DNA of 64,000 nucleotides from Rhypophila decipiens (Eukaryota; Ascomycota; Sordariomycetes; Sordariales; Naviculisporaceae), in assembly GCA_033297075.1 (NCBI GenBank), contig MU858188.1:1-64000 (forward strand), in the 5' to 3' direction. The translations under genes and the position numbers were made by a program. A model generated the notes under the pieces. It was not told the origin of the DNA. It made no database searches and worked only from the letters and a program-made list of their open reading frames with translations. Below, one piece after another: positions 1 to 64,000 of the stretch (its first letter is position 1; the number at the start of each line of letters is the position of its first letter).

Positions 1-530
1 TATCTTGTTTACTCCTACAAGCTCTTAGTAGAGCAACCTGATCAGTGACAGTACTTGCAGTACTTACCGCGTACAACCTCCTTTCCAACTGTCAACCCCC
101 GTTAGGCGTCCTGCCTTGCATGTCATGGGATAGGCTGCAATGGCTACTACCATAACACCACTAAAAGGTGGAACGTTGACTTGCTTGTAAGCCAAGTCAC
201 GTATTGCAGCCTATAAGGGATGTCACGGTATACCAAGCCGTGACATTGCAGTCTGTACCTACCCAGGTGTCAGGTTGTAACATCTTAGTTAAAAGTCTAT
301 AAGCTTTATTAACTAAATATTATTACTTTTAAATATTAATATAAGAATAATAAGCCTAACGTTAATATAATAAAGAAAAAGACCTTATAAATAACTTAAA
401 CTAACGTTATATATATTTACTATAGTAATAGCCTATAAATCGCTTTAAATACTAGAATTAAATACTAAAATAGTAGAAATAACTAGGGGAAATAGTAGAG
501 ATAGCTAGGGTGTTTATAACCTTTAACCTC
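1..530. other. Gene-free left edge with an AT-rich, RIP-like patch
   Basis: No gene seen. Positions 1-290 have normal composition and contain a 12-bp inverted repeat (ATAGGCTGCAAT near 131 and its complement near 204). From about 290 to 520 the base composition changes abruptly to very AT-rich sequence full of TpA and TpT steps. This is the usual look of a repeat copy degraded by repeat-induced point mutation in filamentous ascomycetes. It directly abuts the stop codon of the MFS gene at 531. Confidence 0.6.
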
Positions 531-2445
531 CTACCCATGCTTTTTCTCTGGTCCGACACCTTGGGTTGTAATATTAAGGAAAGGCACGAGTAGTAAACTA
601 ATAAGGCTTACCGCTGTAGCAAACCAGAAGAGCGCAGCATAGGGCTCGAATGGGTCGTGCACATAGTATCCAGCGGTCGCTGGGTGCTCTGAAACGCTCG
701 CAAAGATGGCCGCGCATATGCCCAAGCCAATAACGGTGCTCAGCTTGATGGCTGTCTGGAAGATGGAGCTGGCAACGGACTGCTGCGACTTGGGAAGAGA
801 TGATACAACATACATCTTGCAGAACGACGACAGCTCGTCAGAGATAGGATCAGAGTATGGTGAAGAAAGGGGCTGGCCGCTCACATTGACAACATTGAAC
901 TCGAAGTCGGTCCCGAAAACCACTATGATGAAAGCCGGGAAGGTGAATGCCCAGTAAGAGGCGCCCGAACGCTGAACTGCGGCCAAAAGAAAGGCAATGG
1001 TGAAGCCAGCGGCGCCGATGCCCATTAATAGCTTGTTGGAAACCTTGTGCAGCAGCTTTCCAGCAAGTATCTAGAGGCGGGAATTATGCCGTTATTATGA
1101 TAGGTTCTGATCAGCCTCAATGTCAGGAGAGCCGCTTGACATACATTGACTACTACTCCTGCTACCGCTGAAGGTAGCAGACAGACTGCTGTTATCAAGG
1201 CAGAGTAACCAAACAGGTCTTGAAGGTACAATGCACTGAAAAAGAACAGGGCCGGAAATGATACGAAACCGAGTAGTAGAATGCCTATCAACTGGAACAG
1301 TACATATGTGAGCAGATTCATTCACGGTTTTGGCGAGAAATACTTTGGTAAACATACCAAGCTGAATTCGCGATCAAGCCAAACCTTCATTGGCATCAAC
1401 GGATACTGGAAGCGCGTCTCCCACCAAACAAAGGTAGCGATCATAAGCGGCCCCGTTACGAGGAAGGCGATGATATATGGCGTCTTCCAGCCTTCTGGTG
1501 CGTCGGGCCCGATGCTGAATTGGGGCTTGTGGTCAGCACAGAATCTCGGTGTCTCTCTCTTTCTCTTACCTGATGCCGGCCGTAAACATGCCGATGCCAC
1601 CAACGGTCAAGAGGACACCCATATAGTCGAATTGCTTCAGTGACGTCTTGTTAAGGGGAAGCTTTTCGCTGTCGTCGTTGGGGACGACGAAACAGGCAAT
1701 GAGGGCGACGACAAGGTAGATGATGGCCAGGAGCCAGAACGAGGCCGACCAACTGAAGAGGTGGGTGGCGATGCCAGAGAAGACGGCGCTAAAGGCGAAG
1801 CCGAGATGGTTTCCTGAGCTGAAGCAGGCAAACGCGTAGTTCTTCCGCTTTGAGGGCCGGTCGTAGATGGAACCCAAGATGCCTTGAGCCGAAGGGATGA
1901 TCGATGCCGACGTCAGACCCATGACGCCATTGAGGGCATTGATGGTGATGGCGTCGCGCGCGAAGCCCGTGGCGAGCGCAAAGACGGAAAACACAAAGAG
2001 ACTGCCGAGCATTATACTCCGGCGACCAAACATGTCTGCGACTTTGCCGAAGAACAACAAGAAGGAGCCTGATGTCAATCTAATAATTGCATGTCAGAAT
2101 CTCTCACTCCTTCTCAAGTCGGGTTACTCACGAAGAAGAGGCTATTACCCATGTTAGCTGGGCAGTGGTCATGTTGAGTTCGCTCTTCATGGCAGGCGAT
2201 ATGATGAGAATGCTTCCCTGCAGAAAGCTTGGCAGGGCAATGCTCATTGTCGCTGTCAATACAAAAAGGATTTCATGAGCTAGTGAACGAAAGGCTGCTG
2301 GCCGAGCATTGGGGTCCGAGGCGGCGAATTCAGTCGCTGGTAAGTGGTCCATTGTCTCCCGTTGGACAGGTTGGTCGGATGGCGCCGTTCTCTCTGACGA
2401 GGCCGTAAGTGCCATCACCTCGACCGGTTGGGTCGGATTATCCAT
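531..2445 (-). CDS. MFS exporter, DHA2 (14-TM drug:H+ antiporter) type
   Basis: Predicted 555-residue multidrug-type efflux permease of the plasma membrane. Five exons join in frame: 2445-2132, 2079-1570, 1514-1358, 1291-1145 and 1070-531. All have GT..AG borders and introns of 43-74 nt. The N-terminal ~55 residues are hydrophilic. Then come repeated hydrophobic helices, and a motif-A-like loop (GKVADMFGRR) between helices 2 and 3 that is diagnostic of MFS proton antiporters. The length and about 14 helices fit the DHA2 family, as do the antiporter-like loops. It is the first gene of the accessory region and lies near the aminotransferase and methyltransferase, so export of a cluster product is a reasonable inference. 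Substrate unknown. A duplicated CCAAT-bearing module lies just upstream. Confidence 0.85.
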
Positions 2446-2571
2446 CTTGATTAGCTACAATCAAGAGCAAGTTAAAAACGTCAAATCGATTTGAAAGGGA
2501 GAATCCGTGATTGTACTATTTGGAGCGAGTGTAGGGGTGAGAGGGAGGGGAACAGCCAACGGCCGGCGTTA

Positions 2572-2702
2572 CGGGGAAGGCTTAGTCTCGGTTCTTGAGT
2601 AGATCCCGTGTAATTGTGTTTGTAGCCTGTGATTGGCTATGGGGGAAGGCTTAGAGACCAGATCCGGTGTGTCTTTGTCTGTGACCTGTGATTGGCTGTG
2701 GA
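2572..2702 (-). promoter_or_regulatory. Duplicated CCAAT-box module upstream of the MFS gene
   Basis: Two tandem diverged copies of a roughly 60-bp unit. Each contains GGGGAAGGCTTAG, then CCTGTGATTGGCT (GCCAATCACAGG on the gene's strand) at about 2627-2639 and 2686-2698. They lie about 185-250 bp upstream of the MFS start codon at 2445. CCAAT boxes bind the HAP/CBC complex in ascomycetes. The duplication is seen; the regulatory role is inferred. Confidence 0.45.
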
Positions 2703-3572
2703 GGTGTGTGGGGCTCTTGCGACAGCTCCTAGTTCTAAGAACCAACGGAGATACAGCACGACCCCAAACCGAGCAACCTCCTTATACAGCAGTTACACCA
2801 AGTACAGCAACCTGAATCGCCAGATTGTATTTGGGATTACAGTGGTAACACAAAAGCACCTTCCTCAGTCGTAGCAACCGGGGAGGGTTGTCCGGATTCC
2901 GATTCGTTGCTCCGTCCGGGGATTCCCTGATAAATGCAGAAGTCCGAGCTATAGCGGTGTAGTAAAAATATGAGATGTCAGCTTATGGTCTGATTTCGGG
3001 GTGCTTTGCCCTTGGCAGACTGACCGGATGTGCCGGGTATCCCAAAGTCGAATCCGTCGACCACTCGGGGTGGGCCGCAGAGGGGGGACTTTTGCTATCC
3101 TGTTTCCAACGTTAGAGACAAACTTCAGATATCATCGTCAAAGCCTCCGAAAATGCGGCGTCTCGTAATGCTCTGTTAATTCTGTTAGGTGTGATGCACC
3201 ATAGATCGGGACATGCTACTAATACGGCGATATTTTTCATTAACTGCGGCGTGGCCTAATCAATAGTAAACCGTTGAGCATGATGCAAGGCTCATCTTGG
3301 CGAGCAAGCAGTCAGCAAATACTTGAAACTATAGGTAATTCATTTCAACCTAGTAGTTACAACACACAGCAGCTACCCGAGAGTGTTGCCGGGGGTTAAG
3401 TATCATATATATGTACGTCATAGGGTTGCATACCTTATGCAACAGGGCTAAGTGCAATACACATTCCATATACCTCTTCGGACTCTTATGCAAGAGACTA
3501 CGGCAAGACTCATTGTGGCGTGAAAGCAGTCAGCACCTTTTTGAAACTACACGTACCGCCTTCTCTGACCTG

Positions 3573-3763
3573 ATACGATTGTATGATCCGTGCACGCCAA
3601 GTACTGTTGCTAAGGTGGGCTCAGCTTATATACAGACGCACTAACAGTAGCAACCTGATGATCACTGGACCTTTTTTGCTCTATCGATAAGACGAATCCT
3701 GTTAGTATAGACGTACTAAAACTATGGTCCCCTTAACATCGTGCACGGATCATACAATCGTAT
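3573..3763. repeat. Perfect 24-bp inverted repeat, 143-bp spacer
   Basis: Arm 1 (3573-3596) is the exact reverse complement of arm 2 (3740-3763). Each arm is built around ATCCGTGCAC and TACAATCGTAT blocks. No open frame lies between them. This could be a short MITE relic or a strong cruciform/hairpin in the region downstream of the aminotransferase. Confidence 0.6.
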
Positions 3764-3862
3764 TCAATAAGAGAAACCCGGTAATTCAATCTAATAACCA
3801 TGATCCCTTGCTTGGTTCACCCAATACCCGCCATTATTTCCGCCTTCCTCACGGTCCGCTGA

Positions 3863-5120
3863 TCATCGTTTGAAGGTGACGTGGGCATCTTCTGCCAGCA
3901 CTTCACAACGCCACCCAAACTTGTCCTCAAGTTTTCCAACCTGGACACCCCCTAGCTGTGCAACCAGCTGCCGGTAGAGTGGTCCGCCATGCACTTGCTC
4001 ATCCTGTATGTATTGGATGGTCTCGGACCCATCAGAGCCAACGTGCAGACGCCCAGTCGTATCGTCATTGGGCGTCTTCGAAGTCAGCAAGGAACTAACC
4101 CGTCGCGTTATTGATCTGACGGGCACCAAGCCGGTGCCAGTGCCCGCACTCATCACCTCGTCGAAGTAAGGAAGCTCCTCATAGCAGACGCGCCGCTTCT
4201 CCACAACCCAACCCAATGCTCTCGCGATCTGCTGGACGCTGTCACTTGTGAGACTTGGCAGGACCGTGGGCGAGTCGGGCACCACGAGCGTGATGTCGCT
4301 GTCAGCAGATGTCCCGGTCTTCCTCACCGCAAGAAACCCGCTCGCGCTGAATTCCTCGATCTCCTCGCGATTCACACAATCCAGATGCAGGGTGAGATCG
4401 AAGCCGGCCGTCTTTGCCTGCATTATCCAGGGAATGGACCCGGCGTAATTGCCCCCGGTTTTGGCGTGGCCGGTGCCGCGGGGTGCTGCTCGGTCAAAGT
4501 CGTCCAGGATCAGTGCCTTGACCGGCGGCATTCCGTCTAGAGCCCCGAAAGGTAGCGGCGCCACGTAGATGCAGAATATCCACCCATGGGTTAGATGCGG
4601 CACGAGGGAGGGTCCCGATGCGAACAAGAGCGGCCGGAGGTACATGCCCCAGCCCGTCTTGTGGGGTGGCACAAAACAGGCGTTGAGGGCCACGGCGGCG
4701 CGGCACGCCTGCTGGAACATGTCGGCCGGGATCGGTGGCATGTCGACCACTTCTGCAGAGTGACGGAACCTTTTTCCGTGGCAATCAGGTCGAAATAGCG
4801 CTATGCTGTCACTACCAGCATCTCCCGGCGGCATCCGAAACGCTTTGAGGCCTTCGAATATTTGCTGGCCATAGTTTAGAGCCGATGCCAGGCCATGGAC
4901 ACTCAGAAGTGGGTTAGAAACAAATGTAAGCGGTGTCCAGCCGCCTGTTGCCTCATCGTAGCGGGATTCAATGTGCCCGTTCGCTATGTGGAACATGGAC
5001 GTCAGTCATCCTCACTGATCTAATGATCGGCCCGGCACTTCACATACCTTGGTCAAACTTGAGTGTTTTTCCACTCGACCAATCAAGCTTGCTGGTCGGT
5101 GGGGGCGGAAAGGTCGACAT
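3863..5120 (-). CDS. Branched-chain-type amino acid aminotransferase (PLP fold IV)
   Basis: Predicted to move an amino group between glutamate and a branched, aromatic or unusual alpha-keto acid. Two exons: 5120-5048 encodes the short start beginning MSTFPPPPTSKLDW, and 4983-3863 encodes the rest. They are separated by a 64-nt GT..AG intron with a CTGAC branch point. The product is 397 residues. Seen: NYGQQIFEGLKAF near the N-terminus, the PLP lysine in GHAKTGGNYAGS (about K199), and the phosphate/carboxylate loop SAGTGTGLVPV. The N-terminus and overall organisation resemble the BCAT paralogues found in fungal secondary-metabolite clusters rather than the mitochondrial or cytosolic housekeeping enzyme. 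It is transcribed divergently from the methyltransferase across about 930 bp, which suggests co-regulation and a shared pathway. Confidence 0.9.
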
Positions 5121-6046
5121 GTTTGTTAGACCTTTGCTCGTGTAGTCTATCAGTTCGCTGTCCATGTATTCGTCTTGGTGTGCTGTGAAAGGCCCGGGGT
5201 CTTTATGCAGAATCTTCGGTGACTGCTCGCCTGTTCAACAAGTTCCCTGCATGGGCCAACCATTCTGTCTTCTCTGACTATGCCTGCAAGCTGGAGGCGG
5301 TATAAGTGCGAGATTGAAAAACTGAGTGCAAAGTCGATGACCGGTGAGAGGCTGTGAGCGCGAGGTTGATGATCGGCGGGTGAAGGTAGCACTGAAGACC
5401 TCCATCACCAATAGCTGCCCACTTCATCGCCTTTGGCTCCGCTTCGGCATACCTTCCTTCCATGCTGAGTATGTCACCTCGACTACGCCCCGAGGGTGGT
5501 ACGATGCGTCCATACATGTTGGGGCCGTCACATCTTGACCACCTGTGTGCTAATATAAGCGACTTCTTTGGAGATTTGAGTGTTTGATTACGTCCTTGAA
5601 GTCTTGAGAGTGGCGAGAACCGTCAAAGGAATGAGCGACAAGCCCTTGACATGGTGATCGGGTGCGAAAGAATCAAGTCGCTGGCTCGGATCAATGATCC
5701 TGCAGCCGGTTCAGGGGTCTGGGGTCTGGGGCGCTTCGTGGTCGGAGCAAGAAGAGCCAAGCATGCCCTGAGGTGCCCTACTTTGAAAGGGCTGACAGCT
5801 TGTCGCAGAGCCTATTATAGGTTCGCTCGTGTAAGACAAGGTGAATAGGGAGTGACAAAAGGCCAAAGGAGACGGAGCCGGGCGAGCGGCCACAACAAGG
5901 CATATGACCAGGTGGTTAGAGTGGCCCGGTTTGCCCACTTATTTACTACGAAACATATAAACTCCAGGATACACACTTGGTGATTTCCCTCCTGCCTTAG
6001 CCAACAGCACCTCAAGCAGCATTCACATTGTGTACAAGTCACAAAC
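5121..6046. promoter_or_regulatory. Bidirectional promoter region of aminotransferase and methyltransferase
   Basis: A 926-bp divergent intergenic region with no convincing gene. A TATA box (TATAAA, 5956-5961) sits about 90 bp upstream of the methyltransferase start codon at 6047. A CATAAAG on the minus strand near 5200 could serve the aminotransferase. Shared control of the two genes is inferred from the layout. Confidence 0.5.
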
Positions 6047-7152
6047 ATGGGTTCCCAGTTTACAGACTCCAAGCATGCCGTGGCACATATTTTCAACTCG
6101 GTAAGTTGCCCCCCCTCGTACCTCTGGCAGCAATATATTGACCTATGCACAAGGCCATCGCAGCACCTGCCATTGCAGCAGCATGGGAAATTGGATTCCT
6201 CGATGAACTGCTGAAACAGCAGGAAGTCAGCATCACCGACTATGCGGAGCAACATGATCTGGACCTTGCGTCTCTCAAGGGCCTGGCGTCGGCTCTGGCA
6301 ACTGTGCATATAGTCAAGCGAGACGCCAACACCGTCACTGCTGGGACTCACTTGCACGAGGCTTATCGAAACAAATCACTGTTTCACTGGCTCACTCTCG
6401 GGTCGGGGACGCTCTTCGCCCGCATGCAGCACGTCCTGCGGAATGAGAACCGGACTGGGTCCTTCTACAGCCGCGACTCTGCTGCCATCGCCTATGCCTG
6501 CCGCGAGGCCAACGCCGAGTTTTTCGACCCCATGTTCTGGAAGGCCATGGGGGAGATCGACTACCAAGTTCACTCGGTTGTCGATCTTGGGTGCGGGAGC
6601 GGCGAGAAGCTCATGCAGATTCTTGAACGCTATCCCGGCACCAAAGCCATCGGCATCGATATCGCCCAACCTGCAGTCGAGTTCGCTACTGCCGAGTCGG
6701 TGAGGCGTGGCCTCAGTGACAGGCTGACCTTTACGCAAGGCGACGCCTGCGCCCTCGAGTATCGGGACGAGTTCAGCGAGGTTGACCTCCTGACGTCGTT
6801 TCTGATGGGGCACGACTTTTGGCCTCGGGAGGACTGTGTTGGGTCACTGAAGAGTCTGCGCGCTGCCTTCCCCAACGTCCGCCGCTTTTTGCTCTGTGAC
6901 ACTGCCAGGGTTCTTCTCGACAGCCCGGACAAGGGCGATACTTCCCGTAGCAGATACGCTGTCACTGAGGATGACGTTCCCCTTTTCACCTTGGGGTTTG
7001 AGTTCGGTCATGCTTTGATGGACACATTTATTCCCACCATCGAAGACTGGGAGGGCGTCTTGGAGGAAGGCGGATGGCGTTGCAAAAAGAGCTACACTTT
7101 CCCGCCGTCCCTTTCTTTTTGCATGGATCTCGAGCCGATCAATCAAGACTAG
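6047..7152 (+). CDS. SAM-dependent C-methyltransferase, MppJ-like (alpha-keto acid beta-carbon methylation)
   Basis: Predicted 350-residue class I SAM methyltransferase. Exon 1 is 6047-6100 (MGSQFTDSKHAVAHIFNS); a 53-nt intron follows, then exon 2 6154-7152. The ATG at 6145 lies inside the intron and is not the start. Seen: an N-terminal helical/winged region (residues 1-150), SAM motif I VVDLGCGSGE (about 160-169), the acidic strand end GIDIAQ (about 195-200) and GDACALE (about 224-230). C-terminal GHDFWPRE (H238) and FEFGH (H304) follow. From memory, the stretches around NENRTG, YACRE, FPNVRRFLL and TLGFEFGH closely resemble bacterial MppJ, a non-haem-iron enzyme that methylates phenylpyruvate before transamination, and the two histidines match its iron ligands. 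Divergent from the aminotransferase, which would be the next step. Other possibility: an O-methyltransferase of the same fold. Confidence 0.8.
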
Positions 7153-7994
7153 AGCCACGTATTCTTGGTTAGGTAGAAACTCGAAAACAGCACATTTCCA
7201 TCTTGGATTAAAACACAACCCAGTAGATCCCGTATATGCCAATGCTATCAACAGGTTGCCCAAGGACTCACCTGTCTTGCCCCGTATATACCTCGCAATC
7301 ATCAGCGAATTTCTTGCACGTGGCTATTAGCCGTCAAAAGAATCTCCTTCTGGTCTTACTGACACGATGGATAATAGCTGAGCCGAGACTTGACCACTCG
7401 GGGCCACAAAAGTGGCCAAAGACCGAGCTCATCTGGCAAAATCAATGATACACTGGATCGAGCCGTCCGAAGGTATTGATGTACACCGACCAGATTTGGT
7501 ACTCAAGAGACAATGACGTCGCAGCCTCTGGTTGATGAGGAGCAAGGATCCTGATGCTTAAGGATTATTGGTACCCGCGGACCATGTTTCGAGCTCCCCG
7601 AGCTGACAATCCGACCCTTTGTCACAGCCACCATCCCCTTTAGGAGTAGAGACCGATGCCGAACCGCAGCGGCCCATTAAGGGGATGCCTCCCCGGCTGA
7701 TCCCTTTGCGGCGCGTCCCGCCGCGGCGGCGGGGGGCTTGATGTAAGTGTATGGCACCTCTAAAGGGCTTTATGCACATCATCACACACATGTGAGGAGA
7801 CTTCGATGGTAAAAGACTCCCGGAACCTCTTGTGCTGAGGTGTCAGCTTATGAGGATTTAAGTGGTCACCCCATAGGCCCCGTGATGATATTTCTCCATC
7901 CTTTGCATCATGCAAACCACCTTGACCACTTTCAATACCATCCTTGGCTATTCTCACATAGCTGTCCTTCGTCTAAAACCCAATAACAACAAGC
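7153..7994. other. Intergenic region, no gene seen
   Basis: No convincing coding frame. It contains the 12-mer GACCACTCGGGG (7392-7403), shared with 3059-3070. This overlaps a perfect interrupted palindrome GGCCAC-AAAA-GTGGCC at 7402-7417. There is also a GC-rich patch (GCGGCGGCGGGG type) near 7710-7735. It serves as terminator of the methyltransferase and promoter of the DUF1330-like gene. Confidence 0.5.
7402..7417. promoter_or_regulatory. Interrupted palindrome GGCCAC-N4-GTGGCC
   Basis: Perfect 6-bp arms around AAAA, preceded immediately by GACCACTCGGGG. A 12-mer identical to that prefix occurs at 3059-3070 on the other side of the aminotransferase/methyltransferase pair. Candidate binding site for a dimeric regulator; no protein is known for it. 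Confidence 0.3.
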
Positions 7995-8438
7995 ATGGCA
8001 CAACCTCCGCTCAAGTCCAAAGACTACCCTTCACTGGTCGACCAGTTCCCAGAGAACGTGCCAGTAACAGTCGTGCACATGATCCGCTTCAAAGCAACGG
8101 CCGTCTATCCGCCGTCCTCGCCGTTCGTTTCCCTCGAGCCCATCTCAGGACGTGATGCCTTCTTTCAGCGTTATATCCCCGCCGGCGAGGCCGCTGCGAA
8201 AAAGGTCGGCATAAAGCCCGCCGAGCCGCGTTTCTTCTCCACCACGGTCACCAACCTCCTCCCGCACAATGATATCGCATGGGACCTCGTGGCCGCAAGA
8301 CAGTACGCAAGTTTTGCGGACTACGCCAGATACCAATTCAGCAACGAGTACACTAGCGAGGCAGTACCGCATAGAGAAGCGGCCTTGGAGGAATGGTCAC
8401 TGGTTGCTTGTGTTGAGGAAGAGTATAAGAAAGCCTAG
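7995..8438 (+). CDS. DUF1330-like dimeric alpha/beta-barrel small protein
   Basis: Intron-less 147-residue protein. It begins after a Pro/Lys-rich dozen residues with VTVVHMIRFKA (a strand typical of DUF1330/ABM-like ferredoxin-fold proteins). It continues with SGRDAFFQRYI, a central variable segment, and ends with the second strand-helix unit DLVAARQYASFADYARYQFS, then HREAALEEWSLVAC. This order (NLL/MIRF strand, SGR-x-A helix, 'pasted-in' SFADY helix, HR-x-AL) is the family signature. Such proteins are small dimers, some acting as cyclases, isomerases or oxygenases in secondary metabolism; the activity here is unknown. It sits in line after the methyltransferase and converges on the hydrolase 97 bp downstream. 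Confidence 0.65.
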   Translation: MAQPPLKSKDYPSLVDQFPENVPVTVVHMIRFKATAVYPPSSPFVSLEPISGRDAFFQRYIPAGEAAAKKVGIKPAEPRFFSTTVTNLLPHNDIAWDLVAARQYASFADYARYQFSNEYTSEAVPHREAALEEWSLVACVEEEYKKA

Positions 8439-8534
8439 ATGGAATAGGTTTTCCCCATTGCCGTAGCAATGATGCTTGGCTAAAGTAAGCACGAGGCTTA
8501 GCGGTACTTATATACTTATTTACTGATAGTTTTA

Positions 8535-9602
8535 CTAAAACCTCCACCTCTTACCCAAAAACCTATTCAGTCCATGCCTCTCCAAGAACTTATCCAATAG
8601 CTTGGCGACCTTGGCATTATCCATGTCTGCAAAGGGGATATGTGTGCTTCCTTTCAGCCCAGCATCGTCCCCTAGCATCAGCACCTGGGCATTCCCACCG
8701 TATTGATTGATAAGGGCAGCGCATAAACGGGACTGTTGAACATATGTGTCTGTAGGATCCCGGTGGTCGCCCCAAACGAACTGAATAGCAGCAAGCTTAG
8801 CCAGCTTCTTGAATTCCTCGACGGGTACGACAATGGGGCCAAAACCACCACGGGCGTCCTGAGTAATGTTAAGACCGGACGGAAAGACGTAGCCGATACT
8901 CTCGTAGGTCACGATTCCCTTGATATTGGTGGTGTTGCTCCGGATCGCGGTCAGCTGGGCACGCAGTCCTCCAGCCGAGTTGGTAAGATAGACAATGCTC
9001 TTGCCAACTTTGCCCGAGTCAGCGGCCACGGCGGCGGCATGGGCATGTAGGAGGACGTTCTCGTAGTTGTCGAACTCGTCGTAGCGGGCGCTGGTGGCTT
9101 GCTGCCAGGCACCGGGGTCGTTCGTGGGGAACTGGACGTCTGGCCACCAGTTCATAAATGAAGGGCCAAAGTTCCAGGCGACGAAATTGCCCTGATCTCG
9201 GTATTGCGGGATGTAGGTGGTCGGACGACAGCCCCAGTTGGCGCGGCCGACACGGGGTCCATCCCAGAGGAACACGGGATAACCACGACGCAAAAACATG
9301 TCCTTGTATCCTTGGCCACCATCCCAACGGTTCTGCCATACCTGCGTACTGGAGCTGTGCCACATGACGAGGCTGGTCTGGCGCGGTTCCCAAGGGAGGA
9401 AGTACTCCATGTAACCGTGGTCACAGGATAGAGTTTGGTTGGTATTGTTGGGGTTGGTGATGATGGTGCCTCCTATTTGAAAACCACCAGACCTGTCAAG
9501 CATGATGGGTTTGTCCCAGTCTCGGTGAGATGACGAGAGACTTTCAGCATTGACGCCATGTGGCAGCGATAGCAATGGCACTAGCAAGAGTGTAGTAGCC
9601 AT
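8535..9602 (-). CDS. Secreted alpha/beta hydrolase
   Basis: Single-exon protein of 355 residues if translation starts at 9602. That start gives a clean signal peptide (MATTLLLVPLLSLPHGVNA, cleavage after A19). An in-frame ATG at 9674 would add 24 residues and bury the signal, so I prefer the internal one. Seen: the HSSS turn after strand 3, DMFLRRGYPVFLWDGPRVGR (cap entry, typical of a large bacterial-like hydrolase family), the nucleophile elbow YLTNSAGG, and a C-terminal STHIPF with the likely catalytic histidine. The elbow is N-S-A-G-G rather than the common G-x-S-x-G. Several N-glycosylation sites fit secretion. Substrate unknown; it may be an esterase or lactonase. It converges on the DUF1330-like gene. 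Confidence 0.75.
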   Translation of the reverse strand: MATTLLLVPLLSLPHGVNAESLSSSHRDWDKPIMLDRSGGFQIGGTIITNPNNTNQTLSCDHGYMEYFLPWEPRQTSLVMWHSSSTQVWQNRWDGGQGYKDMFLRRGYPVFLWDGPRVGRANWGCRPTTYIPQYRDQGNFVAWNFGPSFMNWWPDVQFPTNDPGAWQQATSARYDEFDNYENVLLHAHAAAVAADSGKVGKSIVYLTNSAGGLRAQLTAIRSNTTNIKGIVTYESIGYVFPSGLNITQDARGGFGPIVVPVEEFKKLAKLAAIQFVWGDHRDPTDTYVQQSRLCAALINQYGGNAQVLMLGDDAGLKGSTHIPFADMDNAKVAKLLDKFLERHGLNRFLGKRWRF

Positions 9603-10915
9603 TTGAATTGCCGTCTGGCGTACTGACACCAGAGAGGCGCCATCACGAGAGCGTTGATATCCGTCCTGAAGCATAGTGACCTTGTCCGTGATTGGGCACT
9701 TGATTACAAGACCAGCCCAGGATATGACGATGTCGAATGATGTGCCTCAGGACCAAAAATGGTGGTTTCTAGGGCTTTGTGAAGGAGGAGTCGCGGGGTC
9801 AGTGGATAATCTCAAGTGCTGTTCGGGGTCTGTGTTCTCTTACTTATAACCCAAGCCGTCCATGACCCGAGGCGGGAAGAGCAAGAGCGGCCTGGGGAGA
9901 TAGAGACGACCATCGAGGGGGGAAAAGATCGTCGAATAACATGCCGTGATTTTGGCTTGGCTGATCTGCAAGGAAATGTAGGCAAGCCTCCCGGGAAGCA
10001 TCATCGCTGCTGGATAATAAATCCAGTTCGTGAATTCCCATTTGGGTCGTTTGTGTGTGAGCTGCACGGTTCTTGATAGTCATCGTCTTCCCCCAGCATC
10101 CATATTATCCCCGTACCGCAATGGGAGATTCATATATGGGAATGCGGGGAGTAGGGTTAGTATAAGTATGGACGGTGCTGACAGCCAAACTGCCGGCTTG
10201 GCCCTGACGGAATTATTCGTCCCTCATCTGTACCAGCCGGCTGGATTGAACCAGACACTCACATCTCCGATTCCCGTGACCGAATATCTGCTCAACCACT
10301 GGTCGTCCGGGCAGGATAGTTCAACACTATGGATAATTTCTCGGTGTACAGAAACCATGCTCGCCAAGCTCCATGAAAAAAAAAGGTCCGCGAGTTAACA
10401 CTACTAAAGACCTACTAAGTGTTGCCCGTGCTTCTAGCCCCCCAGCAACACCTCGCTGGATGTCATGACCACTTTCTAATCCATCTGCCATTGACTGCTG
10501 CCGTTCAGCTTGTCGGGAATCCAACATGGACGGCGAGTCCTGGTGTGCCAGATCCCAGCTTGCGTTGTCCGCTAAGAGCCGTGCCCCAAAGCTGGATATA
10601 TCCATTTATGTGATGTGTGCCGTGTCGGTGTTCTTGTCGCTCGCCTTACCTGCAAGCTTCGATGCGGTAAAAAGATCCGTACCCGAGCGTCTTACGAGAA
10701 ATTACCACTCCCAAGAGAATACTGTCGTTCTCCTGGTGGGTTAATACTAAGTTATGAAAATGGTGAAGAGCGACTGTGTTATATAGGCAAATTCTCAACC
10801 GATCCCACCGTGCCTCGAAAATATTACTTCCCGATTCAGAAGGAAAGCCTCCTCGCCAAGCTACCAGACGGTACCAAACTAAACCTCACCATGATCCATC
10901 GAAAGAAAAACCTCG
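9603..10915. other. Intergenic region with possible small or decayed coding remnants
   Basis: About 1.3 kb between the hydrolase start and the stop of the JEN-like transporter. A plus-strand frame from an ATG at 10168 to 10398 reads plausibly for about 50 residues (GLALTELFVPHLYQPAGLNQ ...) but then runs into an A-tract and stops. A second frame at about 10740-10930 also looks faintly protein-like. I recognise neither and cannot join them convincingly. They could be a decayed gene. Confidence 0.3.
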
Positions 10916-12892
10916 TCACTCATGGTGAGACTGAGTTTGTTTTTCGGCTTCCCTCAGACGCCTCACCTCGGCAGCATCTTCCAGGTCCTCCTCGCTCAAG
11001 CCCATACCCATTCGCTCTCGTCGATGGATAGTCGCGATGGCGTCTTCTCCGGCGACCTCACGCACGTCGGTATCATGAGCCACGTCAAGCTTGCGGTTGA
11101 GGTGTTCGGGCCCAATAAGGGTAAGGATGATGACATAAACATAGACGCAGCCCATGAAAATGCAAATAACCTTGCCGTATTCGTAGCGATGGACCTTCCC
11201 CTTGGGAGGGAGGGGGAACCTCTCACCAATCGAGCTCTCAATGGTGGATGAGGCCGAGGAGACGAGATTACCCAGCTGGTATGAAGTACCGACGACAAAG
11301 GTACGGAACGCCCCGGGGGATAGCTCCATGAGGTGGATGGGGATGACACCCCATGCCCCTTGCACGCAGAACTGCTCGAAGAAAGCAGCAGCAGCGACGG
11401 ACTGGTCAGTCACAAAGGTATAAGGATACATGAGAGCGCCGCCAAGGAGGCACATGACAATGATGCTCAACCTCCGACCAAAAATCTGACTGCAAAACCC
11501 AACCACGGTGCCGCCACATATGGCGCCCAGGTTTGCAACGACCTGGGTGACGGTCACCTGGTTAGGGCTGAAGCTGAACTGGTTTTGCAGCATAGTTGGG
11601 TACAAGTCCTGGGAGCCATGGGACATGAAGTTGAAGCCAGCCATGAGGAGGACAAGATAGGTGAGGAGAAGCCAGTGGCGCCTCAGGGCAACCTTGCCCT
11701 CGCGAAGGAACACAGACGACACCGTCTCTCCTTCCCTCTCGGCATTCTCACGGACTGCAGCTCGCTCTTGGTACGTGGTGGTCTCGGGAAGAAGCAGGCG
11801 GAAGATGATGATGAGCACAGGCGGGCAAGCTCCGAACCAGAAGAGAGGGCGCCACCCGTGAGAAGTCGTGTTGACCAGTGCACGAGCAAAGGCCGTGGCC
11901 AGCAGATAGCCAAAGGCGTAACCTTGCTGGAGCATGCCACTCATCAGTCCCCGGCATTCCTCCGGAAGATCCTCGAGTGCAGTGGCGCTATTGTTGGGGC
12001 GGTCCAAGGAACCTCGGTCAGTATACTGAACACACCAAGGAGACGTGCTGGTAGAAAAAAACAAAAAAAAACCTTACGCTGCATTCCCGTACAGGCCGCC
12101 CATGGCAACCCCGAAGAGTGCCCGGCAAGCCAAAAACTGACCATACGTATTGCTAAAACCAGTTCCCTGAAGGGTGTCAGAAAGGATCACGAATGCACTC
12201 GCCAGACAAAGGACTCCGACATCAGGATGAGCTGGACGGGTATCCAAGGGGAAGACCCTGCCAAGCTACTCAGTTGCTTTGTATAGCGCCTTGGCGGCAG
12301 GCCGCCAAAAAGCTTATTAGGTCGTCCCCGACTTGCCCGCAGACAAAGTGCTGCCATGACGTCAATGTTGCGGGGAATTCTGACTGACCAGTTCGAGAAC
12401 GATGAACAGAATATTGTTCACGATAAATGGCCATTTCCTTCCATATCGATCTGATGCGATTCCGAACAGGACAGAGCCAATGGAGCGAAACATCAGCACC
12501 AATGTGATACCCCAAGTGATGTCGGTATTCGTCTTGTCAAAAGTCTCAGCCAGCTCCGCGACGGTGAGAGAGACGGTGAAGAAGTCAAAGGCATCCCAGG
12601 TCTTGACCCGTGCTTGCATTGTCAGCAGTCACCAACATCCACAACGAAGCCCTGTGTTGTTTCATGTACTGACCCAGGCAAGGAAAGCCACCATAAAGAA
12701 TGCCCACTGAGTGCGGTTGATGCTTCGGAGCAAGCGGATCGGATTGGGCGGCTTGGTCATCGGAGGTCGCAATGTCGTAAACCGTGTAGCAATATACTCA
12801 CCAGCCGACATCCCATGGTGCGGCGGATGATCTTGATCCTCCCGGCGGTCGCCGGATTGTCCCTGGGTCATGTCGGGCGCCATTTGGGTCAT
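10916..12892 (-). CDS. JEN-type monocarboxylate/carboxylic acid transporter (MFS)
   Basis: Predicted 530-residue plasma-membrane proton symporter for lactate, pyruvate, acetate or related acids. Four exons join in phase: 12892-12674, 12601-12389, 12166-12078 and 11987-10916. Characteristic JEN pieces are seen: AFLAWTWDAFDFFTVSLT in helix 1, SDRYGRKWPFI (motif A), YGQFLACRALFGVAMGG, then ATALEDLPEECRGLMSG and QQGYAFGYLLA. The C-terminal tail is long and charged. Intron 2 is 222 nt, longer than its neighbours. The 89-nt exon 3 is easily missed by gene finders; its borders (CTTCAG acceptor, GTAAGG donor) and reading frame fit. Start chosen at MTQMAPDMTQ; ATGs at 12883 and 12871 would also work. 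Possible role in keto-acid or carboxylate uptake for the neighbouring cluster is inference only. Confidence 0.85.
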
Positions 12893-14256
12893 CGGCGTTT
12901 CGACTGCAAATGGTTGAGAAACACTCGGGAAAGGGAAAGTTGGAGTGCCCGGAAACCCTCGGGTTGCTGAGGTTGTTTTGAAGGACAGTGTCACGGTGGA
13001 AAACAAGATTGGGACCAGAACCCAAGGACTCCAGGACACGAGTAGCGAACAAGCGGGCTCCGGAGCGAGGAGGCACAGGGACGGGAATAAGTACCAACCC
13101 GATAGTCCCGTGGGATGATGAGATCACGTATCTCTTGGAGGCTTCCACCGGTGACTGCCAATGAAAGAGACTGTTCTACACCCGAGAGGTGCTTCGGAAA
13201 TATGACGGAGGGACATTAACAGCTGTGACACCGCATGCTGTTAAGCTCAACGTCGTCGAATCAGCGGGAATGCGGGGTTGGTGTGTATTGGGAAAGGCGA
13301 GTTGGGAATTGCCAGGTGTTAATCATCCTAGCCTCTCCGCCTGACGTCGAAGTGCCTTCTTTCATCTCTCCGACCCAGCTGATATCACAAACAGCCCGTC
13401 GCTCGGATCAGGGCTGGAATCTTGCTGATAATGGTTGGGTTCGAGCAGGAAACCGAGGCTGCCTGAGAATGACCAAATTCGTAGCGGCCTGTGAGCAACC
13501 CCAAAACAAACGGGAATAAAGCGACCACTCCGCCCCTCAGGTCTCCGATTCCCTGCCGTGTAACCCCGGAATCGGGACCCAAGTACAGCACCTCGTTCCT
13601 GCTATGAGCATTGTTGGCGAATGAATACTGTGATTGGTGCCCAGCTCTCATGCCACGCTTCCATACCCGGAAGCCCATGTGTTCCACTTGCTATCTGTCC
13701 CCGACCGGAGACGCTGGACGGGACCGCCTACAGTAGCAACACTGGAACCTATGACAAACAGCGAATCTCCATACGTCTCTGTCAACACACCGATAGGTTG
13801 GACGTATTGAGAAATGGGGCGTGGAACTTCAGGCCTACATTGTTGAAAGATATAGTATATGCCTGTTAAAAACTCAGCGCACGCTTTGGATCTAAATCTA
13901 CGCAATTTGGTCCTCCCAAGGTGGTTGAGAGAATAGCTGTATAGCTATATGGTGTGATTAATTTAAGTGTATATGTTACTCATTTCACACCCCATTCTCG
14001 ACCCAGAACTCCTGTAAGATCCACCTCGAACACCATCTTGCTTGTCCCATAACAGAAAAGGATGCCAACTAATAATACATACTCGCAACTAGCCTTGCCC
14101 GGGAATCATTCTTACAGACCAAACAGTACCAAACTCGCTAAACACCGACCCATTTGGAACCGAAAAAGGAGGAAATCGTCACATTCGCCAGCTCCTAGCT
14201 TGGCGCCCTGGGTGAAAGGTTAGCCATGATACTTCCCAATGGATAGGGCTGAAAGC
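12893..14256. other. Intergenic region, nothing recognised
   Basis: About 1.36 kb holding the JEN transporter promoter and the 3' end of the transcription factor gene. Open frames on both strands are short and of non-coding composition. No repeat or RNA gene seen. Confidence 0.5.
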
Positions 14257-17020
14257 TTACACTCCACCCCCCATAAATGCAGCCAAGTCGTCAAGTTCGA
14301 GCAGCTGCCGTTCGAACGCGATACAGAGCTCCATCGCCGTCATATCAACATCCGGACCAGATTGTGCGGCCGCAGGCACACCAGCAAGTGAGGTCGAAGA
14401 TCCAGCAGGGGAGTCCGCTTTCAGTACCGGGCCCGGGGCCGGGGGAGGACTACCAGTTGCCGGAGTCAATGCTCCCGCAGAGCCTCCGTTGATGGTGGTA
14501 ACTCCTGGTCGCCTTGGAGCTGGGGGCTCACTTTCCCGCCCCTCGACACGTGAGTGGATGGGAACCTGAGTTACAGCCTGATCATAGTCCATGGCATCCG
14601 GATTCGTATCTGGCTGGCTGGCGATATCGTCCTTGATCGAAGGGGAGCCATTCTGACGGCCCTTGCTGTCCTCGCTGGGTTCTAGATCGCGAGACGCCAC
14701 ATTGACATCCCGAAGGACTTTTGACATGACAGAGAGGTGTCGCTGCCATGGAACTATAAGCGGCCACGATTCTACCCCATCCGAACACATGCGCAAGCTG
14801 TCACGCACTATGTTTGCGGCCGATTCCGTGACAGTGGTAGGCGCCAATCCCTTGAGTCTAAGGTATGCAACGGTGGAACCTGCAGTAAATGCCGAAAACA
14901 GCATAAAGATCGGGAAGCAAAGAATGCTGTCCTTGTCGGCACCATGCTCAAGAGCGAGAAGGGAGTGGATGATGCTGTGGGACGCTGCAAAAATGCGATC
15001 AACGGCTTGAATGTGAGAATGGGAAGTGACGCGCCAGGAGTCGAGGCTAAACTTCTCATCCGTCACAAGCTGGAGGATGCGGCGTCGATTGAGGAAGATG
15101 GAACCGCAGTTCAGGAGCGAGTGGATCATGGCATAGGTGTAGCCGCTTCCCATGGTGATGTGAAGATTTATCTGATTCGGTTTGTCGGCAAAGTGCATCG
15201 GTAAAGATTGCCTGATGCCCTCGATATCCTGCTCCAGGCTGAGGCACTGGTCCTCAGAGAAAGTATCGAGGGTGGTGGTAGTCAACATCTCCACAACGTT
15301 GCGCCAAGCCTTGGTTGCGAGCACAATGTGGCCAAATTCGCCAACTTCAGCCAGAAGGCTCCCCTCGGGGGCAACGGAGGGTACGGTACCATTCAAGGTC
15401 CGCACAAAAACTGGGCTACCGAAGGAGAAATTCACATCGATGCAAGGGAGCGACACGTCGTTTACATCGTGGGAGGACAAAGCCGGGTGGCGGCCCGGGC
15501 TGCTAGTTAGGAAACAATCCAGTATATAGATCAGCCACAGGGTGCGCCGGAATGACTCGTCTTGAAGGAACTGGTCGGGATCGGACTGATGCGGATGGGT
15601 GTGGACGATGCGATACATTTGGGCCATCCGGGCGGCTTGGCCAAGGTAAACGTAGGCTCTGACGGCATTCCGAGACCCCCATTCGTGGATGACAAGGAGG
15701 CAGAGAGCTTGAATATCGGCAAGACTGGGCTGATCCAGGGAAAGCATGATAAGGTCGATGGTCTTTTTGGCAAAGTGCTCAGCAGCGCTAGGACCACCCC
15801 CATGGCCGCCATAGCGCCTGATCATCGAAGGAGAATGTCTTGACGGGAAGGTCAGCAATAATAGAATCGAGGGATGGAGCGGGGGGGGCTGAATTTGAAT
15901 ACGTACCGGGCCGCTGTAGTGAGGAGGGCATTGACCATCGTAGCGTCCAAGGACGCGTTCTTCAATTGCTGAACGAAAGAAGGCTTGTGAAAGGCGACGC
16001 ATGCTGGCAAAGTCTTGGAGACTACTTTCTCGCATTCTAGTAACAGCTCCGGTGTGAGTCTAGATTTGGCACCAGGCGCCATTGCTTGTTAGTGACCGAA
16101 AGGAACGGCATCAAGAATCCCGAAGCGGATATAAAAAGTGGAGACAAATGCTGAATAAGCGGAAGGGATTCTTGAACAAGACCGAAGTCAAGGTGAACAC
16201 AGGGTGCGGAGTGTATGAGAGGTGCGACAGCTCGGCAAGCCGAAAACACTCGTTTTGCCAAGTGGTGGTATAAAAAGAAACGCAGGGGCCAGACGGTAGC
16301 GAAAAGTGCGTTGTGGCACGGAGCTGACTTGCGAGCCCTCCGTTTGCAGGAAGGAGGGGGGGAAGATCGGGGCATTGGGACGGGAAGGCATGCACGGAAT
16401 AGTGGAGTCATGGGTAAAACGGGTTGGAGAATGAAGGCCGTGTCGGAGGAAAAATTGGGGCTTGCCAAGGCCCCCGGGCGGCAGCACCAGAAACGCAAAC
16501 TCGGAGGAGGGTCAAGGCAACCGCGCCAAACGGGAAATGATGTGTGTCTGACACGAAGCAGGAAATTACCCACACAACAGGAAAGAAAAAGATGAGATGC
16601 AGTGAAGTGATACCAGATGATGGAGCGTGCTCAAAACGAAGGAGAAAATAACAAACAATACAGTGAATAGGCAAGCAGGCAGTCGCAAATGGAAAATGGG
16701 AATGATGATACGCACTTTTCGCTAGTTGATGAGACGTGACGCGACACACCTGAGGCGGGGCCCTGGCGGTCGCCTGATGCGGAAGATACCGTCCGCTCAC
16801 TTGGTAAAGATTCGCGCGCTCGTTGTTGAACTCGAGCTGGTGATACTCCATGGCCGCCATGGCTCATCGACTCGGATGGGAGATAGCACTCGTGCATGCC
16901 CTTCGCGCAGTTCTTGCACGGCGCTCTGCCGTTTTCGTACACGCATTTGGTCTTGCCCTTGCGGCAGCGGACACAGGCACCGCCGGCGCGAAGGGCAGTC
17001 GACCTCACAACTGACGCCAT
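14257..17020 (-). CDS. Zn2Cys6 fungal transcription factor
   Basis: Predicted 669-residue DNA-binding regulator. Exon 1 (17020-16750) encodes MASVVRS and a Zn2Cys6 cluster with spacing C-x2-C-x6-C-x8-C-x2-C-x6-C (starting ACVRCRKGKTKC). Exon 2 (16084-15907) and exon 3 (15817-14257) carry the fungal transcription factor middle homology region, including the helix SFRRTLWLIYILDCFLTS. A Pro/Ser/Ala-rich, disordered tail follows, and the last residues (LLELDDLAAFMGG) are an acidic/hydrophobic patch that could activate. The last intron (89 nt) is solid. Intron 1 would be 665 nt, long for this genome, and its acceptor (AACAAG) is a poor one, so an extra exon may exist there. It is not physically linked to the metabolic genes by less than 1.3 kb but could regulate them or an unrelated pathway. 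Confidence 0.8.
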
Positions 17021-20000
17021 TTGCTGATTGAGGTTGAAGATCTCCAGGGTGAAGATGGATGAGTTGTGATTGCCGTGGGTGTGTTCCGGTGAGAAAAATT
17101 GGATGGGTGAAAGAAAAGTCAGACCTGCCCGGAGCAACCCGAAGCGCCGGCGCCAGATATGAACCAGGTCCGGAACGGTCCAAAAATTGGGATGGTTGGA
17201 AGATGCAAGCAAAGCGACGAGGAAAACAACTGAAGAGACGAGCGGATAAAGTAGCTCGGTGTCGGGGAGGAAATTTTCGGCGGCGAAAAGGGATGTAAGG
17301 AAGGGAAGGAGAAAGGAGGACAGGAAGGACGGGGGAGGCGATGGGGTAAAAAGGACTCGGGTGCGGTGCCTGTCTGGGAAACTTTGGAGCGGGCTGTCGA
17401 ACACGGGCTTGTTGCTCACTGCCTTTCCACTCTGAGGTCTCCACTTTAGTCCACGTCTTCCTTGGGCCCCCGGCACCATCAGCCGATCCGCCCGCGCGAT
17501 TGTGGCCTTTTTGCACTTGAGCTGCCGCCGCCTCCCTTTCCCTCGCTTCCTGAGGTTCCCAAGTGCACTGCCTGAAACCCTACACTACTGTCTAATTCTT
17601 GACTCCGACTCCGTACCTCCAGTCCCGCATTCCATACGGTCGATTCTGTACACACACACGCACACATATATACTACGGCCCTTGAATGACCCGAACGCCT
17701 CCATGCTCGTCAAAAAATGAATGTATCAAGATGGCGTATCTGGTCTCTTTCAACCCCAATTTTCCGACCCAGTCGCCTTGTGCATCTAGGAATCACAGGC
17801 GTAGGTACAATACCCGGGCAAAAAAGACGCCGGCCAGTCGTTTGTCCAGCAATGGTCGAATGAGCACAGAGGTCTCCCGCCACCCGGGCAGATGGTTTCT
17901 GATTTACCAAGCCCGTGTGCACCATCAGCACAGCCCGAGGTTGCCGCCTCCGGAACAGCGACGAGAGGGCTGCATTTTTAACCCCGAACCTGTTTTCCCA
18001 ACCATTCTTCGAATGAAATCGGACCCAATTACACTGGGTGTGATATCTGGGCAACTATATATTTATAGAGGTCTCACGATCTGTCGAGCGGTATGCGTGC
18101 CGTGCAAAGAATTTGCGGAATACCCCGTACATCGTGCCAAAACATCCGGGGAAGGAACACGCATGTACCCGCCGCCCAGCCGACTTTTCTCATTTCTTCC
18201 AAAACATAGACACAATTTGACTATTTACCGTGGAATGCTGTAACTCTGACAGGTTGTGTGCTAAAAGCTAGGTAGGCAAAGCGTGCATGAATTTTACGGT
18301 AGGAGAAAGGGGGTCGCATTGTGAACTCACAAACTGACGGCAAGTGCAAGTTCGATTGATCCGAGAATGATTACTCCGTCTGGATGATCTGGTTCATTTG
18401 AGGGTCAACTCGGCTACCCGCCCGTCCGCCATCCAGCGACACCCGTGCCCGCGCCCGCACCCCGCCGCCAACCAGAGCAACACCCCAAGGGGGCCAAGAG
18501 CATCAATTCTCCCGTCCTTTCTCCCCTCCAGTCCCAGCAGCTCTGTCTTCACCCTCCCATTTCACTTTCGAGGGACTTTGCTCCTACAAGAGGCCCATCA
18601 AATATTTGCCCTGCTTCTTTTGTGGTGGTCTTGGTTGTTCTTCAGGTATTGAACCGGTGGCAGCTGTGAATTGCGATCCGAGTTGAAGAGGCACAAGCCT
18701 CCTTGGGCAACCTCAGAATGGCGCTGGCTGTGCTGTCCCATCGGTGATCGGTCCTTTCACCGGTCGGCCCTGCATATAGGTAATGTACATTCAACCCACG
18801 CACACACCCGCTTGGTATTTCAAGCGCGGCTTCAGGGGCGAAGCGACCATCAAAAACCAGCCTCCGCGCATACAGGGACGAATGACGGTAGCAGCGGCAA
18901 AAACACGCCCGAAACTGCGACTTGTTGGCGCTCGACATGCCCCTGCATCCTCACTGGTGGCCCGGCCTTTCGCTGTTTTCTCCAGGCCTGGGAGGCCGGA
19001 GGAGAGTCCATGCCCTCCTTCTTCAGCTTTCTTGGCTTGAAAATCGTCCGTCGAGTACCGACGAAACCCCCGGCCTCGTCCTTGATCCCCCTTTTTCAAC
19101 CCACCCATTTTTAGCTTCCGGTGGCCTGGCTTGGATACGCAGCGTGACTTGAACGGAGCGAGTCTAAGAGGTAAGTGCGTGCACACACGTGGTAGATGAT
19201 GGGGGCGACTTAACGCCCGGCTTGTTTGTCTTTTCTCAAGCATATCTACGTCCTTCGTAATATATCACTCTCCTGGACTGGAGTATCTTGCGATCCAGAC
19301 ACCACCGCCAGGTACGGTATGTACAAATTGGTGTCATGCCTGCCCAGGCGACATGCCTTGGATCCAGCCGGAAGACGCGCTGCGGCACGCCCGTGCCGTC
19401 CATTACGAAAGAAGGAGGACAAGGCAAAGGATTCAAGAGCCCCTCCATCGAGGTTTCAACCATGATCGGGCATTAGACCGTGTTTGAGATGCGCCTAGCA
19501 GGCTGCGACGCCACACGACAAGCGGAAACCACCTGTCTCGAGGGGCATCTCAAATTCTGAAGACTCAGCTCGATCGAATCGTGCGGTTCTGGGAAATTTT
19601 CGTGGATTTAGGCATCGTCTCTTCTCGAGAGCGTGACCCTTTTGTACATTCCTCTTTGTTCGTGCGCCGACAACTGTAATACATACAGTATCCTTCGGTA
19701 GCCCAAGTTCATGGCGGGGCTTGTCAATTTACCCAGGTGGTGGATGGATGATAGGTCAGAGTTGAACGGAACAAAAGAACTTATGGAGAACAGCAAGCCC
19801 GACAATGCCGAGTCCAGAAAAGTTGGGATACGGGGCACTCCGTACGGAGTAAAAGTCCCCAGCCCCCAGACTATACCCCTTTTCTGTTCGGAGGTACTCC
19901 GTATCTCGTCCAACACCAATCGGCTTTCCGGGCCCCAATTTCGAATCTGGCCCACTTTTCTTTCCCGCACCCGTAGATAGTTACGGGGGGGAGGGGGTCT

Positions 20001-22322
20001 TCCAATTTTATTAAACCATTGACTACGGATAGAAGTCGGTTATTTTTTGCGTCCTCTGCTTCCAATCGGTCCACTTGATCACGGCTGCCCCAGCGAACCG
20101 CACCTCTCGACTCCTTGAGTGTGTTCCATCTCAAGATCACTCTCCCGATGCTCATCCAATCATACAAGCCGATCGACCCATCTTTAGATCATCTTGTTGA
20201 TGTATACGGATACGCTTCTCGTTGATGCAGACCTTGCTGGCCAGCTGAATAGAAACCTGCAGTTCTTATACTCGCACCTCGTCTGTTTCTTCAAACCGAT
20301 CACAAAGTCAAAAAGCGAGGCTTTGGCCACTCACTCCCGTGTCTCGCATTGTGGGTACCTTCCGGACGAAAAGCCCGTCAGCAAAGGAGCACAAGCACGG
20401 ACATACGAAACACAACTCCGACTCTGTATCGTTAGGCGTAGGTCTAAAAGGACAATCCAGAAATCGCTTGTCCTCCGCGAAAAGGGTGAAGTCGGGAAGC
20501 TCGTGCCCGGCGCCCTGAAAACTTCGGGTTCTGCGGGAACGTGGAGTCATCTGGATCTGCCGGAGTCTTGGGGTGCTGAAATGTATAAGCTGGCTGGGAA
20601 CCTCCTTCCCGAGACTCCTTGGGTCGGTTCCCTTAGGAGCTCCGTATCCATACACTGAAAGGGTTAAGTATGACTGTGCCGCAGTGAGTCCCAACTGAGT
20701 CAGCTCTGATACGTCCTGCTCCCGGTCGGAAGCGATAGCAAGAGAATGGGTTTCCATCAATCGCCATATGTACACCACATCCTCTACCACGGTAATTTAT
20801 CCTTGGGCAGCCGACCATCATTTCGAACACCCAAGTCCTTCTTGCTCCCTTCTACAACCCCCCGATACAGATTCCTTCACGGACGACAATGCAAGACAAA
20901 TCTGAAAACTCCGAAGACGACCGGCCCGGCTACCGGCATCGACTGTGCTACTATGATCGGATCGGATCGGATGCCATATGGGATTGACGGCTTTCCGTAA
21001 CCTCCTTAACACCGGATCTCGTCCCTCTTGTGGTAGGTATCAATGCCACCGGAGTCGTAGGACAAGACCTCACTCAGAATAGTTGTAGACAGGCCAACCA
21101 GACGACAGTGTGTATCCGTACATTGCAGCCGAGCTCGGATAACCCTTAGCACCACGCCTCAGGCAGTTCGCCGAGCATCAGCAGGCAGGTTCGCATCCGG
21201 ATTCCCCGGCCCGGGTGAGGAGTTCTCCTCCAAGATCTTCAGGCACGACTCTCTGACTTGATATTTAAGACTAGCGAGTACTCACTCTGACCGTGTCATT
21301 CTCTCGATTACGCACATGCACATAAGCTTTTTACTCAAAGCTGCGCCAAAGCAGCACATGTGTCTTTGGTCATCAACGTGCTTGTACCTAACGAGCAACT
21401 GCTCATATTACGATTACATACCTAGCAGTGGTGTATTATGCAGCTTCCACCCACTGCCGAACACAAACTGGAACGCCCGAGGACCCGTTGGTGGGTAACT
21501 TGCGCAGGCAAGAGCCCGCGCATGCCGAGGCGGGTCCGGCGATTCTCTGAATATCCCGCACTCCGAATGCGACCAACGGAAATTTCCAGCAACCCCATCC
21601 TTCCGTTATTAAACGGAGAGTACGGATCCTCGGTGGAGAGATCGAGAAGAAATAAAAAGTGCAGGGCGATGAGTTTGACTTTAATGCTCCTCTGATGTGC
21701 ATCATGTATCCGTACGTTATACTGTCCTAGCAAGGTACGAAATTTATGGTTAGGTTTAGTGATGCCGGGTGACCGAGGATGTCCATTCTCCAGCCCCGAA
21801 TTCGGGCTGGCTCGGCTCCACTTGAAAGTCCCGATCGGCAAGTCCACGGAATCATGGGCCCATGGCGTCTGCGGACAACTTCCCGTGACACTCGCCGTGG
21901 CATGTGCACCTTTCCACTTCCCAAGTCGGATACTGTACATGTACAAAGCGGTGAAACTACCTTTGCCATTCGTGGGCTCTTTCGGCGGAATCTACACCTT
22001 GTCCCTTCAGTTTTAAGCTTTGAGTTGCCCACAGTCTTGATTCATTAAATGTTTCTTCAGAAGAATTGGCTTCTCAAACAACCACACCCGCCGGCCTGAC
22101 CCAGTCTACCGTATCATGTATGTACAGTACCTGCATTGCTTGTACATATCCGCAGGTCCTCGTCACCCTCCCCTCTCCCGTCCATAATGTTGGCCGTTTC
22201 CTGACATCGGCTCCGGGGGTCGTGTGTCACTTGCCGTGTGGTTCATCAAATAGGCGTTTCTCTGAAATGACCGCGTGGTGGAGCTTGAGAACTATGATAC
22301 AAGATTATTCGAAAGGGGTTTC
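17021..22322. other. 5.3-kb gene-free region upstream of the Zn2Cys6 factor
   Basis: The longest non-coding stretch in the window. Several frames of 120-160 codons exist on both strands, but their composition is random-like and none is recognisable. I see no tRNA. It contains pyrimidine-rich tracts near 17500-17600 and 18500-18600 and a 14-bp perfect palindrome ACTCCGTACGGAGT at 19837-19850. Further TACTCCGTA-type words lie nearby (e.g. 19893). It is likely to hold the long promoter/5'UTR of the factor and possibly non-coding transcripts. Confidence 0.45.
19837..19850. repeat. Perfect 14-bp palindrome ACTCCGTACGGAGT
   Basis: Self-complementary 14-mer. The half-site ACTCCGTA recurs about 45 bp downstream (TACTCCGTATC) and related words occur near 38987 and 39133. 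CGG-type half-sites in inverted order suit Zn2Cys6 dimers, but the same word is simply common in some Sordariomycete intergenic DNA. Confidence 0.35.
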
Positions 22323-23204
22323 CTACGGATCCCAGAAGAATTGAACATGACCATCAGCAAGCTTCCTTTGGACTTTCCCATCCTCCATCCCAAAGTACGC
22401 TGCCACCGGCTTCTGAGCTCCCGTTGCGACTTCTTGCCCGTTTTTTCCAGAAAAGAGCCCAATCTCCGCCACGCCAGGGATCTTGATCAAGTGGTCGGCG
22501 AGGTCGTCAACAAACCAGACTCCATTCGCCGCGTTCTGCACCCTCTCTCTTTTCTCGTCGTCATCAGGAAACATGAGGGGCGGGAATGGGGCATCGATGA
22601 TCCACATTCCATTGTCCGTGACGATCGCTCCCGCCTTGCCGGGAAGACCCAGCCGAATTTTGGGGTTTTCTGAGCCTATCCTTTTCAGCTCGTCCAGGAC
22701 CCTGGGCGCGGCCATGGGCAGGACCTCGATGGGAATTCCCTTCCGCCAGCTGATGCCTAGGCGGGGTGAGAGCTTTCGGTAATCGGCGACGCAGACGAAC
22801 TTCTTGGCCGCCGTCGCGACAATTTTCTCCTGCCAGAGACAGGCACCACCGCCCTTGATCAAATTCAATCGTGTGTCGACCTCGTCGGCGCCATCAAAGG
22901 CGACGTCGAGCTGTTGACCGGACGGAAGCTTGTTGATGGGCTGCAGAGTCAAGCCCGCGGTTTCGATCAGCTCCTCGGACTGGGCACCGGTAGGATAGAA
23001 TATCATGCCCGAGGTAACATCAGGGCCGAGAGCTGCAATGGCCTCGACCACGTAGACGACAGTGCTCCCCGATCCAATCCCGATACGTTTGTAGGAGGGG
23101 TCGAGGTAATCCTTGACGGCTTTGTAGGCGGCTTTTCGCTTTGAAGACTCAACCCGCTTGAGTAACTCCTCTTCCGGGGACAATCCCGACTGTGACGTTG
23201 ACAT
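22323..23204 (-). CDS. RKI1: Ribose-5-phosphate isomerase A
   Basis: Interconverts ribose 5-phosphate and ribulose 5-phosphate in the non-oxidative pentose phosphate pathway, in the cytosol. Intron-less, 293 residues from MSTSQSGLSPEEELL. Family signatures in order: IGIGSGSTVVYVVEA (phosphate loop), GAQSEELIE, VAFDGADEVD with the catalytic Asp/Glu, LIKGGGACLWQEKIV and the C-terminal LFSGKNGQEVA. The frame remains open for 265 codons upstream of this start, but the fungal family starts here and the upstream part is low-complexity and 5'UTR-like. Confidence 0.95.
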   Translation of the reverse strand: MSTSQSGLSPEEELLKRVESSKRKAAYKAVKDYLDPSYKRIGIGSGSTVVYVVEAIAALGPDVTSGMIFYPTGAQSEELIETAGLTLQPINKLPSGQQLDVAFDGADEVDTRLNLIKGGGACLWQEKIVATAAKKFVCVADYRKLSPRLGISWRKGIPIEVLPMAAPRVLDELKRIGSENPKIRLGLPGKAGAIVTDNGMWIIDAPFPPLMFPDDDEKRERVQNAANGVWFVDDLADHLIKIPGVAEIGLFSGKNGQEVATGAQKPVAAYFGMEDGKVQRKLADGHVQFFWDP

Positions 23205-24220
23205 GGTCAGTCTTTGTTGAAGCGATATACTCCGGCGTGTGAGAGTAACCGCAAGGTTTGGCAATGAGGGCCTAGTTTGAGGTGATGGTGCTATTGAGAG
23301 GTGACTGATGAGTCTATGAGTTGTATTTGTTTGTACTGTGCTGGAAAAAGGCTTCTGCAATCCTGCAAGTGATGCTATCAATGGAAGTTTTGCTGTTGGT
23401 GTTGACAGGGACGATTGTGAGCAATAAATGGTTGGGTGATGATGGTGGGGTGTTGGTAGTGGGGTACAGATGCCATTGTTTGACTTTCCGCCCGTTGCCG
23501 GCGGCACTAACAGTGAAACGCGGGCATCTGGTGCGCTTCTGTTTGCGTCCAACGCCTCTCCCAAACCTTCTCGGGCAAAGAGGGTCAGCAGGCCGGTTGT
23601 CGGCTCATTCTCATCGCGCAAGCCGGTCTTCGTGGTGTGGTTACTGAGTAAGACCCATCGCCAGTTGCGCCAACCGCGGCCACTTCCTCTTCCTCGGGGT
23701 CGAAGCATCATCAAGTTTTGGCCAAGGTGCATCTGCAGCACTGGAAGTCGTGGATCAAAGCCGAAGATGACGTTCAACAAAATATGTGGCGCGGACTCAG
23801 TCAGCAGCAGCGAATTACAAGAAGGATTATGTAAGGCAGTCTTGGCGGTTTGATCAAGTCGTTTTAAATGCTCAGGCCAACCCAAGAGTGAACATCTACG
23901 ACATGACGACATGGCGTTTCGCAGAGATGGTCCCAAAACAACAGTGTCTTGGGGGACAAGTTCGACATATCTCAAGCAACGGGGATAGCATGAAACCACT
24001 GCTGGATCGTCTCGGGCTACGGCAGCAACTCAGGTGGTATTTCCGATATCCCATTCCCGTTCTCATTGTTTTCGGAACGGCCTTCGAGCTACACTAACTC
24101 GTTACTAATGTCACATTGCCAGCGACCGACTCCTTGTGTCCAGCTGATCCTGCTCGCGGTAGCCTCGTATTTCGCCGTCCCCCAGAACGGGGTGCCATTC
24201 CGCATTGTGCTTCGTCCCCA
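23205..24220. other. Promoter region of RKI1; no other gene seen
   Basis: About 1 kb between RKI1 and the 3' end of the next MFS gene. The minus-strand frame continuous with RKI1 crosses most of it without a stop. No other recognisable coding sequence, repeat or RNA gene. Confidence 0.5.
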
Positions 24221-26645
24221 CTAATGCTGGAATCTGAAGTCGAGTCTCTTATTTCCCTTGTCGGTCGTGGTGGCCAGATACTCCAGGCGTTGCTCCTCCG
24301 TCATTGCGTCCCACTTCTTGTCTCTTTGCTTGTTGCGGGAAACATAATACACCTTGACAAGAAGGTAGATGACAATGTTCATACAGAGGACTGCGAGGAG
24401 CTGGCGATTGCCCCGTTTGTACCGCGGTTTATCATCTAGAACACAACCACCGTCAGTCACCGAAACACAAGGCTTGAAACCAAGACAAATACGGCCAAGA
24501 CGGACCTTCTCGGTAGATGTTGGACGATATAACACCGCCTGCTTGGACAAACATGTTGTAGCAAGCCGCCGATACTGTACGAGACCGGACAGTGTTTGAG
24601 TTTCTCGAATTCCATCCGACCTGGATGGGGTGTGCTAGAGTCCCGAATCTGTCAGTCGCCAGCCATCCGGAATGGTACCAAGGGTTTACTTACGGTTGGG
24701 ATAGCTGAGGAGAAGCGTGGTGACGGCCCAGAGTATCCATCGATTTACTAGAGTGGTGTCCACTGCGTTCAGGTATATCATGAATGGGAGCGTCCATATC
24801 TGCCCCAACAAGGCGACGAATGTAAGCTCCCCGAATATCTCAGCAACATATGTGATTGCCAGCATGGTTATCACTGTGGTCCAACAGATCAGCGCTCTCG
24901 TCCATGACCGCTCTGGCGGAAGGGCTCAACTCACTGTGTAGGACAGTATAGGGGATTGTCAACAAGTTTGTCGTAAAGGTGTCGAAACCCAGCCCCCTGA
25001 GTGAGAGGGTGAGATACTGGGCCGGAGGTGTCATGGGAATCTGGAACACCAGCCCTAATATGTAAAGCGGCCTAGTGGGAAGTTGATCAAGGGTTAGTTG
25101 GCTGCCCCTACTCGCAAAATCCGTGTCTGGCATGTTCCCTTGGGCCTCTTACCAGAGATCAAAATCCTTCAGGCTCTGCCAAAGGAGGCGAGGAGTGATG
25201 GGCTGTCGGTTGTGCATGTCTGACTTGCTTGGGTCTTCCCGCAGAACACGGTTCACTATCACTTTCTCCTCCCTGTGCGGCGACCGGCAATTGACAATTA
25301 GCTTCTGCAGGTTCTCAGTCCAACAGTCCTTGAGGTGCACATACCTTTCAGTAAACCAGCCGTTCTTGCCTCGGAACCAACTCTTGGTTTGGCACGGCCC
25401 AGCTGGCATCAAGAGGAAGGCGAAAATGCCAATCAGCATGGTGAGCAAACCCTGCAATGACCGTCAGTGGATGCTGTCTTGGCAGAAATAGTCAGAAGTC
25501 ATGGATTCTGGTGTGAAATACCTCGATCAGAAAGAGCCATCGCCACCCAGAGTGTCCCTCGACGCCCCTCATGCGAAGGAGGCCCTGGGCGAGGAGGGCA
25601 GACATGATATCGGCAACACTCATGGCAGTCCAGAAAAACCCAAGTCTCAAGGACAGCTCGTGGTGCTTGTAAAAGTAAGAAAGATACAGAATGATCTGCA
25701 GATTTGCGTCAGGACTTGGTTTCCGCAGCAAGGGCGAGGAAGCCTGGTGAAGGCCACTACTTACATCTGGGATAAATCCACCCTGCAGCATACCCAGCAA
25801 GGCGCGGCAGGCAAGGAATGAGCCACGTCCCGACAGCCAGAATTGGCCGGCAGCGACCAAACTCCAGAGCGTCATCTGTGCCGGAATCCAACGATCGGGG
25901 CCAACCCATTTGGAAACCAGCTGAGAGGGGAGCTCAGCGCAGAGGAACGAGAGCTTGAACACGGTACTTCCGAGGTTATAGTCTATGTTGGTTTAGTGAG
26001 GTCAGCTGCGAGGGCCTCAGCGTGTGTGAGATGTATGCCGAGGGGCGAAATGGGGAGGGCGAACCATTTGTGTTCATATTGAGGTCGCCGAGAAAGTTGT
26101 CCGTCAGGGCCTGGCTGATGTTTGCCCGGTCCAACTCGAGGGCCATGAACATGATGCAGGCCCAGACCATGATCCGAAGGTCGATTTTTCGAACAATCTT
26201 GTATTCTTCGGCCCATGTCCATCTGGCCAGGGGGTCAAACCGATGGGTATTCTCCCTGTCGGTGTGTTAGTAGATCTGGCCAAGAGGCTCGCGAGCAGGA
26301 GCAACGAAACTCACCAGTCCGGTCGTGGCTGGTATTTCTCTGCCGTATCAGGATCGTCGAAGACGCTGACCTATGTCACATTGCGTCAGCAGTCTGTGTT
26401 TGAACGGGGAAATATCACAATATTTTCCCGCCGAGCTTGGTGGCTGTTACCTGAGTGGCAATGGCATCGGGATCATAGCCCCTGTCCCTTTGGAAGAAGA
26501 ACCGCTTCTCTTCCTTGGGAGCACCCAGCGGGGGGATGCTGTTGACAGAGAGCGTGGAGGGATTCGGTCCAGGCTTCTCGTCACGGTCCGAGTCAGACCG
26601 TTCAGACAATGGGACTTTGCCTCCTCTGGTGAGAACGGTGGCCAT
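24221..26645 (-). CDS. MFS permease, anion:cation symporter / allantoate (DAL5) type
   Basis: Predicted plasma-membrane symporter of about 575 residues for a vitamin, allantoate, ureide or organic anion. At least 11 exons can be followed by eye, starting with [17 protein letters not shown] at 26645 and ending with the charged tail [11 protein letters not shown] at 24223. Order seen: hydrophilic N-terminus, [19 protein letters not shown] with [14 protein letters not shown] (helix 1, family signature), [22 protein letters not shown] and [14 protein letters not shown]. Next come [71 protein letters not shown] and the terminal helix. All introns are short with GT..AG borders; one sits inside FTE/REEKV at about 25283-25346. 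Exact substrate cannot be told from sequence. Confidence 0.8.
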
Positions 26646-28002
26646 GGCGGTAATGTGACGAAGGGCACCGTGGGTTCACCAGGCGGTTGAGCGGTAGTTG
26701 TATAAATAAACAAAAGGGGTGACGGTGTTTCAGGCTGTGTAAATGGCCTTGTTCTCCGTCGAAGATGGTGATGGCCAACAAGACAAGGAATGCCATGACC
26801 TTTTATGAGCTCCGGTCCAAGATGGCCCGTCAACATCCCACTCCCGGTGCCCGGGGTAGAGGCATGGCGACCAAAGCCACCCCAATCACGTATTTAATGG
26901 ACCAGGGCAGCATCGACCGAATAGGAGACACGGATTGCCATTCCCGCAGCCAGAGACTGACATGGACCTGAACAATGGATATACGGACGGGAGATATTGG
27001 GAGTCTAATGCAACTTCCTGTGCTCGTAAAATCCCAGAGCAGTATTGCCACCCCCAAACACAAGACGACTTGAAGGGGGGCAGCAACAGCACGGGCAACC
27101 TGGACGCTTCATTCCTTGCATCCGCCGCAACGGGAGTACGTGCTCGTACATGAACCGTCCCCGCATAATGAATTATTATCATAATCGGGTAGAGACATCC
27201 TGGTCATTGAAGATGGTGGGAGGTCACTCCTCGGTTTGCTCTCTCGGGGCCGCCGTCGAGAGACTCAAAGGGCAAATCCAGGCTTTGCCATTCACACCAG
27301 AGACAACAATCATTGTGCCTAAAAAGTCTGACCATGTCGATAGTTGAAGTCTTTTTGTCATCTAGGAAATGGGGAAAGAATGCTGAAGCCGTGGTTGGCA
27401 GTTTGGGGTTCGGCACTGCTCCGTTTACGCGCCATCCTGAGAACAGGGGCGGGGGCGGACTCCGTGGCCGACATGGAGTCTGCTACATTCATCTAGCTGA
27501 TGGCGACACAGAAGTGTTCGTTGACAACATTGTTGTCTTGCAGAACTGAGTTACTTTTCAATGGAGAATGGTAACAGAACTGCGGTGCCGACTAAGGCTA
27601 TCACCCACGATCCCTCCGTATCGGTTCCGGCATTGAAGAATTCGACGGCATCAATGGCTGTGGTATTTTAGGGTTTTTTATCTGCTTGCTTTTTTCTCCG
27701 AAGATGACCGGTACCCGACAAGAAGGTAAATACTTTGCTTGTTGGCGGTTGGAGGTGGAGTGGAGATGACGTGATGAGACGTGCTCGCCTTGCGACCTGA
27801 CGCGACCTCAATGTCGAAGCAGAAAATCCCAAATCGATAACACGAAGGCTTCCTATTGGCCAATTCGACCATGGAACCTCACTGAGCAATAAGCACATGT
27901 CTGCTTCAAGTCGACGTCGAGATTTCTGTGGTGTTGCAGTAGCATTCTTCTGCGGCCAGAAATGCTCCTGACAGCTTGGTATTGCTTACACTGTCTTCTA
28001 TA

Positions 28003-28018
28003 CCCCCCCCCCCCCCCC
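28003..28018 (+). repeat. Poly-C run (16 nt)
   Basis: Uninterrupted homopolymer of 16 C in the intergenic region upstream of the dioxygenase; length may vary between isolates or be an assembly uncertainty. Confidence 0.8.
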
Positions 28019-28726
28019 AGGTGCGTGATCAGTAGTAGTTTCAAAGCGAGAGTTCGCATATAAGACCCCAGTTGGTTGGACTAAGCTGCCGCTGCCGAGG
28101 CCATACCTCTTTTTGGCGCGAATGATGATATTGATTTGATGCTACCATAAACCACTATGCTCACCCACCCAGCCCACAAGTTATGCAGGTAATTCCCCGA
28201 CTCAAGTCTCGTCCGGCTTGGCCTATTGATCGGGTATCTGAAGCGTGTTGGACGGGATGTATGGACAACCTGAGCTCGCGAGTGCCCGGGCATTCGGACA
28301 CCATCGTCGTTAACTCCGAGTTATCAACATGATCAGGAGGAAGCCATGCTACGTGTGAGCCGTATACCCGCCCATGATTGCAATAGTCTCAAAGTAGTGG
28401 ATTACGAGATGGGGCGTCCTCATCTCGTCATCACCCTCAGCCTCGTTTGATTTGACGACAGCGTGACGGCCGTACCACGTAGAGCGAAAGAACCTGGGGC
28501 TCGCCCATGAATGCAACCCACAACACGGGTAAGAACGCGGGGGGGTTGAGATGTGGTCAGAAGATATGCTGTATCACAAATCTCAAGATGCGGAGGTATG
28601 CCACTGAGCGATAACATACTGGGAATATGTTGCGATAGTGTAATATGAAAACGTCGAGCTTGGCGCCATGTCGAGATGAGAAAGCCAGAGCTCCTATATT
28701 GATCCACTCGAGTCGTCAGCCAGTCT

Positions 28727-28732
28727 TATAAA
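28727..28732 (+). promoter_or_regulatory. TATA box of the TauD-type dioxygenase
   Basis: TATAAA about 155 bp upstream of the start codon at 28888, followed by a pyrimidine/C-rich leader. Position suits a fungal core promoter with a leader of about 120 nt. Confidence 0.4.
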
Positions 28733-28887
28733 GAGCCTTGCTCGAACTGTCCAGTGGCCGTGGTATTTGGCCTCTCATAATACAGGACAATCATTCTATT
28801 TATATCTGAGCTTAAGCCTCTCGCAAGACACATACCTCCTTTTTGCATCAAGAACTTCACCCCCAAATCATATTCAAACCTTCAGCC

Positions 28888-30228
28888 ATGGCTCCTTCAG
28901 CTGTCGAAGTCGCTGCCACTCCCATCGTCCCGGTGGTCACCAAGGGTTCGTCTGCTACCCGAGGACCTCTCAAGCTCTCAGGGGCGCTGGACTCGTTTGA
29001 ATCTTTCGAGGTCACCCCCGTCATTGGACGCGAGTATCCGACAGCCAACCTTGTCGACTTTCTTGAGGCGCCGAACTCGGATGAGCTCCTTCGGGATCTC
29101 GCCATTACGAGTGAGTTACATCTATTCTTCTCCGGCTCCCCGGTCGTTGGAATCATAAAAATCAACCCAAGGCTAATATTTGATTATTGTCCAGTCTCCC
29201 AACGGGGCGTCGTATTCTTCCGAGGACAAGACAACCTGACCAACGAGCTCCAGAAGAAGCTGATTCTCAGACTGGGAGAGCTGACGGGCAGACCCGCCAC
29301 CTCGGGGCTTCACATCCACCCCATCCTGAACTCGGAGCGCGAGCTAGGCGGCAGCGATCCCGAGATCAGCACCATCAGCTCCGTCCAGAACAAGAAATTC
29401 TACTCGCGCCAAGATCTTCCCGACTCCCTCAGCCCCAAGAAGCAGAGTACAGGCCAGTGGCACAGCGATATTGCCTTTGAACCCGTCCCAGCCGACTATA
29501 CATCTCTCCGGCTCGTGGATCTACCCAGCACTGGTGGAGGTAAGTAATTACAAGCACCGTTCCTCTTCACCTCCAACACACACCTACCTCCCCAGAGTAC
29601 CATATTAACATCATTCTCAAGACACCCTCTGGGCCTCAGGCTACGAGATATACGACCGAATCAGCGAACCCTACCAAAAGTTCCTCGAATCCCTCACCGC
29701 AACCTTTGAGCAGCCAGGCTTCGGCAAGGTCGCTGAGCGGGCCGGGTTCAAGCTCTACGACAAGCCGCGCGGCGCACCCGAGAACGTGGGCAGCGAGCTC
29801 AAGGCCATCCACCCCGTAGTCCGAACCAACCCCGTCACCGGGTGGAAGAGCATTTTCCCCGTGGGCGGGCACGTCAAGCACATCAACGGTCTGACCGAAG
29901 AGGAGAGCACCAAGCTGCTCCAGTGGTTCGTCGACCTTGTCTACCGGAACCATGATCTCACTGTTCGCTTGAAGTGGCAGAACAAGAACGATATCGGTGA
30001 GTAAAATACACTAGCCATACCATAGCCGACTAGACTCCCACTAATTAATACTTTCCTCTCGTAGCCATCTGGGACAACCGATCCGTATTTCACACCGCTA
30101 CATTCGACTATGACGGATATGGTGATCGATTTGGGAACCGAGCCGTTGGTTTGGGTGAGAAGCCATATCTCGACCCCAACAGCACCTCGCGTAGGGCTGC
30201 TCTCGCTGCTGCCGCCGACTCGGCCTGA
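28888..30228 (+). CDS. TauD/TfdA family Fe(II)/2-oxoglutarate dioxygenase
   Basis: Predicted alpha-ketoglutarate-dependent dioxygenase that hydroxylates and so desulfonates taurine or related alkylsulfonates, releasing sulfite for sulfur nutrition. Four exons: 28888-29110, 29195-29539, 29622-29996 and 30065-30228. Borders are clean GT..AG and phases are consistent, giving about 368 residues. Seen: the first iron ligands in GQWHSDIAFE (His and Asp two apart), the substrate strand DYTSLRLVDLP, GDTLWAS, and the distal His in RSVFHTATFD. The 2OG-binding Arg follows in NRAVGLGEKPYL. Fungal homologues are induced by sulfur starvation; nothing here shows that directly. It converges on YVC1 with 441 bp between stops. 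Other family substrates (aryloxyacetates, sulfate esters) are possible. Confidence 0.88.
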
Positions 30229-30669
30229 GGTGACGATTTAGTTGGTTAGCACACATAGCACTTTCTATTCAAGACTCTTCGGTATTATTATTAAGATTGG
30301 AGGAGGATGTGGTGGAATATCGAGATTGACGCCTCTTGTTTTTGGAGTCAAAGAAAACATTATTACTTTTAAGCCATTATGAGTATTTTCGTTAGGCGTT
30401 AGTCATCAAGGGTATCCTATCCGCAATAGCCGTCCCAATTACTGAATAGTGAATACACAACAGGCAGTTAGGGATATACACAACCAGACCCATATTTTCA
30501 AGGAAAAAAAGCCACACGCACCCTCAGACTGTCCCACACCCCACACCCCCCTCCCCCCTCCCCAAACCGCAGCTCGTGCAAAGCAAACGTCCCAAGCCCA
30601 CATGCCAAAAGAATGACACCCAGTGATACTGCAAGGGCATGTCAAATACAGATTTGCTGACTCGATTGC
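30229..30669. other. Convergent 3' intergenic region
   Basis: 441 bp between the stops of the dioxygenase (+) and YVC1 (-). It holds an A-rich, terminator-like stretch near 30345-30370 and a C-rich tract near 30530-30560 (CCCCTCCCCCCTCCCC type). No gene. Confidence 0.5.
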
Positions 30670-32806
30670 TCAAAGACCATCCTCTGCCCCGTTCTCGCTG
30701 CTCGTGCCCGCAGACTCTCCGGCATTACCGGTAACAACTGCTTTATGTAGCTGCTCAATCATCTTTTTGAGCTCTTCTACCTCTCCCTTGAGCCTCCTAA
30801 GCTCAATGACATTCGCATCCTCCTCCAGATTACTCTTGGCCCCCATGACACGCTTGCTCCAGCCATCGGCCTCAAAATCGAGGTGGCTTGCCATCTGCTC
30901 CCACTCCTCAACTGTGTCGTCATCGCCGTCGCCACGGGCACGGTTGGCCACAATATCTTGAGCAGTCCGCACCTCGAAGTAGGCAGAGACAAGAAGGAGC
31001 GGGGAGTAGATGGTGGCCATGACGTAGTCGTTGATATGCTCGTATAGTTTCTTGTCCATCCACCACTCTAGCGGGATAGCGATCAGGAAGATCTCGATGA
31101 GGTTAAAGGGGGCGATATAGACGTTTTCATCGGGCGCCCGGACAAACATCATTGTCTTTTGAGCAAACATGGCCAGAAACTCGTCGTTTGCATTTCCGTA
31201 GATGTCCTCGTAGGCCGAGTTGTAAAGGGCAATCAGAATGTTGAGTAGAACAACCTAAGTTTCCAAGTTAGCCACGTACACTCTGAAAGACCGAGAATGC
31301 AAGGGATAAGATCATACCATGACCACAAAGGTGAAGCAGTAATATAATATCAGGCCAAAAGGATGCTGGAACTTCTCGAACCCGCTAAAGTCGGGGCTTT
31401 GCATTATTGCGTTGGCCATGCTCTGGATGATGAAGACGGTATCGCCCGCCACCTGATCATCGGCGTAATCAAGTCCAATAAACGACTGCAAAAAGCCAAT
31501 GATAATGACCGCGAGCAGCGCAAAGAAGATGATTGACTCCTTCATCATGACCTTGAGCACCACGAGCATGGCACCAAAGAAGCGAAAACTGTCCAGATAC
31601 AGCAAGAGGCGAATCCAGAACACTGGTGCGCTGACGGCGAGGAAGTTGTAGCTGAGAGTGTTGTAGTGGTGACGAAGGCCTTCGGGATCATTGTTGTGAT
31701 GGCTGAGGGCGATGAAGCGCAAGACCAGGCTTGTGGACACCATAGTGTACAGAAGGGCGTTGAGGGCAGTCCAGAAACCGAGAATATGATAGCCTGCTTT
31801 CCAAAACTTGGCAAGCTCATCGAAGATGAAGCCCAGTGTGAACACGTAGAGAAGCCCCTCGACAATGTCGATATCTCCGCCGGGATTCACCGTGTTGATG
31901 GCCGAGGTGTAGAGTGCCAAGTAGATGAATGATATGAGCATCTGGGTAGCATTCTGGTACATCGGGGTCCGCATGCGGTCTGGATCCAGATGGGCAATAT
32001 ACGACGTATTATCCCGGCCCTTGTAGTCGACAAATGTGGAAGGGTCGTTCTCGTCCTGCACTAGCCAGCCTTTCCAGAGGTAGCTGATGCACTTCTGGTA
32101 GCCCGATGATCCGATGACACGCAGGGCGTGCAAGTCGACAGCCTTCTCGATGACGTTTGTAGGAGTTGTGGGACGGCCGTCTACGATGATCGAGTATCGC
32201 TTAAGGAGGACAGAATGCAGCAGGTAGTCGTCATCGTCCTCTGATTCGATCCTGTATCCAGTAGATCGTCTTGTCAGCGAATACACAAGCGCGTGGCAGC
32301 TCTCGGGCATGAAGAAACATACAGCTGCTTCGCAATAACCTCGCATGCCAGAGCACGGAGCAGGTGCAGCTCTGCGTCCCAGAGTTCGACCAGAGCCTGG
32401 TGCTTCCACCATCGCTTGTTGACGAGGAGACAGTAAACAACACATGCGGCACGATCCTGGCCCCCGGCCTCCTTGGCAGCTTTGATAACCTTCTTCGTAA
32501 TAATCTTACTATGCGGTCGGGTGATCGAGTCCTCGGACAGCTCGCAAGGGACACATTCCTCGATCAAATGCCGAAGACGGAGCGCGACCTCGGTGACGGC
32601 CTCGGCAGGAATTGCCGAGTGTATCGCTTCCTCGTGGTATCGCGGGAGAACTTGAGAATGAAATTGGGTCAGCCAGCCGCTCTGCACCAGCAAATGTGGA
32701 AAAGTCACTCACGACGTCTGCGGGAATCATCCCACCAGCGATCACGATGGCCTTGGCTGGGGTGTTGGTCCCAGCCCAGGAGCCGTCTCCAGGCAAACCT
32801 CGCCAT
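30670..32806 (-). CDS. YVC1: Vacuolar TRP-family cation channel (YVC1/TRPY1)
   Basis: Predicted 646-residue calcium-release channel of the vacuolar membrane. Exons 32806-32713, 32650-32323, 32251-31318 and 31254-30670 join in phase. Seen: an N-terminal helical domain (PRYHEEAIHSAIPAEAV ... LRHLIEECVPCEL), the family block AVDLHALRVIGSSGYQKCISYLWKG, and about six membrane helices. Between the last two is the pore region FLQSFIGLDYADD, followed by LLNILIALYNSAYEDIYGNA after the pore and EWWMDKKLYEHIND. The tail has an acidic patch (GDGDDDTVEEWE) and a coiled coil (VIELRRLKGEVEELKKMIEQL). The start is the least certain part. Exon 1 is read in the frame beginning MARFAWRRLLGW because it splices in phase; another open frame over the same DNA does not. 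Confidence 0.88.
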
Positions 32807-33937
32807 GGCAGATAGTCTTTGGACGGGTCGGATGGTAGATGGTATTGAGGCTGGTAAAAATAAAACTTCCCTTCTATCTGATTTGCATCTGCTCCAGAGC
32901 CGACGCAACCGTGGTGGAACAAAAGTTATACCGAGGAAAGAGACGTAGCGCGGAGAAGAAGCAGAGCGAGGTTGGGCGAATATGAGCTTCCAAGCAAGGA
33001 AGGAAGAAATGTTTGTCGTAAAGTAAAGAATAAACGCAAGAAAGAGGGGATAATAATGGAGAGAAGCGAGGACTTGGCTGGGAACACAGAGCAGCGATAG
33101 CCCGGTTCACGATGGCTTTGAAGCTGGTCGTAAAGGTGTTCGGTACTTGGCAAGACCCAACCACTAGCAGCCAACCAACCAACAGGAATTGTTCCCAGTG
33201 CCCGTCATCAAGCTTGTTTGGAGTCGGGATGGACAGGCCCAGCTTGACGTATCATAAAGATGACGTCGGTCACAAGGGACCAACGGACCCGGGAGCAAGA
33301 TTCAATGCTACCATAACAGATTTCTTTGCATTACCACGCCCTGTTTGTTAGGGCATCACGTCGGTATTGCTGCTCCCAGACAGGGATCATGGTCAAAACG
33401 GGCCAGTGCCAAGGAGGCCTGGGCCGCTCCATCTCCACAGTCCGATCGATCATCCGAGAGAAGGAAGTCGGGACTGACACATGGCGGACCAGCAGTTCAC
33501 CAGCAAAGAATAAATATATTTAGGACTGAGGGAAAACAACTATTATTACGGCTACTAAACTATCGAGATACATACATCTCCCTGTGGCCCCAAAACTGAT
33601 CGAACTTCCCTGCAGGTACAATAATCAGCCCATTGCTCGTGCAGTGAACACAACGAATGGGAGCGTCATAGACGGTCAGAAAGAAAAGTGCCACACCCAG
33701 ACGAAATACCAGGAAGCAAATGGATATTCGCTGAGCTGTCCGCAATATCAAGTACCCCGAGCTCCTGATCCGCCAAAAAAATACCGCTGCCATGATAAGT
33801 GAGATCAAGGGAAAGTTACGCTCTAATGATCGTACGCTGTTGTCCAAGTAAATCCCAAACCGACGGGATGTCAAGAAAGGGAAGGGCAAGCCTATCTCCA
33901 CCTTGAACACGCAGATTGGCAGGAGGCGGAGAACTAC
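32807..33937. other. YVC1 promoter region / AAA gene 3' region
   Basis: 1.1 kb with no recognisable gene; open frames are short and lack protein character. It holds the 5' region of YVC1 and 3' untranslated region of the AAA ATPase, which lies upstream on the same strand. Confidence 0.45.
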
Positions 33938-36900
33938 TTAAAAGTAGCTCCTCATAGCCTCCTGGTACCCGGTGCCTCCCTTAAGGTCTCGCTCAAAATT
34001 GATCTGGACGTCCAGAACCTGTTTGATGTGGCTCATGGCCAGCGGTTCACGCTTATTGACCGCCAAGGCCTGCGCGGTGCGTACCGTGTTCTTGATCTGC
34101 CGTCCGTTGAGGTCATGACGGGCAAGCGTGTTCAAGTCTTCATCGGTGAATGGCATGGTTTTGATCTTCTCGAGCACACGGACGCGCTCGATAAAGATCT
34201 TGAAGATTGCCTTTTTGGCACGTTGGTCGAGACTATCATAGCGAAGCGCAATGTGTATACGCGACTGGAAGGCATCGTCAAAGGTCTGTGCAGATATATG
34301 GTTAGTATCAAAAGCAGCGGGGGACTCGGCGGTGGTAAGAACTCACCTCAACTCGGTTGGTGGTCAAGAACAGGATACCCTGGAAGTACTCAAGCTGGCG
34401 AAGAAAGATGCTCACGAGTGCATTGCGGTGGATATCATGCATGTTGCGCTTCTCCAAGAAGACATCAGCCTCATCCAGCAGTAGGATTGCGCCCCAGGCG
34501 TGACATATGTCCAAGATCTTCTGAAGCTCGCTCTCGAGATATCGGGAATCAGTGCCGAGCTCACCAGCCGACACCATGTAAAGGGGGCACTTGAGAAGTT
34601 CCGAGATTCCCTCGGCCGTCAGCGTCTTTCCCGTGCCCGGAGGCCCGTGGAGGACAGCGACCAACCCCTTGCCCTTGCCCTGGATCACGTCGTCAATGCT
34701 TTCTGCTGCATGGTATTTGTGGGATTCGACCAGAGCCTTGACGATATCCTTTGTCTTGGGCTCAAGCACCAACGACTCGTAGGCAGTCTCGTTCCATTGG
34801 ATCTCCTTGACACCAGACACGGTGAACTCGAGCCACAGCTTCTCGGCGAAGGCAAAGCCGAGAACGACAGGAGAGGCGATCAGGTACTCCTCGTCGCTGA
34901 ACTCGGGCGGTTTCTTTTCTTCTTCATCCTCGGGAGGAGTCGAGTCCCCGCTCTCCTCTGCGGCCTTCTCGTCCTTGCTGGTGACCTTGTCGAGCTTTTC
35001 CTTGCTTGTTTCCTCATTGTCCATCTTGGGCATGCGGACATGGGTCACGTTTCCCTTGTCGTCCTGTATCACCTTGGTGACATACTTGACCTTTTCGTCG
35101 TCGGCCTCCAGGCCTGGGTCATCTCCGATATCTGACTGCGACCCACAGCAGCCAGATTCATCATCCGAGTCCTCATCGTCGGAAATGACATCGTGGTCCT
35201 TTGGGCGGACCAGAGAGATGGGGTAGTTGGGATTGATCCGCCGATGAATGCTGGGGTCGATCATGATGCGCCCGTTGATGTTGACCTTGATGACCGACTT
35301 CTTCTTCTTGTAGTAGGCCATGCCTTGGTGGCTCTTGTAATGCACGCCACTGAGCGCGACAAACTTCTTGCCGCGCTCAATCAAGTCCTTCCGCAGCTGC
35401 GTCTTGCTCTTGTGGTAGGCGAGAGGATAACAGTTCAAGCTGGTGATTTTGCGAGCGCCCCTGAAATCACCAATCTCCTCTGCCATGCTCCCAAAGCCGA
35501 ACTGTTTTCCGTCATACTCAAAGTACTGGACGCCCGAGACGTTAGTAAAGGGACAAGAACCCACGGTGCTATTCGACCAGGATATCGTACCTTGCCCTCG
35601 ATGTAATAGTACTCTCCCTTCATGATGCTGTAATGCTTCTCTGCCATTTCGACCTTGAAAACACGGGGCTCGTCGTGTGAGCCATAAGTCGACGTATAGG
35701 CTAGCGTATTAGGCTTCCACAGAGCCCAGAGAAGGTCAAATGTGATCAGGCCATTTTCCAACATGGGATAGAGACTACAGAACTCGTTAGAAGGGCTCGG
35801 GTGAGCATACGGGACCATAACAACGAACCTCTTCTTAGTGTCGGCATAATCCTTGTCAATGTACTTGACCAGAACCTTGAGGTGTTGACGTTTGGAGTCG
35901 ATGCGCTTCTGCTGCTTCTTACGCTCGTGCTTATCGCCTCGGGGTGGCTTCGTCTTCTTGAGCTCCTTCAAGTGTTTCCTCAGGTCTTCGAGGTAGCTGC
36001 AGAACTGGTCAGAGCGGTGTTGCGTGATTGTGATGGCGACAAAAACTTACAGAAACAGCATATTAGGGTCGAGCTTTGGTGTCTCCTCGACAAGACTCAC
36101 GCCCTTTATATTGCCCATGACATCTTGAAGACATTCACGAAGGAGTTTGCTCTTGATGTCGATGATGGTGGCCTTGAACTTGCCTTCCCAGTCGAAAGTC
36201 CTCCTGACGTGAAAAAGAAACTCGTCATACTGGGCGTCGACTTTCCCCTCTGCTGTGTCCTGCAGCTTGTAGTTGTGAATCGTGTTGTCCCAGACCTGAT
36301 CGACCCGCTTGTAGTCGAGCTTGGAGGCTTTGGCCTTCTTCTGTTTGTCCTTCTGTGCCTGCCTGCCATCCAGCCAGGTTTGCGGGTCTATGTTTCCCAG
36401 AGCCAGATTCCTACCTCCCGCCTGAGCACCGCCTCGCCGAGCCCTAGATCCAGGCGGAGCAACAGCATTCAGACGTGTCCCGGTGTCGTACAGCGCTTGC
36501 GTGTTCCCCCCCATGTTTCCATACTGATATGCGTAAGGCATGGACTGATAGTTATTCTGGTTTTGTTGCTGGAGCTGCTGGAGCTGCATCAAGGCGATGC
36601 GTCCGGCAATGTCTTGCTGCTGGGTCCGTTGGTCATCATCGTCATCTCCCGAGTTGTTGTCGGCTTCCGAGTCAGAGGAGGACGAATCCGAGTCGGACTC
36701 GGACGCTGGTTCCGTCTTGGACTTGGTTGGCTTCTTTGACTTCTTGGCCCGGGTTTTCTTCTTGGATTTTTGGATATCCTGGCGCTTTCTAGTCACGCGC
36801 TTCTTCTTGGTATCCTCAGATTCAGACTGGGTGTCTTCGGAGTCGGAGGACGACGAGTTCTCGGCCTCATCATTGCTAGCCGATTCCGACGAAGAGCTTG

Positions 36901-37129
36901 TGCCAGGGGATTGCTTCTTGGACTTCTTTTGTTTTGTCTTAGCATGCCGTTTCCCACATTTTTCCTTTGTGGCTTTCTTGCTGCCTTCGTTTCCAGCGGT
37001 CGATTTGGGGTCACCGCCTTCGGGGGACTTTGTACCGGTCTCGGCGGGGGGCTTGGGCTCCTCGGTCTTGGCGGGAGTCGGCGGGACCCCTTCGCGGACG
37101 TCGACCGTTGTTTTTTCTGCGGGCTCCAT
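33938..37129 (-). CDS. AAA-type ATPase with long disordered N-terminus
   Basis: Predicted 985-residue AAA+ ATPase of the fungal family with an upstream DUF7025-like domain. Five exons: 37129-36051, 35996-35829, 35774-35591, 35525-34347 and 34285-33938. Residues 1-270 are low-complexity Ser/Asp/Glu/Lys-rich and a Gln/Asn-rich patch follows. The middle carries the domain typical of this family (LENGLITFDLLWALWKPNT ... GARKITSLNCYPLAYH ... ERGKKFVAL). The ATPase module has Walker A GPPGTGKT, Walker B ILLLDEADVF, sensor LFLTTNR, the arginine-finger segment FQSRIHIAL and sensor 2 GRQIKNTVRTAQALA. Two of the four introns are exactly 54 nt; the second is a multiple of three without a stop, so it can be mistaken for coding sequence. 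Substrate and location unknown. Confidence 0.85.
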
Positions 37130-40100
37130 CTCGGAAAACAGACCACTGTGCAGCCACGGGCGATTTCTTATTCAAATCAGCGAAGAGAACGGAGCAAAAA
37201 TCTTTTTTGACTGGCAAAGAAGCGTCTCCCGAGCTCCTGGTTTTGTACCGTCTGGTGCAAAGGTGGGGAAGCTGTTGAGGGACAAGCTACTAAGCGCGAC
37301 AGCAATGGATTTGGCTGATTGTATGACGAGGAAGAAGGCTTCGCAACGTGGACGAGCCTGTACGGGAGAGGGCAGGATGCAGACAGTGTGTAGGTACAGT
37401 GCCTACAGACCTAGGCAACCGGGGTCAGCAGGTGTGAGTGATGCGATGAGTGCAAGAGGGCCAATTGGGACAGTCAGTTTGGCGCAAGAATGTTGCAAAT
37501 TGACGGTGCGACCAGATAAATGGGGACCAAATATGTCTTGTTGCAAAAGCTAAAACGATGAGATGCTGTGTCGTCGTTATCGTACTCGTACGTTGGTTGT
37601 GTTGTGGGAAATCGCCTCTTCGGTCCAATATCATGTCAAACGATCCATCAGCCACCGCGATGGCCAAGATGGACGAAGCTCAGATGATCTTGGACGTGGA
37701 AGTTTATAGCACACCTATGGTATTCACGTACAAGCGGGAAGGTGATTAAGAGGGGAGAAGCCGCGAGCAAGGAACCAGAAAGGCTCAAAGCACTTACCGC
37801 GATGGGAGTTGAGAGTCTGTGATCTGCTGCGCAAACTCGGCGCACACTGCTGCAGTGTTTCCCAACCGGGTTGCCACCTCACTGGTAGTCTCGAATGCAA
37901 GATGAGTTGTTTCGACAGCCAAAAAGTCTGCACGAGTCGGTGAGTGAGAGGGAAAGAAAAGAAGGCGAGTGAAGCTTCTCCTCGACGGATTTTATGTCGG
38001 CGACTGAGCGAGAGCCAGAGGGCTGGCGTTGAGGAACGGCAATGACTGGCCAGGGTGAGACTGGCAGCTCTGTGCAGGAGACAGGGGGCGAGAGACAGGG
38101 TTCCAGGACTTGGGGACAGGGATTATTTGCTTGGGAGGGGATTGTGTTGAGGGTCAAGACGAAAGAGTGTGCGCCCGAACCCTTCTTGTCGGTGAGTGGA
38201 TGGATCGCTGGTTCTGATGGAATTGGGGGAATTGAAATCTTGATTGGGTGTCGAGCTTTCGCACGGGGCTGTCAACCCGTTGTTCTGCTCTGGCCGACAA
38301 AAGAGAAGCTGCGGCTTCTCTCGAGTGGTCAGAATGAGATATCTAGTTGACTCTATTCACACTTTGATGTGATGGCAGACGTAAGTTTGCTGTTTCAAGT
38401 AAATATCAGATGCACCCGTCATTTGTGGTATGTGAAAGTGCATGTCAAAGACGGGGGCACGAAAAAGAAGATACGAACAGAAAGCGTAACATCTGTACTG
38501 TACATACAATCAGTCAGATGACAGTGAACCAGGAGGACTTCAGTATTCATGCCTTCTTTTGACGTGACTGCACGTTGTTGCTGTACAGCCTCACTTTCCC
38601 ACATTGAGTGGAGCGACAAACAATATATTGGTGCTAACAAGGCAGGGCAGGCAGCTGCAAGCCGTGGAAGCAAAGAAAGATGGTGAGTGCGTGCCTGGTC
38701 CTGTGCGCAACCAGTCTCCATGCAAAATTGTTCTTATTAGAATGCTGCAATCCGAACGAGATCCCATTTTGAAGACATGACCGCTGCCATGTGATATAGG
38801 CTAGGCTTGACCGGGTGTCCAGCCTGGAGCTGCCAGGTGGAGCACCCCAAGGCTACTGGAGGCACCCCACTTGGACAGTGCTCCAGTGATTGTAAGGCGA
38901 GCCGCTAAAATGAATGTGGGGGAAGCGCGAGACCGCCAGCAAAGGAACATCCATGTAATTCGACTGTACGAACTCATTGTTAGGTACGGAGTAGGCAGGA
39001 CTAAGCTCCTCCGCTCCTGTTAGTGATCCTGGTGGAGAGCAGCGACTGGATGACGGTCTTTGCACAACCGAGACCGAGCAGACTGCATGTCTCACGGTTA
39101 GTTGCCTTACAGTGTGAGGAATTCACATACTGTACGGAGTTCGAGTTACCGGATGCACCTGAGTTGACGATGACCTGAACCCCAAGGCCCGAGTCTGGGC
39201 CGGCCCCTCACCAAGTCCCAACTCGGTCATTTTCTGTAAATCCTGTCCACCACACCAGCATGTATTCCTTGGGCAGTCGCCGAGGTTTCCAGGCACCAAT
39301 GTCGTCGTTGGTGAATGAGCCGCTTCTCTCACTTTTAGAGTGGCGAGCTTTCCAAGCATCACCAGGCACGGTAGGCAACCAACCACCTAACCTGCTCGGA
39401 AAGGTTGACACTGATGTAGTCAGCCATACAGTGAGCCACACAGTTTGATAAAGTAATGAAGAACCTCGTGTGCTGCTGAAGCTGTGAATTTTAGTCTTTG
39501 CGCCACTATGATTATGTATGTCTAAGTCAGAGTAACATAGTGAGAACTGCTCCGGGAGCCCCTTACCAGAGCCGCAACGCGCGAGCTGGGAGCGGCTTTC
39601 GATTTTTGTCCTGGGTACATGTAGGTACCACAAAAGCCACAACAAACGGTGGAGTGAATGTACGTACAGGACCCGTACTGCGCCTTCAGCCACTGTTCCG
39701 CATTGTTGGGTCGTAAGGCAGGCTGGGAAACATAAAGGACTGGTCTTAGAGGAGCCACAAGTCGTCATGTGCTCCAATAAGTCCAATGGCCGCGTTCCGA
39801 TATCAATCCTCCCACCAGTCTGCTTTGCCATGTTCTACCTCGAGGAGCATTTGTCATGTTATCCGGAAGAGCCCGCCCGATCACAGAAAAGTCTGAGATG
39901 GAGTTTCTCGTGGAACGAAGACAGGTCGAACCTGGAGCTATCCGTAGCTTTCACCACAAAATATTGATATGATATTCTGGACCCAGGGTTCCTAAAAATA
40001 CAAGTAAATGTAAGCCAAGGGCACCGAAAAACCTAGCAAAGTAAAGCAATTGGCAAAGTCGTCTTCGTTCAAGTAATGATTCTTACGTGTAATAACCTTA

Positions 40101-40495
40101 ACCCTGTTATCCGCTGCGTACACTGTTCGGATAGTGAGTCGACCTGGCACTGGCGCTAAGAATTTAGGTTACCGGTAAACAACGGGTCCTCCCGCTGATC
40201 CGCACAACGGCAACAACCCGCGAAAGCAATTGTGGACAACACCTCGTGGGCTTTTTGCTCAAAACCAAAGAAAAGCGTCACTCTTGCCCTCTTGGAACGG
40301 CAAATCTCTTCAACTGTTTTGATTGATGCTGCCATCAATTGTCTCCTTCTCTTTTCTTTTTTGCAGCTTCTTTGGGTCCAAGTTCAACTAGAACTAGGTC
40401 TGGTCTCATTTTCAACTTCGGAGCAAGACGGCGCTTCACAAGCATTTGTCATCTCGAATGCTGCACGACCAGCGTAAAGATGCCGAAGCACTGTA
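37130..40495. other. 3.4-kb divergent intergenic region with one possible unrecognised exon
   Basis: No established gene. On the minus strand, 37927-37798 has an acceptor-like GTGCAG, 42 open codons of protein-like composition (FLAVETTHLAFETTSEVATR ...) and a strong donor GTAAGTG. A possible following exon starts at 37714. No upstream ATG was found in phase, so I do not call it a gene. A 207-codon minus-strand frame at 39208-39831 looks random. TACGGAGTA-type words occur near 38987 and 39133. Confidence 0.4.
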
Positions 40496-41941
40496 ATGGC
40501 AACACAAAAGAGGAAAGCGCCAGCGGATGAACACTGCGTTGATGAAGCCACCACCAAGAAAGATGAATATTATCGTTATCTCTACGGGTCGGAACCTGAC
40601 TTTCGGGCACTTGCTAGAAAAGACCCCGAGTTTGCACATTTGTAAGTCCCCTTTCAGTTTCACATCCCCGAGGCTCCGAGTTTCGAGCTGACCCTATCGA
40701 CAAGTCTTCAGAAAGATGGAAGGCTAGACTTCACTGACCCAGCTGCCATCATGCAGCTGACGAGGACATTGCTAAAGCAAGACTTTGGCTTACAAATCGA
40801 GCTACCAGATGACAGACTATGTCCTCCTGTCCCAAATCGACACAACTACATCCTCTGGCTGAAGACGTTGCTGGACACGAGCTCCTATAGGGAGCCAGGG
40901 GGAAAGCTCTGCGGCCTCGACATCGGCACTGGAGCCAGCTGTATCTACCCACTTCTCGGAACGGCCCAGAGGCCATGGTGCTTTATTGCAACAGACATTG
41001 ACGAGAAAAGTCTCGGATGTGCCAGGAAGAATGTGGGTCTGAATGGGCTTGAGGAGCGCATTCAAGTCGTCGAGCGCAAGGCTACCGATACCCTCATCCC
41101 TCTCGATGACCTTGGTATACAGTCAATAGACTTTACCATGATGAACCCTCCCTTCTACGCCTCTGACCAGGAGATGCTCGCGCTGGCGGAAAAAAAAGAT
41201 CGCCCACCCCATTCCACGTGCACAGGGGCGCCAGTCGAGATGGTTTGTGACGGTGGTGAGGTTGCCCATGTCGGTCGCATGCTCCAGGAATCGCTTACCC
41301 TTCGGAACCGTGTGCAATGGTATACAGCAATGGTTGGCAAAGCTTCGAGTCTTGAGCTGCTTGTCGAGGAGCTTCGAAAGAATGGAATAGACAATTACGC
41401 TGTTTCGGAGTTGGTCCAGGGGACGAAGACGAGGCGATGGACACTGGGCTGGAGTTTCGGACCGATGCGACCCGTCGAGGCTGCCGCCAGAGGGATCAAG
41501 ACGGACTGGATCAAGGGTCTCCCGCCAATCACCAGAGTCAACTTGCTACGCCTGCTCGATGTGGGTGACATCCCTTCAGTGACCAAGCGAATAAATGAAG
41601 TAATCGGCTCATTAGAACTGCAGTCGTGGGTTTGGGAGCCGCAATCTCTGAAAGGGATTGGAAGGGCGAGAGAGAACGTATGGGGTAGAGCTTGGAGGAG
41701 AAGGAAGCAGCGGGAGATGGCGGGAGGCCAGAATCAAGTCGACGCGAGTCCTACTCCTACAAACGCTGACGACTGCAAGCTAGGATTCTCAGTACTACTT
41801 GAACTGGGCACCAAGGAAACCTCTGTTACTCTTCGTTGGCTGGAAGGCCATGACCAGGCCTTATTTGAGAGCTTGGGTGGTTTTCTGCGAGGCAAACTCC
41901 AAAATCATCAAGCCGATGTTAAGCCAGGTTTGGACCGGTGA
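40496..41941 (+). CDS. METTL16-like RNA N6-adenosine methyltransferase (DUF890)
   Basis: Predicted 460-residue SAM-dependent enzyme that methylates adenosine in U6 snRNA (the role shown for METTL16 and its fission-yeast homologue Mtl16); nuclear. Exon 1 40496-40641 begins MATQKRKAPADEHC; a 63-nt intron follows, then exon 2 40705-41941. Seen: DYFRALARKDPEFAHF-type N-terminus and LDFTDPAAIMQLTRTLLKQDFGL, the family hallmark. Also seen are VPNRHNYILWLKTLL, SAM motif I LDIGTGASCIYPLLG (about residues 120-134), and the catalytic NPPF tetrad in FTMMNPPFYASD (about 196-199). Further on are EMVCDGGEVAHVGRML and the K-rich WRRRKQREMA stretch. The frame across the intron requires the acceptor at 40703-40704. 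No vertebrate-type C-terminal VCR domain is evident. Confidence 0.9.
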
Positions 41942-42376
41942 AGACCACGCAATGAGGGGAAGAGCCAACAGAATCCACAGGCTACATGCTTTATATAGCT
42001 ATACCTCCCTCTTAAGTCGGGCTCTTTTCCAAGCTCGTTGGTATCTTGGCCTAGGCTCCTGGCGCAAGTTTTGGTGAGACAAGGAGAGTTTGTGTAACAT
42101 ACATGATGATCAGTCATTCTCGCAGTATTATCTTCAGCTATATCTCTCCAGGGAATTTATCAAAATATGAATAAATCTTTTTAGTCTGTGCTCTTGTTTA
42201 TATTAAGCTGGTGATTCGCCAAAAAGTTTCCCACGGTCGCGTGGTTGGAAAACTGGAGCCGCGAGGGTTATCCTCGACGTTAGGATATCATATGTATAGT
42301 TTTCTGCCCTTAGAAGAAAAATAACAGCACTTGTCTTTCCCTCAGACTCTACTTGTCAAACCCAGTCTATCACATA

Positions 42377-42461
42377 CCTGTTGGTCTGTGCGTTCGCATG
42401 ACCAACTCTCTTCCACAGAGTTGGGCGCTAAATTGCCGGACAGGACCAAAACTGCCGGACA
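42377..42461 (+). repeat. Left terminal inverted repeat of the MITE
   Basis: 85 bp; three mismatches to the right repeat at 42908-42992, one of them in the loop of the internal hairpin. It ends with CCGGACA, the word also repeated 13 bp earlier as CCGGACAGGACC. Confidence 0.85.
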
Positions 42462-42907
42462 GTAGTGCTAACTATGTACTACCATACAAAATCTTAACAA
42501 ATCTTTACGGACATTTGGTCTCTTTTTGTCTTACTCTACAACTACGTATCCAAACTTGACCAAAACTGACATTTACGTCCATTCTAGCCAAGGCAATCCC
42601 CTCGTCAAATTGCATCAAATTCTACCAAGAATTGGCCATCTTGTTGTGGAAGAGTTATTTTGTACTGCGAAGGCTCAAAATCTGACCACGACTTACACTA
42701 GCTTAACTTGTAGTCAAGAAACCACTTTTCTACCACAATAAGGCCAATTCTTGGTAAAATTTGCTGCAATCTAGTTCATTGTAAAGCGAATGAGTCGCTC
42801 TTCAATTAGTATACTGTCTGTTTTGTCAATAAGTGTAGAACTATTGAGAAAGACAGAGTTGAAATACTTGCTCTAGGGTTATGTATGGCGAGCCTATAGC
42901 TAACCCT

Positions 42908-42992
42908 TGTCCGGCGATTTTGGTCCTGTCCGGCAATTTAGCGCCCAACTCTCTGGAAGAGAGTTGGTCATGCGAACGCACAGACCAACAGG
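42908..42992 (-). repeat. Right terminal inverted repeat of the MITE
   Basis: 85 bp reverse complement of 42377-42461; followed by the TA duplication at 42993-42994. Confidence 0.85.
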
Positions 42993-43253
42993 TAGCTATC
43001 GATGTACAACCCTAACCCTAAGCCGTAGGTACCCCCCTGCAACACTCAGCACCTGCAGGTTTATTGTGCTGATCGAGGCCAAGGGTACCGGGAACCTACT
43101 CCGTCGATCCCCACGTGCCGAACAATTCGGGAATCCGACTTCGAGAAAACCAACTCCAGATCAAGTTGCATACCTAAAACAGAAACCACACAGCCTCCTT
43201 CCTCCAACATTCAACCACACTCTGACACTGCAACACACAAATTTGCCTCTAGG

Positions 43254-44483
43254 ATGTCGGACCAGCCATCCTCCCGATTTACAGTCCCAAACAAGACCAC
43301 CCAAGAGCGCATTTCCACCAATACAGTTGGCCTTGTTGCGCTCGACGACTTTCGGAAGCGACGCGCCGAGGTCCTCGAGCAGCAGGAGAGAGAAGCACGA
43401 GAGGCCGCGCTTGCTGCGCTGTCTGCTGCCCGAACCGCCAATTCGACCCCTGACCGATCTCTTACCGCGACGCCGAACAATGCCGCCGCCGCCGCCGCCA
43501 ACAACGCGAGCAGCGCCGACAACAGCGAGGCAGAGAAGCACAAGAAGAAGAAAGTAAAACGTGCCGCCAAGGCACTCGTCTCATTTGGCGGTGACGAAGA
43601 GGATGAAGAGGACTCGGGACCTGTCGTTGCCAAGACAATCAAGAGAGACGCGCCTAAGAGTGACGAGAACGGCCTCTCCAGCGAGGGCGGTGATTCCGAC
43701 GCCAAGAAACCGGGAGGGAAGAAAATCACGGTCAACTCTTCAGTGGGAATTGTGCCGCGCGCATTGACAAAGGCTGCACTGCGACGGGAAGCAGCTGAGC
43801 GAGAGGCGCTACGGAAAGAATTCTTACAGCTCCAGGCCACTGTGAAGGCCACAGAGATCGCAATTCCCTTTGTGTTCTACGATGGGACTAACATCCCCGG
43901 CGGTATGGTGCGAGTGAAGAAGGGCGATTTTGTCTGGGTGTTTCTTGACAAGAGCCGTAAAGTCGGGGCCGAGCTTGGGGTCGGCGGTGACAAGCTCGCC
44001 AATGCTAGACGGTCCTGGGCGAGAGTAGGAGTCGACGACTTGATGCTTGTTAGAGGTTCCATCATTATACCACATGTGAGTTTTGCACCAACATTACAGA
44101 GAAAATTTCAGGGCTAATATATACATCTCTAGCATTATGAGTTCTACTTCTTCATTATCAACAAAACGGTGGGGCCTGGCAACAAACGTCTCTTTGACTA
44201 TGTTGCCGAGGCTCCCTTGGTTGGTGCTAGCCCCGAGGCAACAGCCCCCTCAGAGCCATTATCCACCCCTGGACAACCCAGCAGCAAGGTCTTGCCAGAT
44301 ATTCGGTCTCTTGAGGGAGCTTCCGATGACCCTACTTTCACCAAGGTTGTCGATCGTCGGTGGTATCAGCGCAACAAACACATATATCCTGCCAGTGTTT
44401 GGCAAGAATTCGACCCCGAGAAGGATTATCAATCCGAGATCAGGCGTGATCCCGGCGGCAATGCGTTCTTCTTCTCCGGGTGA
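43254..44483 (+). CDS. FAM50/XAP5 family nuclear protein
   Basis: Predicted 390-residue nuclear protein of the XAP5/FAM50 family, linked to spliceosome function and chromatin in other eukaryotes. Exon 1 43254-44075, intron 44076-44132, exon 2 44133-44483. Seen: MSDQPSSRFTVPNKTTQERI start, an acidic/basic and Ala-rich linker (residues 60-160), then the XAP5 domain. That domain has IPFVFYDGTNIPGG, VKKGDFVWVFLDKSRK, DDLMLVRGSIIIPHHYEFYFFIIN spanning the splice junction, and RRWYQRNKHIYPASVWQEFDPEKDY. The intron falls exactly within IPH/HYEFY, which supports it. The gene converges on a small membrane-protein gene about 200 bp downstream. Confidence 0.93.
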
Positions 44484-44683
44484 GATGTATTCCACGCCGG
44501 GTGGTGCCCGGAGCGAATATATCATCAGCTCTTATTTTACATGCGATTCATGACCAGGTAGCAATCCTGGGAGTGGATGGGAAGTTTTAGGTTGACCTTT
44601 CAAAACAAAGAGTGAGCATTTTATCTTTGACTCGAGAAAATATTTTTGTCCTTGTTTGTGAACTCACCTTTATGCGCCAGAGT

Positions 44684-45151
44684 CTATGGCCAGAGCGCCC
44701 GCACGATAACCGCGAGGATGAGCCATCCAGGCCAGAACATCAATAAAAACATCATATTTCCGAGCGGTCCGAGAAGGAGCTGGTAGAGCTCCAACTCTAG
44801 ATTTTTCCGGAACCGCCTCGACCGCCTTGAGGTCCAGACCCGGCTTAGTAACCACTGTGACAGCCCGGTCACACCGATGGCGAGAAACTTTGATGTTATC
44901 AAGGCCCGAAATGCAATGACTCTGCTCGCTAAGAGGAGGGAAGTCGCAATCACGCGGGCGGCGAAGTAGGAGCGAAGGAAAAGCATACACGTCGCTGCGC
45001 TGAGTATTTGTTGAAACTGTAATGCATGGTTGACGAGCGGCCCCAAGATAGCCAGGGGAGAGACCTGCTGTGGCTTTTGTGACTTTTGGCGTGGTATTTG
45101 AGGGCGAAGAGCCACGCTTGGCTCTGTCGTTGCGGCAGCGAGGAGGGCCAT
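44684..45151 (-). CDS. Small membrane protein, function unknown
   Basis: Intron-less 155-residue protein starting MALLAAATTEPSVALRP at 45151. A Gln/Pro/Lys-rich N-terminal third is followed by hydrophobic segments around 48-90 and a basic loop (SRVWTSRRSRRFRKN). A strong final pair of helices follows (YQLLLGPLGNMMFLLMFWPGWLILAVIVRALW). The frame is better than random because hydrophobic and basic residues are segregated as in a real membrane protein. I do not recognise the family. It could be an endoplasmic reticulum or mitochondrial membrane protein. Confidence 0.6.
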   Translation of the reverse strand: MALLAAATTEPSVALRPQIPRQKSQKPQQVSPLAILGPLVNHALQFQQILSAATCMLFLRSYFAARVIATSLLLASRVIAFRALITSKFLAIGVTGLSQWLLSRVWTSRRSRRFRKNLELELYQLLLGPLGNMMFLLMFWPGWLILAVIVRALWP

Positions 45152-48039
45152 CTCTGTCGACGGGCTGGGTTTTCAGGGGTATGTGTTCTGCGGTTTCTCG
45201 AATTCAAGGATTGATGCCGTAAGGTGGTTGAGGATTGCTGGGACGCTGGTTTGTTGATGTGTGAAGTGGATAGGTCAAATATAGGTGGATTACACTTGGT
45301 GCTAGGAATCTGGAGAGAAGGGACCGGGAAGTATTTATGTTTTGAAACGATGATCAAGGTGACATCTTATGGGGGAAGCCGGGAGTGCATCGTGGGTCCA
45401 TTTGTTGACTTGAGTGAGTTTGTCTCCGACCCCGCCGAAGCATCAGGAATGTCTTGGCAGCCTTCGACGCCCGAGATCATGTTCCCATGCCGGTGGAGCA
45501 ACCGTTTTCAGCGCCAACTGCGTATCTTGCTTAAAAACGTCCAATTAGGCCTACATACAAACTCTATTGAAATGCAAAGCTATCGATGTATCTGCTATTT
45601 GCGCCATTAACTTTTATCCCTTCAATTTGTCTAGATTTCGCTTCTGGATCGCGATTCATCCGGTTGGACCACGTTAGTTGAGGTACCTCCGTATCCGCTG
45701 TAATGGTCTCTCAGGGCGCAAGCGAGGGCGGATAGAAGAGGGGTAGCACAGGCCGGGCGCCGTTGAGCAGGAGCCGCCCCACCACAGTGATGCAAGAGGC
45801 CGGCTGTAGGGTCCAGGCGGCCCACGTGGGGGTTCTCATTCGTCATTGCTTTTAGCCCCTCTTGGTAAGTGTACACAAGGTAGTGTACAGTCCTTCAACC
45901 TAAACGTACCTAACCCTCGACATGCAGGGTCGTCACCCACTTGCGGAACAATTGGAAGATGACAAGAAAGATCGTTGCTGTCATTGGGATGTATAAGTCG
46001 GCGAATAGGAACCCAGCAGCAGATCCCATGGTCTTGTGTCGAGAGCTGAATCGATCTCTTGCAACTTTGGGCATACCAGTCACGGTCAAAAAATACGGTC
46101 TCCCCCCTAATATCTCACTTTGGTGCATTTTACTAGGTGAAATGATACTGAAATCCGGAATTTTTTTCATTTATGTTTCCTGCTTTAGGAAAAAATACTA
46201 AAATTAAACACAAAATATATTAGTATTATGCTTACTAAACTTACCTATTACAATTACGACTATCTTATTACTTATTATATTACAATAGATTACGTAGTTG
46301 AATATAGTGAGTTTTGGTGTAAAAGTGGGCGAGAGACTGTATTTTTTTACCCTTACTTTACCAAACCCTCCCGACCTCTTCACCTTTTCCGGATGTAATC
46401 GTCTCGAGATGGCCACATGCTCGTTGGGCAAGATATAACTGGAAACAGGTTATACCGCTAGGAACAACAGAGTGCTCGTCATGGAAGACATCCAACCCCA
46501 ACCCTCGACATGGAACCGGCACTTCCAGCAACAGCAATTACCGGGCGACCGAATATCCAAATTCCGCGCTAGACTTTCCAAAACCCACTCAAATGCGTCA
46601 CGGCCCGTTCAGCCTAAGACAATTTTAGTTTCCGGCCTTCCAAGGAAAATAAAGAAGAAATGGAGAACGTTGGATTCAAACTTGGGGAATGACATTGATG
46701 GCTTATTCAAGGCTGGCCCGTGCGCCTTCCGAGAACGTCCATCCAGGTGCACACTGATTGGTCAAACTGCCCCTGAACCCCTGTTCCTCCCGTTTTCCCA
46801 GGGATCACCGGAAACAGACGTCATTCCTCCTTGGTAGCAGGGGATAGGTTGCCTGTCAAGTACAAACTTAAATTCAACATTTCTTAAATGGATTTAACAC
46901 TGACGAAATCGCAACGGTAACGAAAGCGCGTGACACGGGAATCTGAAAGCTAAGGGTCCTCCGGTTACGTAAATTGGGGTGCACTAGGTCAAGCGGTGGT
47001 TGATGCGGTCTATGTCGTCAATAAAGCCGGAACCACGTCGCTGAAGGAATTCACGATCTAGTGGCGGTTGTTGTCCATGATGTCTGTGTGAGTTTTACGG
47101 GGTTAGTTCACTCGATCTGATGACATCCAAGAAGTCGCAACAAGATATTGGTTCGAGTGACCGCGATATGAACAGCACTCAGATCCGGAATAGGCTGATC
47201 CCCTAACATTGGGGCCGACAGTAGTACTGGCATACATGTGCGCTGACGGTCACTATCTGGGGCTCACTTATACAATGATATCTGAAATAATTTCTTCCTT
47301 GAAAGCATTTCATAAATGGTATGATACACAGGCACCACGCGTGTAGAATAAATACCTTAACTAGCGAGGCTATGTAGCCTAATTAGAATAGGTCCCTGGC
47401 TGGGCTGAAATAAATGCTTTGACTGGGCGAGAAAGTCAAATTGGACTGATGTCGGTATATGAAAGAGTGGTGGTGCCTGTATATTAGTTAAAGGCGCTTT
47501 TCATTGTGTTTTACGATAACCTCTTCTACCACGGAGCAATGGGGATTGTCAATGACTGCCCGCATCAAAGCTGGTCATAATGTCAAGCACGATCATATGT
47601 CGAATGTATCAGATGACAGTGGCTTTGAGAATGATAATAAGTTGTCCACGAGAGTTTTGCAAGATGATCCATAGGTAATATAGCTGCTTCAAGCGTCTCC
47701 AGAGTATGTGATGGTCCGAGAGAAAATATGACAATTTTTGCTGTCATTTGGTATTAGAGCTGATAGACGATCTTATGCTATCCTCGCGTTCCTGGGTGTG
47801 GCTAGAATGTTCGCTACAGTCGATATCCTCGACTTGCTGGTCTGCAAAAACCAAAACCTCTCTCTTGGTGCTTTCAACAACTAACAAGGTCCTCCCAGAG
47901 GGGGAACCCGAAGGAAAATTGCTGGAACAAGAATAGCCACCGATACATCACGCGGTGCAAGGACTTACTCCAGCCAGAGTTACCCCCGAGGTGGCTCGAC
48001 AAAGAGGTGTGCCAAAGCGGGGAGTGGCTGCTCTCGCCT
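45152..48039. other. 2.9-kb gene-poor region with AT-rich relic
   Basis: No recognised gene. About 46140-46330 is very AT-rich and RIP-like. It is flanked by an imperfect inverted pair (AAAAAATACGGTCTCCCCCC at 46088-46107 against AAAAAATACAGTCTCTCGCCC on the other strand near 46327-46352). A 121-codon plus-strand frame at 46472-46837 is Gln/Pro/Lys-rich with no recognised domain and may be spurious. Confidence 0.45.
46083..46357. repeat. Candidate degraded MITE / RIP-affected relic
   Basis: The two ends are imperfect inverted repeats over about 27 bp. Several of the differences are C-to-T or G-to-A, and the interior is strongly AT-rich. Both are consistent with a short inverted-repeat element mutated by RIP. 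No target duplication is clear. Confidence 0.3.
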
Positions 48040-49279
48040 CTACCACCTATGGCCACGACCACGGCGCCCTCTCCCTCCACCTCCACCGGGACCTTGCCCA
48101 CCACCCATGGACTGATCGTATCCTCCATAACCTTGACCCTGATTCGCCCCAAAACCAGCACCAAAGTTTTGCCCTTGACCTCCTTGCCCACCCTGCCCGC
48201 CGCCGGCGTTCTGTATTCCAGAGAACATGGCAGACATGGCGCCAGGGTCCATCTGGCTTGGATCCATCCCACCAGCCATCATTTGTTGCATCATGGCCTG
48301 CATCTCGGGAGACATGCCGTCCATACCCGGAATGGGTGGCCCTGCTGCAGCGCCGGGGCCGCCACCGGAGCCGCCAGCCATACCGGGCATCAAGCCGCTC
48401 ATCATCATCATGTTGGTCATTTCTTCCATCATTTTCTTGTTGTTCTGCGCCACGGCCTCCTGACTGTATTCGCCACGGAGGGCCTCCTGTTTCTGAGCAT
48501 AGAGTGCCCACGTGAACTCGTCGAAGCCGTAGTTGAAGTAGTCTGAAAGATCAGTTCCTGGTTTCCGCCACGGTTTATCGTTCTCGGCAAGGTCTGTAGT
48601 TGGGAAGGTGATACAGTGTTAGTGGATCGGTCTGCCATAAATTGGCTTGGCCAACGAACAGAAAGACATGGCAAGATAGATAGATACCTTCGTCGATATT
48701 GACCTGTGTTATGGGTTTGCCGGTAGCCTTGTGTATCGGTATGGCATTGACATCAATCTTTGACGTTGAAACAGGTGGGTGATCCGCCACCGAGGGTTTC
48801 GTTTCCTCCTTCTTGGGTGGTACGACTTTGACTGAGGTTTCGTTGGCAGTTGATCGTTGGGGGATGTTTCTTATTTCGCTATATCTAGACTGTCTACCGG
48901 AGATGAGATTTAGCTGTCAGTGCAGTTCCTAATTATGGCCGGGTGGTCAATCGTACGGTGCAGGAGCGGCGCTCGAGCCATCTTTGCGGTCGATGATGAT
49001 GTCAATGTCCTGAGAAAGAAAAGGCAGATGTTAGTGTCGGAAACAGTCGCACCAGACAGGAGGGAAGATGCTTACAGAGTCATCATCTTCATCCATCTCA
49101 CCACCTTCATCCTCCTCCTCGCCCTCTTCTAGTTCTTCGTTTCGGTCTGTCTTCGTCCCCGCCGAGGGTGCAGCGGCGGCAGTGGGTTCCGGCGCACCTG
49201 TGCTGGTTGCTGGGGGGTGCGCCGGGGCGACCTGTGGCTCCTCGGGCGAATAGAAATCATCGTCCTCATCGATATCCAT
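48040..49279 (-). CDS. FIP1: Pre-mRNA 3'-end processing factor FIP1
   Basis: Predicted 338-residue subunit of the cleavage and polyadenylation factor that tethers poly(A) polymerase; nuclear. Four exons: 49279-49076, 49009-48957, 48893-48688 and 48593-48040. The N-terminus is acidic ([12 protein letters not shown] ... [12 protein letters not shown]). Next come [15 protein letters not shown] and the conserved Fip1 motif [25 protein letters not shown]. The tail is Met/Gly/Gln-rich and ends [11 protein letters not shown] (RGG-like). The 53-nt exon 2 is small and its phase fits only the splice sites given. Divergent from NUP49 with 489 bp between start codons. Confidence 0.93.
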
Positions 49280-49768
49280 TGTTGCGTAGAAATGCGACCG
49301 GGATCGTGTTAGTATTGATCTAAGAAGGGATGATTGCTTTTTTGTTTCGTTTCTTGATGTGGCTTTTGCCGTCGTCGTGAGCTTGCAGTCCTCAGTTGGC
49401 GTTTGGCAATTGATTATGTAACTGTCTTGAAATTACCGGTTTGGGAAGGCGGTCAAGGCGCGTTACCGGCTTCAAGGGCTGCTTGGACCAACCTTGAATT
49501 GACGCGACACCGAGCCGCCAGAGCCCCATTAAAAATCTCCAGCTGGGAGCACCCCAAAGTCCAAAGCTTGACATCCAATCCAAATCGTCTATTCACAAAC
49601 CACCATCCTAGCAATTCCCAGGAGACTGTTGTCATATAAAAGCAGCAATACAACTGTCAGCACCAGAACCCGATCCACAAACGCTCTACTAGGGCTGCAA
49701 CACACGACTCGCGGCCCAACCTTTTAGAGCGATAAACTTTCGGCTAACCCGTACCTGATGCAGAGACA
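49280..49768. promoter_or_regulatory. Divergent promoter between FIP1 and NUP49
   Basis: 489 bp shared by two housekeeping genes; no TATA box or repeat stands out and no small gene is seen. Confidence 0.5.
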
Positions 49769-50205
49769 ATGTCTCTCACACGCTCCGCTAGTGGTCCAGG
49801 CGGCCTGAGCATCAATACTGGAAGTGCCAATCTGTTGTGGGTTTTTTCTCTCTTTGTGGTCGTCTCCCTTTGTTTACCTTTGGAAAGCGAATTCTGACCA
49901 GTTAGCAACGGCAGCGGATCTAGCACAACGACGACGCAAGCTCCCGCAGCTGGTGGACTCTTCGGCGGCGGCGCGACATCCCAGCCTGCACAGTCTACGG
50001 CCTTGTTTGGCACTGCGACTTCTCAACCTCAACCCGCAGGTTTATTTGGCGGCACCAACACAAATTCCCAGCCCCAACAACCGAGTGGAGGCTTGTTTGG
50101 CGCATCATCCAACACACAACCCGCGACCCAACAAGCGCAAACTGGAACTGGGACAGCAACTGGTTTGTTTGGTCAAACGACAACGGCACAGCCACAGCAA
50201 CAGCC

Positions 50206-50298
<93 letters not shown>

Positions 50299-51375
50299 GC
50301 AAGGTGGGTTGTTTGGCGCAAGTACAGGCACCGGCGGAGGGTTGTTTGGATCCATGGCGAACGCAACTCAGCAGCAACCGCAACAGATGAGCGGTCTTTT
50401 CGGCGGTGGCGCGACTGCGCAACCCCAACAATCCGGAGGTCTATTCGGAGCTTCGACGAACACAAGTTCAGCACAACCAGGTGGCCTATTTGGTGCTTCG
50501 TCTACGGCGCAACCGCAGCAGCAAACCAACACAGGTGGAGGCGGTCTCTTGTATGTCATGTCTTCTTTTTCTGATTCCCGAGTCGGCCTGCTAACCATGA
50601 CATCTACAGCGGTCACGCTCAACAGCAACAGCAGGTCGTTCCAGGCGTCCGTATAGACCTAAGCAATCTCACATCCCAGACTCGGTTCAACGATCTTCAA
50701 GAGGACCTACAGAAAGAAATTGCTGCCATCGACGAGGGGATTCAAAAATGCATCAAGGACAAGGAAGCCGTGGATGCCTTTCTGCCATCACACGGCGACC
50801 AGATCGCCGCTATCCCGCCTGATGTCAGATTTGTCTCGCGAAAATCCGAGGGCGCCCAGCGCGCACTGACGGGAGATATACTGACCATTGATCAACTACG
50901 AGAGTTTGTCAAATTGGACATCGAGCACGCAAAACTTTCGTTCAAGGCGATAGACAACCTCAAGCTTCCGCCGCAGTACCATCAGGCAGGATTATGGTCG
51001 ACAAGGGGCGGGCAGAATGGCACGTCAGGCTCCGGAGTAGCCGATGCAGAAGCTGAGACCAATTCGGATCTCATCAGCTACTTTTCCAAGACGGCTGACG
51101 AGATGGACGAGATGATGAAGAAGTTTGCGAGCAACCTGGGCGAGATTGAGGGTCATCTGCATGGCGTACAGGGCAGCATCTTCGAACAGCTGCAGCGGGT
51201 CTCAGCCCAGGCGAGGAGCGGCAGCCAAGGAGGTGGTGACGAGAGGATTAGTGAATTAGCAGCCGTCCTACGTGACTTTGAGGACAGCATCATCAAGGTT
51301 GCCGGCGTAGTTGGCGGTGCTCGGGAGGGTGTTACTGAGCTGCAGCTCAAGGACTTTATGGGCCATGGTGGTTGA
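49769..51375 (+). CDS. NUP49: FG-repeat nucleoporin NUP49 (NUP58 orthologue)
   Basis: Predicted 491-residue subunit of the central-channel NSP1-NUP57-NUP49 complex of the nuclear pore. Exons 49769-49833, 49906-50550 and 50610-51375. The N-terminal half has about a dozen GLFG repeats (GGLFGGGATS, AGLFGGT, GGLFGASS ...) interrupted by a run of about 32 consecutive glutamines. The C-terminal half is the helical domain that builds the coiled-coil trimer (RFNDLQEDLQKEIAAIDEGI, AVDAFLPSHGDQIAAIPPDV, RVSAQARSG, VAGVVGGAREGVTELQ). The first donor (GTTGTG) is poor but is the only one that keeps phase. The second intron has a good GCTAAC branch. Naming as NUP49 rather than NUP57 rests on the LPSHGDQI and VRFVSRKSEGAQRAL region. 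Confidence 0.85.
50207..50302 (+). repeat. (CAACAG)n microsatellite coding poly-glutamine
   Basis: 96 bp of uninterrupted Gln codons, mostly alternating CAA and CAG, inside NUP49 between GLFG repeats. Antisense frames read poly-Leu, poly-Cys or alternating Ala-Val and are artefacts. Likely length-polymorphic. Confidence 0.9.
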
Positions 51376-52097
51376 GTCAGGTTTGACGCCGGTTGGATAA
51401 TGTATTTATTAGAACAGAGGAAGGATTACGCATATCAGGCTTAGGTCAGGTGCTCATGGCGGCGAATATCACTTGCTTTCAAACTTGTAGACGAAGATTA
51501 CCCTGATGTGCCATATACAGCTTCCCATCACATCATTGTTGTTTCAATACATATGGGTGAGATTGTCAGATATCAAATTTTTGAAACCGCCGCCGCTAAA
51601 ACCACCGTATGTCTAGCTAAAACCACCGTCTTGGCCTGTAATCTGGGCATTTATTCGAGCCAGTCAAGGTATTTATTCGAGCTAGCTAAGACATTTATTC
51701 CAGATCGTCGAAGTATCTATTTCAAAAACGATTGTAGATATTGTGGTGTATTGCCTTGGGATACCAGATTGAAGGCCACGACGGTGGTTCTAGCCAGGCA
51801 TATGGTGGTTTTAGCCAGGCGTTTGAAACGCAGCATCGAGTTCCATATTAGGTAGTCTTGATCTTTTTGCGGCAACGGGACGACTTTACAGAGAACAAAT
51901 GTCAGGACCAAGATGAATTCCGTCTTGAATCCAACTTAAAATGACTTGGTATCACTATCACACCTCCCATTTGGTAACCAGACGCCTAAATGAAGAAAAT
52001 AAAATATGTCACAATTGACCCAACCAGCGCCATAACCAGTGATATGCATGAATGATGAACCGTAAACCCCAATCAGAAACTGTCCATGCCTGACGTA
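51376..52097. other. Convergent intergenic region containing an inverted-repeat element
   Basis: 722 bp between the stops of NUP49 (+) and RPC31 (-). It holds the palindromic element at 51593-51818. The rest is terminator sequence with no gene. Confidence 0.55.
51593..51818. mobile_element. Candidate MITE / foldback element with ~54-bp inverted arms
   Basis: The left arm (51593-51646) contains two direct copies of GCTAAAACCACCGT. The right arm (51765-51818) is its diverged reverse complement: ACGGTGGTTCTAGCC and ATGGTGGTTTTAGCC, ending CCAGATT. The similarity continues outward more weakly (TTTGAAAC on both sides). Between the arms are three copies of an ATTTATTC(GAGC) motif near 51650-51700. 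No coding capacity. Target duplication not clear, so class unknown. Confidence 0.6.
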
Positions 52098-52946
52098 TTA
52101 GAAGTCTCCGCCATCGTCACCCCCATCATCATAGTCCTCATCGTCTTGGTTTTCGCCAAAATATGCTTCGGCGTTATAATCGTCACCCGATTCATAATCT
52201 TCCTCATATGCGTCATCTTCCTCTTGGCCTTCGTCCTCGCCATCTCTGATGTAGTCATCGTCGTCGTCGCCATCCTTCATGCCGCCGTCCTCGTTCTCGG
52301 CCGATGCGATGAGCTGGAGCGCTTTGTCGAAGCCAAGGCCGCCCTCCTTGTTCTGTAAGGTCTGCTCTTCCTCGGTCAGGAAGAGCTCCTCGGCGGTCTT
52401 GATAGATGTAATATTCGACAGGCCTAGCCTCTTGACCACCCCCGTCTTCCGCCTCTTGTTGGGATTGCCATAGTCGCCGTTGAGTGTGGCGTGTAGTTCT
52501 TGAGGGAAAAACTCCTCGGCGAAGGGTCGGGACCCGAGATCAGGCAGAGTTCGCTCGGCTTTTCGGAACCTTTGGGAGTAGGAGGGCACGGCAGCGAAAG
52601 GGTTGACAGTCGCTTTGCTGGTCTGGCCGTAGCGCTCGTTGACTTGGTCCTGGCCGTAGGTGCGACCCAGTTTTTCACCGCGGTTCTGTCTCGCTTGCGT
52701 GTAGAGAGGGCTGTCGTGTAATTGTTCGCGGAAGAGGAGGATCTCGGCGATTTGCTTTTCTTGCTTCTTGGAGATCTGGGGAGCTCGTGGCACGTTGTAG
52801 AATGGGAATACGTCTGAAGGCTTTCCGTCGAGGACAAGTGTTGGATCTAAGGCCCAGGGCACATTCCCCTGCGCTCCTCCACGGCCAAACCCTCCTCGAC
52901 CGCGCCCGCCGCGCCCGCCACGGCCACCACCACCACCCCGAGACAT
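52098..52946 (-). CDS. RPC31: RNA polymerase III subunit RPC31 (RPC7)
   Basis: Predicted 282-residue subunit of the Pol III heterotrimer involved in initiation; nuclear. Single exon. I start at MSRGGGGGRGG (52946); an ATG seven codons upstream is in frame but the family begins here. Seen: an N-terminal Gly/Arg-rich stretch, VPWALDPTLVLDGKPSDVFPFYNVP and the conserved helix QEKQIAEILLFREQLHDSPLYT. ARTLPDL-type middle and KRRKTGVVKRLGL follow. The tail is very acidic, about 60 residues (DGDDDDDY ... DEDYDDGGDDGGDF), as in yeast Rpc31. Confidence 0.9.
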   Translation of the reverse strand: MSRGGGGGRGGRGGRGRGGFGRGGAQGNVPWALDPTLVLDGKPSDVFPFYNVPRAPQISKKQEKQIAEILLFREQLHDSPLYTQARQNRGEKLGRTYGQDQVNERYGQTSKATVNPFAAVPSYSQRFRKAERTLPDLGSRPFAEEFFPQELHATLNGDYGNPNKRRKTGVVKRLGLSNITSIKTAEELFLTEEEQTLQNKEGGLGFDKALQLIASAENEDGGMKDGDDDDDYIRDGEDEGQEEDDAYEEDYESGDDYNAEAYFGENQDDEDYDDGGDDGGDF

Positions 52947-53779
52947 TGATGCAGTTATAGTACGCAATAGCCGAGGGCTATGAGTTGCTCATTCAATCGA
53001 ATGGTGCGTGTTTGGCGGGTTGAAGACAAGGTTGCTTGTATGACTGAGAGGTGTTGGTGGTGTTGCGAATTGACTTCATGCCAGGCGCAAAATTATTGCG
53101 GGGCATTTCTTTTAAACTGCGTAACCCCACTGCACATACAGCAGCAAAATGGAGGGCGTATCCAAACACCCAACGTGACGCTAGGCCTTCGGACAATTTG
53201 TTGAAATGATGCGTAATTTAGTCCTCTTGAGACATGTGAGAGAACTGTCCGGGGCCTCATATTGCGCAACTTGTCACGTCGTCTACCTATAATGTGAGAG
53301 CAATATTGGTATGTGAATTGTTCGTACGCAAGGGAGAATGGGTGCTCAGGAGCTCGAGAAATGGTTAAACCTCAACAACAAGCGTGGAGTATTGAATGAC
53401 ATTACACATCTGGTTAACATTCGTTAAAGGCAAAGTCATTTTAAGTATACTTGGTCGTTGTTTACTTCTGAGAGGTTGCGAAGTGCATATTACACACGTG
53501 GATCCGTACTGTACTGTACAGGACGGATACCTGCTGAAGCCTTAGTGTACAGCTCCCATCGCCTGCCATACCAGCCACGGTGACCCCGCATTTGCAACAT
53601 GCCGGCCAGCTAGTGACCGACGCCGCTAACACCACCCCACCACCATCTGGGCATCGCTCATGTTCCGGCATTACGTCCTGCAACTTCTGCCTTCGCCTTA
53701 CTGATATTTATTGAAGATTCAGACATATCCCAGGTGTACCAGGCATTGCTAGCTATCCTCCTTATCCTCACTAGCAACC
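52947..53779. other. Divergent promoter region, no gene seen
   Basis: 833 bp between RPC31 (-) and the HSM3-like gene (+). A palindromic patch around 53500-53530 (ATCCGTACTGTACTGTACAGGACGGAT-like halves) can form an imperfect hairpin. Nothing else recognised. Confidence 0.45.
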
Positions 53780-54960
53780 ATGGATACGACGCCGATCACT
53801 GGTTTGGCGGAACTCGACAGTCACCTCGATGACCTCGTCCGTGACCCAGAGCTGCCCTTGAACCCGAAGCTATTTGATGATGTCGAGCTTCAGCTTACAG
53901 GCAAGTTCCCATGATGGCTTATATTTGTTGGATTCCTGCGGCTAATCACGGACTGGCTCATCGTGTAGACGCCAACATACCCTCGCTCATCGGGAAGCTT
54001 CTGCCCAAACTTACCAGCATTCTGAAGCAGTACACTCGGGATCCCGCAGTTATCGTCAGTCTAACTATCAAGCTCCTGCGCCCCATCTCTTTCACCCAAG
54101 TACTGTCCCTGGCATCCGAGGAGTCTCTCATACAGGCATTGGACTCCCCGTCCCCGGCTGCCAATATCCTGGCCATGACTATCATTCACAAGGCCGCTGC
54201 CAGCTCCGGAGATGCTGCCATCCTTTCGCTCATGCCTTCGGCCGTTACAGCTTTCATTCGCCGCTGGCTAGCAGCACCTGAGGTAGAGGTTGGTCAAAAG
54301 GGAGGAAAGGTCCTTGGTGACCTGCTAGATATCGACTGCGAGCTTCCACCTCCACCACCCCCATCACAAGCCACGGACCTCACGGCGCTGGTGCTGCGCA
54401 AAAGCCCGGGACAGGGCAAGATGTGGCGTCGTATATTCCACGACAAATCCACATACTTTCTTCTCCTCGACTTGATCTCTGGTAGGCATCCCGATACAAG
54501 CAAGCCCCATCAGCTCTCCCTCGCCCAGGGTAGAATCTTACGACTTCTACCACGCCTCGCGGCTCTCAACCTCCAAGCGGTCAGCCAGTCACCATTCACA
54601 GCCCCGGCAGCACCCTATCAGACCAACGGGCACAGCAGCAACTCACGGCTTGGTCCGAAAGAGGGAGAGGGGTTGCTCCAATTTGCTGCCCTCCATATGG
54701 TTGACAAAACCGACCGGCTCGTTCATCTCACCCTGATCGACTTCTTTGAGGCGTTTATCAGTCTGATGAGGGTGACCGAGTACTCGGCCTACAAGGTCGA
54801 AACCATCAGGGGAATCTTGCGTGAGGCCTTGAGGGACGATCCGTTGCTCAGGGAGTCGATGGAAGGACTCCCCGAGAGCACAATCCCGGAAGAGGCAAAT
54901 AGTCTACGGCGCTGGCTGCGACAGGTGCTACCAGCTGAGATCAACCTTGCTCTGAGGTAG
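53780..54960 (+). CDS. HSM3/PSMD5-like proteasome base assembly chaperone
   Basis: Predicted 370-residue all-helical (HEAT/ARM-type) protein of the HSM3 family. Its members hold Rpt subunits during assembly of the 19S regulatory particle; yeast HSM3 also affects mismatch repair. Exon 1 53780-53900 (MDTTPITGLAELDSHLDDLV ...), exon 2 53969-54960. The intron has a GC donor (AG/GCAAGT) rather than GT, with a CTAAT-type branch and TGTAG acceptor; this is the only joining that keeps the frame. Repeated Leu-rich helices run throughout (IPSLIGKLLPKLTSILKQY, IVSLTIKLLRPI, LLDLISG, LVHLTLIDFFEAFISLM). Family assignment is from overall look and length and is less certain than its neighbours. Confidence 0.65.
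53901..53968 (+). other. Non-canonical GC-AG intron
   Basis: 68 nt, donor GCAAGT preceded by CAG, acceptor GTGTAG, branch-like GCTAATC 22 nt before the end. GC-AG introns are about 1% of fungal introns and usually have exactly this strong flanking consensus. Confidence 0.7.
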
Positions 54961-55511
54961 TTCGAGGGAGGTAGACCTCGGGTCAGGTTATTTTTTAGCG
55001 TTATTGATGTAACAAGTCTTGCAACTGGTCACAACTTGGGGGGGAAAGCGAAGTTATAGTGACGAGGAAGTGGCAATCCAGAAGAGAGTGGCCGGCATGA
55101 ATCACTCTGGGCTCCGAATGAGCGGTTGCCGACAACAATAAAACGTATGTTTTATGCCCTCCTCGGGACCATTGGGCACTTTGCTAATCGATCTCTGCCC
55201 GCCAGATCCCAGATAAGGTTATAATGCTTTTAAACATAGATGCCAGCATGGAGCGAAAACGTCTTACATCAACCAATATACAGATCGGTGGGATGAAAGA
55301 GCTTAAACCAAGGTGAACAGAATTTATATACATGATAAACTCCCGTAAAATAAATTATGCCAAACCCAGATCTAAAAAGGATAAAAAAAGGAGTGCTTAA
55401 TAACAAAGATATCCGACCCAGCTGATTAGACTGATAGATCAGCTCCAAAAAACGCTTGTCTGTTTTGAACTTTTCAGTCTAGGCATTTTTGAACGACCCC
55501 GTCCCATATCT
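54961..55511. other. Convergent 3' intergenic region
   Basis: 551 bp between stops of the HSM3-like gene and SEC7. A/T-rich terminator-like stretches near 55320-55400, no gene. Confidence 0.5.
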
Positions 55512-58500
55512 TCACCTCCCCATAACACGGCTCGAAGGGTCATCGCCCATGCTATCCCCATGAGGCTCGACCGAAAGAACCGAGAGGGTACTATGTCTCC
55601 TCTCGTGGTCAAAATACCCTTTACCATTCGCCGCGGCGGTCATGCCCTCGATGCCTAACCCGACCTCGCCCACTCGCCTCAAAACAAGCAACAAGGCAAC
55701 CCGCAACTCGCCACCAAGCTCCTTACCCAGCAACTCAACAATAAGCGGGTAAAAGCTCCTAATATGAGTCACAAAAGCCTCCCTCGGGAAGGCCGCATAC
55801 CCCTCAAGCACATCAACCACAACCGGCCGCCAAGCCACAATATTCCGATGCTGACTCTCCTCTTCAAGCGAGATATAACCGCGAATGATATCCTGGCAGA
55901 GCGGGACCAGCGCGCTCTCAACGTCGGCCTTGCTGCCCTGGCGCTCGGGCGAGGTGTCGCCGAACATGCGGAAGAGGATGGACACGTAGGTGGCGGCGCT
56001 GCCGGACTCCTGCTTCAGCAAGTTAGGCGGTTGTTTCATGAATCCCTCGCGCCAGAGGCGCATCCGCAGGTCCTTGTCGGCGTTGAACTTCTTGGCGAAG
56101 AGGAACGACTTCTTCAAGAGGGCCATGAGTCGGAGCAGTTCCGACGACGGGATTTGGGCGTAGACGGCGTCGTTGCTGAACAGCTCGTTGACCGTCTCGA
56201 TCATGAGGAGCTGCAAGACACAGCGGCTGATGATGCGGTTGAAGAAACGACGGCGCGCCGCAGTCACCACAACGGGCTGCTGCTGCAGGTTGTTGTTGGG
56301 CTTGAACTCTTCGAGTCGTGGCGTCATTGGACCTTGTGAAAGAGCAGCTGTAGTAGTCGCTGTGGGCGTGCGCAACCCCTCCTCGTCCAGAGCGTTCAGA
56401 GTGGACGCTGTAGATTCGACCTCTGACGAGTATCCGTTCTCTGTACCGTTGATCTTGAGAGACTTCTCATCAACCGGCATTGTCTCACCAGTCGGGCTGA
56501 GAGAGGTGGAGAACTCGAGGCCATTAGGCGGGGGCGAAAGCGAGGCGGTAGAGTTAATGGTAGTGGCAGAAAAGAGCTGGTAGGCTGTCGTTCTCTCAAA
56601 GAGTTCGCAGAATGCCCCGACAATCTTGGCCCAATGCTCTTGGGTGAATTTGGAGACGTTTTGCAAGATCAGCTGCTGCAGGCAGTTGCTTCCTATCCGG
56701 GCGATGGTGTCATTTTCTTGGCAGATGCAGAGAGCAAGCAGCTCGAGGAAACGATCAAGCATGTATTCCAGCGCATCAAAATAATGAGTAAAGAGAGTGA
56801 TCATGTTTCGGAGCGCTTGGATCATGGTAGTCGAAAGCCACACCGAGAGCTCCTCGTGGTTGAGAACGTTGGTCATCTCGGGTTTGGAGCGGAGGACCAT
56901 GAAGATCGGATAGAGCTGTTGTCTCCAAAGAATATCCCAAAAGTCAGAGGGGAAGTCGCCCCCATAGCGCAACAAGGCCTCGAAGAAGTAATTAAGAGCG
57001 TTGGACCGCACTTCGAGATCCTCGCCCGTCATGAGAACATCGTGGAAGGCGAAGAGCACAGGAAACCAGAAGCCTTCCTCGACCGAGGTGCGGCTCTGTT
57101 GCCCAGGTGACTTGGCGCTGGCGTCGGGGGGGTTGGGATTCAAGTTGAACCTCTGCGAGAGGGGGCATTCGGGAGTCTTGAGCATCTTGGGGATGATGGA
57201 CTTGAGCGTCTCCATTGCCTGGAGGCTCTTCTTCTGGAACCTCATGTTCTTGGAGAATTCTGTCAGGCAGACAATCAAATCGGTGAAGGCACCCTGGGAA
57301 ATCACAACACCGAACCTGGTCTTGTAGACTTGGGTGACGTTCTCGTAGGCCAGACTGACGATGCTCTCGAATGGTTCCCTCGCGGCCACGGTGAAGACGC
57401 CAAACATGGTCCTCCACCCGGACCGAATGTTCTCCCCTCTGGCCTGGATCATCTGGATCAGACATCGCAGAATCATGTCCTTGACGGTGATGTTGGTCGA
57501 GTTGGACATGACATGCTCAAAAGGCTTGAGGAAATCTTTCTGGAACTTGAAGCCCGGCAACTCCTCAATCTCCATAAATCTCATGGAGAGCTGACGCAGA
57601 GAGTCCAGCGCAAAAAAGACAATGGCGGCATTGCCGTGGCATCCGACACGATTGAAATGCTCGCCAAGAACATCCCAGATGTTGGTCCATTCGAACCTGA
57701 CACGCGTCATGTTGTAGTAGCTGATTTCAACAATCTTTTGCAAGCTGTAGGTGCGGGGCGAGTCATTGGAACCCGACACCCTGATCTCGTCCCAGCTGAC
57801 TTCAGTGAGAGCCCGGGCAAAGTGGACGATTGCTTCTCCCGACAAGTTGGCCGTGTTGGTAAATATCCTGTCAACGCCCTTGATCACCTCGTCCGACTTG
57901 CTTTCCAAGGCAATTTCCATTGAAACACCCTGAGGGCCCGTGTTGGACCGTGGCCGGTGTTTCCTTGCCGAGGCGGTCGACTTTCTTGGGTCGTGATTAT
58001 CTGTGCGTGAAGGCACGAAGCGGGCTTTGGATACATCCGGAACAGCGCTTTCGTCGACACCACCCGAGATCAGCTGAAGTCGATCGAGTTGACTGATGCA
58101 AAGAAGCACGTCCTTCCATGACTGCTTCAGAAGGTTTCCTTCTGTCTGGCCAAGCTCCAGGATCACCTTCAAGGCCTCCACGTTCTTGGCCTGCATCTCT
58201 TGCGGATTGTTGAGGTTGGCCGTGTTCTTGAGCGCGGAAATGAAAGCTTCCCGGGGGGTAGCGAGGTCGAAAAGACAAGCAATCTTGGTCGCCAGCTTCA
58301 TACCTTCCAGGCAGAGCTTGATCACCTCAAGGTTGTGAGCCTTTTGCATTTGGCTGGAGAGTGCCGAGAACAGGGACATCCACGTCACGTCAAACATGGG
58401 CCCAACATGCTTGAAGGAAGTGGCGGGAATGAACTTGTTGCCCGCCTTCTCGGCATTCTTGCGCTGACTCCGGTACAAATCCTTGAACAGCTGCTCCGAG

Positions 58501-61164
58501 CGGAGAGAGATTTCCTCGGACTGTTGAACATAGGCCTCTCTCTGCAAGTCACGCCCGACATTGGAGAAAGCTTGCCCGAGACCCGCAGCCAGCCCGGTCC
58601 GGGGGGCGGTAGGGAGCATTCCAGCAGCGGCAGCGGCCGCCCGCTCGCTCCTCAAGACAATTTCATTGCCAGCAATGTCCTCATAGATGGCAATGAGATA
58701 CTCGTCCGGGAGATCGGCTTTGTCATTGATACCGCGATTGTTCTTGATGAAGTCGGCCTGCGTCATGCGTCTGGCAATCTTGCTACTGTGGAGATCTGTG
58801 TTGAGCAGAATTACAGAGTAGGCCAGCGTGTAAGGCGTTTCGGCACTTGCGAAGGCGTTCGGATTGCCCTCCAGATACTTGTTGGCGAACTTCTCCATGA
58901 TGCGATCGATCTTTTGGGCCTCGCCGGGCAGACGGAAAGCTTGGAGGAATTCTCGCAGGGCATCCACGAACCGCTTCTTGGTGAAGTCCATCATGTCCAC
59001 AAAGGCGTGCATGACGTCAATGTATTTCTGGTCTCCCTCACCGATGATCTCGCCAATGCTAGCCTTGTCTAACCGGTCTTCTGTCATTAGAAAGCGGGCG
59101 ATTTCTTGAGGCGTGTCGTTCGCTATGAATCCTTCTTTGAGCAGAAGCTTGACACCATGCTTGGGCTTGAAGTTGAATAGTCTGATTGCGTTCGTCAAGG
59201 CCGTCTTCCTCGCCTTTTCCTTTTCCAAGTGATCTGGATCATCATCGACGATCGGGGTCGACGGCAGGATGGGCGTCTCCATGCGGGACGCTGTCTCGCT
59301 TATTGAAGGATCGATTGAATCTCGTACTTCGTCGCTTGAGGCTCTCCTGTCAACCTCTCCGCCAGCGCCATTCGATTCGGGTCGTCCCGGTTGGGACCAG
59401 TTGACAAGGGACCTCAATGTCTCGACCAGGGAATCGAGAGCAGCCCGCTTCATGGCGTATTCTTTTGGAATGTCACTGTCGGTCTCGTGGTTTACATTGA
59501 TGGAAGCCACAGTGAGAGGCGGTGGAAGGACACTTTTGATCTGCCAGTCCGATCCACCAAATCGGGAGTGACTGTCCTCAAAGTGCTGCTCTTGGGCCGC
59601 TGTTACGGGTACCGACGCAGTCGCGAATTTGGACAGGTCTTCTATGATGGTCTGGAAGATGTTGTCCACGTTCCTGTCGCAGTCGTAGTTTAGATAGATC
59701 TCGACCAACGCCCGAGGATCCTCACAGAATCTCTTGAGAATACCGACAAACGTGAGTTTTTGAGACAGTGGTGCATTTTTACGAGCCAACAAGGCCAGAT
59801 ATATCTCGTTCAAAAACACCTCGATTTCTTTCTGTTGGGATTATGTTAGAACTTATTCGTGCCACGTCGATCCTTGTACTACTAACCTTGAACGGCGCTC
59901 TCATGTATTTGAGCATCAGCCAGAAAATCTCACAGCAGATATCAAAGACTCTATCCACAGAGCTCGCGCCATTCCGCGTGATGCTTAGACAGAGATAATA
60001 CTTGATGGCTTGGAGGAAGTTGGTAGCCTCGTTGCTCTTGCTGTTGGTGATGGTACATAACGGCGACGTGAAGACAGCAATATTATTGTTGAGAAGGGTG
60101 TGGATGAGGTGCAGTGAGATGAGTTTTGAGCGCATAGGCTGGCCGCGGAGGTCGTAGAGCTGGTCAGGGGGTAGCACTTTGGTCGAGAGATTGCAGAAGG
60201 ACCGAAATACAAGGTAGGCATCACGGATATACACCTCGTCTTCGGCATCCAGGGCCTCTGAGGCCTCCTCCTGGGTGCTCTCCGGTAGACTCTGCTCCGA
60301 GACTGACCTCACTGCCCTCCTGGGCGGTTTGAGCTGGGTTACCATAGTCGGCCCATCGCCCATATGCGAGTCGTCGAAGCTTTTACGGTGCTCCAGGTCT
60401 TTCAAGGTGAGCTTTGGCCCTTCGCCGTTGGATGCCTCTCGTCCATTTGTCTCCGAAGCGCCTTCGTTCCCTTCTTCCATCTCAGCGTCTCTGGCCTCCT
60501 CGATCCCAGAGCTTCCAATCTGGGCGCTCAGGTAGTCAGGCCGGCCTACATGGAGACTACTCTGACTTTGCTGTAATCTCGACAGATTGGTCCTGGACTC
60601 CTTCATGTGTAGTCGCGTCTTGACCCTCTCAAAAACGGTTCCAACCATCTGGGTCAAAGTGCCCTGGGCCATCTGCTGGTTATTTGAGTTGCGAGAAAGC
60701 AAGAAGACATTGTAAACCTGCCGGACAGCCTTGAGCAGTCCTGCGCCATGTACTACTATTTTGTCGTTCAAGACAGCCGCGAGAAGGGACTGGACGATCT
60801 GTCGCTGGATATCGACCTGGGTCGTCTCGCCCTGAAAGCAGTCGCAGATAGTGTCGATGGCTCGTTCGATCAAGGGTGCCTGCTCGGGGGCGTCTGGGCT
60901 CGCGGTACGATCTGAAGGCGCGGAAAAATAGGAATCGGATATGAGCTTGCCGATGCAATCGAGGGCAGTCGTCGTGAGTGGGATTGTGCCAGATTTGGTG
61001 GCTAGGCGTAATGGCGCAAACACAACTTCGGGCTCAAGTAGCTGGTTCTCGTTTTTCTTGAGCGACTCGAGGGCTTTCTGGGCTTGCTCGGCGAGCTGCT
61101 TATTCCTGCCGGCATGTGCGGCAATGATGTCCAGTGACGACACCACGAATTTTAAGGAGCTCAT
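55512..61164 (-). CDS. SEC7: Arf guanine-nucleotide exchange factor SEC7 (BIG family)
   Basis: Predicted 1865-residue trans-Golgi Arf activator. Exon 1 61164-59887 and exon 2 59831-55512 are joined across a 55-nt intron in RAPFK/KEIEVFLNEIYL. Domain order: DCB helices (from MSSLKFVVSSLDIIAAHAG, residues 1-210), acidic linker, and the HUS box region (VFLNEIYLALLARKNAPLSQKL ... FQTIIEDLSKF). The Sec7 domain lies at about 640-830, with the catalytic glutamate in FRLPGEAQKIDR (about E730) and LLNTDLHSSKI. The HDS repeats then run to the C-terminus. Length and order match yeast Sec7 and human BIG1/2. Largest gene in the window and divergent from LAT1. No anomalies seen. Confidence 0.96.
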
Positions 61165-62736
61165 GGTGGGCTGAGATGTGGAAATCCGGCCATCCGCAAG
61201 CGAAGAGTTGGAGAGTCGGCTCGTGAAGCTTCAGCGCATGGAGAAACGATCCGTCTCGAAGGGTCGGTCGTTGGAGTTGCGCGCGTCGGTCGTGGGTTCG
61301 TCTTTGTGATCGATTTTAGTCTGGCTTCTTTGCGCAGTCGGCACAGTCGGCTTTCCTGCAATTCCTTGTTGGCAGACAGTCTAGTCCCTCTGCAGCAGAC
61401 TGAGCAGGGACATATAATCTATCAGGGTTTCGTTGAATCTCGAGCAAGTGGGACAGAGTGTCTTGCGTTTCGCTTCGTTGCAGCAAGGCCAGCAGGAGTG
61501 CAAGTCAGAGGATAAGAATTATTGAGGCCGGTGACAAGATTGTCAATTTCTCAGCCGTTGTACAGGACTAAGAGTCGACTTTGTCCCTTGGCGAGAGCTG
61601 ATGCCGACCAAAGTGTTTTAGTAAGACGCAGGTGAAGTTGACAGCACATGCAATTCTCAAAGTCTCCAAATGCTCCTGAATCCCCAAGTTTCCAGGTGAG
61701 GTGGAGCCCCCCCTTATTACCTACTTACCTGACGACGCCCTCCTGCTGTCGCGACAGCCACCAGCTGGTCGTCAGCATTGGCAGTGCACGCGTCCTGGCA
61801 GCAAAGGACAGCAACAGGCCAAAACCCAGGAATTTTACGGGTCGCTAGCGCATCGCTAGTGCCCAGCCTTGTGGTTGACCAATGGGCCCAATGGCACCGA
61901 GATGGAATGCATCGCGGGAGCTCATCAGCCTTTCGCCGCTTTGTAATATCCTCACTGAAACCAAAATGGTATAAAACTATATCATTTCACCCAAGGTCAA
62001 AAAGCTGTTTCTGGATTGCCTGATAAATGCACCCGTATGATACTTGCAAGTGAATTCAACGCATCTACGGATATGTATTCGACGTATCTATTGGAAATGC
62101 GTTGTGAAGTGTTTCCCGACGGCAAGTATCCGTATGTTCGTGGTTCTTACCTGAAATCCCTCAGGTTTCAGTGCTGAATTGGCATACCGTAGCAGGTTTT
62201 TCCAGGCTCCGACCGCCGAGAAACTTTATGGTAAAACAGGCGCGTTGGTGGAGAAGGATTGTCGGGAGCTGCTAAGATTCAAGCCCCAAAAGTGGATTAG
62301 CGCAATCTTCCGTGCTCTGACAGGGAGTCGCTGGTTGAGATGACAGGCGAGCTAGCCATTGGACGGGTTAGAGCTCCCCCAACGAGAATTGGGAAAACCC
62401 ACGCAGAAAAATCCAAGGTTGGCTTTCCAGGGTGTGCATCACCATTCAGACCACGCCGATTCTGGCCCGACTCCGAACCAAACAAAACACCTCTCCAACA
62501 ATTTTCCTCATCGTCACCCTCCTCGTCCATCTACTTCCATCGTCAATTGACTCTTGTCCCTGTCATCGGGTCTAACAGGAGAAGAGGTCCATTTGGTCTT
62601 ATCTCTTGAAGTTTATTAGACATTGGAGCGATTTCTTTTCTGCCGCTCCCTTTGTTTGACAGCTCGGCTCGTCACCTTTTTTTCCCCAACCTTTTTTTCC
62701 GGCTGTCCAAAGAGCTATTTTTTTCCACATCTCAAG
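61165..62736. promoter_or_regulatory. Divergent promoter region of SEC7 and LAT1
   Basis: 1.57 kb with no recognisable gene. The last about 100 bp before LAT1 are pyrimidine-rich (T-tracts near 62678-62725), a common fungal leader. An in-frame ATG at 62623 precedes the chosen LAT1 start but would add a Cys/Phe-rich stretch in front of the mitochondrial signal. Confidence 0.5.
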
Positions 62737-64000
62737 ATGCTCGTCCCAGCCCTTCGAAGGCAAGTCCTTCAGCACGCCAGAGTCACCCGCGTTGCCCTCC
62801 CCAGCTTGACGAGATGGTACGCCTCATTTCCTCCTCACACCGTCGTCAAGATGCCCGCTCTGTCGCCGACGATGACGGCCGGCAACATCGGCGCATGGCA
62901 GAAGAAGCCCGGTGACAGCATCGCGCCCGGTGAGGTGCTCGTGGAAATCGAGACGGACAAGGCGCAGATGGATTTCGAGTTTCAAGAGGAGGGTGTATTA
63001 GCAAAGGTGCTCAAAGAGACGGGCGAGAAGGATGTTGCTGTTGGAAACGTAAGCTTCAATACTTGATTCCCCACCAGAGTTGGAAGCTGGATCCAGTTCA
63101 CACCGAGTCAGTCAGTCCTTTTGACAGCTAACATGAGCATCCCCACTCTCACAGCCCATCGCAATTCTGGTCGAGGAGGGTACCGACGTCAGCGCCTTTG
63201 AGAACTTCACCCTCAAGGATGCCGGCGGCGAAGCCGAGGCGCCGCCTGCCCCCAAGACCGAAGAATCCGACAAGACCTCCGAATCAGCCCCTTCCACCCC
63301 GGCCCCCGCTCCCGAGCCCGAGGACACCGGATCCAGCGGCAGACTCGAGACTGCTCTCGACCGTGAGCCCAACATCTCTGCGGCCGCCAAGAGACTGGCC
63401 ATCGAGAATGGCGTGCCTCTCAAGGGACTCAAGGGGACCGGGCCCGGTGGCAAGATCACTGAGGAGGATGTGAAGAAGGCCACCTCGGGCGCTTCTGGCG
63501 CGGTTGCTGCCGCTCCTGGCGCCTCGTACGAGGATGTCCCTATCAGCAGCATGCGCAAGACTATCGCCAACCGCCTGAAGGAGTCAATGGCTGAGAATCC
63601 TCACTATTTCGTCTCGTCCTCGCTCTCTGTGTCAAAGCTCCTCAAGCTTCGTCAGGCGCTCAACAGCAGTGCTGAAGGCAAATACAAGCTCTCAGTCAAC
63701 GACTTCTTGATCAAGGCTATCGCTGTTGCCTCCAAGAAGGTCCCTACTGTCAACAGCTCGTGGCGCGATGGTGTTATCCGCCAGTTCAAGACCGTTGATG
63801 TCTCTGTGGCAGTTGCTACACCCAACGGCTTGATCACCCCCATCGTCACTGGCGTCGAGGGCAGAGGTCTCGAGAGCATCTCTGCGGCCGTCAAGGAACT
63901 TGCCAAGAAGGCTCGCGACAACAAGCTCAAGCCTGAGGAGTACCAAGGCGGAAGCATCAGCATCTCCAACATGGGCATGAACACCGCTGTTGAGCGCTTC
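62737..64000 (+). CDS. LAT1: Dihydrolipoamide acetyltransferase, E2 of pyruvate dehydrogenase (partial at window end)
   Basis: Core enzyme of the mitochondrial pyruvate dehydrogenase complex. Exon 1 62737-63048, intron 63049-63154, exon 2 from 63155 runs off the window. Seen: a basic mitochondrial presequence ([19 protein letters not shown] ... TRWYA), the lipoyl domain with the lipoylated lysine in [11 protein letters not shown] (about K75) and a Pro/Ala-rich linker. Then come the E1/E3-binding domain ([29 protein letters not shown]) and the first half of the catalytic domain ([17 protein letters not shown] ... [15 protein letters not shown] ... SISNMGMN). The active-site histidine motif near the C-terminus lies beyond 64000. 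Confidence 0.95.

Follow-up and report, generated by a model that had tools for sequence, protein, structure and literature searches.

Gene content and layout of the locus

The window is the whole stretch of DNA analysed here, covering bases 1 to 64,000 of contig C144 (101,327 bp) in the Rhypophila decipiens assembly (45.7 Mb, 408 contigs). Close to its beginning lie three genes, a transporter and an aminotransferase on the minus strand followed by a methyltransferase on the plus strand (Table 1). The spliced methyltransferase is a single open protein of 350 residues. For the aminotransferase, the best gene model encodes 412 residues, or 397 if the inner ATG at 5120 is used, and many homologues among the matches listed cover 95–96% of the 412-residue query. 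An earlier note on this DNA had placed that gene at 3863–4996, which is the large open reading frame only; the gene itself is real and consists of two exons. The start codons of the two divergent genes are 881 bp apart. The exporter suggested in the same note is also a real gene, matched end to end by the R. decipiens protein P0241, and 98% identical to a protein of that species; it encodes an MFS transporter (PF07690, 79 bits on 1566–2078) and has five introns, of which the final two are placed only approximately. The contig starts 530 bp beyond the end of this gene.

Table 1. Features of the three-gene locus, with positions counted from the first base of the window
Feature	Position	Strand	Remark
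MFS transporter, 'aminotriazole resistance' type by database names	531..2445	-	covers P0241 over its full length
BCAT-type class IV aminotransferase, exon 2	3863..4983	-	PLP lysine K214
BCAT-type class IV aminotransferase, exon 1	5048..5165	-	start at 5165 or 5120
Divergent intergenic (putative promoter) region, aminotransferase/methyltransferase	5166..6046	.	from gene models
MppJ-like C-methyltransferase, exon 1	6047..6100	+	open reading through 53-nt GT-AG intron to exon 2
MppJ-like C-methyltransferase, exon 2	6154..7152	+	holds His238 and His304

In the gap between the transporter and the aminotransferase, the segment 3285–3775 contains a diverged 53-nt direct repeat (3285–3337 and 3503–3555, 79%) and an inverted repeat with 36-nt arms (3561–3596 and 3740–3775, 86%), perhaps the relic of a small mobile element. 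Beside the trio are two further open reading frames (7995–8438 and 8535–9674), which gave zero Pfam matches up to an E value of 5.

The methyltransferase is related to MppJ

Compared with solved structures, the methyltransferase matches MppJ, the phenylpyruvate C-methyltransferase of the mannopeptimycin pathway of Streptomyces hygroscopicus, with an E value of 9.8e-109, the next other structure reaching 9.6e-8; at the level of sequence the match is far beyond chance. The predicted fold is also closest to MppJ, with 50% identity over 305 aligned model residues (4m6x_A), and the six short blocks that the earlier note had named as shared with MppJ are all present and identical in it. The proposed kinship is further borne out by the iron-site positions, since His238 and His304 correspond to MppJ His243 and His295, which we take to be the iron ligands. 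Among the best 120 of 485 matches, histidine is found at the His243 position in all 120 and at the His295 position in 119. MppJ binds iron (PMC10784701). Three other MppJ positions, Asp244, Arg127 and Trp99, are kept as Asp239, Arg125 and Trp97, respectively. The window gene differs from MppJ in being fungal and containing an intron. Its own locus is the sole match of the query in the genome, and the protein of Rhypophila sp. PSN 637 is 93% identical to it, among the matches listed.

The protein also passes the cut-off of PF00891, the Pfam O-methyltransferase family (30.3 bits versus 22.3), a point against the assignment to MppJ-like enzymes. The O-methyltransferase reading was nevertheless rejected because the MppJ match is strong and both iron-site positions are kept. 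A 2-ketoarginine methyltransferase (TIGR04543) was likewise discarded, the score being 71.3 bits against a curated cut-off of 425.

The aminotransferase partner

The neighbouring gene matches PF01063 with 81.9 bits (cut-off 28.5; E 8.2e-23). Residues K214, Y219, R156 and E250, presumably catalytic or PLP-site residues, are identical in all of the best 120 of 4238 matches. With this family match and these residues kept, the protein is assigned to the class IV enzymes of the fungal BCAT type, as had been proposed. The scores for the branched-chain amino-acid transaminase equivalogs TIGR01123 (205 bits versus a curated cut-off of 250) and NF009897 (236.8 versus 307) refer to the 377-residue exon 2 reading frame. 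The genome contains five class IV loci, that of the window included, the nearest paralogue being located on contig C44 with 54% identity over the main exon.

Residue 82, which we assume to line the pocket, is Phe in the window. Among the matches listed, it is Tyr in 90 of the 119 aminotransferases with a letter there; the 10 lettered sequences linked on one contig to a methyltransferase all have Phe or Leu. It is a possible specificity position and is treated as a lead only, because kinship confounds the count.

Conservation of the pair and of the transporter in other fungi

The best 120 of 485 methyltransferase matches were compared with the best 120 of 4238 aminotransferase matches, two genes being assigned to the same contig when contig size and organism or source were equal. 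At least 11 of these 120 methyltransferases have a listed aminotransferase on the same contig, and six of the 11 are tight pairs, recognised by locus tags that are consecutive or nearly so, or by a contig no longer than about 25 kb. They are found in Monosporascus sp. MG133 (consecutive tags 002371/002370), Cosmosporella VM-42 (consecutive tags 114220/114230), Fusarium NRRL 66182 (tags 3271/3269), Rhypophila sp. PSN 637 (25-kb contig) and two metagenome contigs of 7.6 and 4.6 kb. The other five lie on contigs of 0.29 to 5.1 Mb, where adjacency is not implied; the same caution applies to the contigs of 0.29–5.3 Mb from jgi294490, Cadophora, Apodospora, Lindgomyces, Exserohilum, Rhexocercosporidium and Podospora didyma. 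The pair is thus kept together in fungal genomes other than the one studied. The transporter belongs to the unit as well, because all three genes are present in Monosporascus sp. MG133, on consecutive locus tags (transporter 002369), and on the single 25-kb contig of Rhypophila sp. PSN 637. It is also linked in Lindgomyces (same 2.4-Mb contig) and, with the methyltransferase, in Apodospora (same 2.0-Mb contig).

In an aminotransferase tree built from 52 of the 120 listed matches, the branching near the window resembles that of the methyltransferase tree: Rhypophila is nearest, followed by Paramyrothecium and then by Monosporascus with jgi7559. The Paramyrothecium branch comes from two species, P. 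foliicola for the methyltransferase and P. roridum for the aminotransferase. Against this, the methyltransferase-linked aminotransferases as a group do not form one clade (seven label changes). Apodospora and P. foliicola have methyltransferases close to that of the window, but their listed aminotransferases (P0155 and P0138) sit on different contigs and branch elsewhere in the aminotransferase tree; the two genes of Stylonectria are also on different contigs, among the matches listed.

A lone MppJ-like gene that happens to lie beside a diverged housekeeping-type BCAT would agree with the 109 of the best 120 methyltransferase matches that share no contig with a listed aminotransferase. We consider such incidental linkage very improbable, given the consecutive tags in Monosporascus and Cosmosporella, the pairs on contigs of 4.6, 7.6 and 25 kb, the likeness of the two trees near the window, and the presence of four other class IV loci in the genome, the nearest of which is 54% identical over its main exon.

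Aminotransferase and transporter genes also share a contig (pairs P0127/P0251, P0146/P0250 and P0135/P0252) in Tolypocladium paradoxum, Diplogelasinospora grovesii and Podospora didyma, three fungi with no methyltransferase among the best 120 of 485 matches; these two genes may therefore serve other amino acids.

Origin of the methyltransferase

The search of GTDB genomes yielded 73 relatives, all of them recorded as actinobacterial. A tree of 110 rows was built from the window protein, MppJ, 71 of these bacterial loci (the remaining two, being partial, were dropped) and 37 of the 120 listed matches, one of which is from Saccharothrix; all rows are MppJ-like, with no O-methyltransferases, and three metagenome rows were counted as fungal. 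The fungal rows form one set together with Kibdelosporangium and Saccharothrix (support 100/100), a set whose sister is the MppJ group (88/95), with actinobacterial rows around them. Taken by themselves, the fungi require two label changes and are a single group in 4% of the bootstrap trees. The topology fits capture of the gene from an actinobacterium, possibly in more than one transfer or with a return to Kibdelosporangium and Saccharothrix. The two bacterial members of the fungal set, L009 (Kibdelosporangium aridum) and P0036 (Saccharothrix sp. AJ9571), could be near the donor or represent such a return. A transfer of an MppJ-like gene into Pyrenophora tritici-repentis was already reported in 2013 (PMC3612039, in the part of the text available); among the matches listed here, the spread of these genes in fungi is wider.

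A class IV aminotransferase was found within the fetched flank (up to 8 kb) of 5 of the 73 actinobacterial loci (L069, L072, L073, L074 and L076), the search covering class IV enzymes with a profile made from fungal sequences. Because all five carry distant methyltransferases (41–43% identity to the query of the GTDB search), a bacterial origin of the whole pair was rejected on this class IV comparison and the fungal pairing looks separate from the actinobacterial one.

Comparison with known systems

The earlier note knew of no such pair in fungi. This view does not stand, because the available text of PMC7399079 (2020) lists one and that of PMC12113358 (2025) shows activity for a fungal enzyme. 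According to the former, the chaetoglobosin P cluster of Discosia rubi has adjacent g76 (C-methyltransferase) and g77 (BCAT-type aminotransferase) genes, for which beta-methyltryptophan is proposed, and the chaetoglobosin K cluster of Stenocarpella holds counterparts of both. The adjacency of the two gene types is shared with the window; the two clusters, as described there, are of the PKS-NRPS type with a twinfilin gene, whereas the contig of the window, which ends 530 bp past the transporter, is without a ketosynthase or condensation match. The D. rubi protein P0062, which we infer to be g76, falls in the same largely fungal set of the methyltransferase tree as the window protein.

In the part of PMC12113358 available, UgsB of the unguisin NRPS cluster was shown by knockout and in vitro assay to give beta-methylphenylpyruvate, and it was inactive in vitro on phenylalanine and on the finished peptide; 15 other genes of the cluster were knocked out, and the products were affected by ugsB alone. 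UgsB and UngE' (Aspergillus candidus and A. campestris) are, like the window protein, fungal MppJ-like enzymes, but that text names no aminotransferase in their NRPS cluster; the likeness is by description, the tree having no row under the name UgsB. MppJ was paired with the promiscuous TyrB in an Escherichia coli reconstruction, while the window has an adjacent class IV partner. The bacterial beta-methyltryptophan systems MarG-MarI and StnR-StnQ1, likened to the window by description only, follow the same logic of a transaminase plus a keto-acid C-methyltransferase, with an extra cupin-fold protein, as presented in the available part of PMC7399079.

Proposed pathway and alternative substrates

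We propose, with a probability of roughly two in three, that the three genes are a compact unit for making and exporting a beta-methylated aromatic amino acid. The methyltransferase would bind SAM, coordinate an iron ion through His238 and His304, chelate an aryl-pyruvate, most likely phenylpyruvate, via its keto acid, and add a methyl group at the beta (benzylic) position. Its divergent BCAT-type neighbour would then aminate the product from a common donor, yielding a beta-methyl amino acid, most likely beta-methylphenylalanine, and the MFS transporter would export this amino acid or something made from it. Gene structure, kinship, kept catalytic residues and conserved neighbourhood were obtained here; the chemistry follows that of MppJ and UgsB, and the order of steps in Rhypophila and the cargo of the transporter are our extrapolation. 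The two-step module with an exporter put forward in the earlier note gains its kinship, its partner and its conserved pairing, while its substrate and product stay predictions; neither of the outcomes that the note had named as counting against it was observed. The in vitro methylation of phenylpyruvate by UgsB argues for the proposed pathway, as do the kept iron-site and substrate-site positions, the kept catalytic residues of the aminotransferase and the linked transporter. The fact that UgsB works without a clustered aminotransferase, at least in the available text of PMC12113358, counts against it.

Indolepyruvate is the main alternative substrate because of the proposal made for chaetoglobosins P and K, and the product would then be beta-methyltryptophan. 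The sole printed fungal pair of this kind that was found is assigned to that amino acid (PMC7399079, in the part available), and P0062 of D. rubi, 58% identical to the window methyltransferase among the matches listed, adjoins the larger set of the window in the tree with weak support (87/43). In addition, the window has Thr309 at a position that is Val in MppJ (Val300), five close bacterial relatives and D. rubi; MppJ and D. rubi, however, are alike at this position. The product assigned to D. rubi is in turn a prediction, and the characterised relatives MppJ, JomM and UgsB have a role, shown or assigned, in the making of beta-methylphenylalanine. On balance, beta-methyltryptophan seems unlikely here.

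Transamination being reversible, the aminotransferase might instead work mainly backwards, supplying the aryl-pyruvate from an amino acid, so that a keto or hydroxy acid with a beta-methyl group would result; pathways of the indolmycin type employ a methylated keto acid. The surroundings of the genes include no recognised reductase, the two adjoining reading frames having no Pfam matches (see above), and we regard this direction as decidedly improbable.

Stand-alone unit or edge of a larger cluster

The preferred pathway could end in a free amino acid or in a building block; only 530 bp of the contig lie beyond the transporter. For the trio to be the edge of a larger cluster, with an NRPS or PKS-NRPS beyond the contig end, is conceivable at somewhat less than even odds. 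The contig start lies close to the transporter, the genome has at least 40 condensation and at least 83 ketosynthase matches, with many NRPS and PKS genes, and MppJ, JomM, UgsB and the chaetoglobosin P and K pairs all feed or adjoin assembly lines. On the other hand, none of the 40 condensation and none of the 83 ketosynthase matches falls on C144. An assembly line split over the contig gap was sought on C137 and C179, which carry an NRPS near one end; the open reading frames of their first 10 kb show no join to the locus, the gap itself lying outside this comparison.

A stand-alone fungal trio of exporter, transaminase and iron-dependent keto-acid C-methyltransferase of actinobacterial origin, secreting a free beta-branched aromatic amino acid as an antimetabolite against competitors, is a tentative and rather doubtful extension of the proposed pathway. 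No stand-alone fungal trio was found in the open-licence literature searched, the nearest cases being those of PMC7399079 and PMC12113358, and the element that looks new is the conserved trio with its transporter, possibly free-standing. Aromatic amino acids with a beta branch contain two stereocentres and are difficult to prepare; a trio that is truly self-contained in a eukaryote would be a handy source of enzymes and would point to fungi that probably produce metabolites not yet reported. The wide occurrence of MppJ-like genes in Pezizomycotina, together with the similar branching of the two trees around the window, makes the dating of the bacterial gene capture and of the pairing testable.

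Contig C137 itself contains a 1478-residue NRPS frame (L082, 4009–8445) that includes adenylation and carrier domains as well as condensation-domain matches, situated about 4 kb from one end of the contig.
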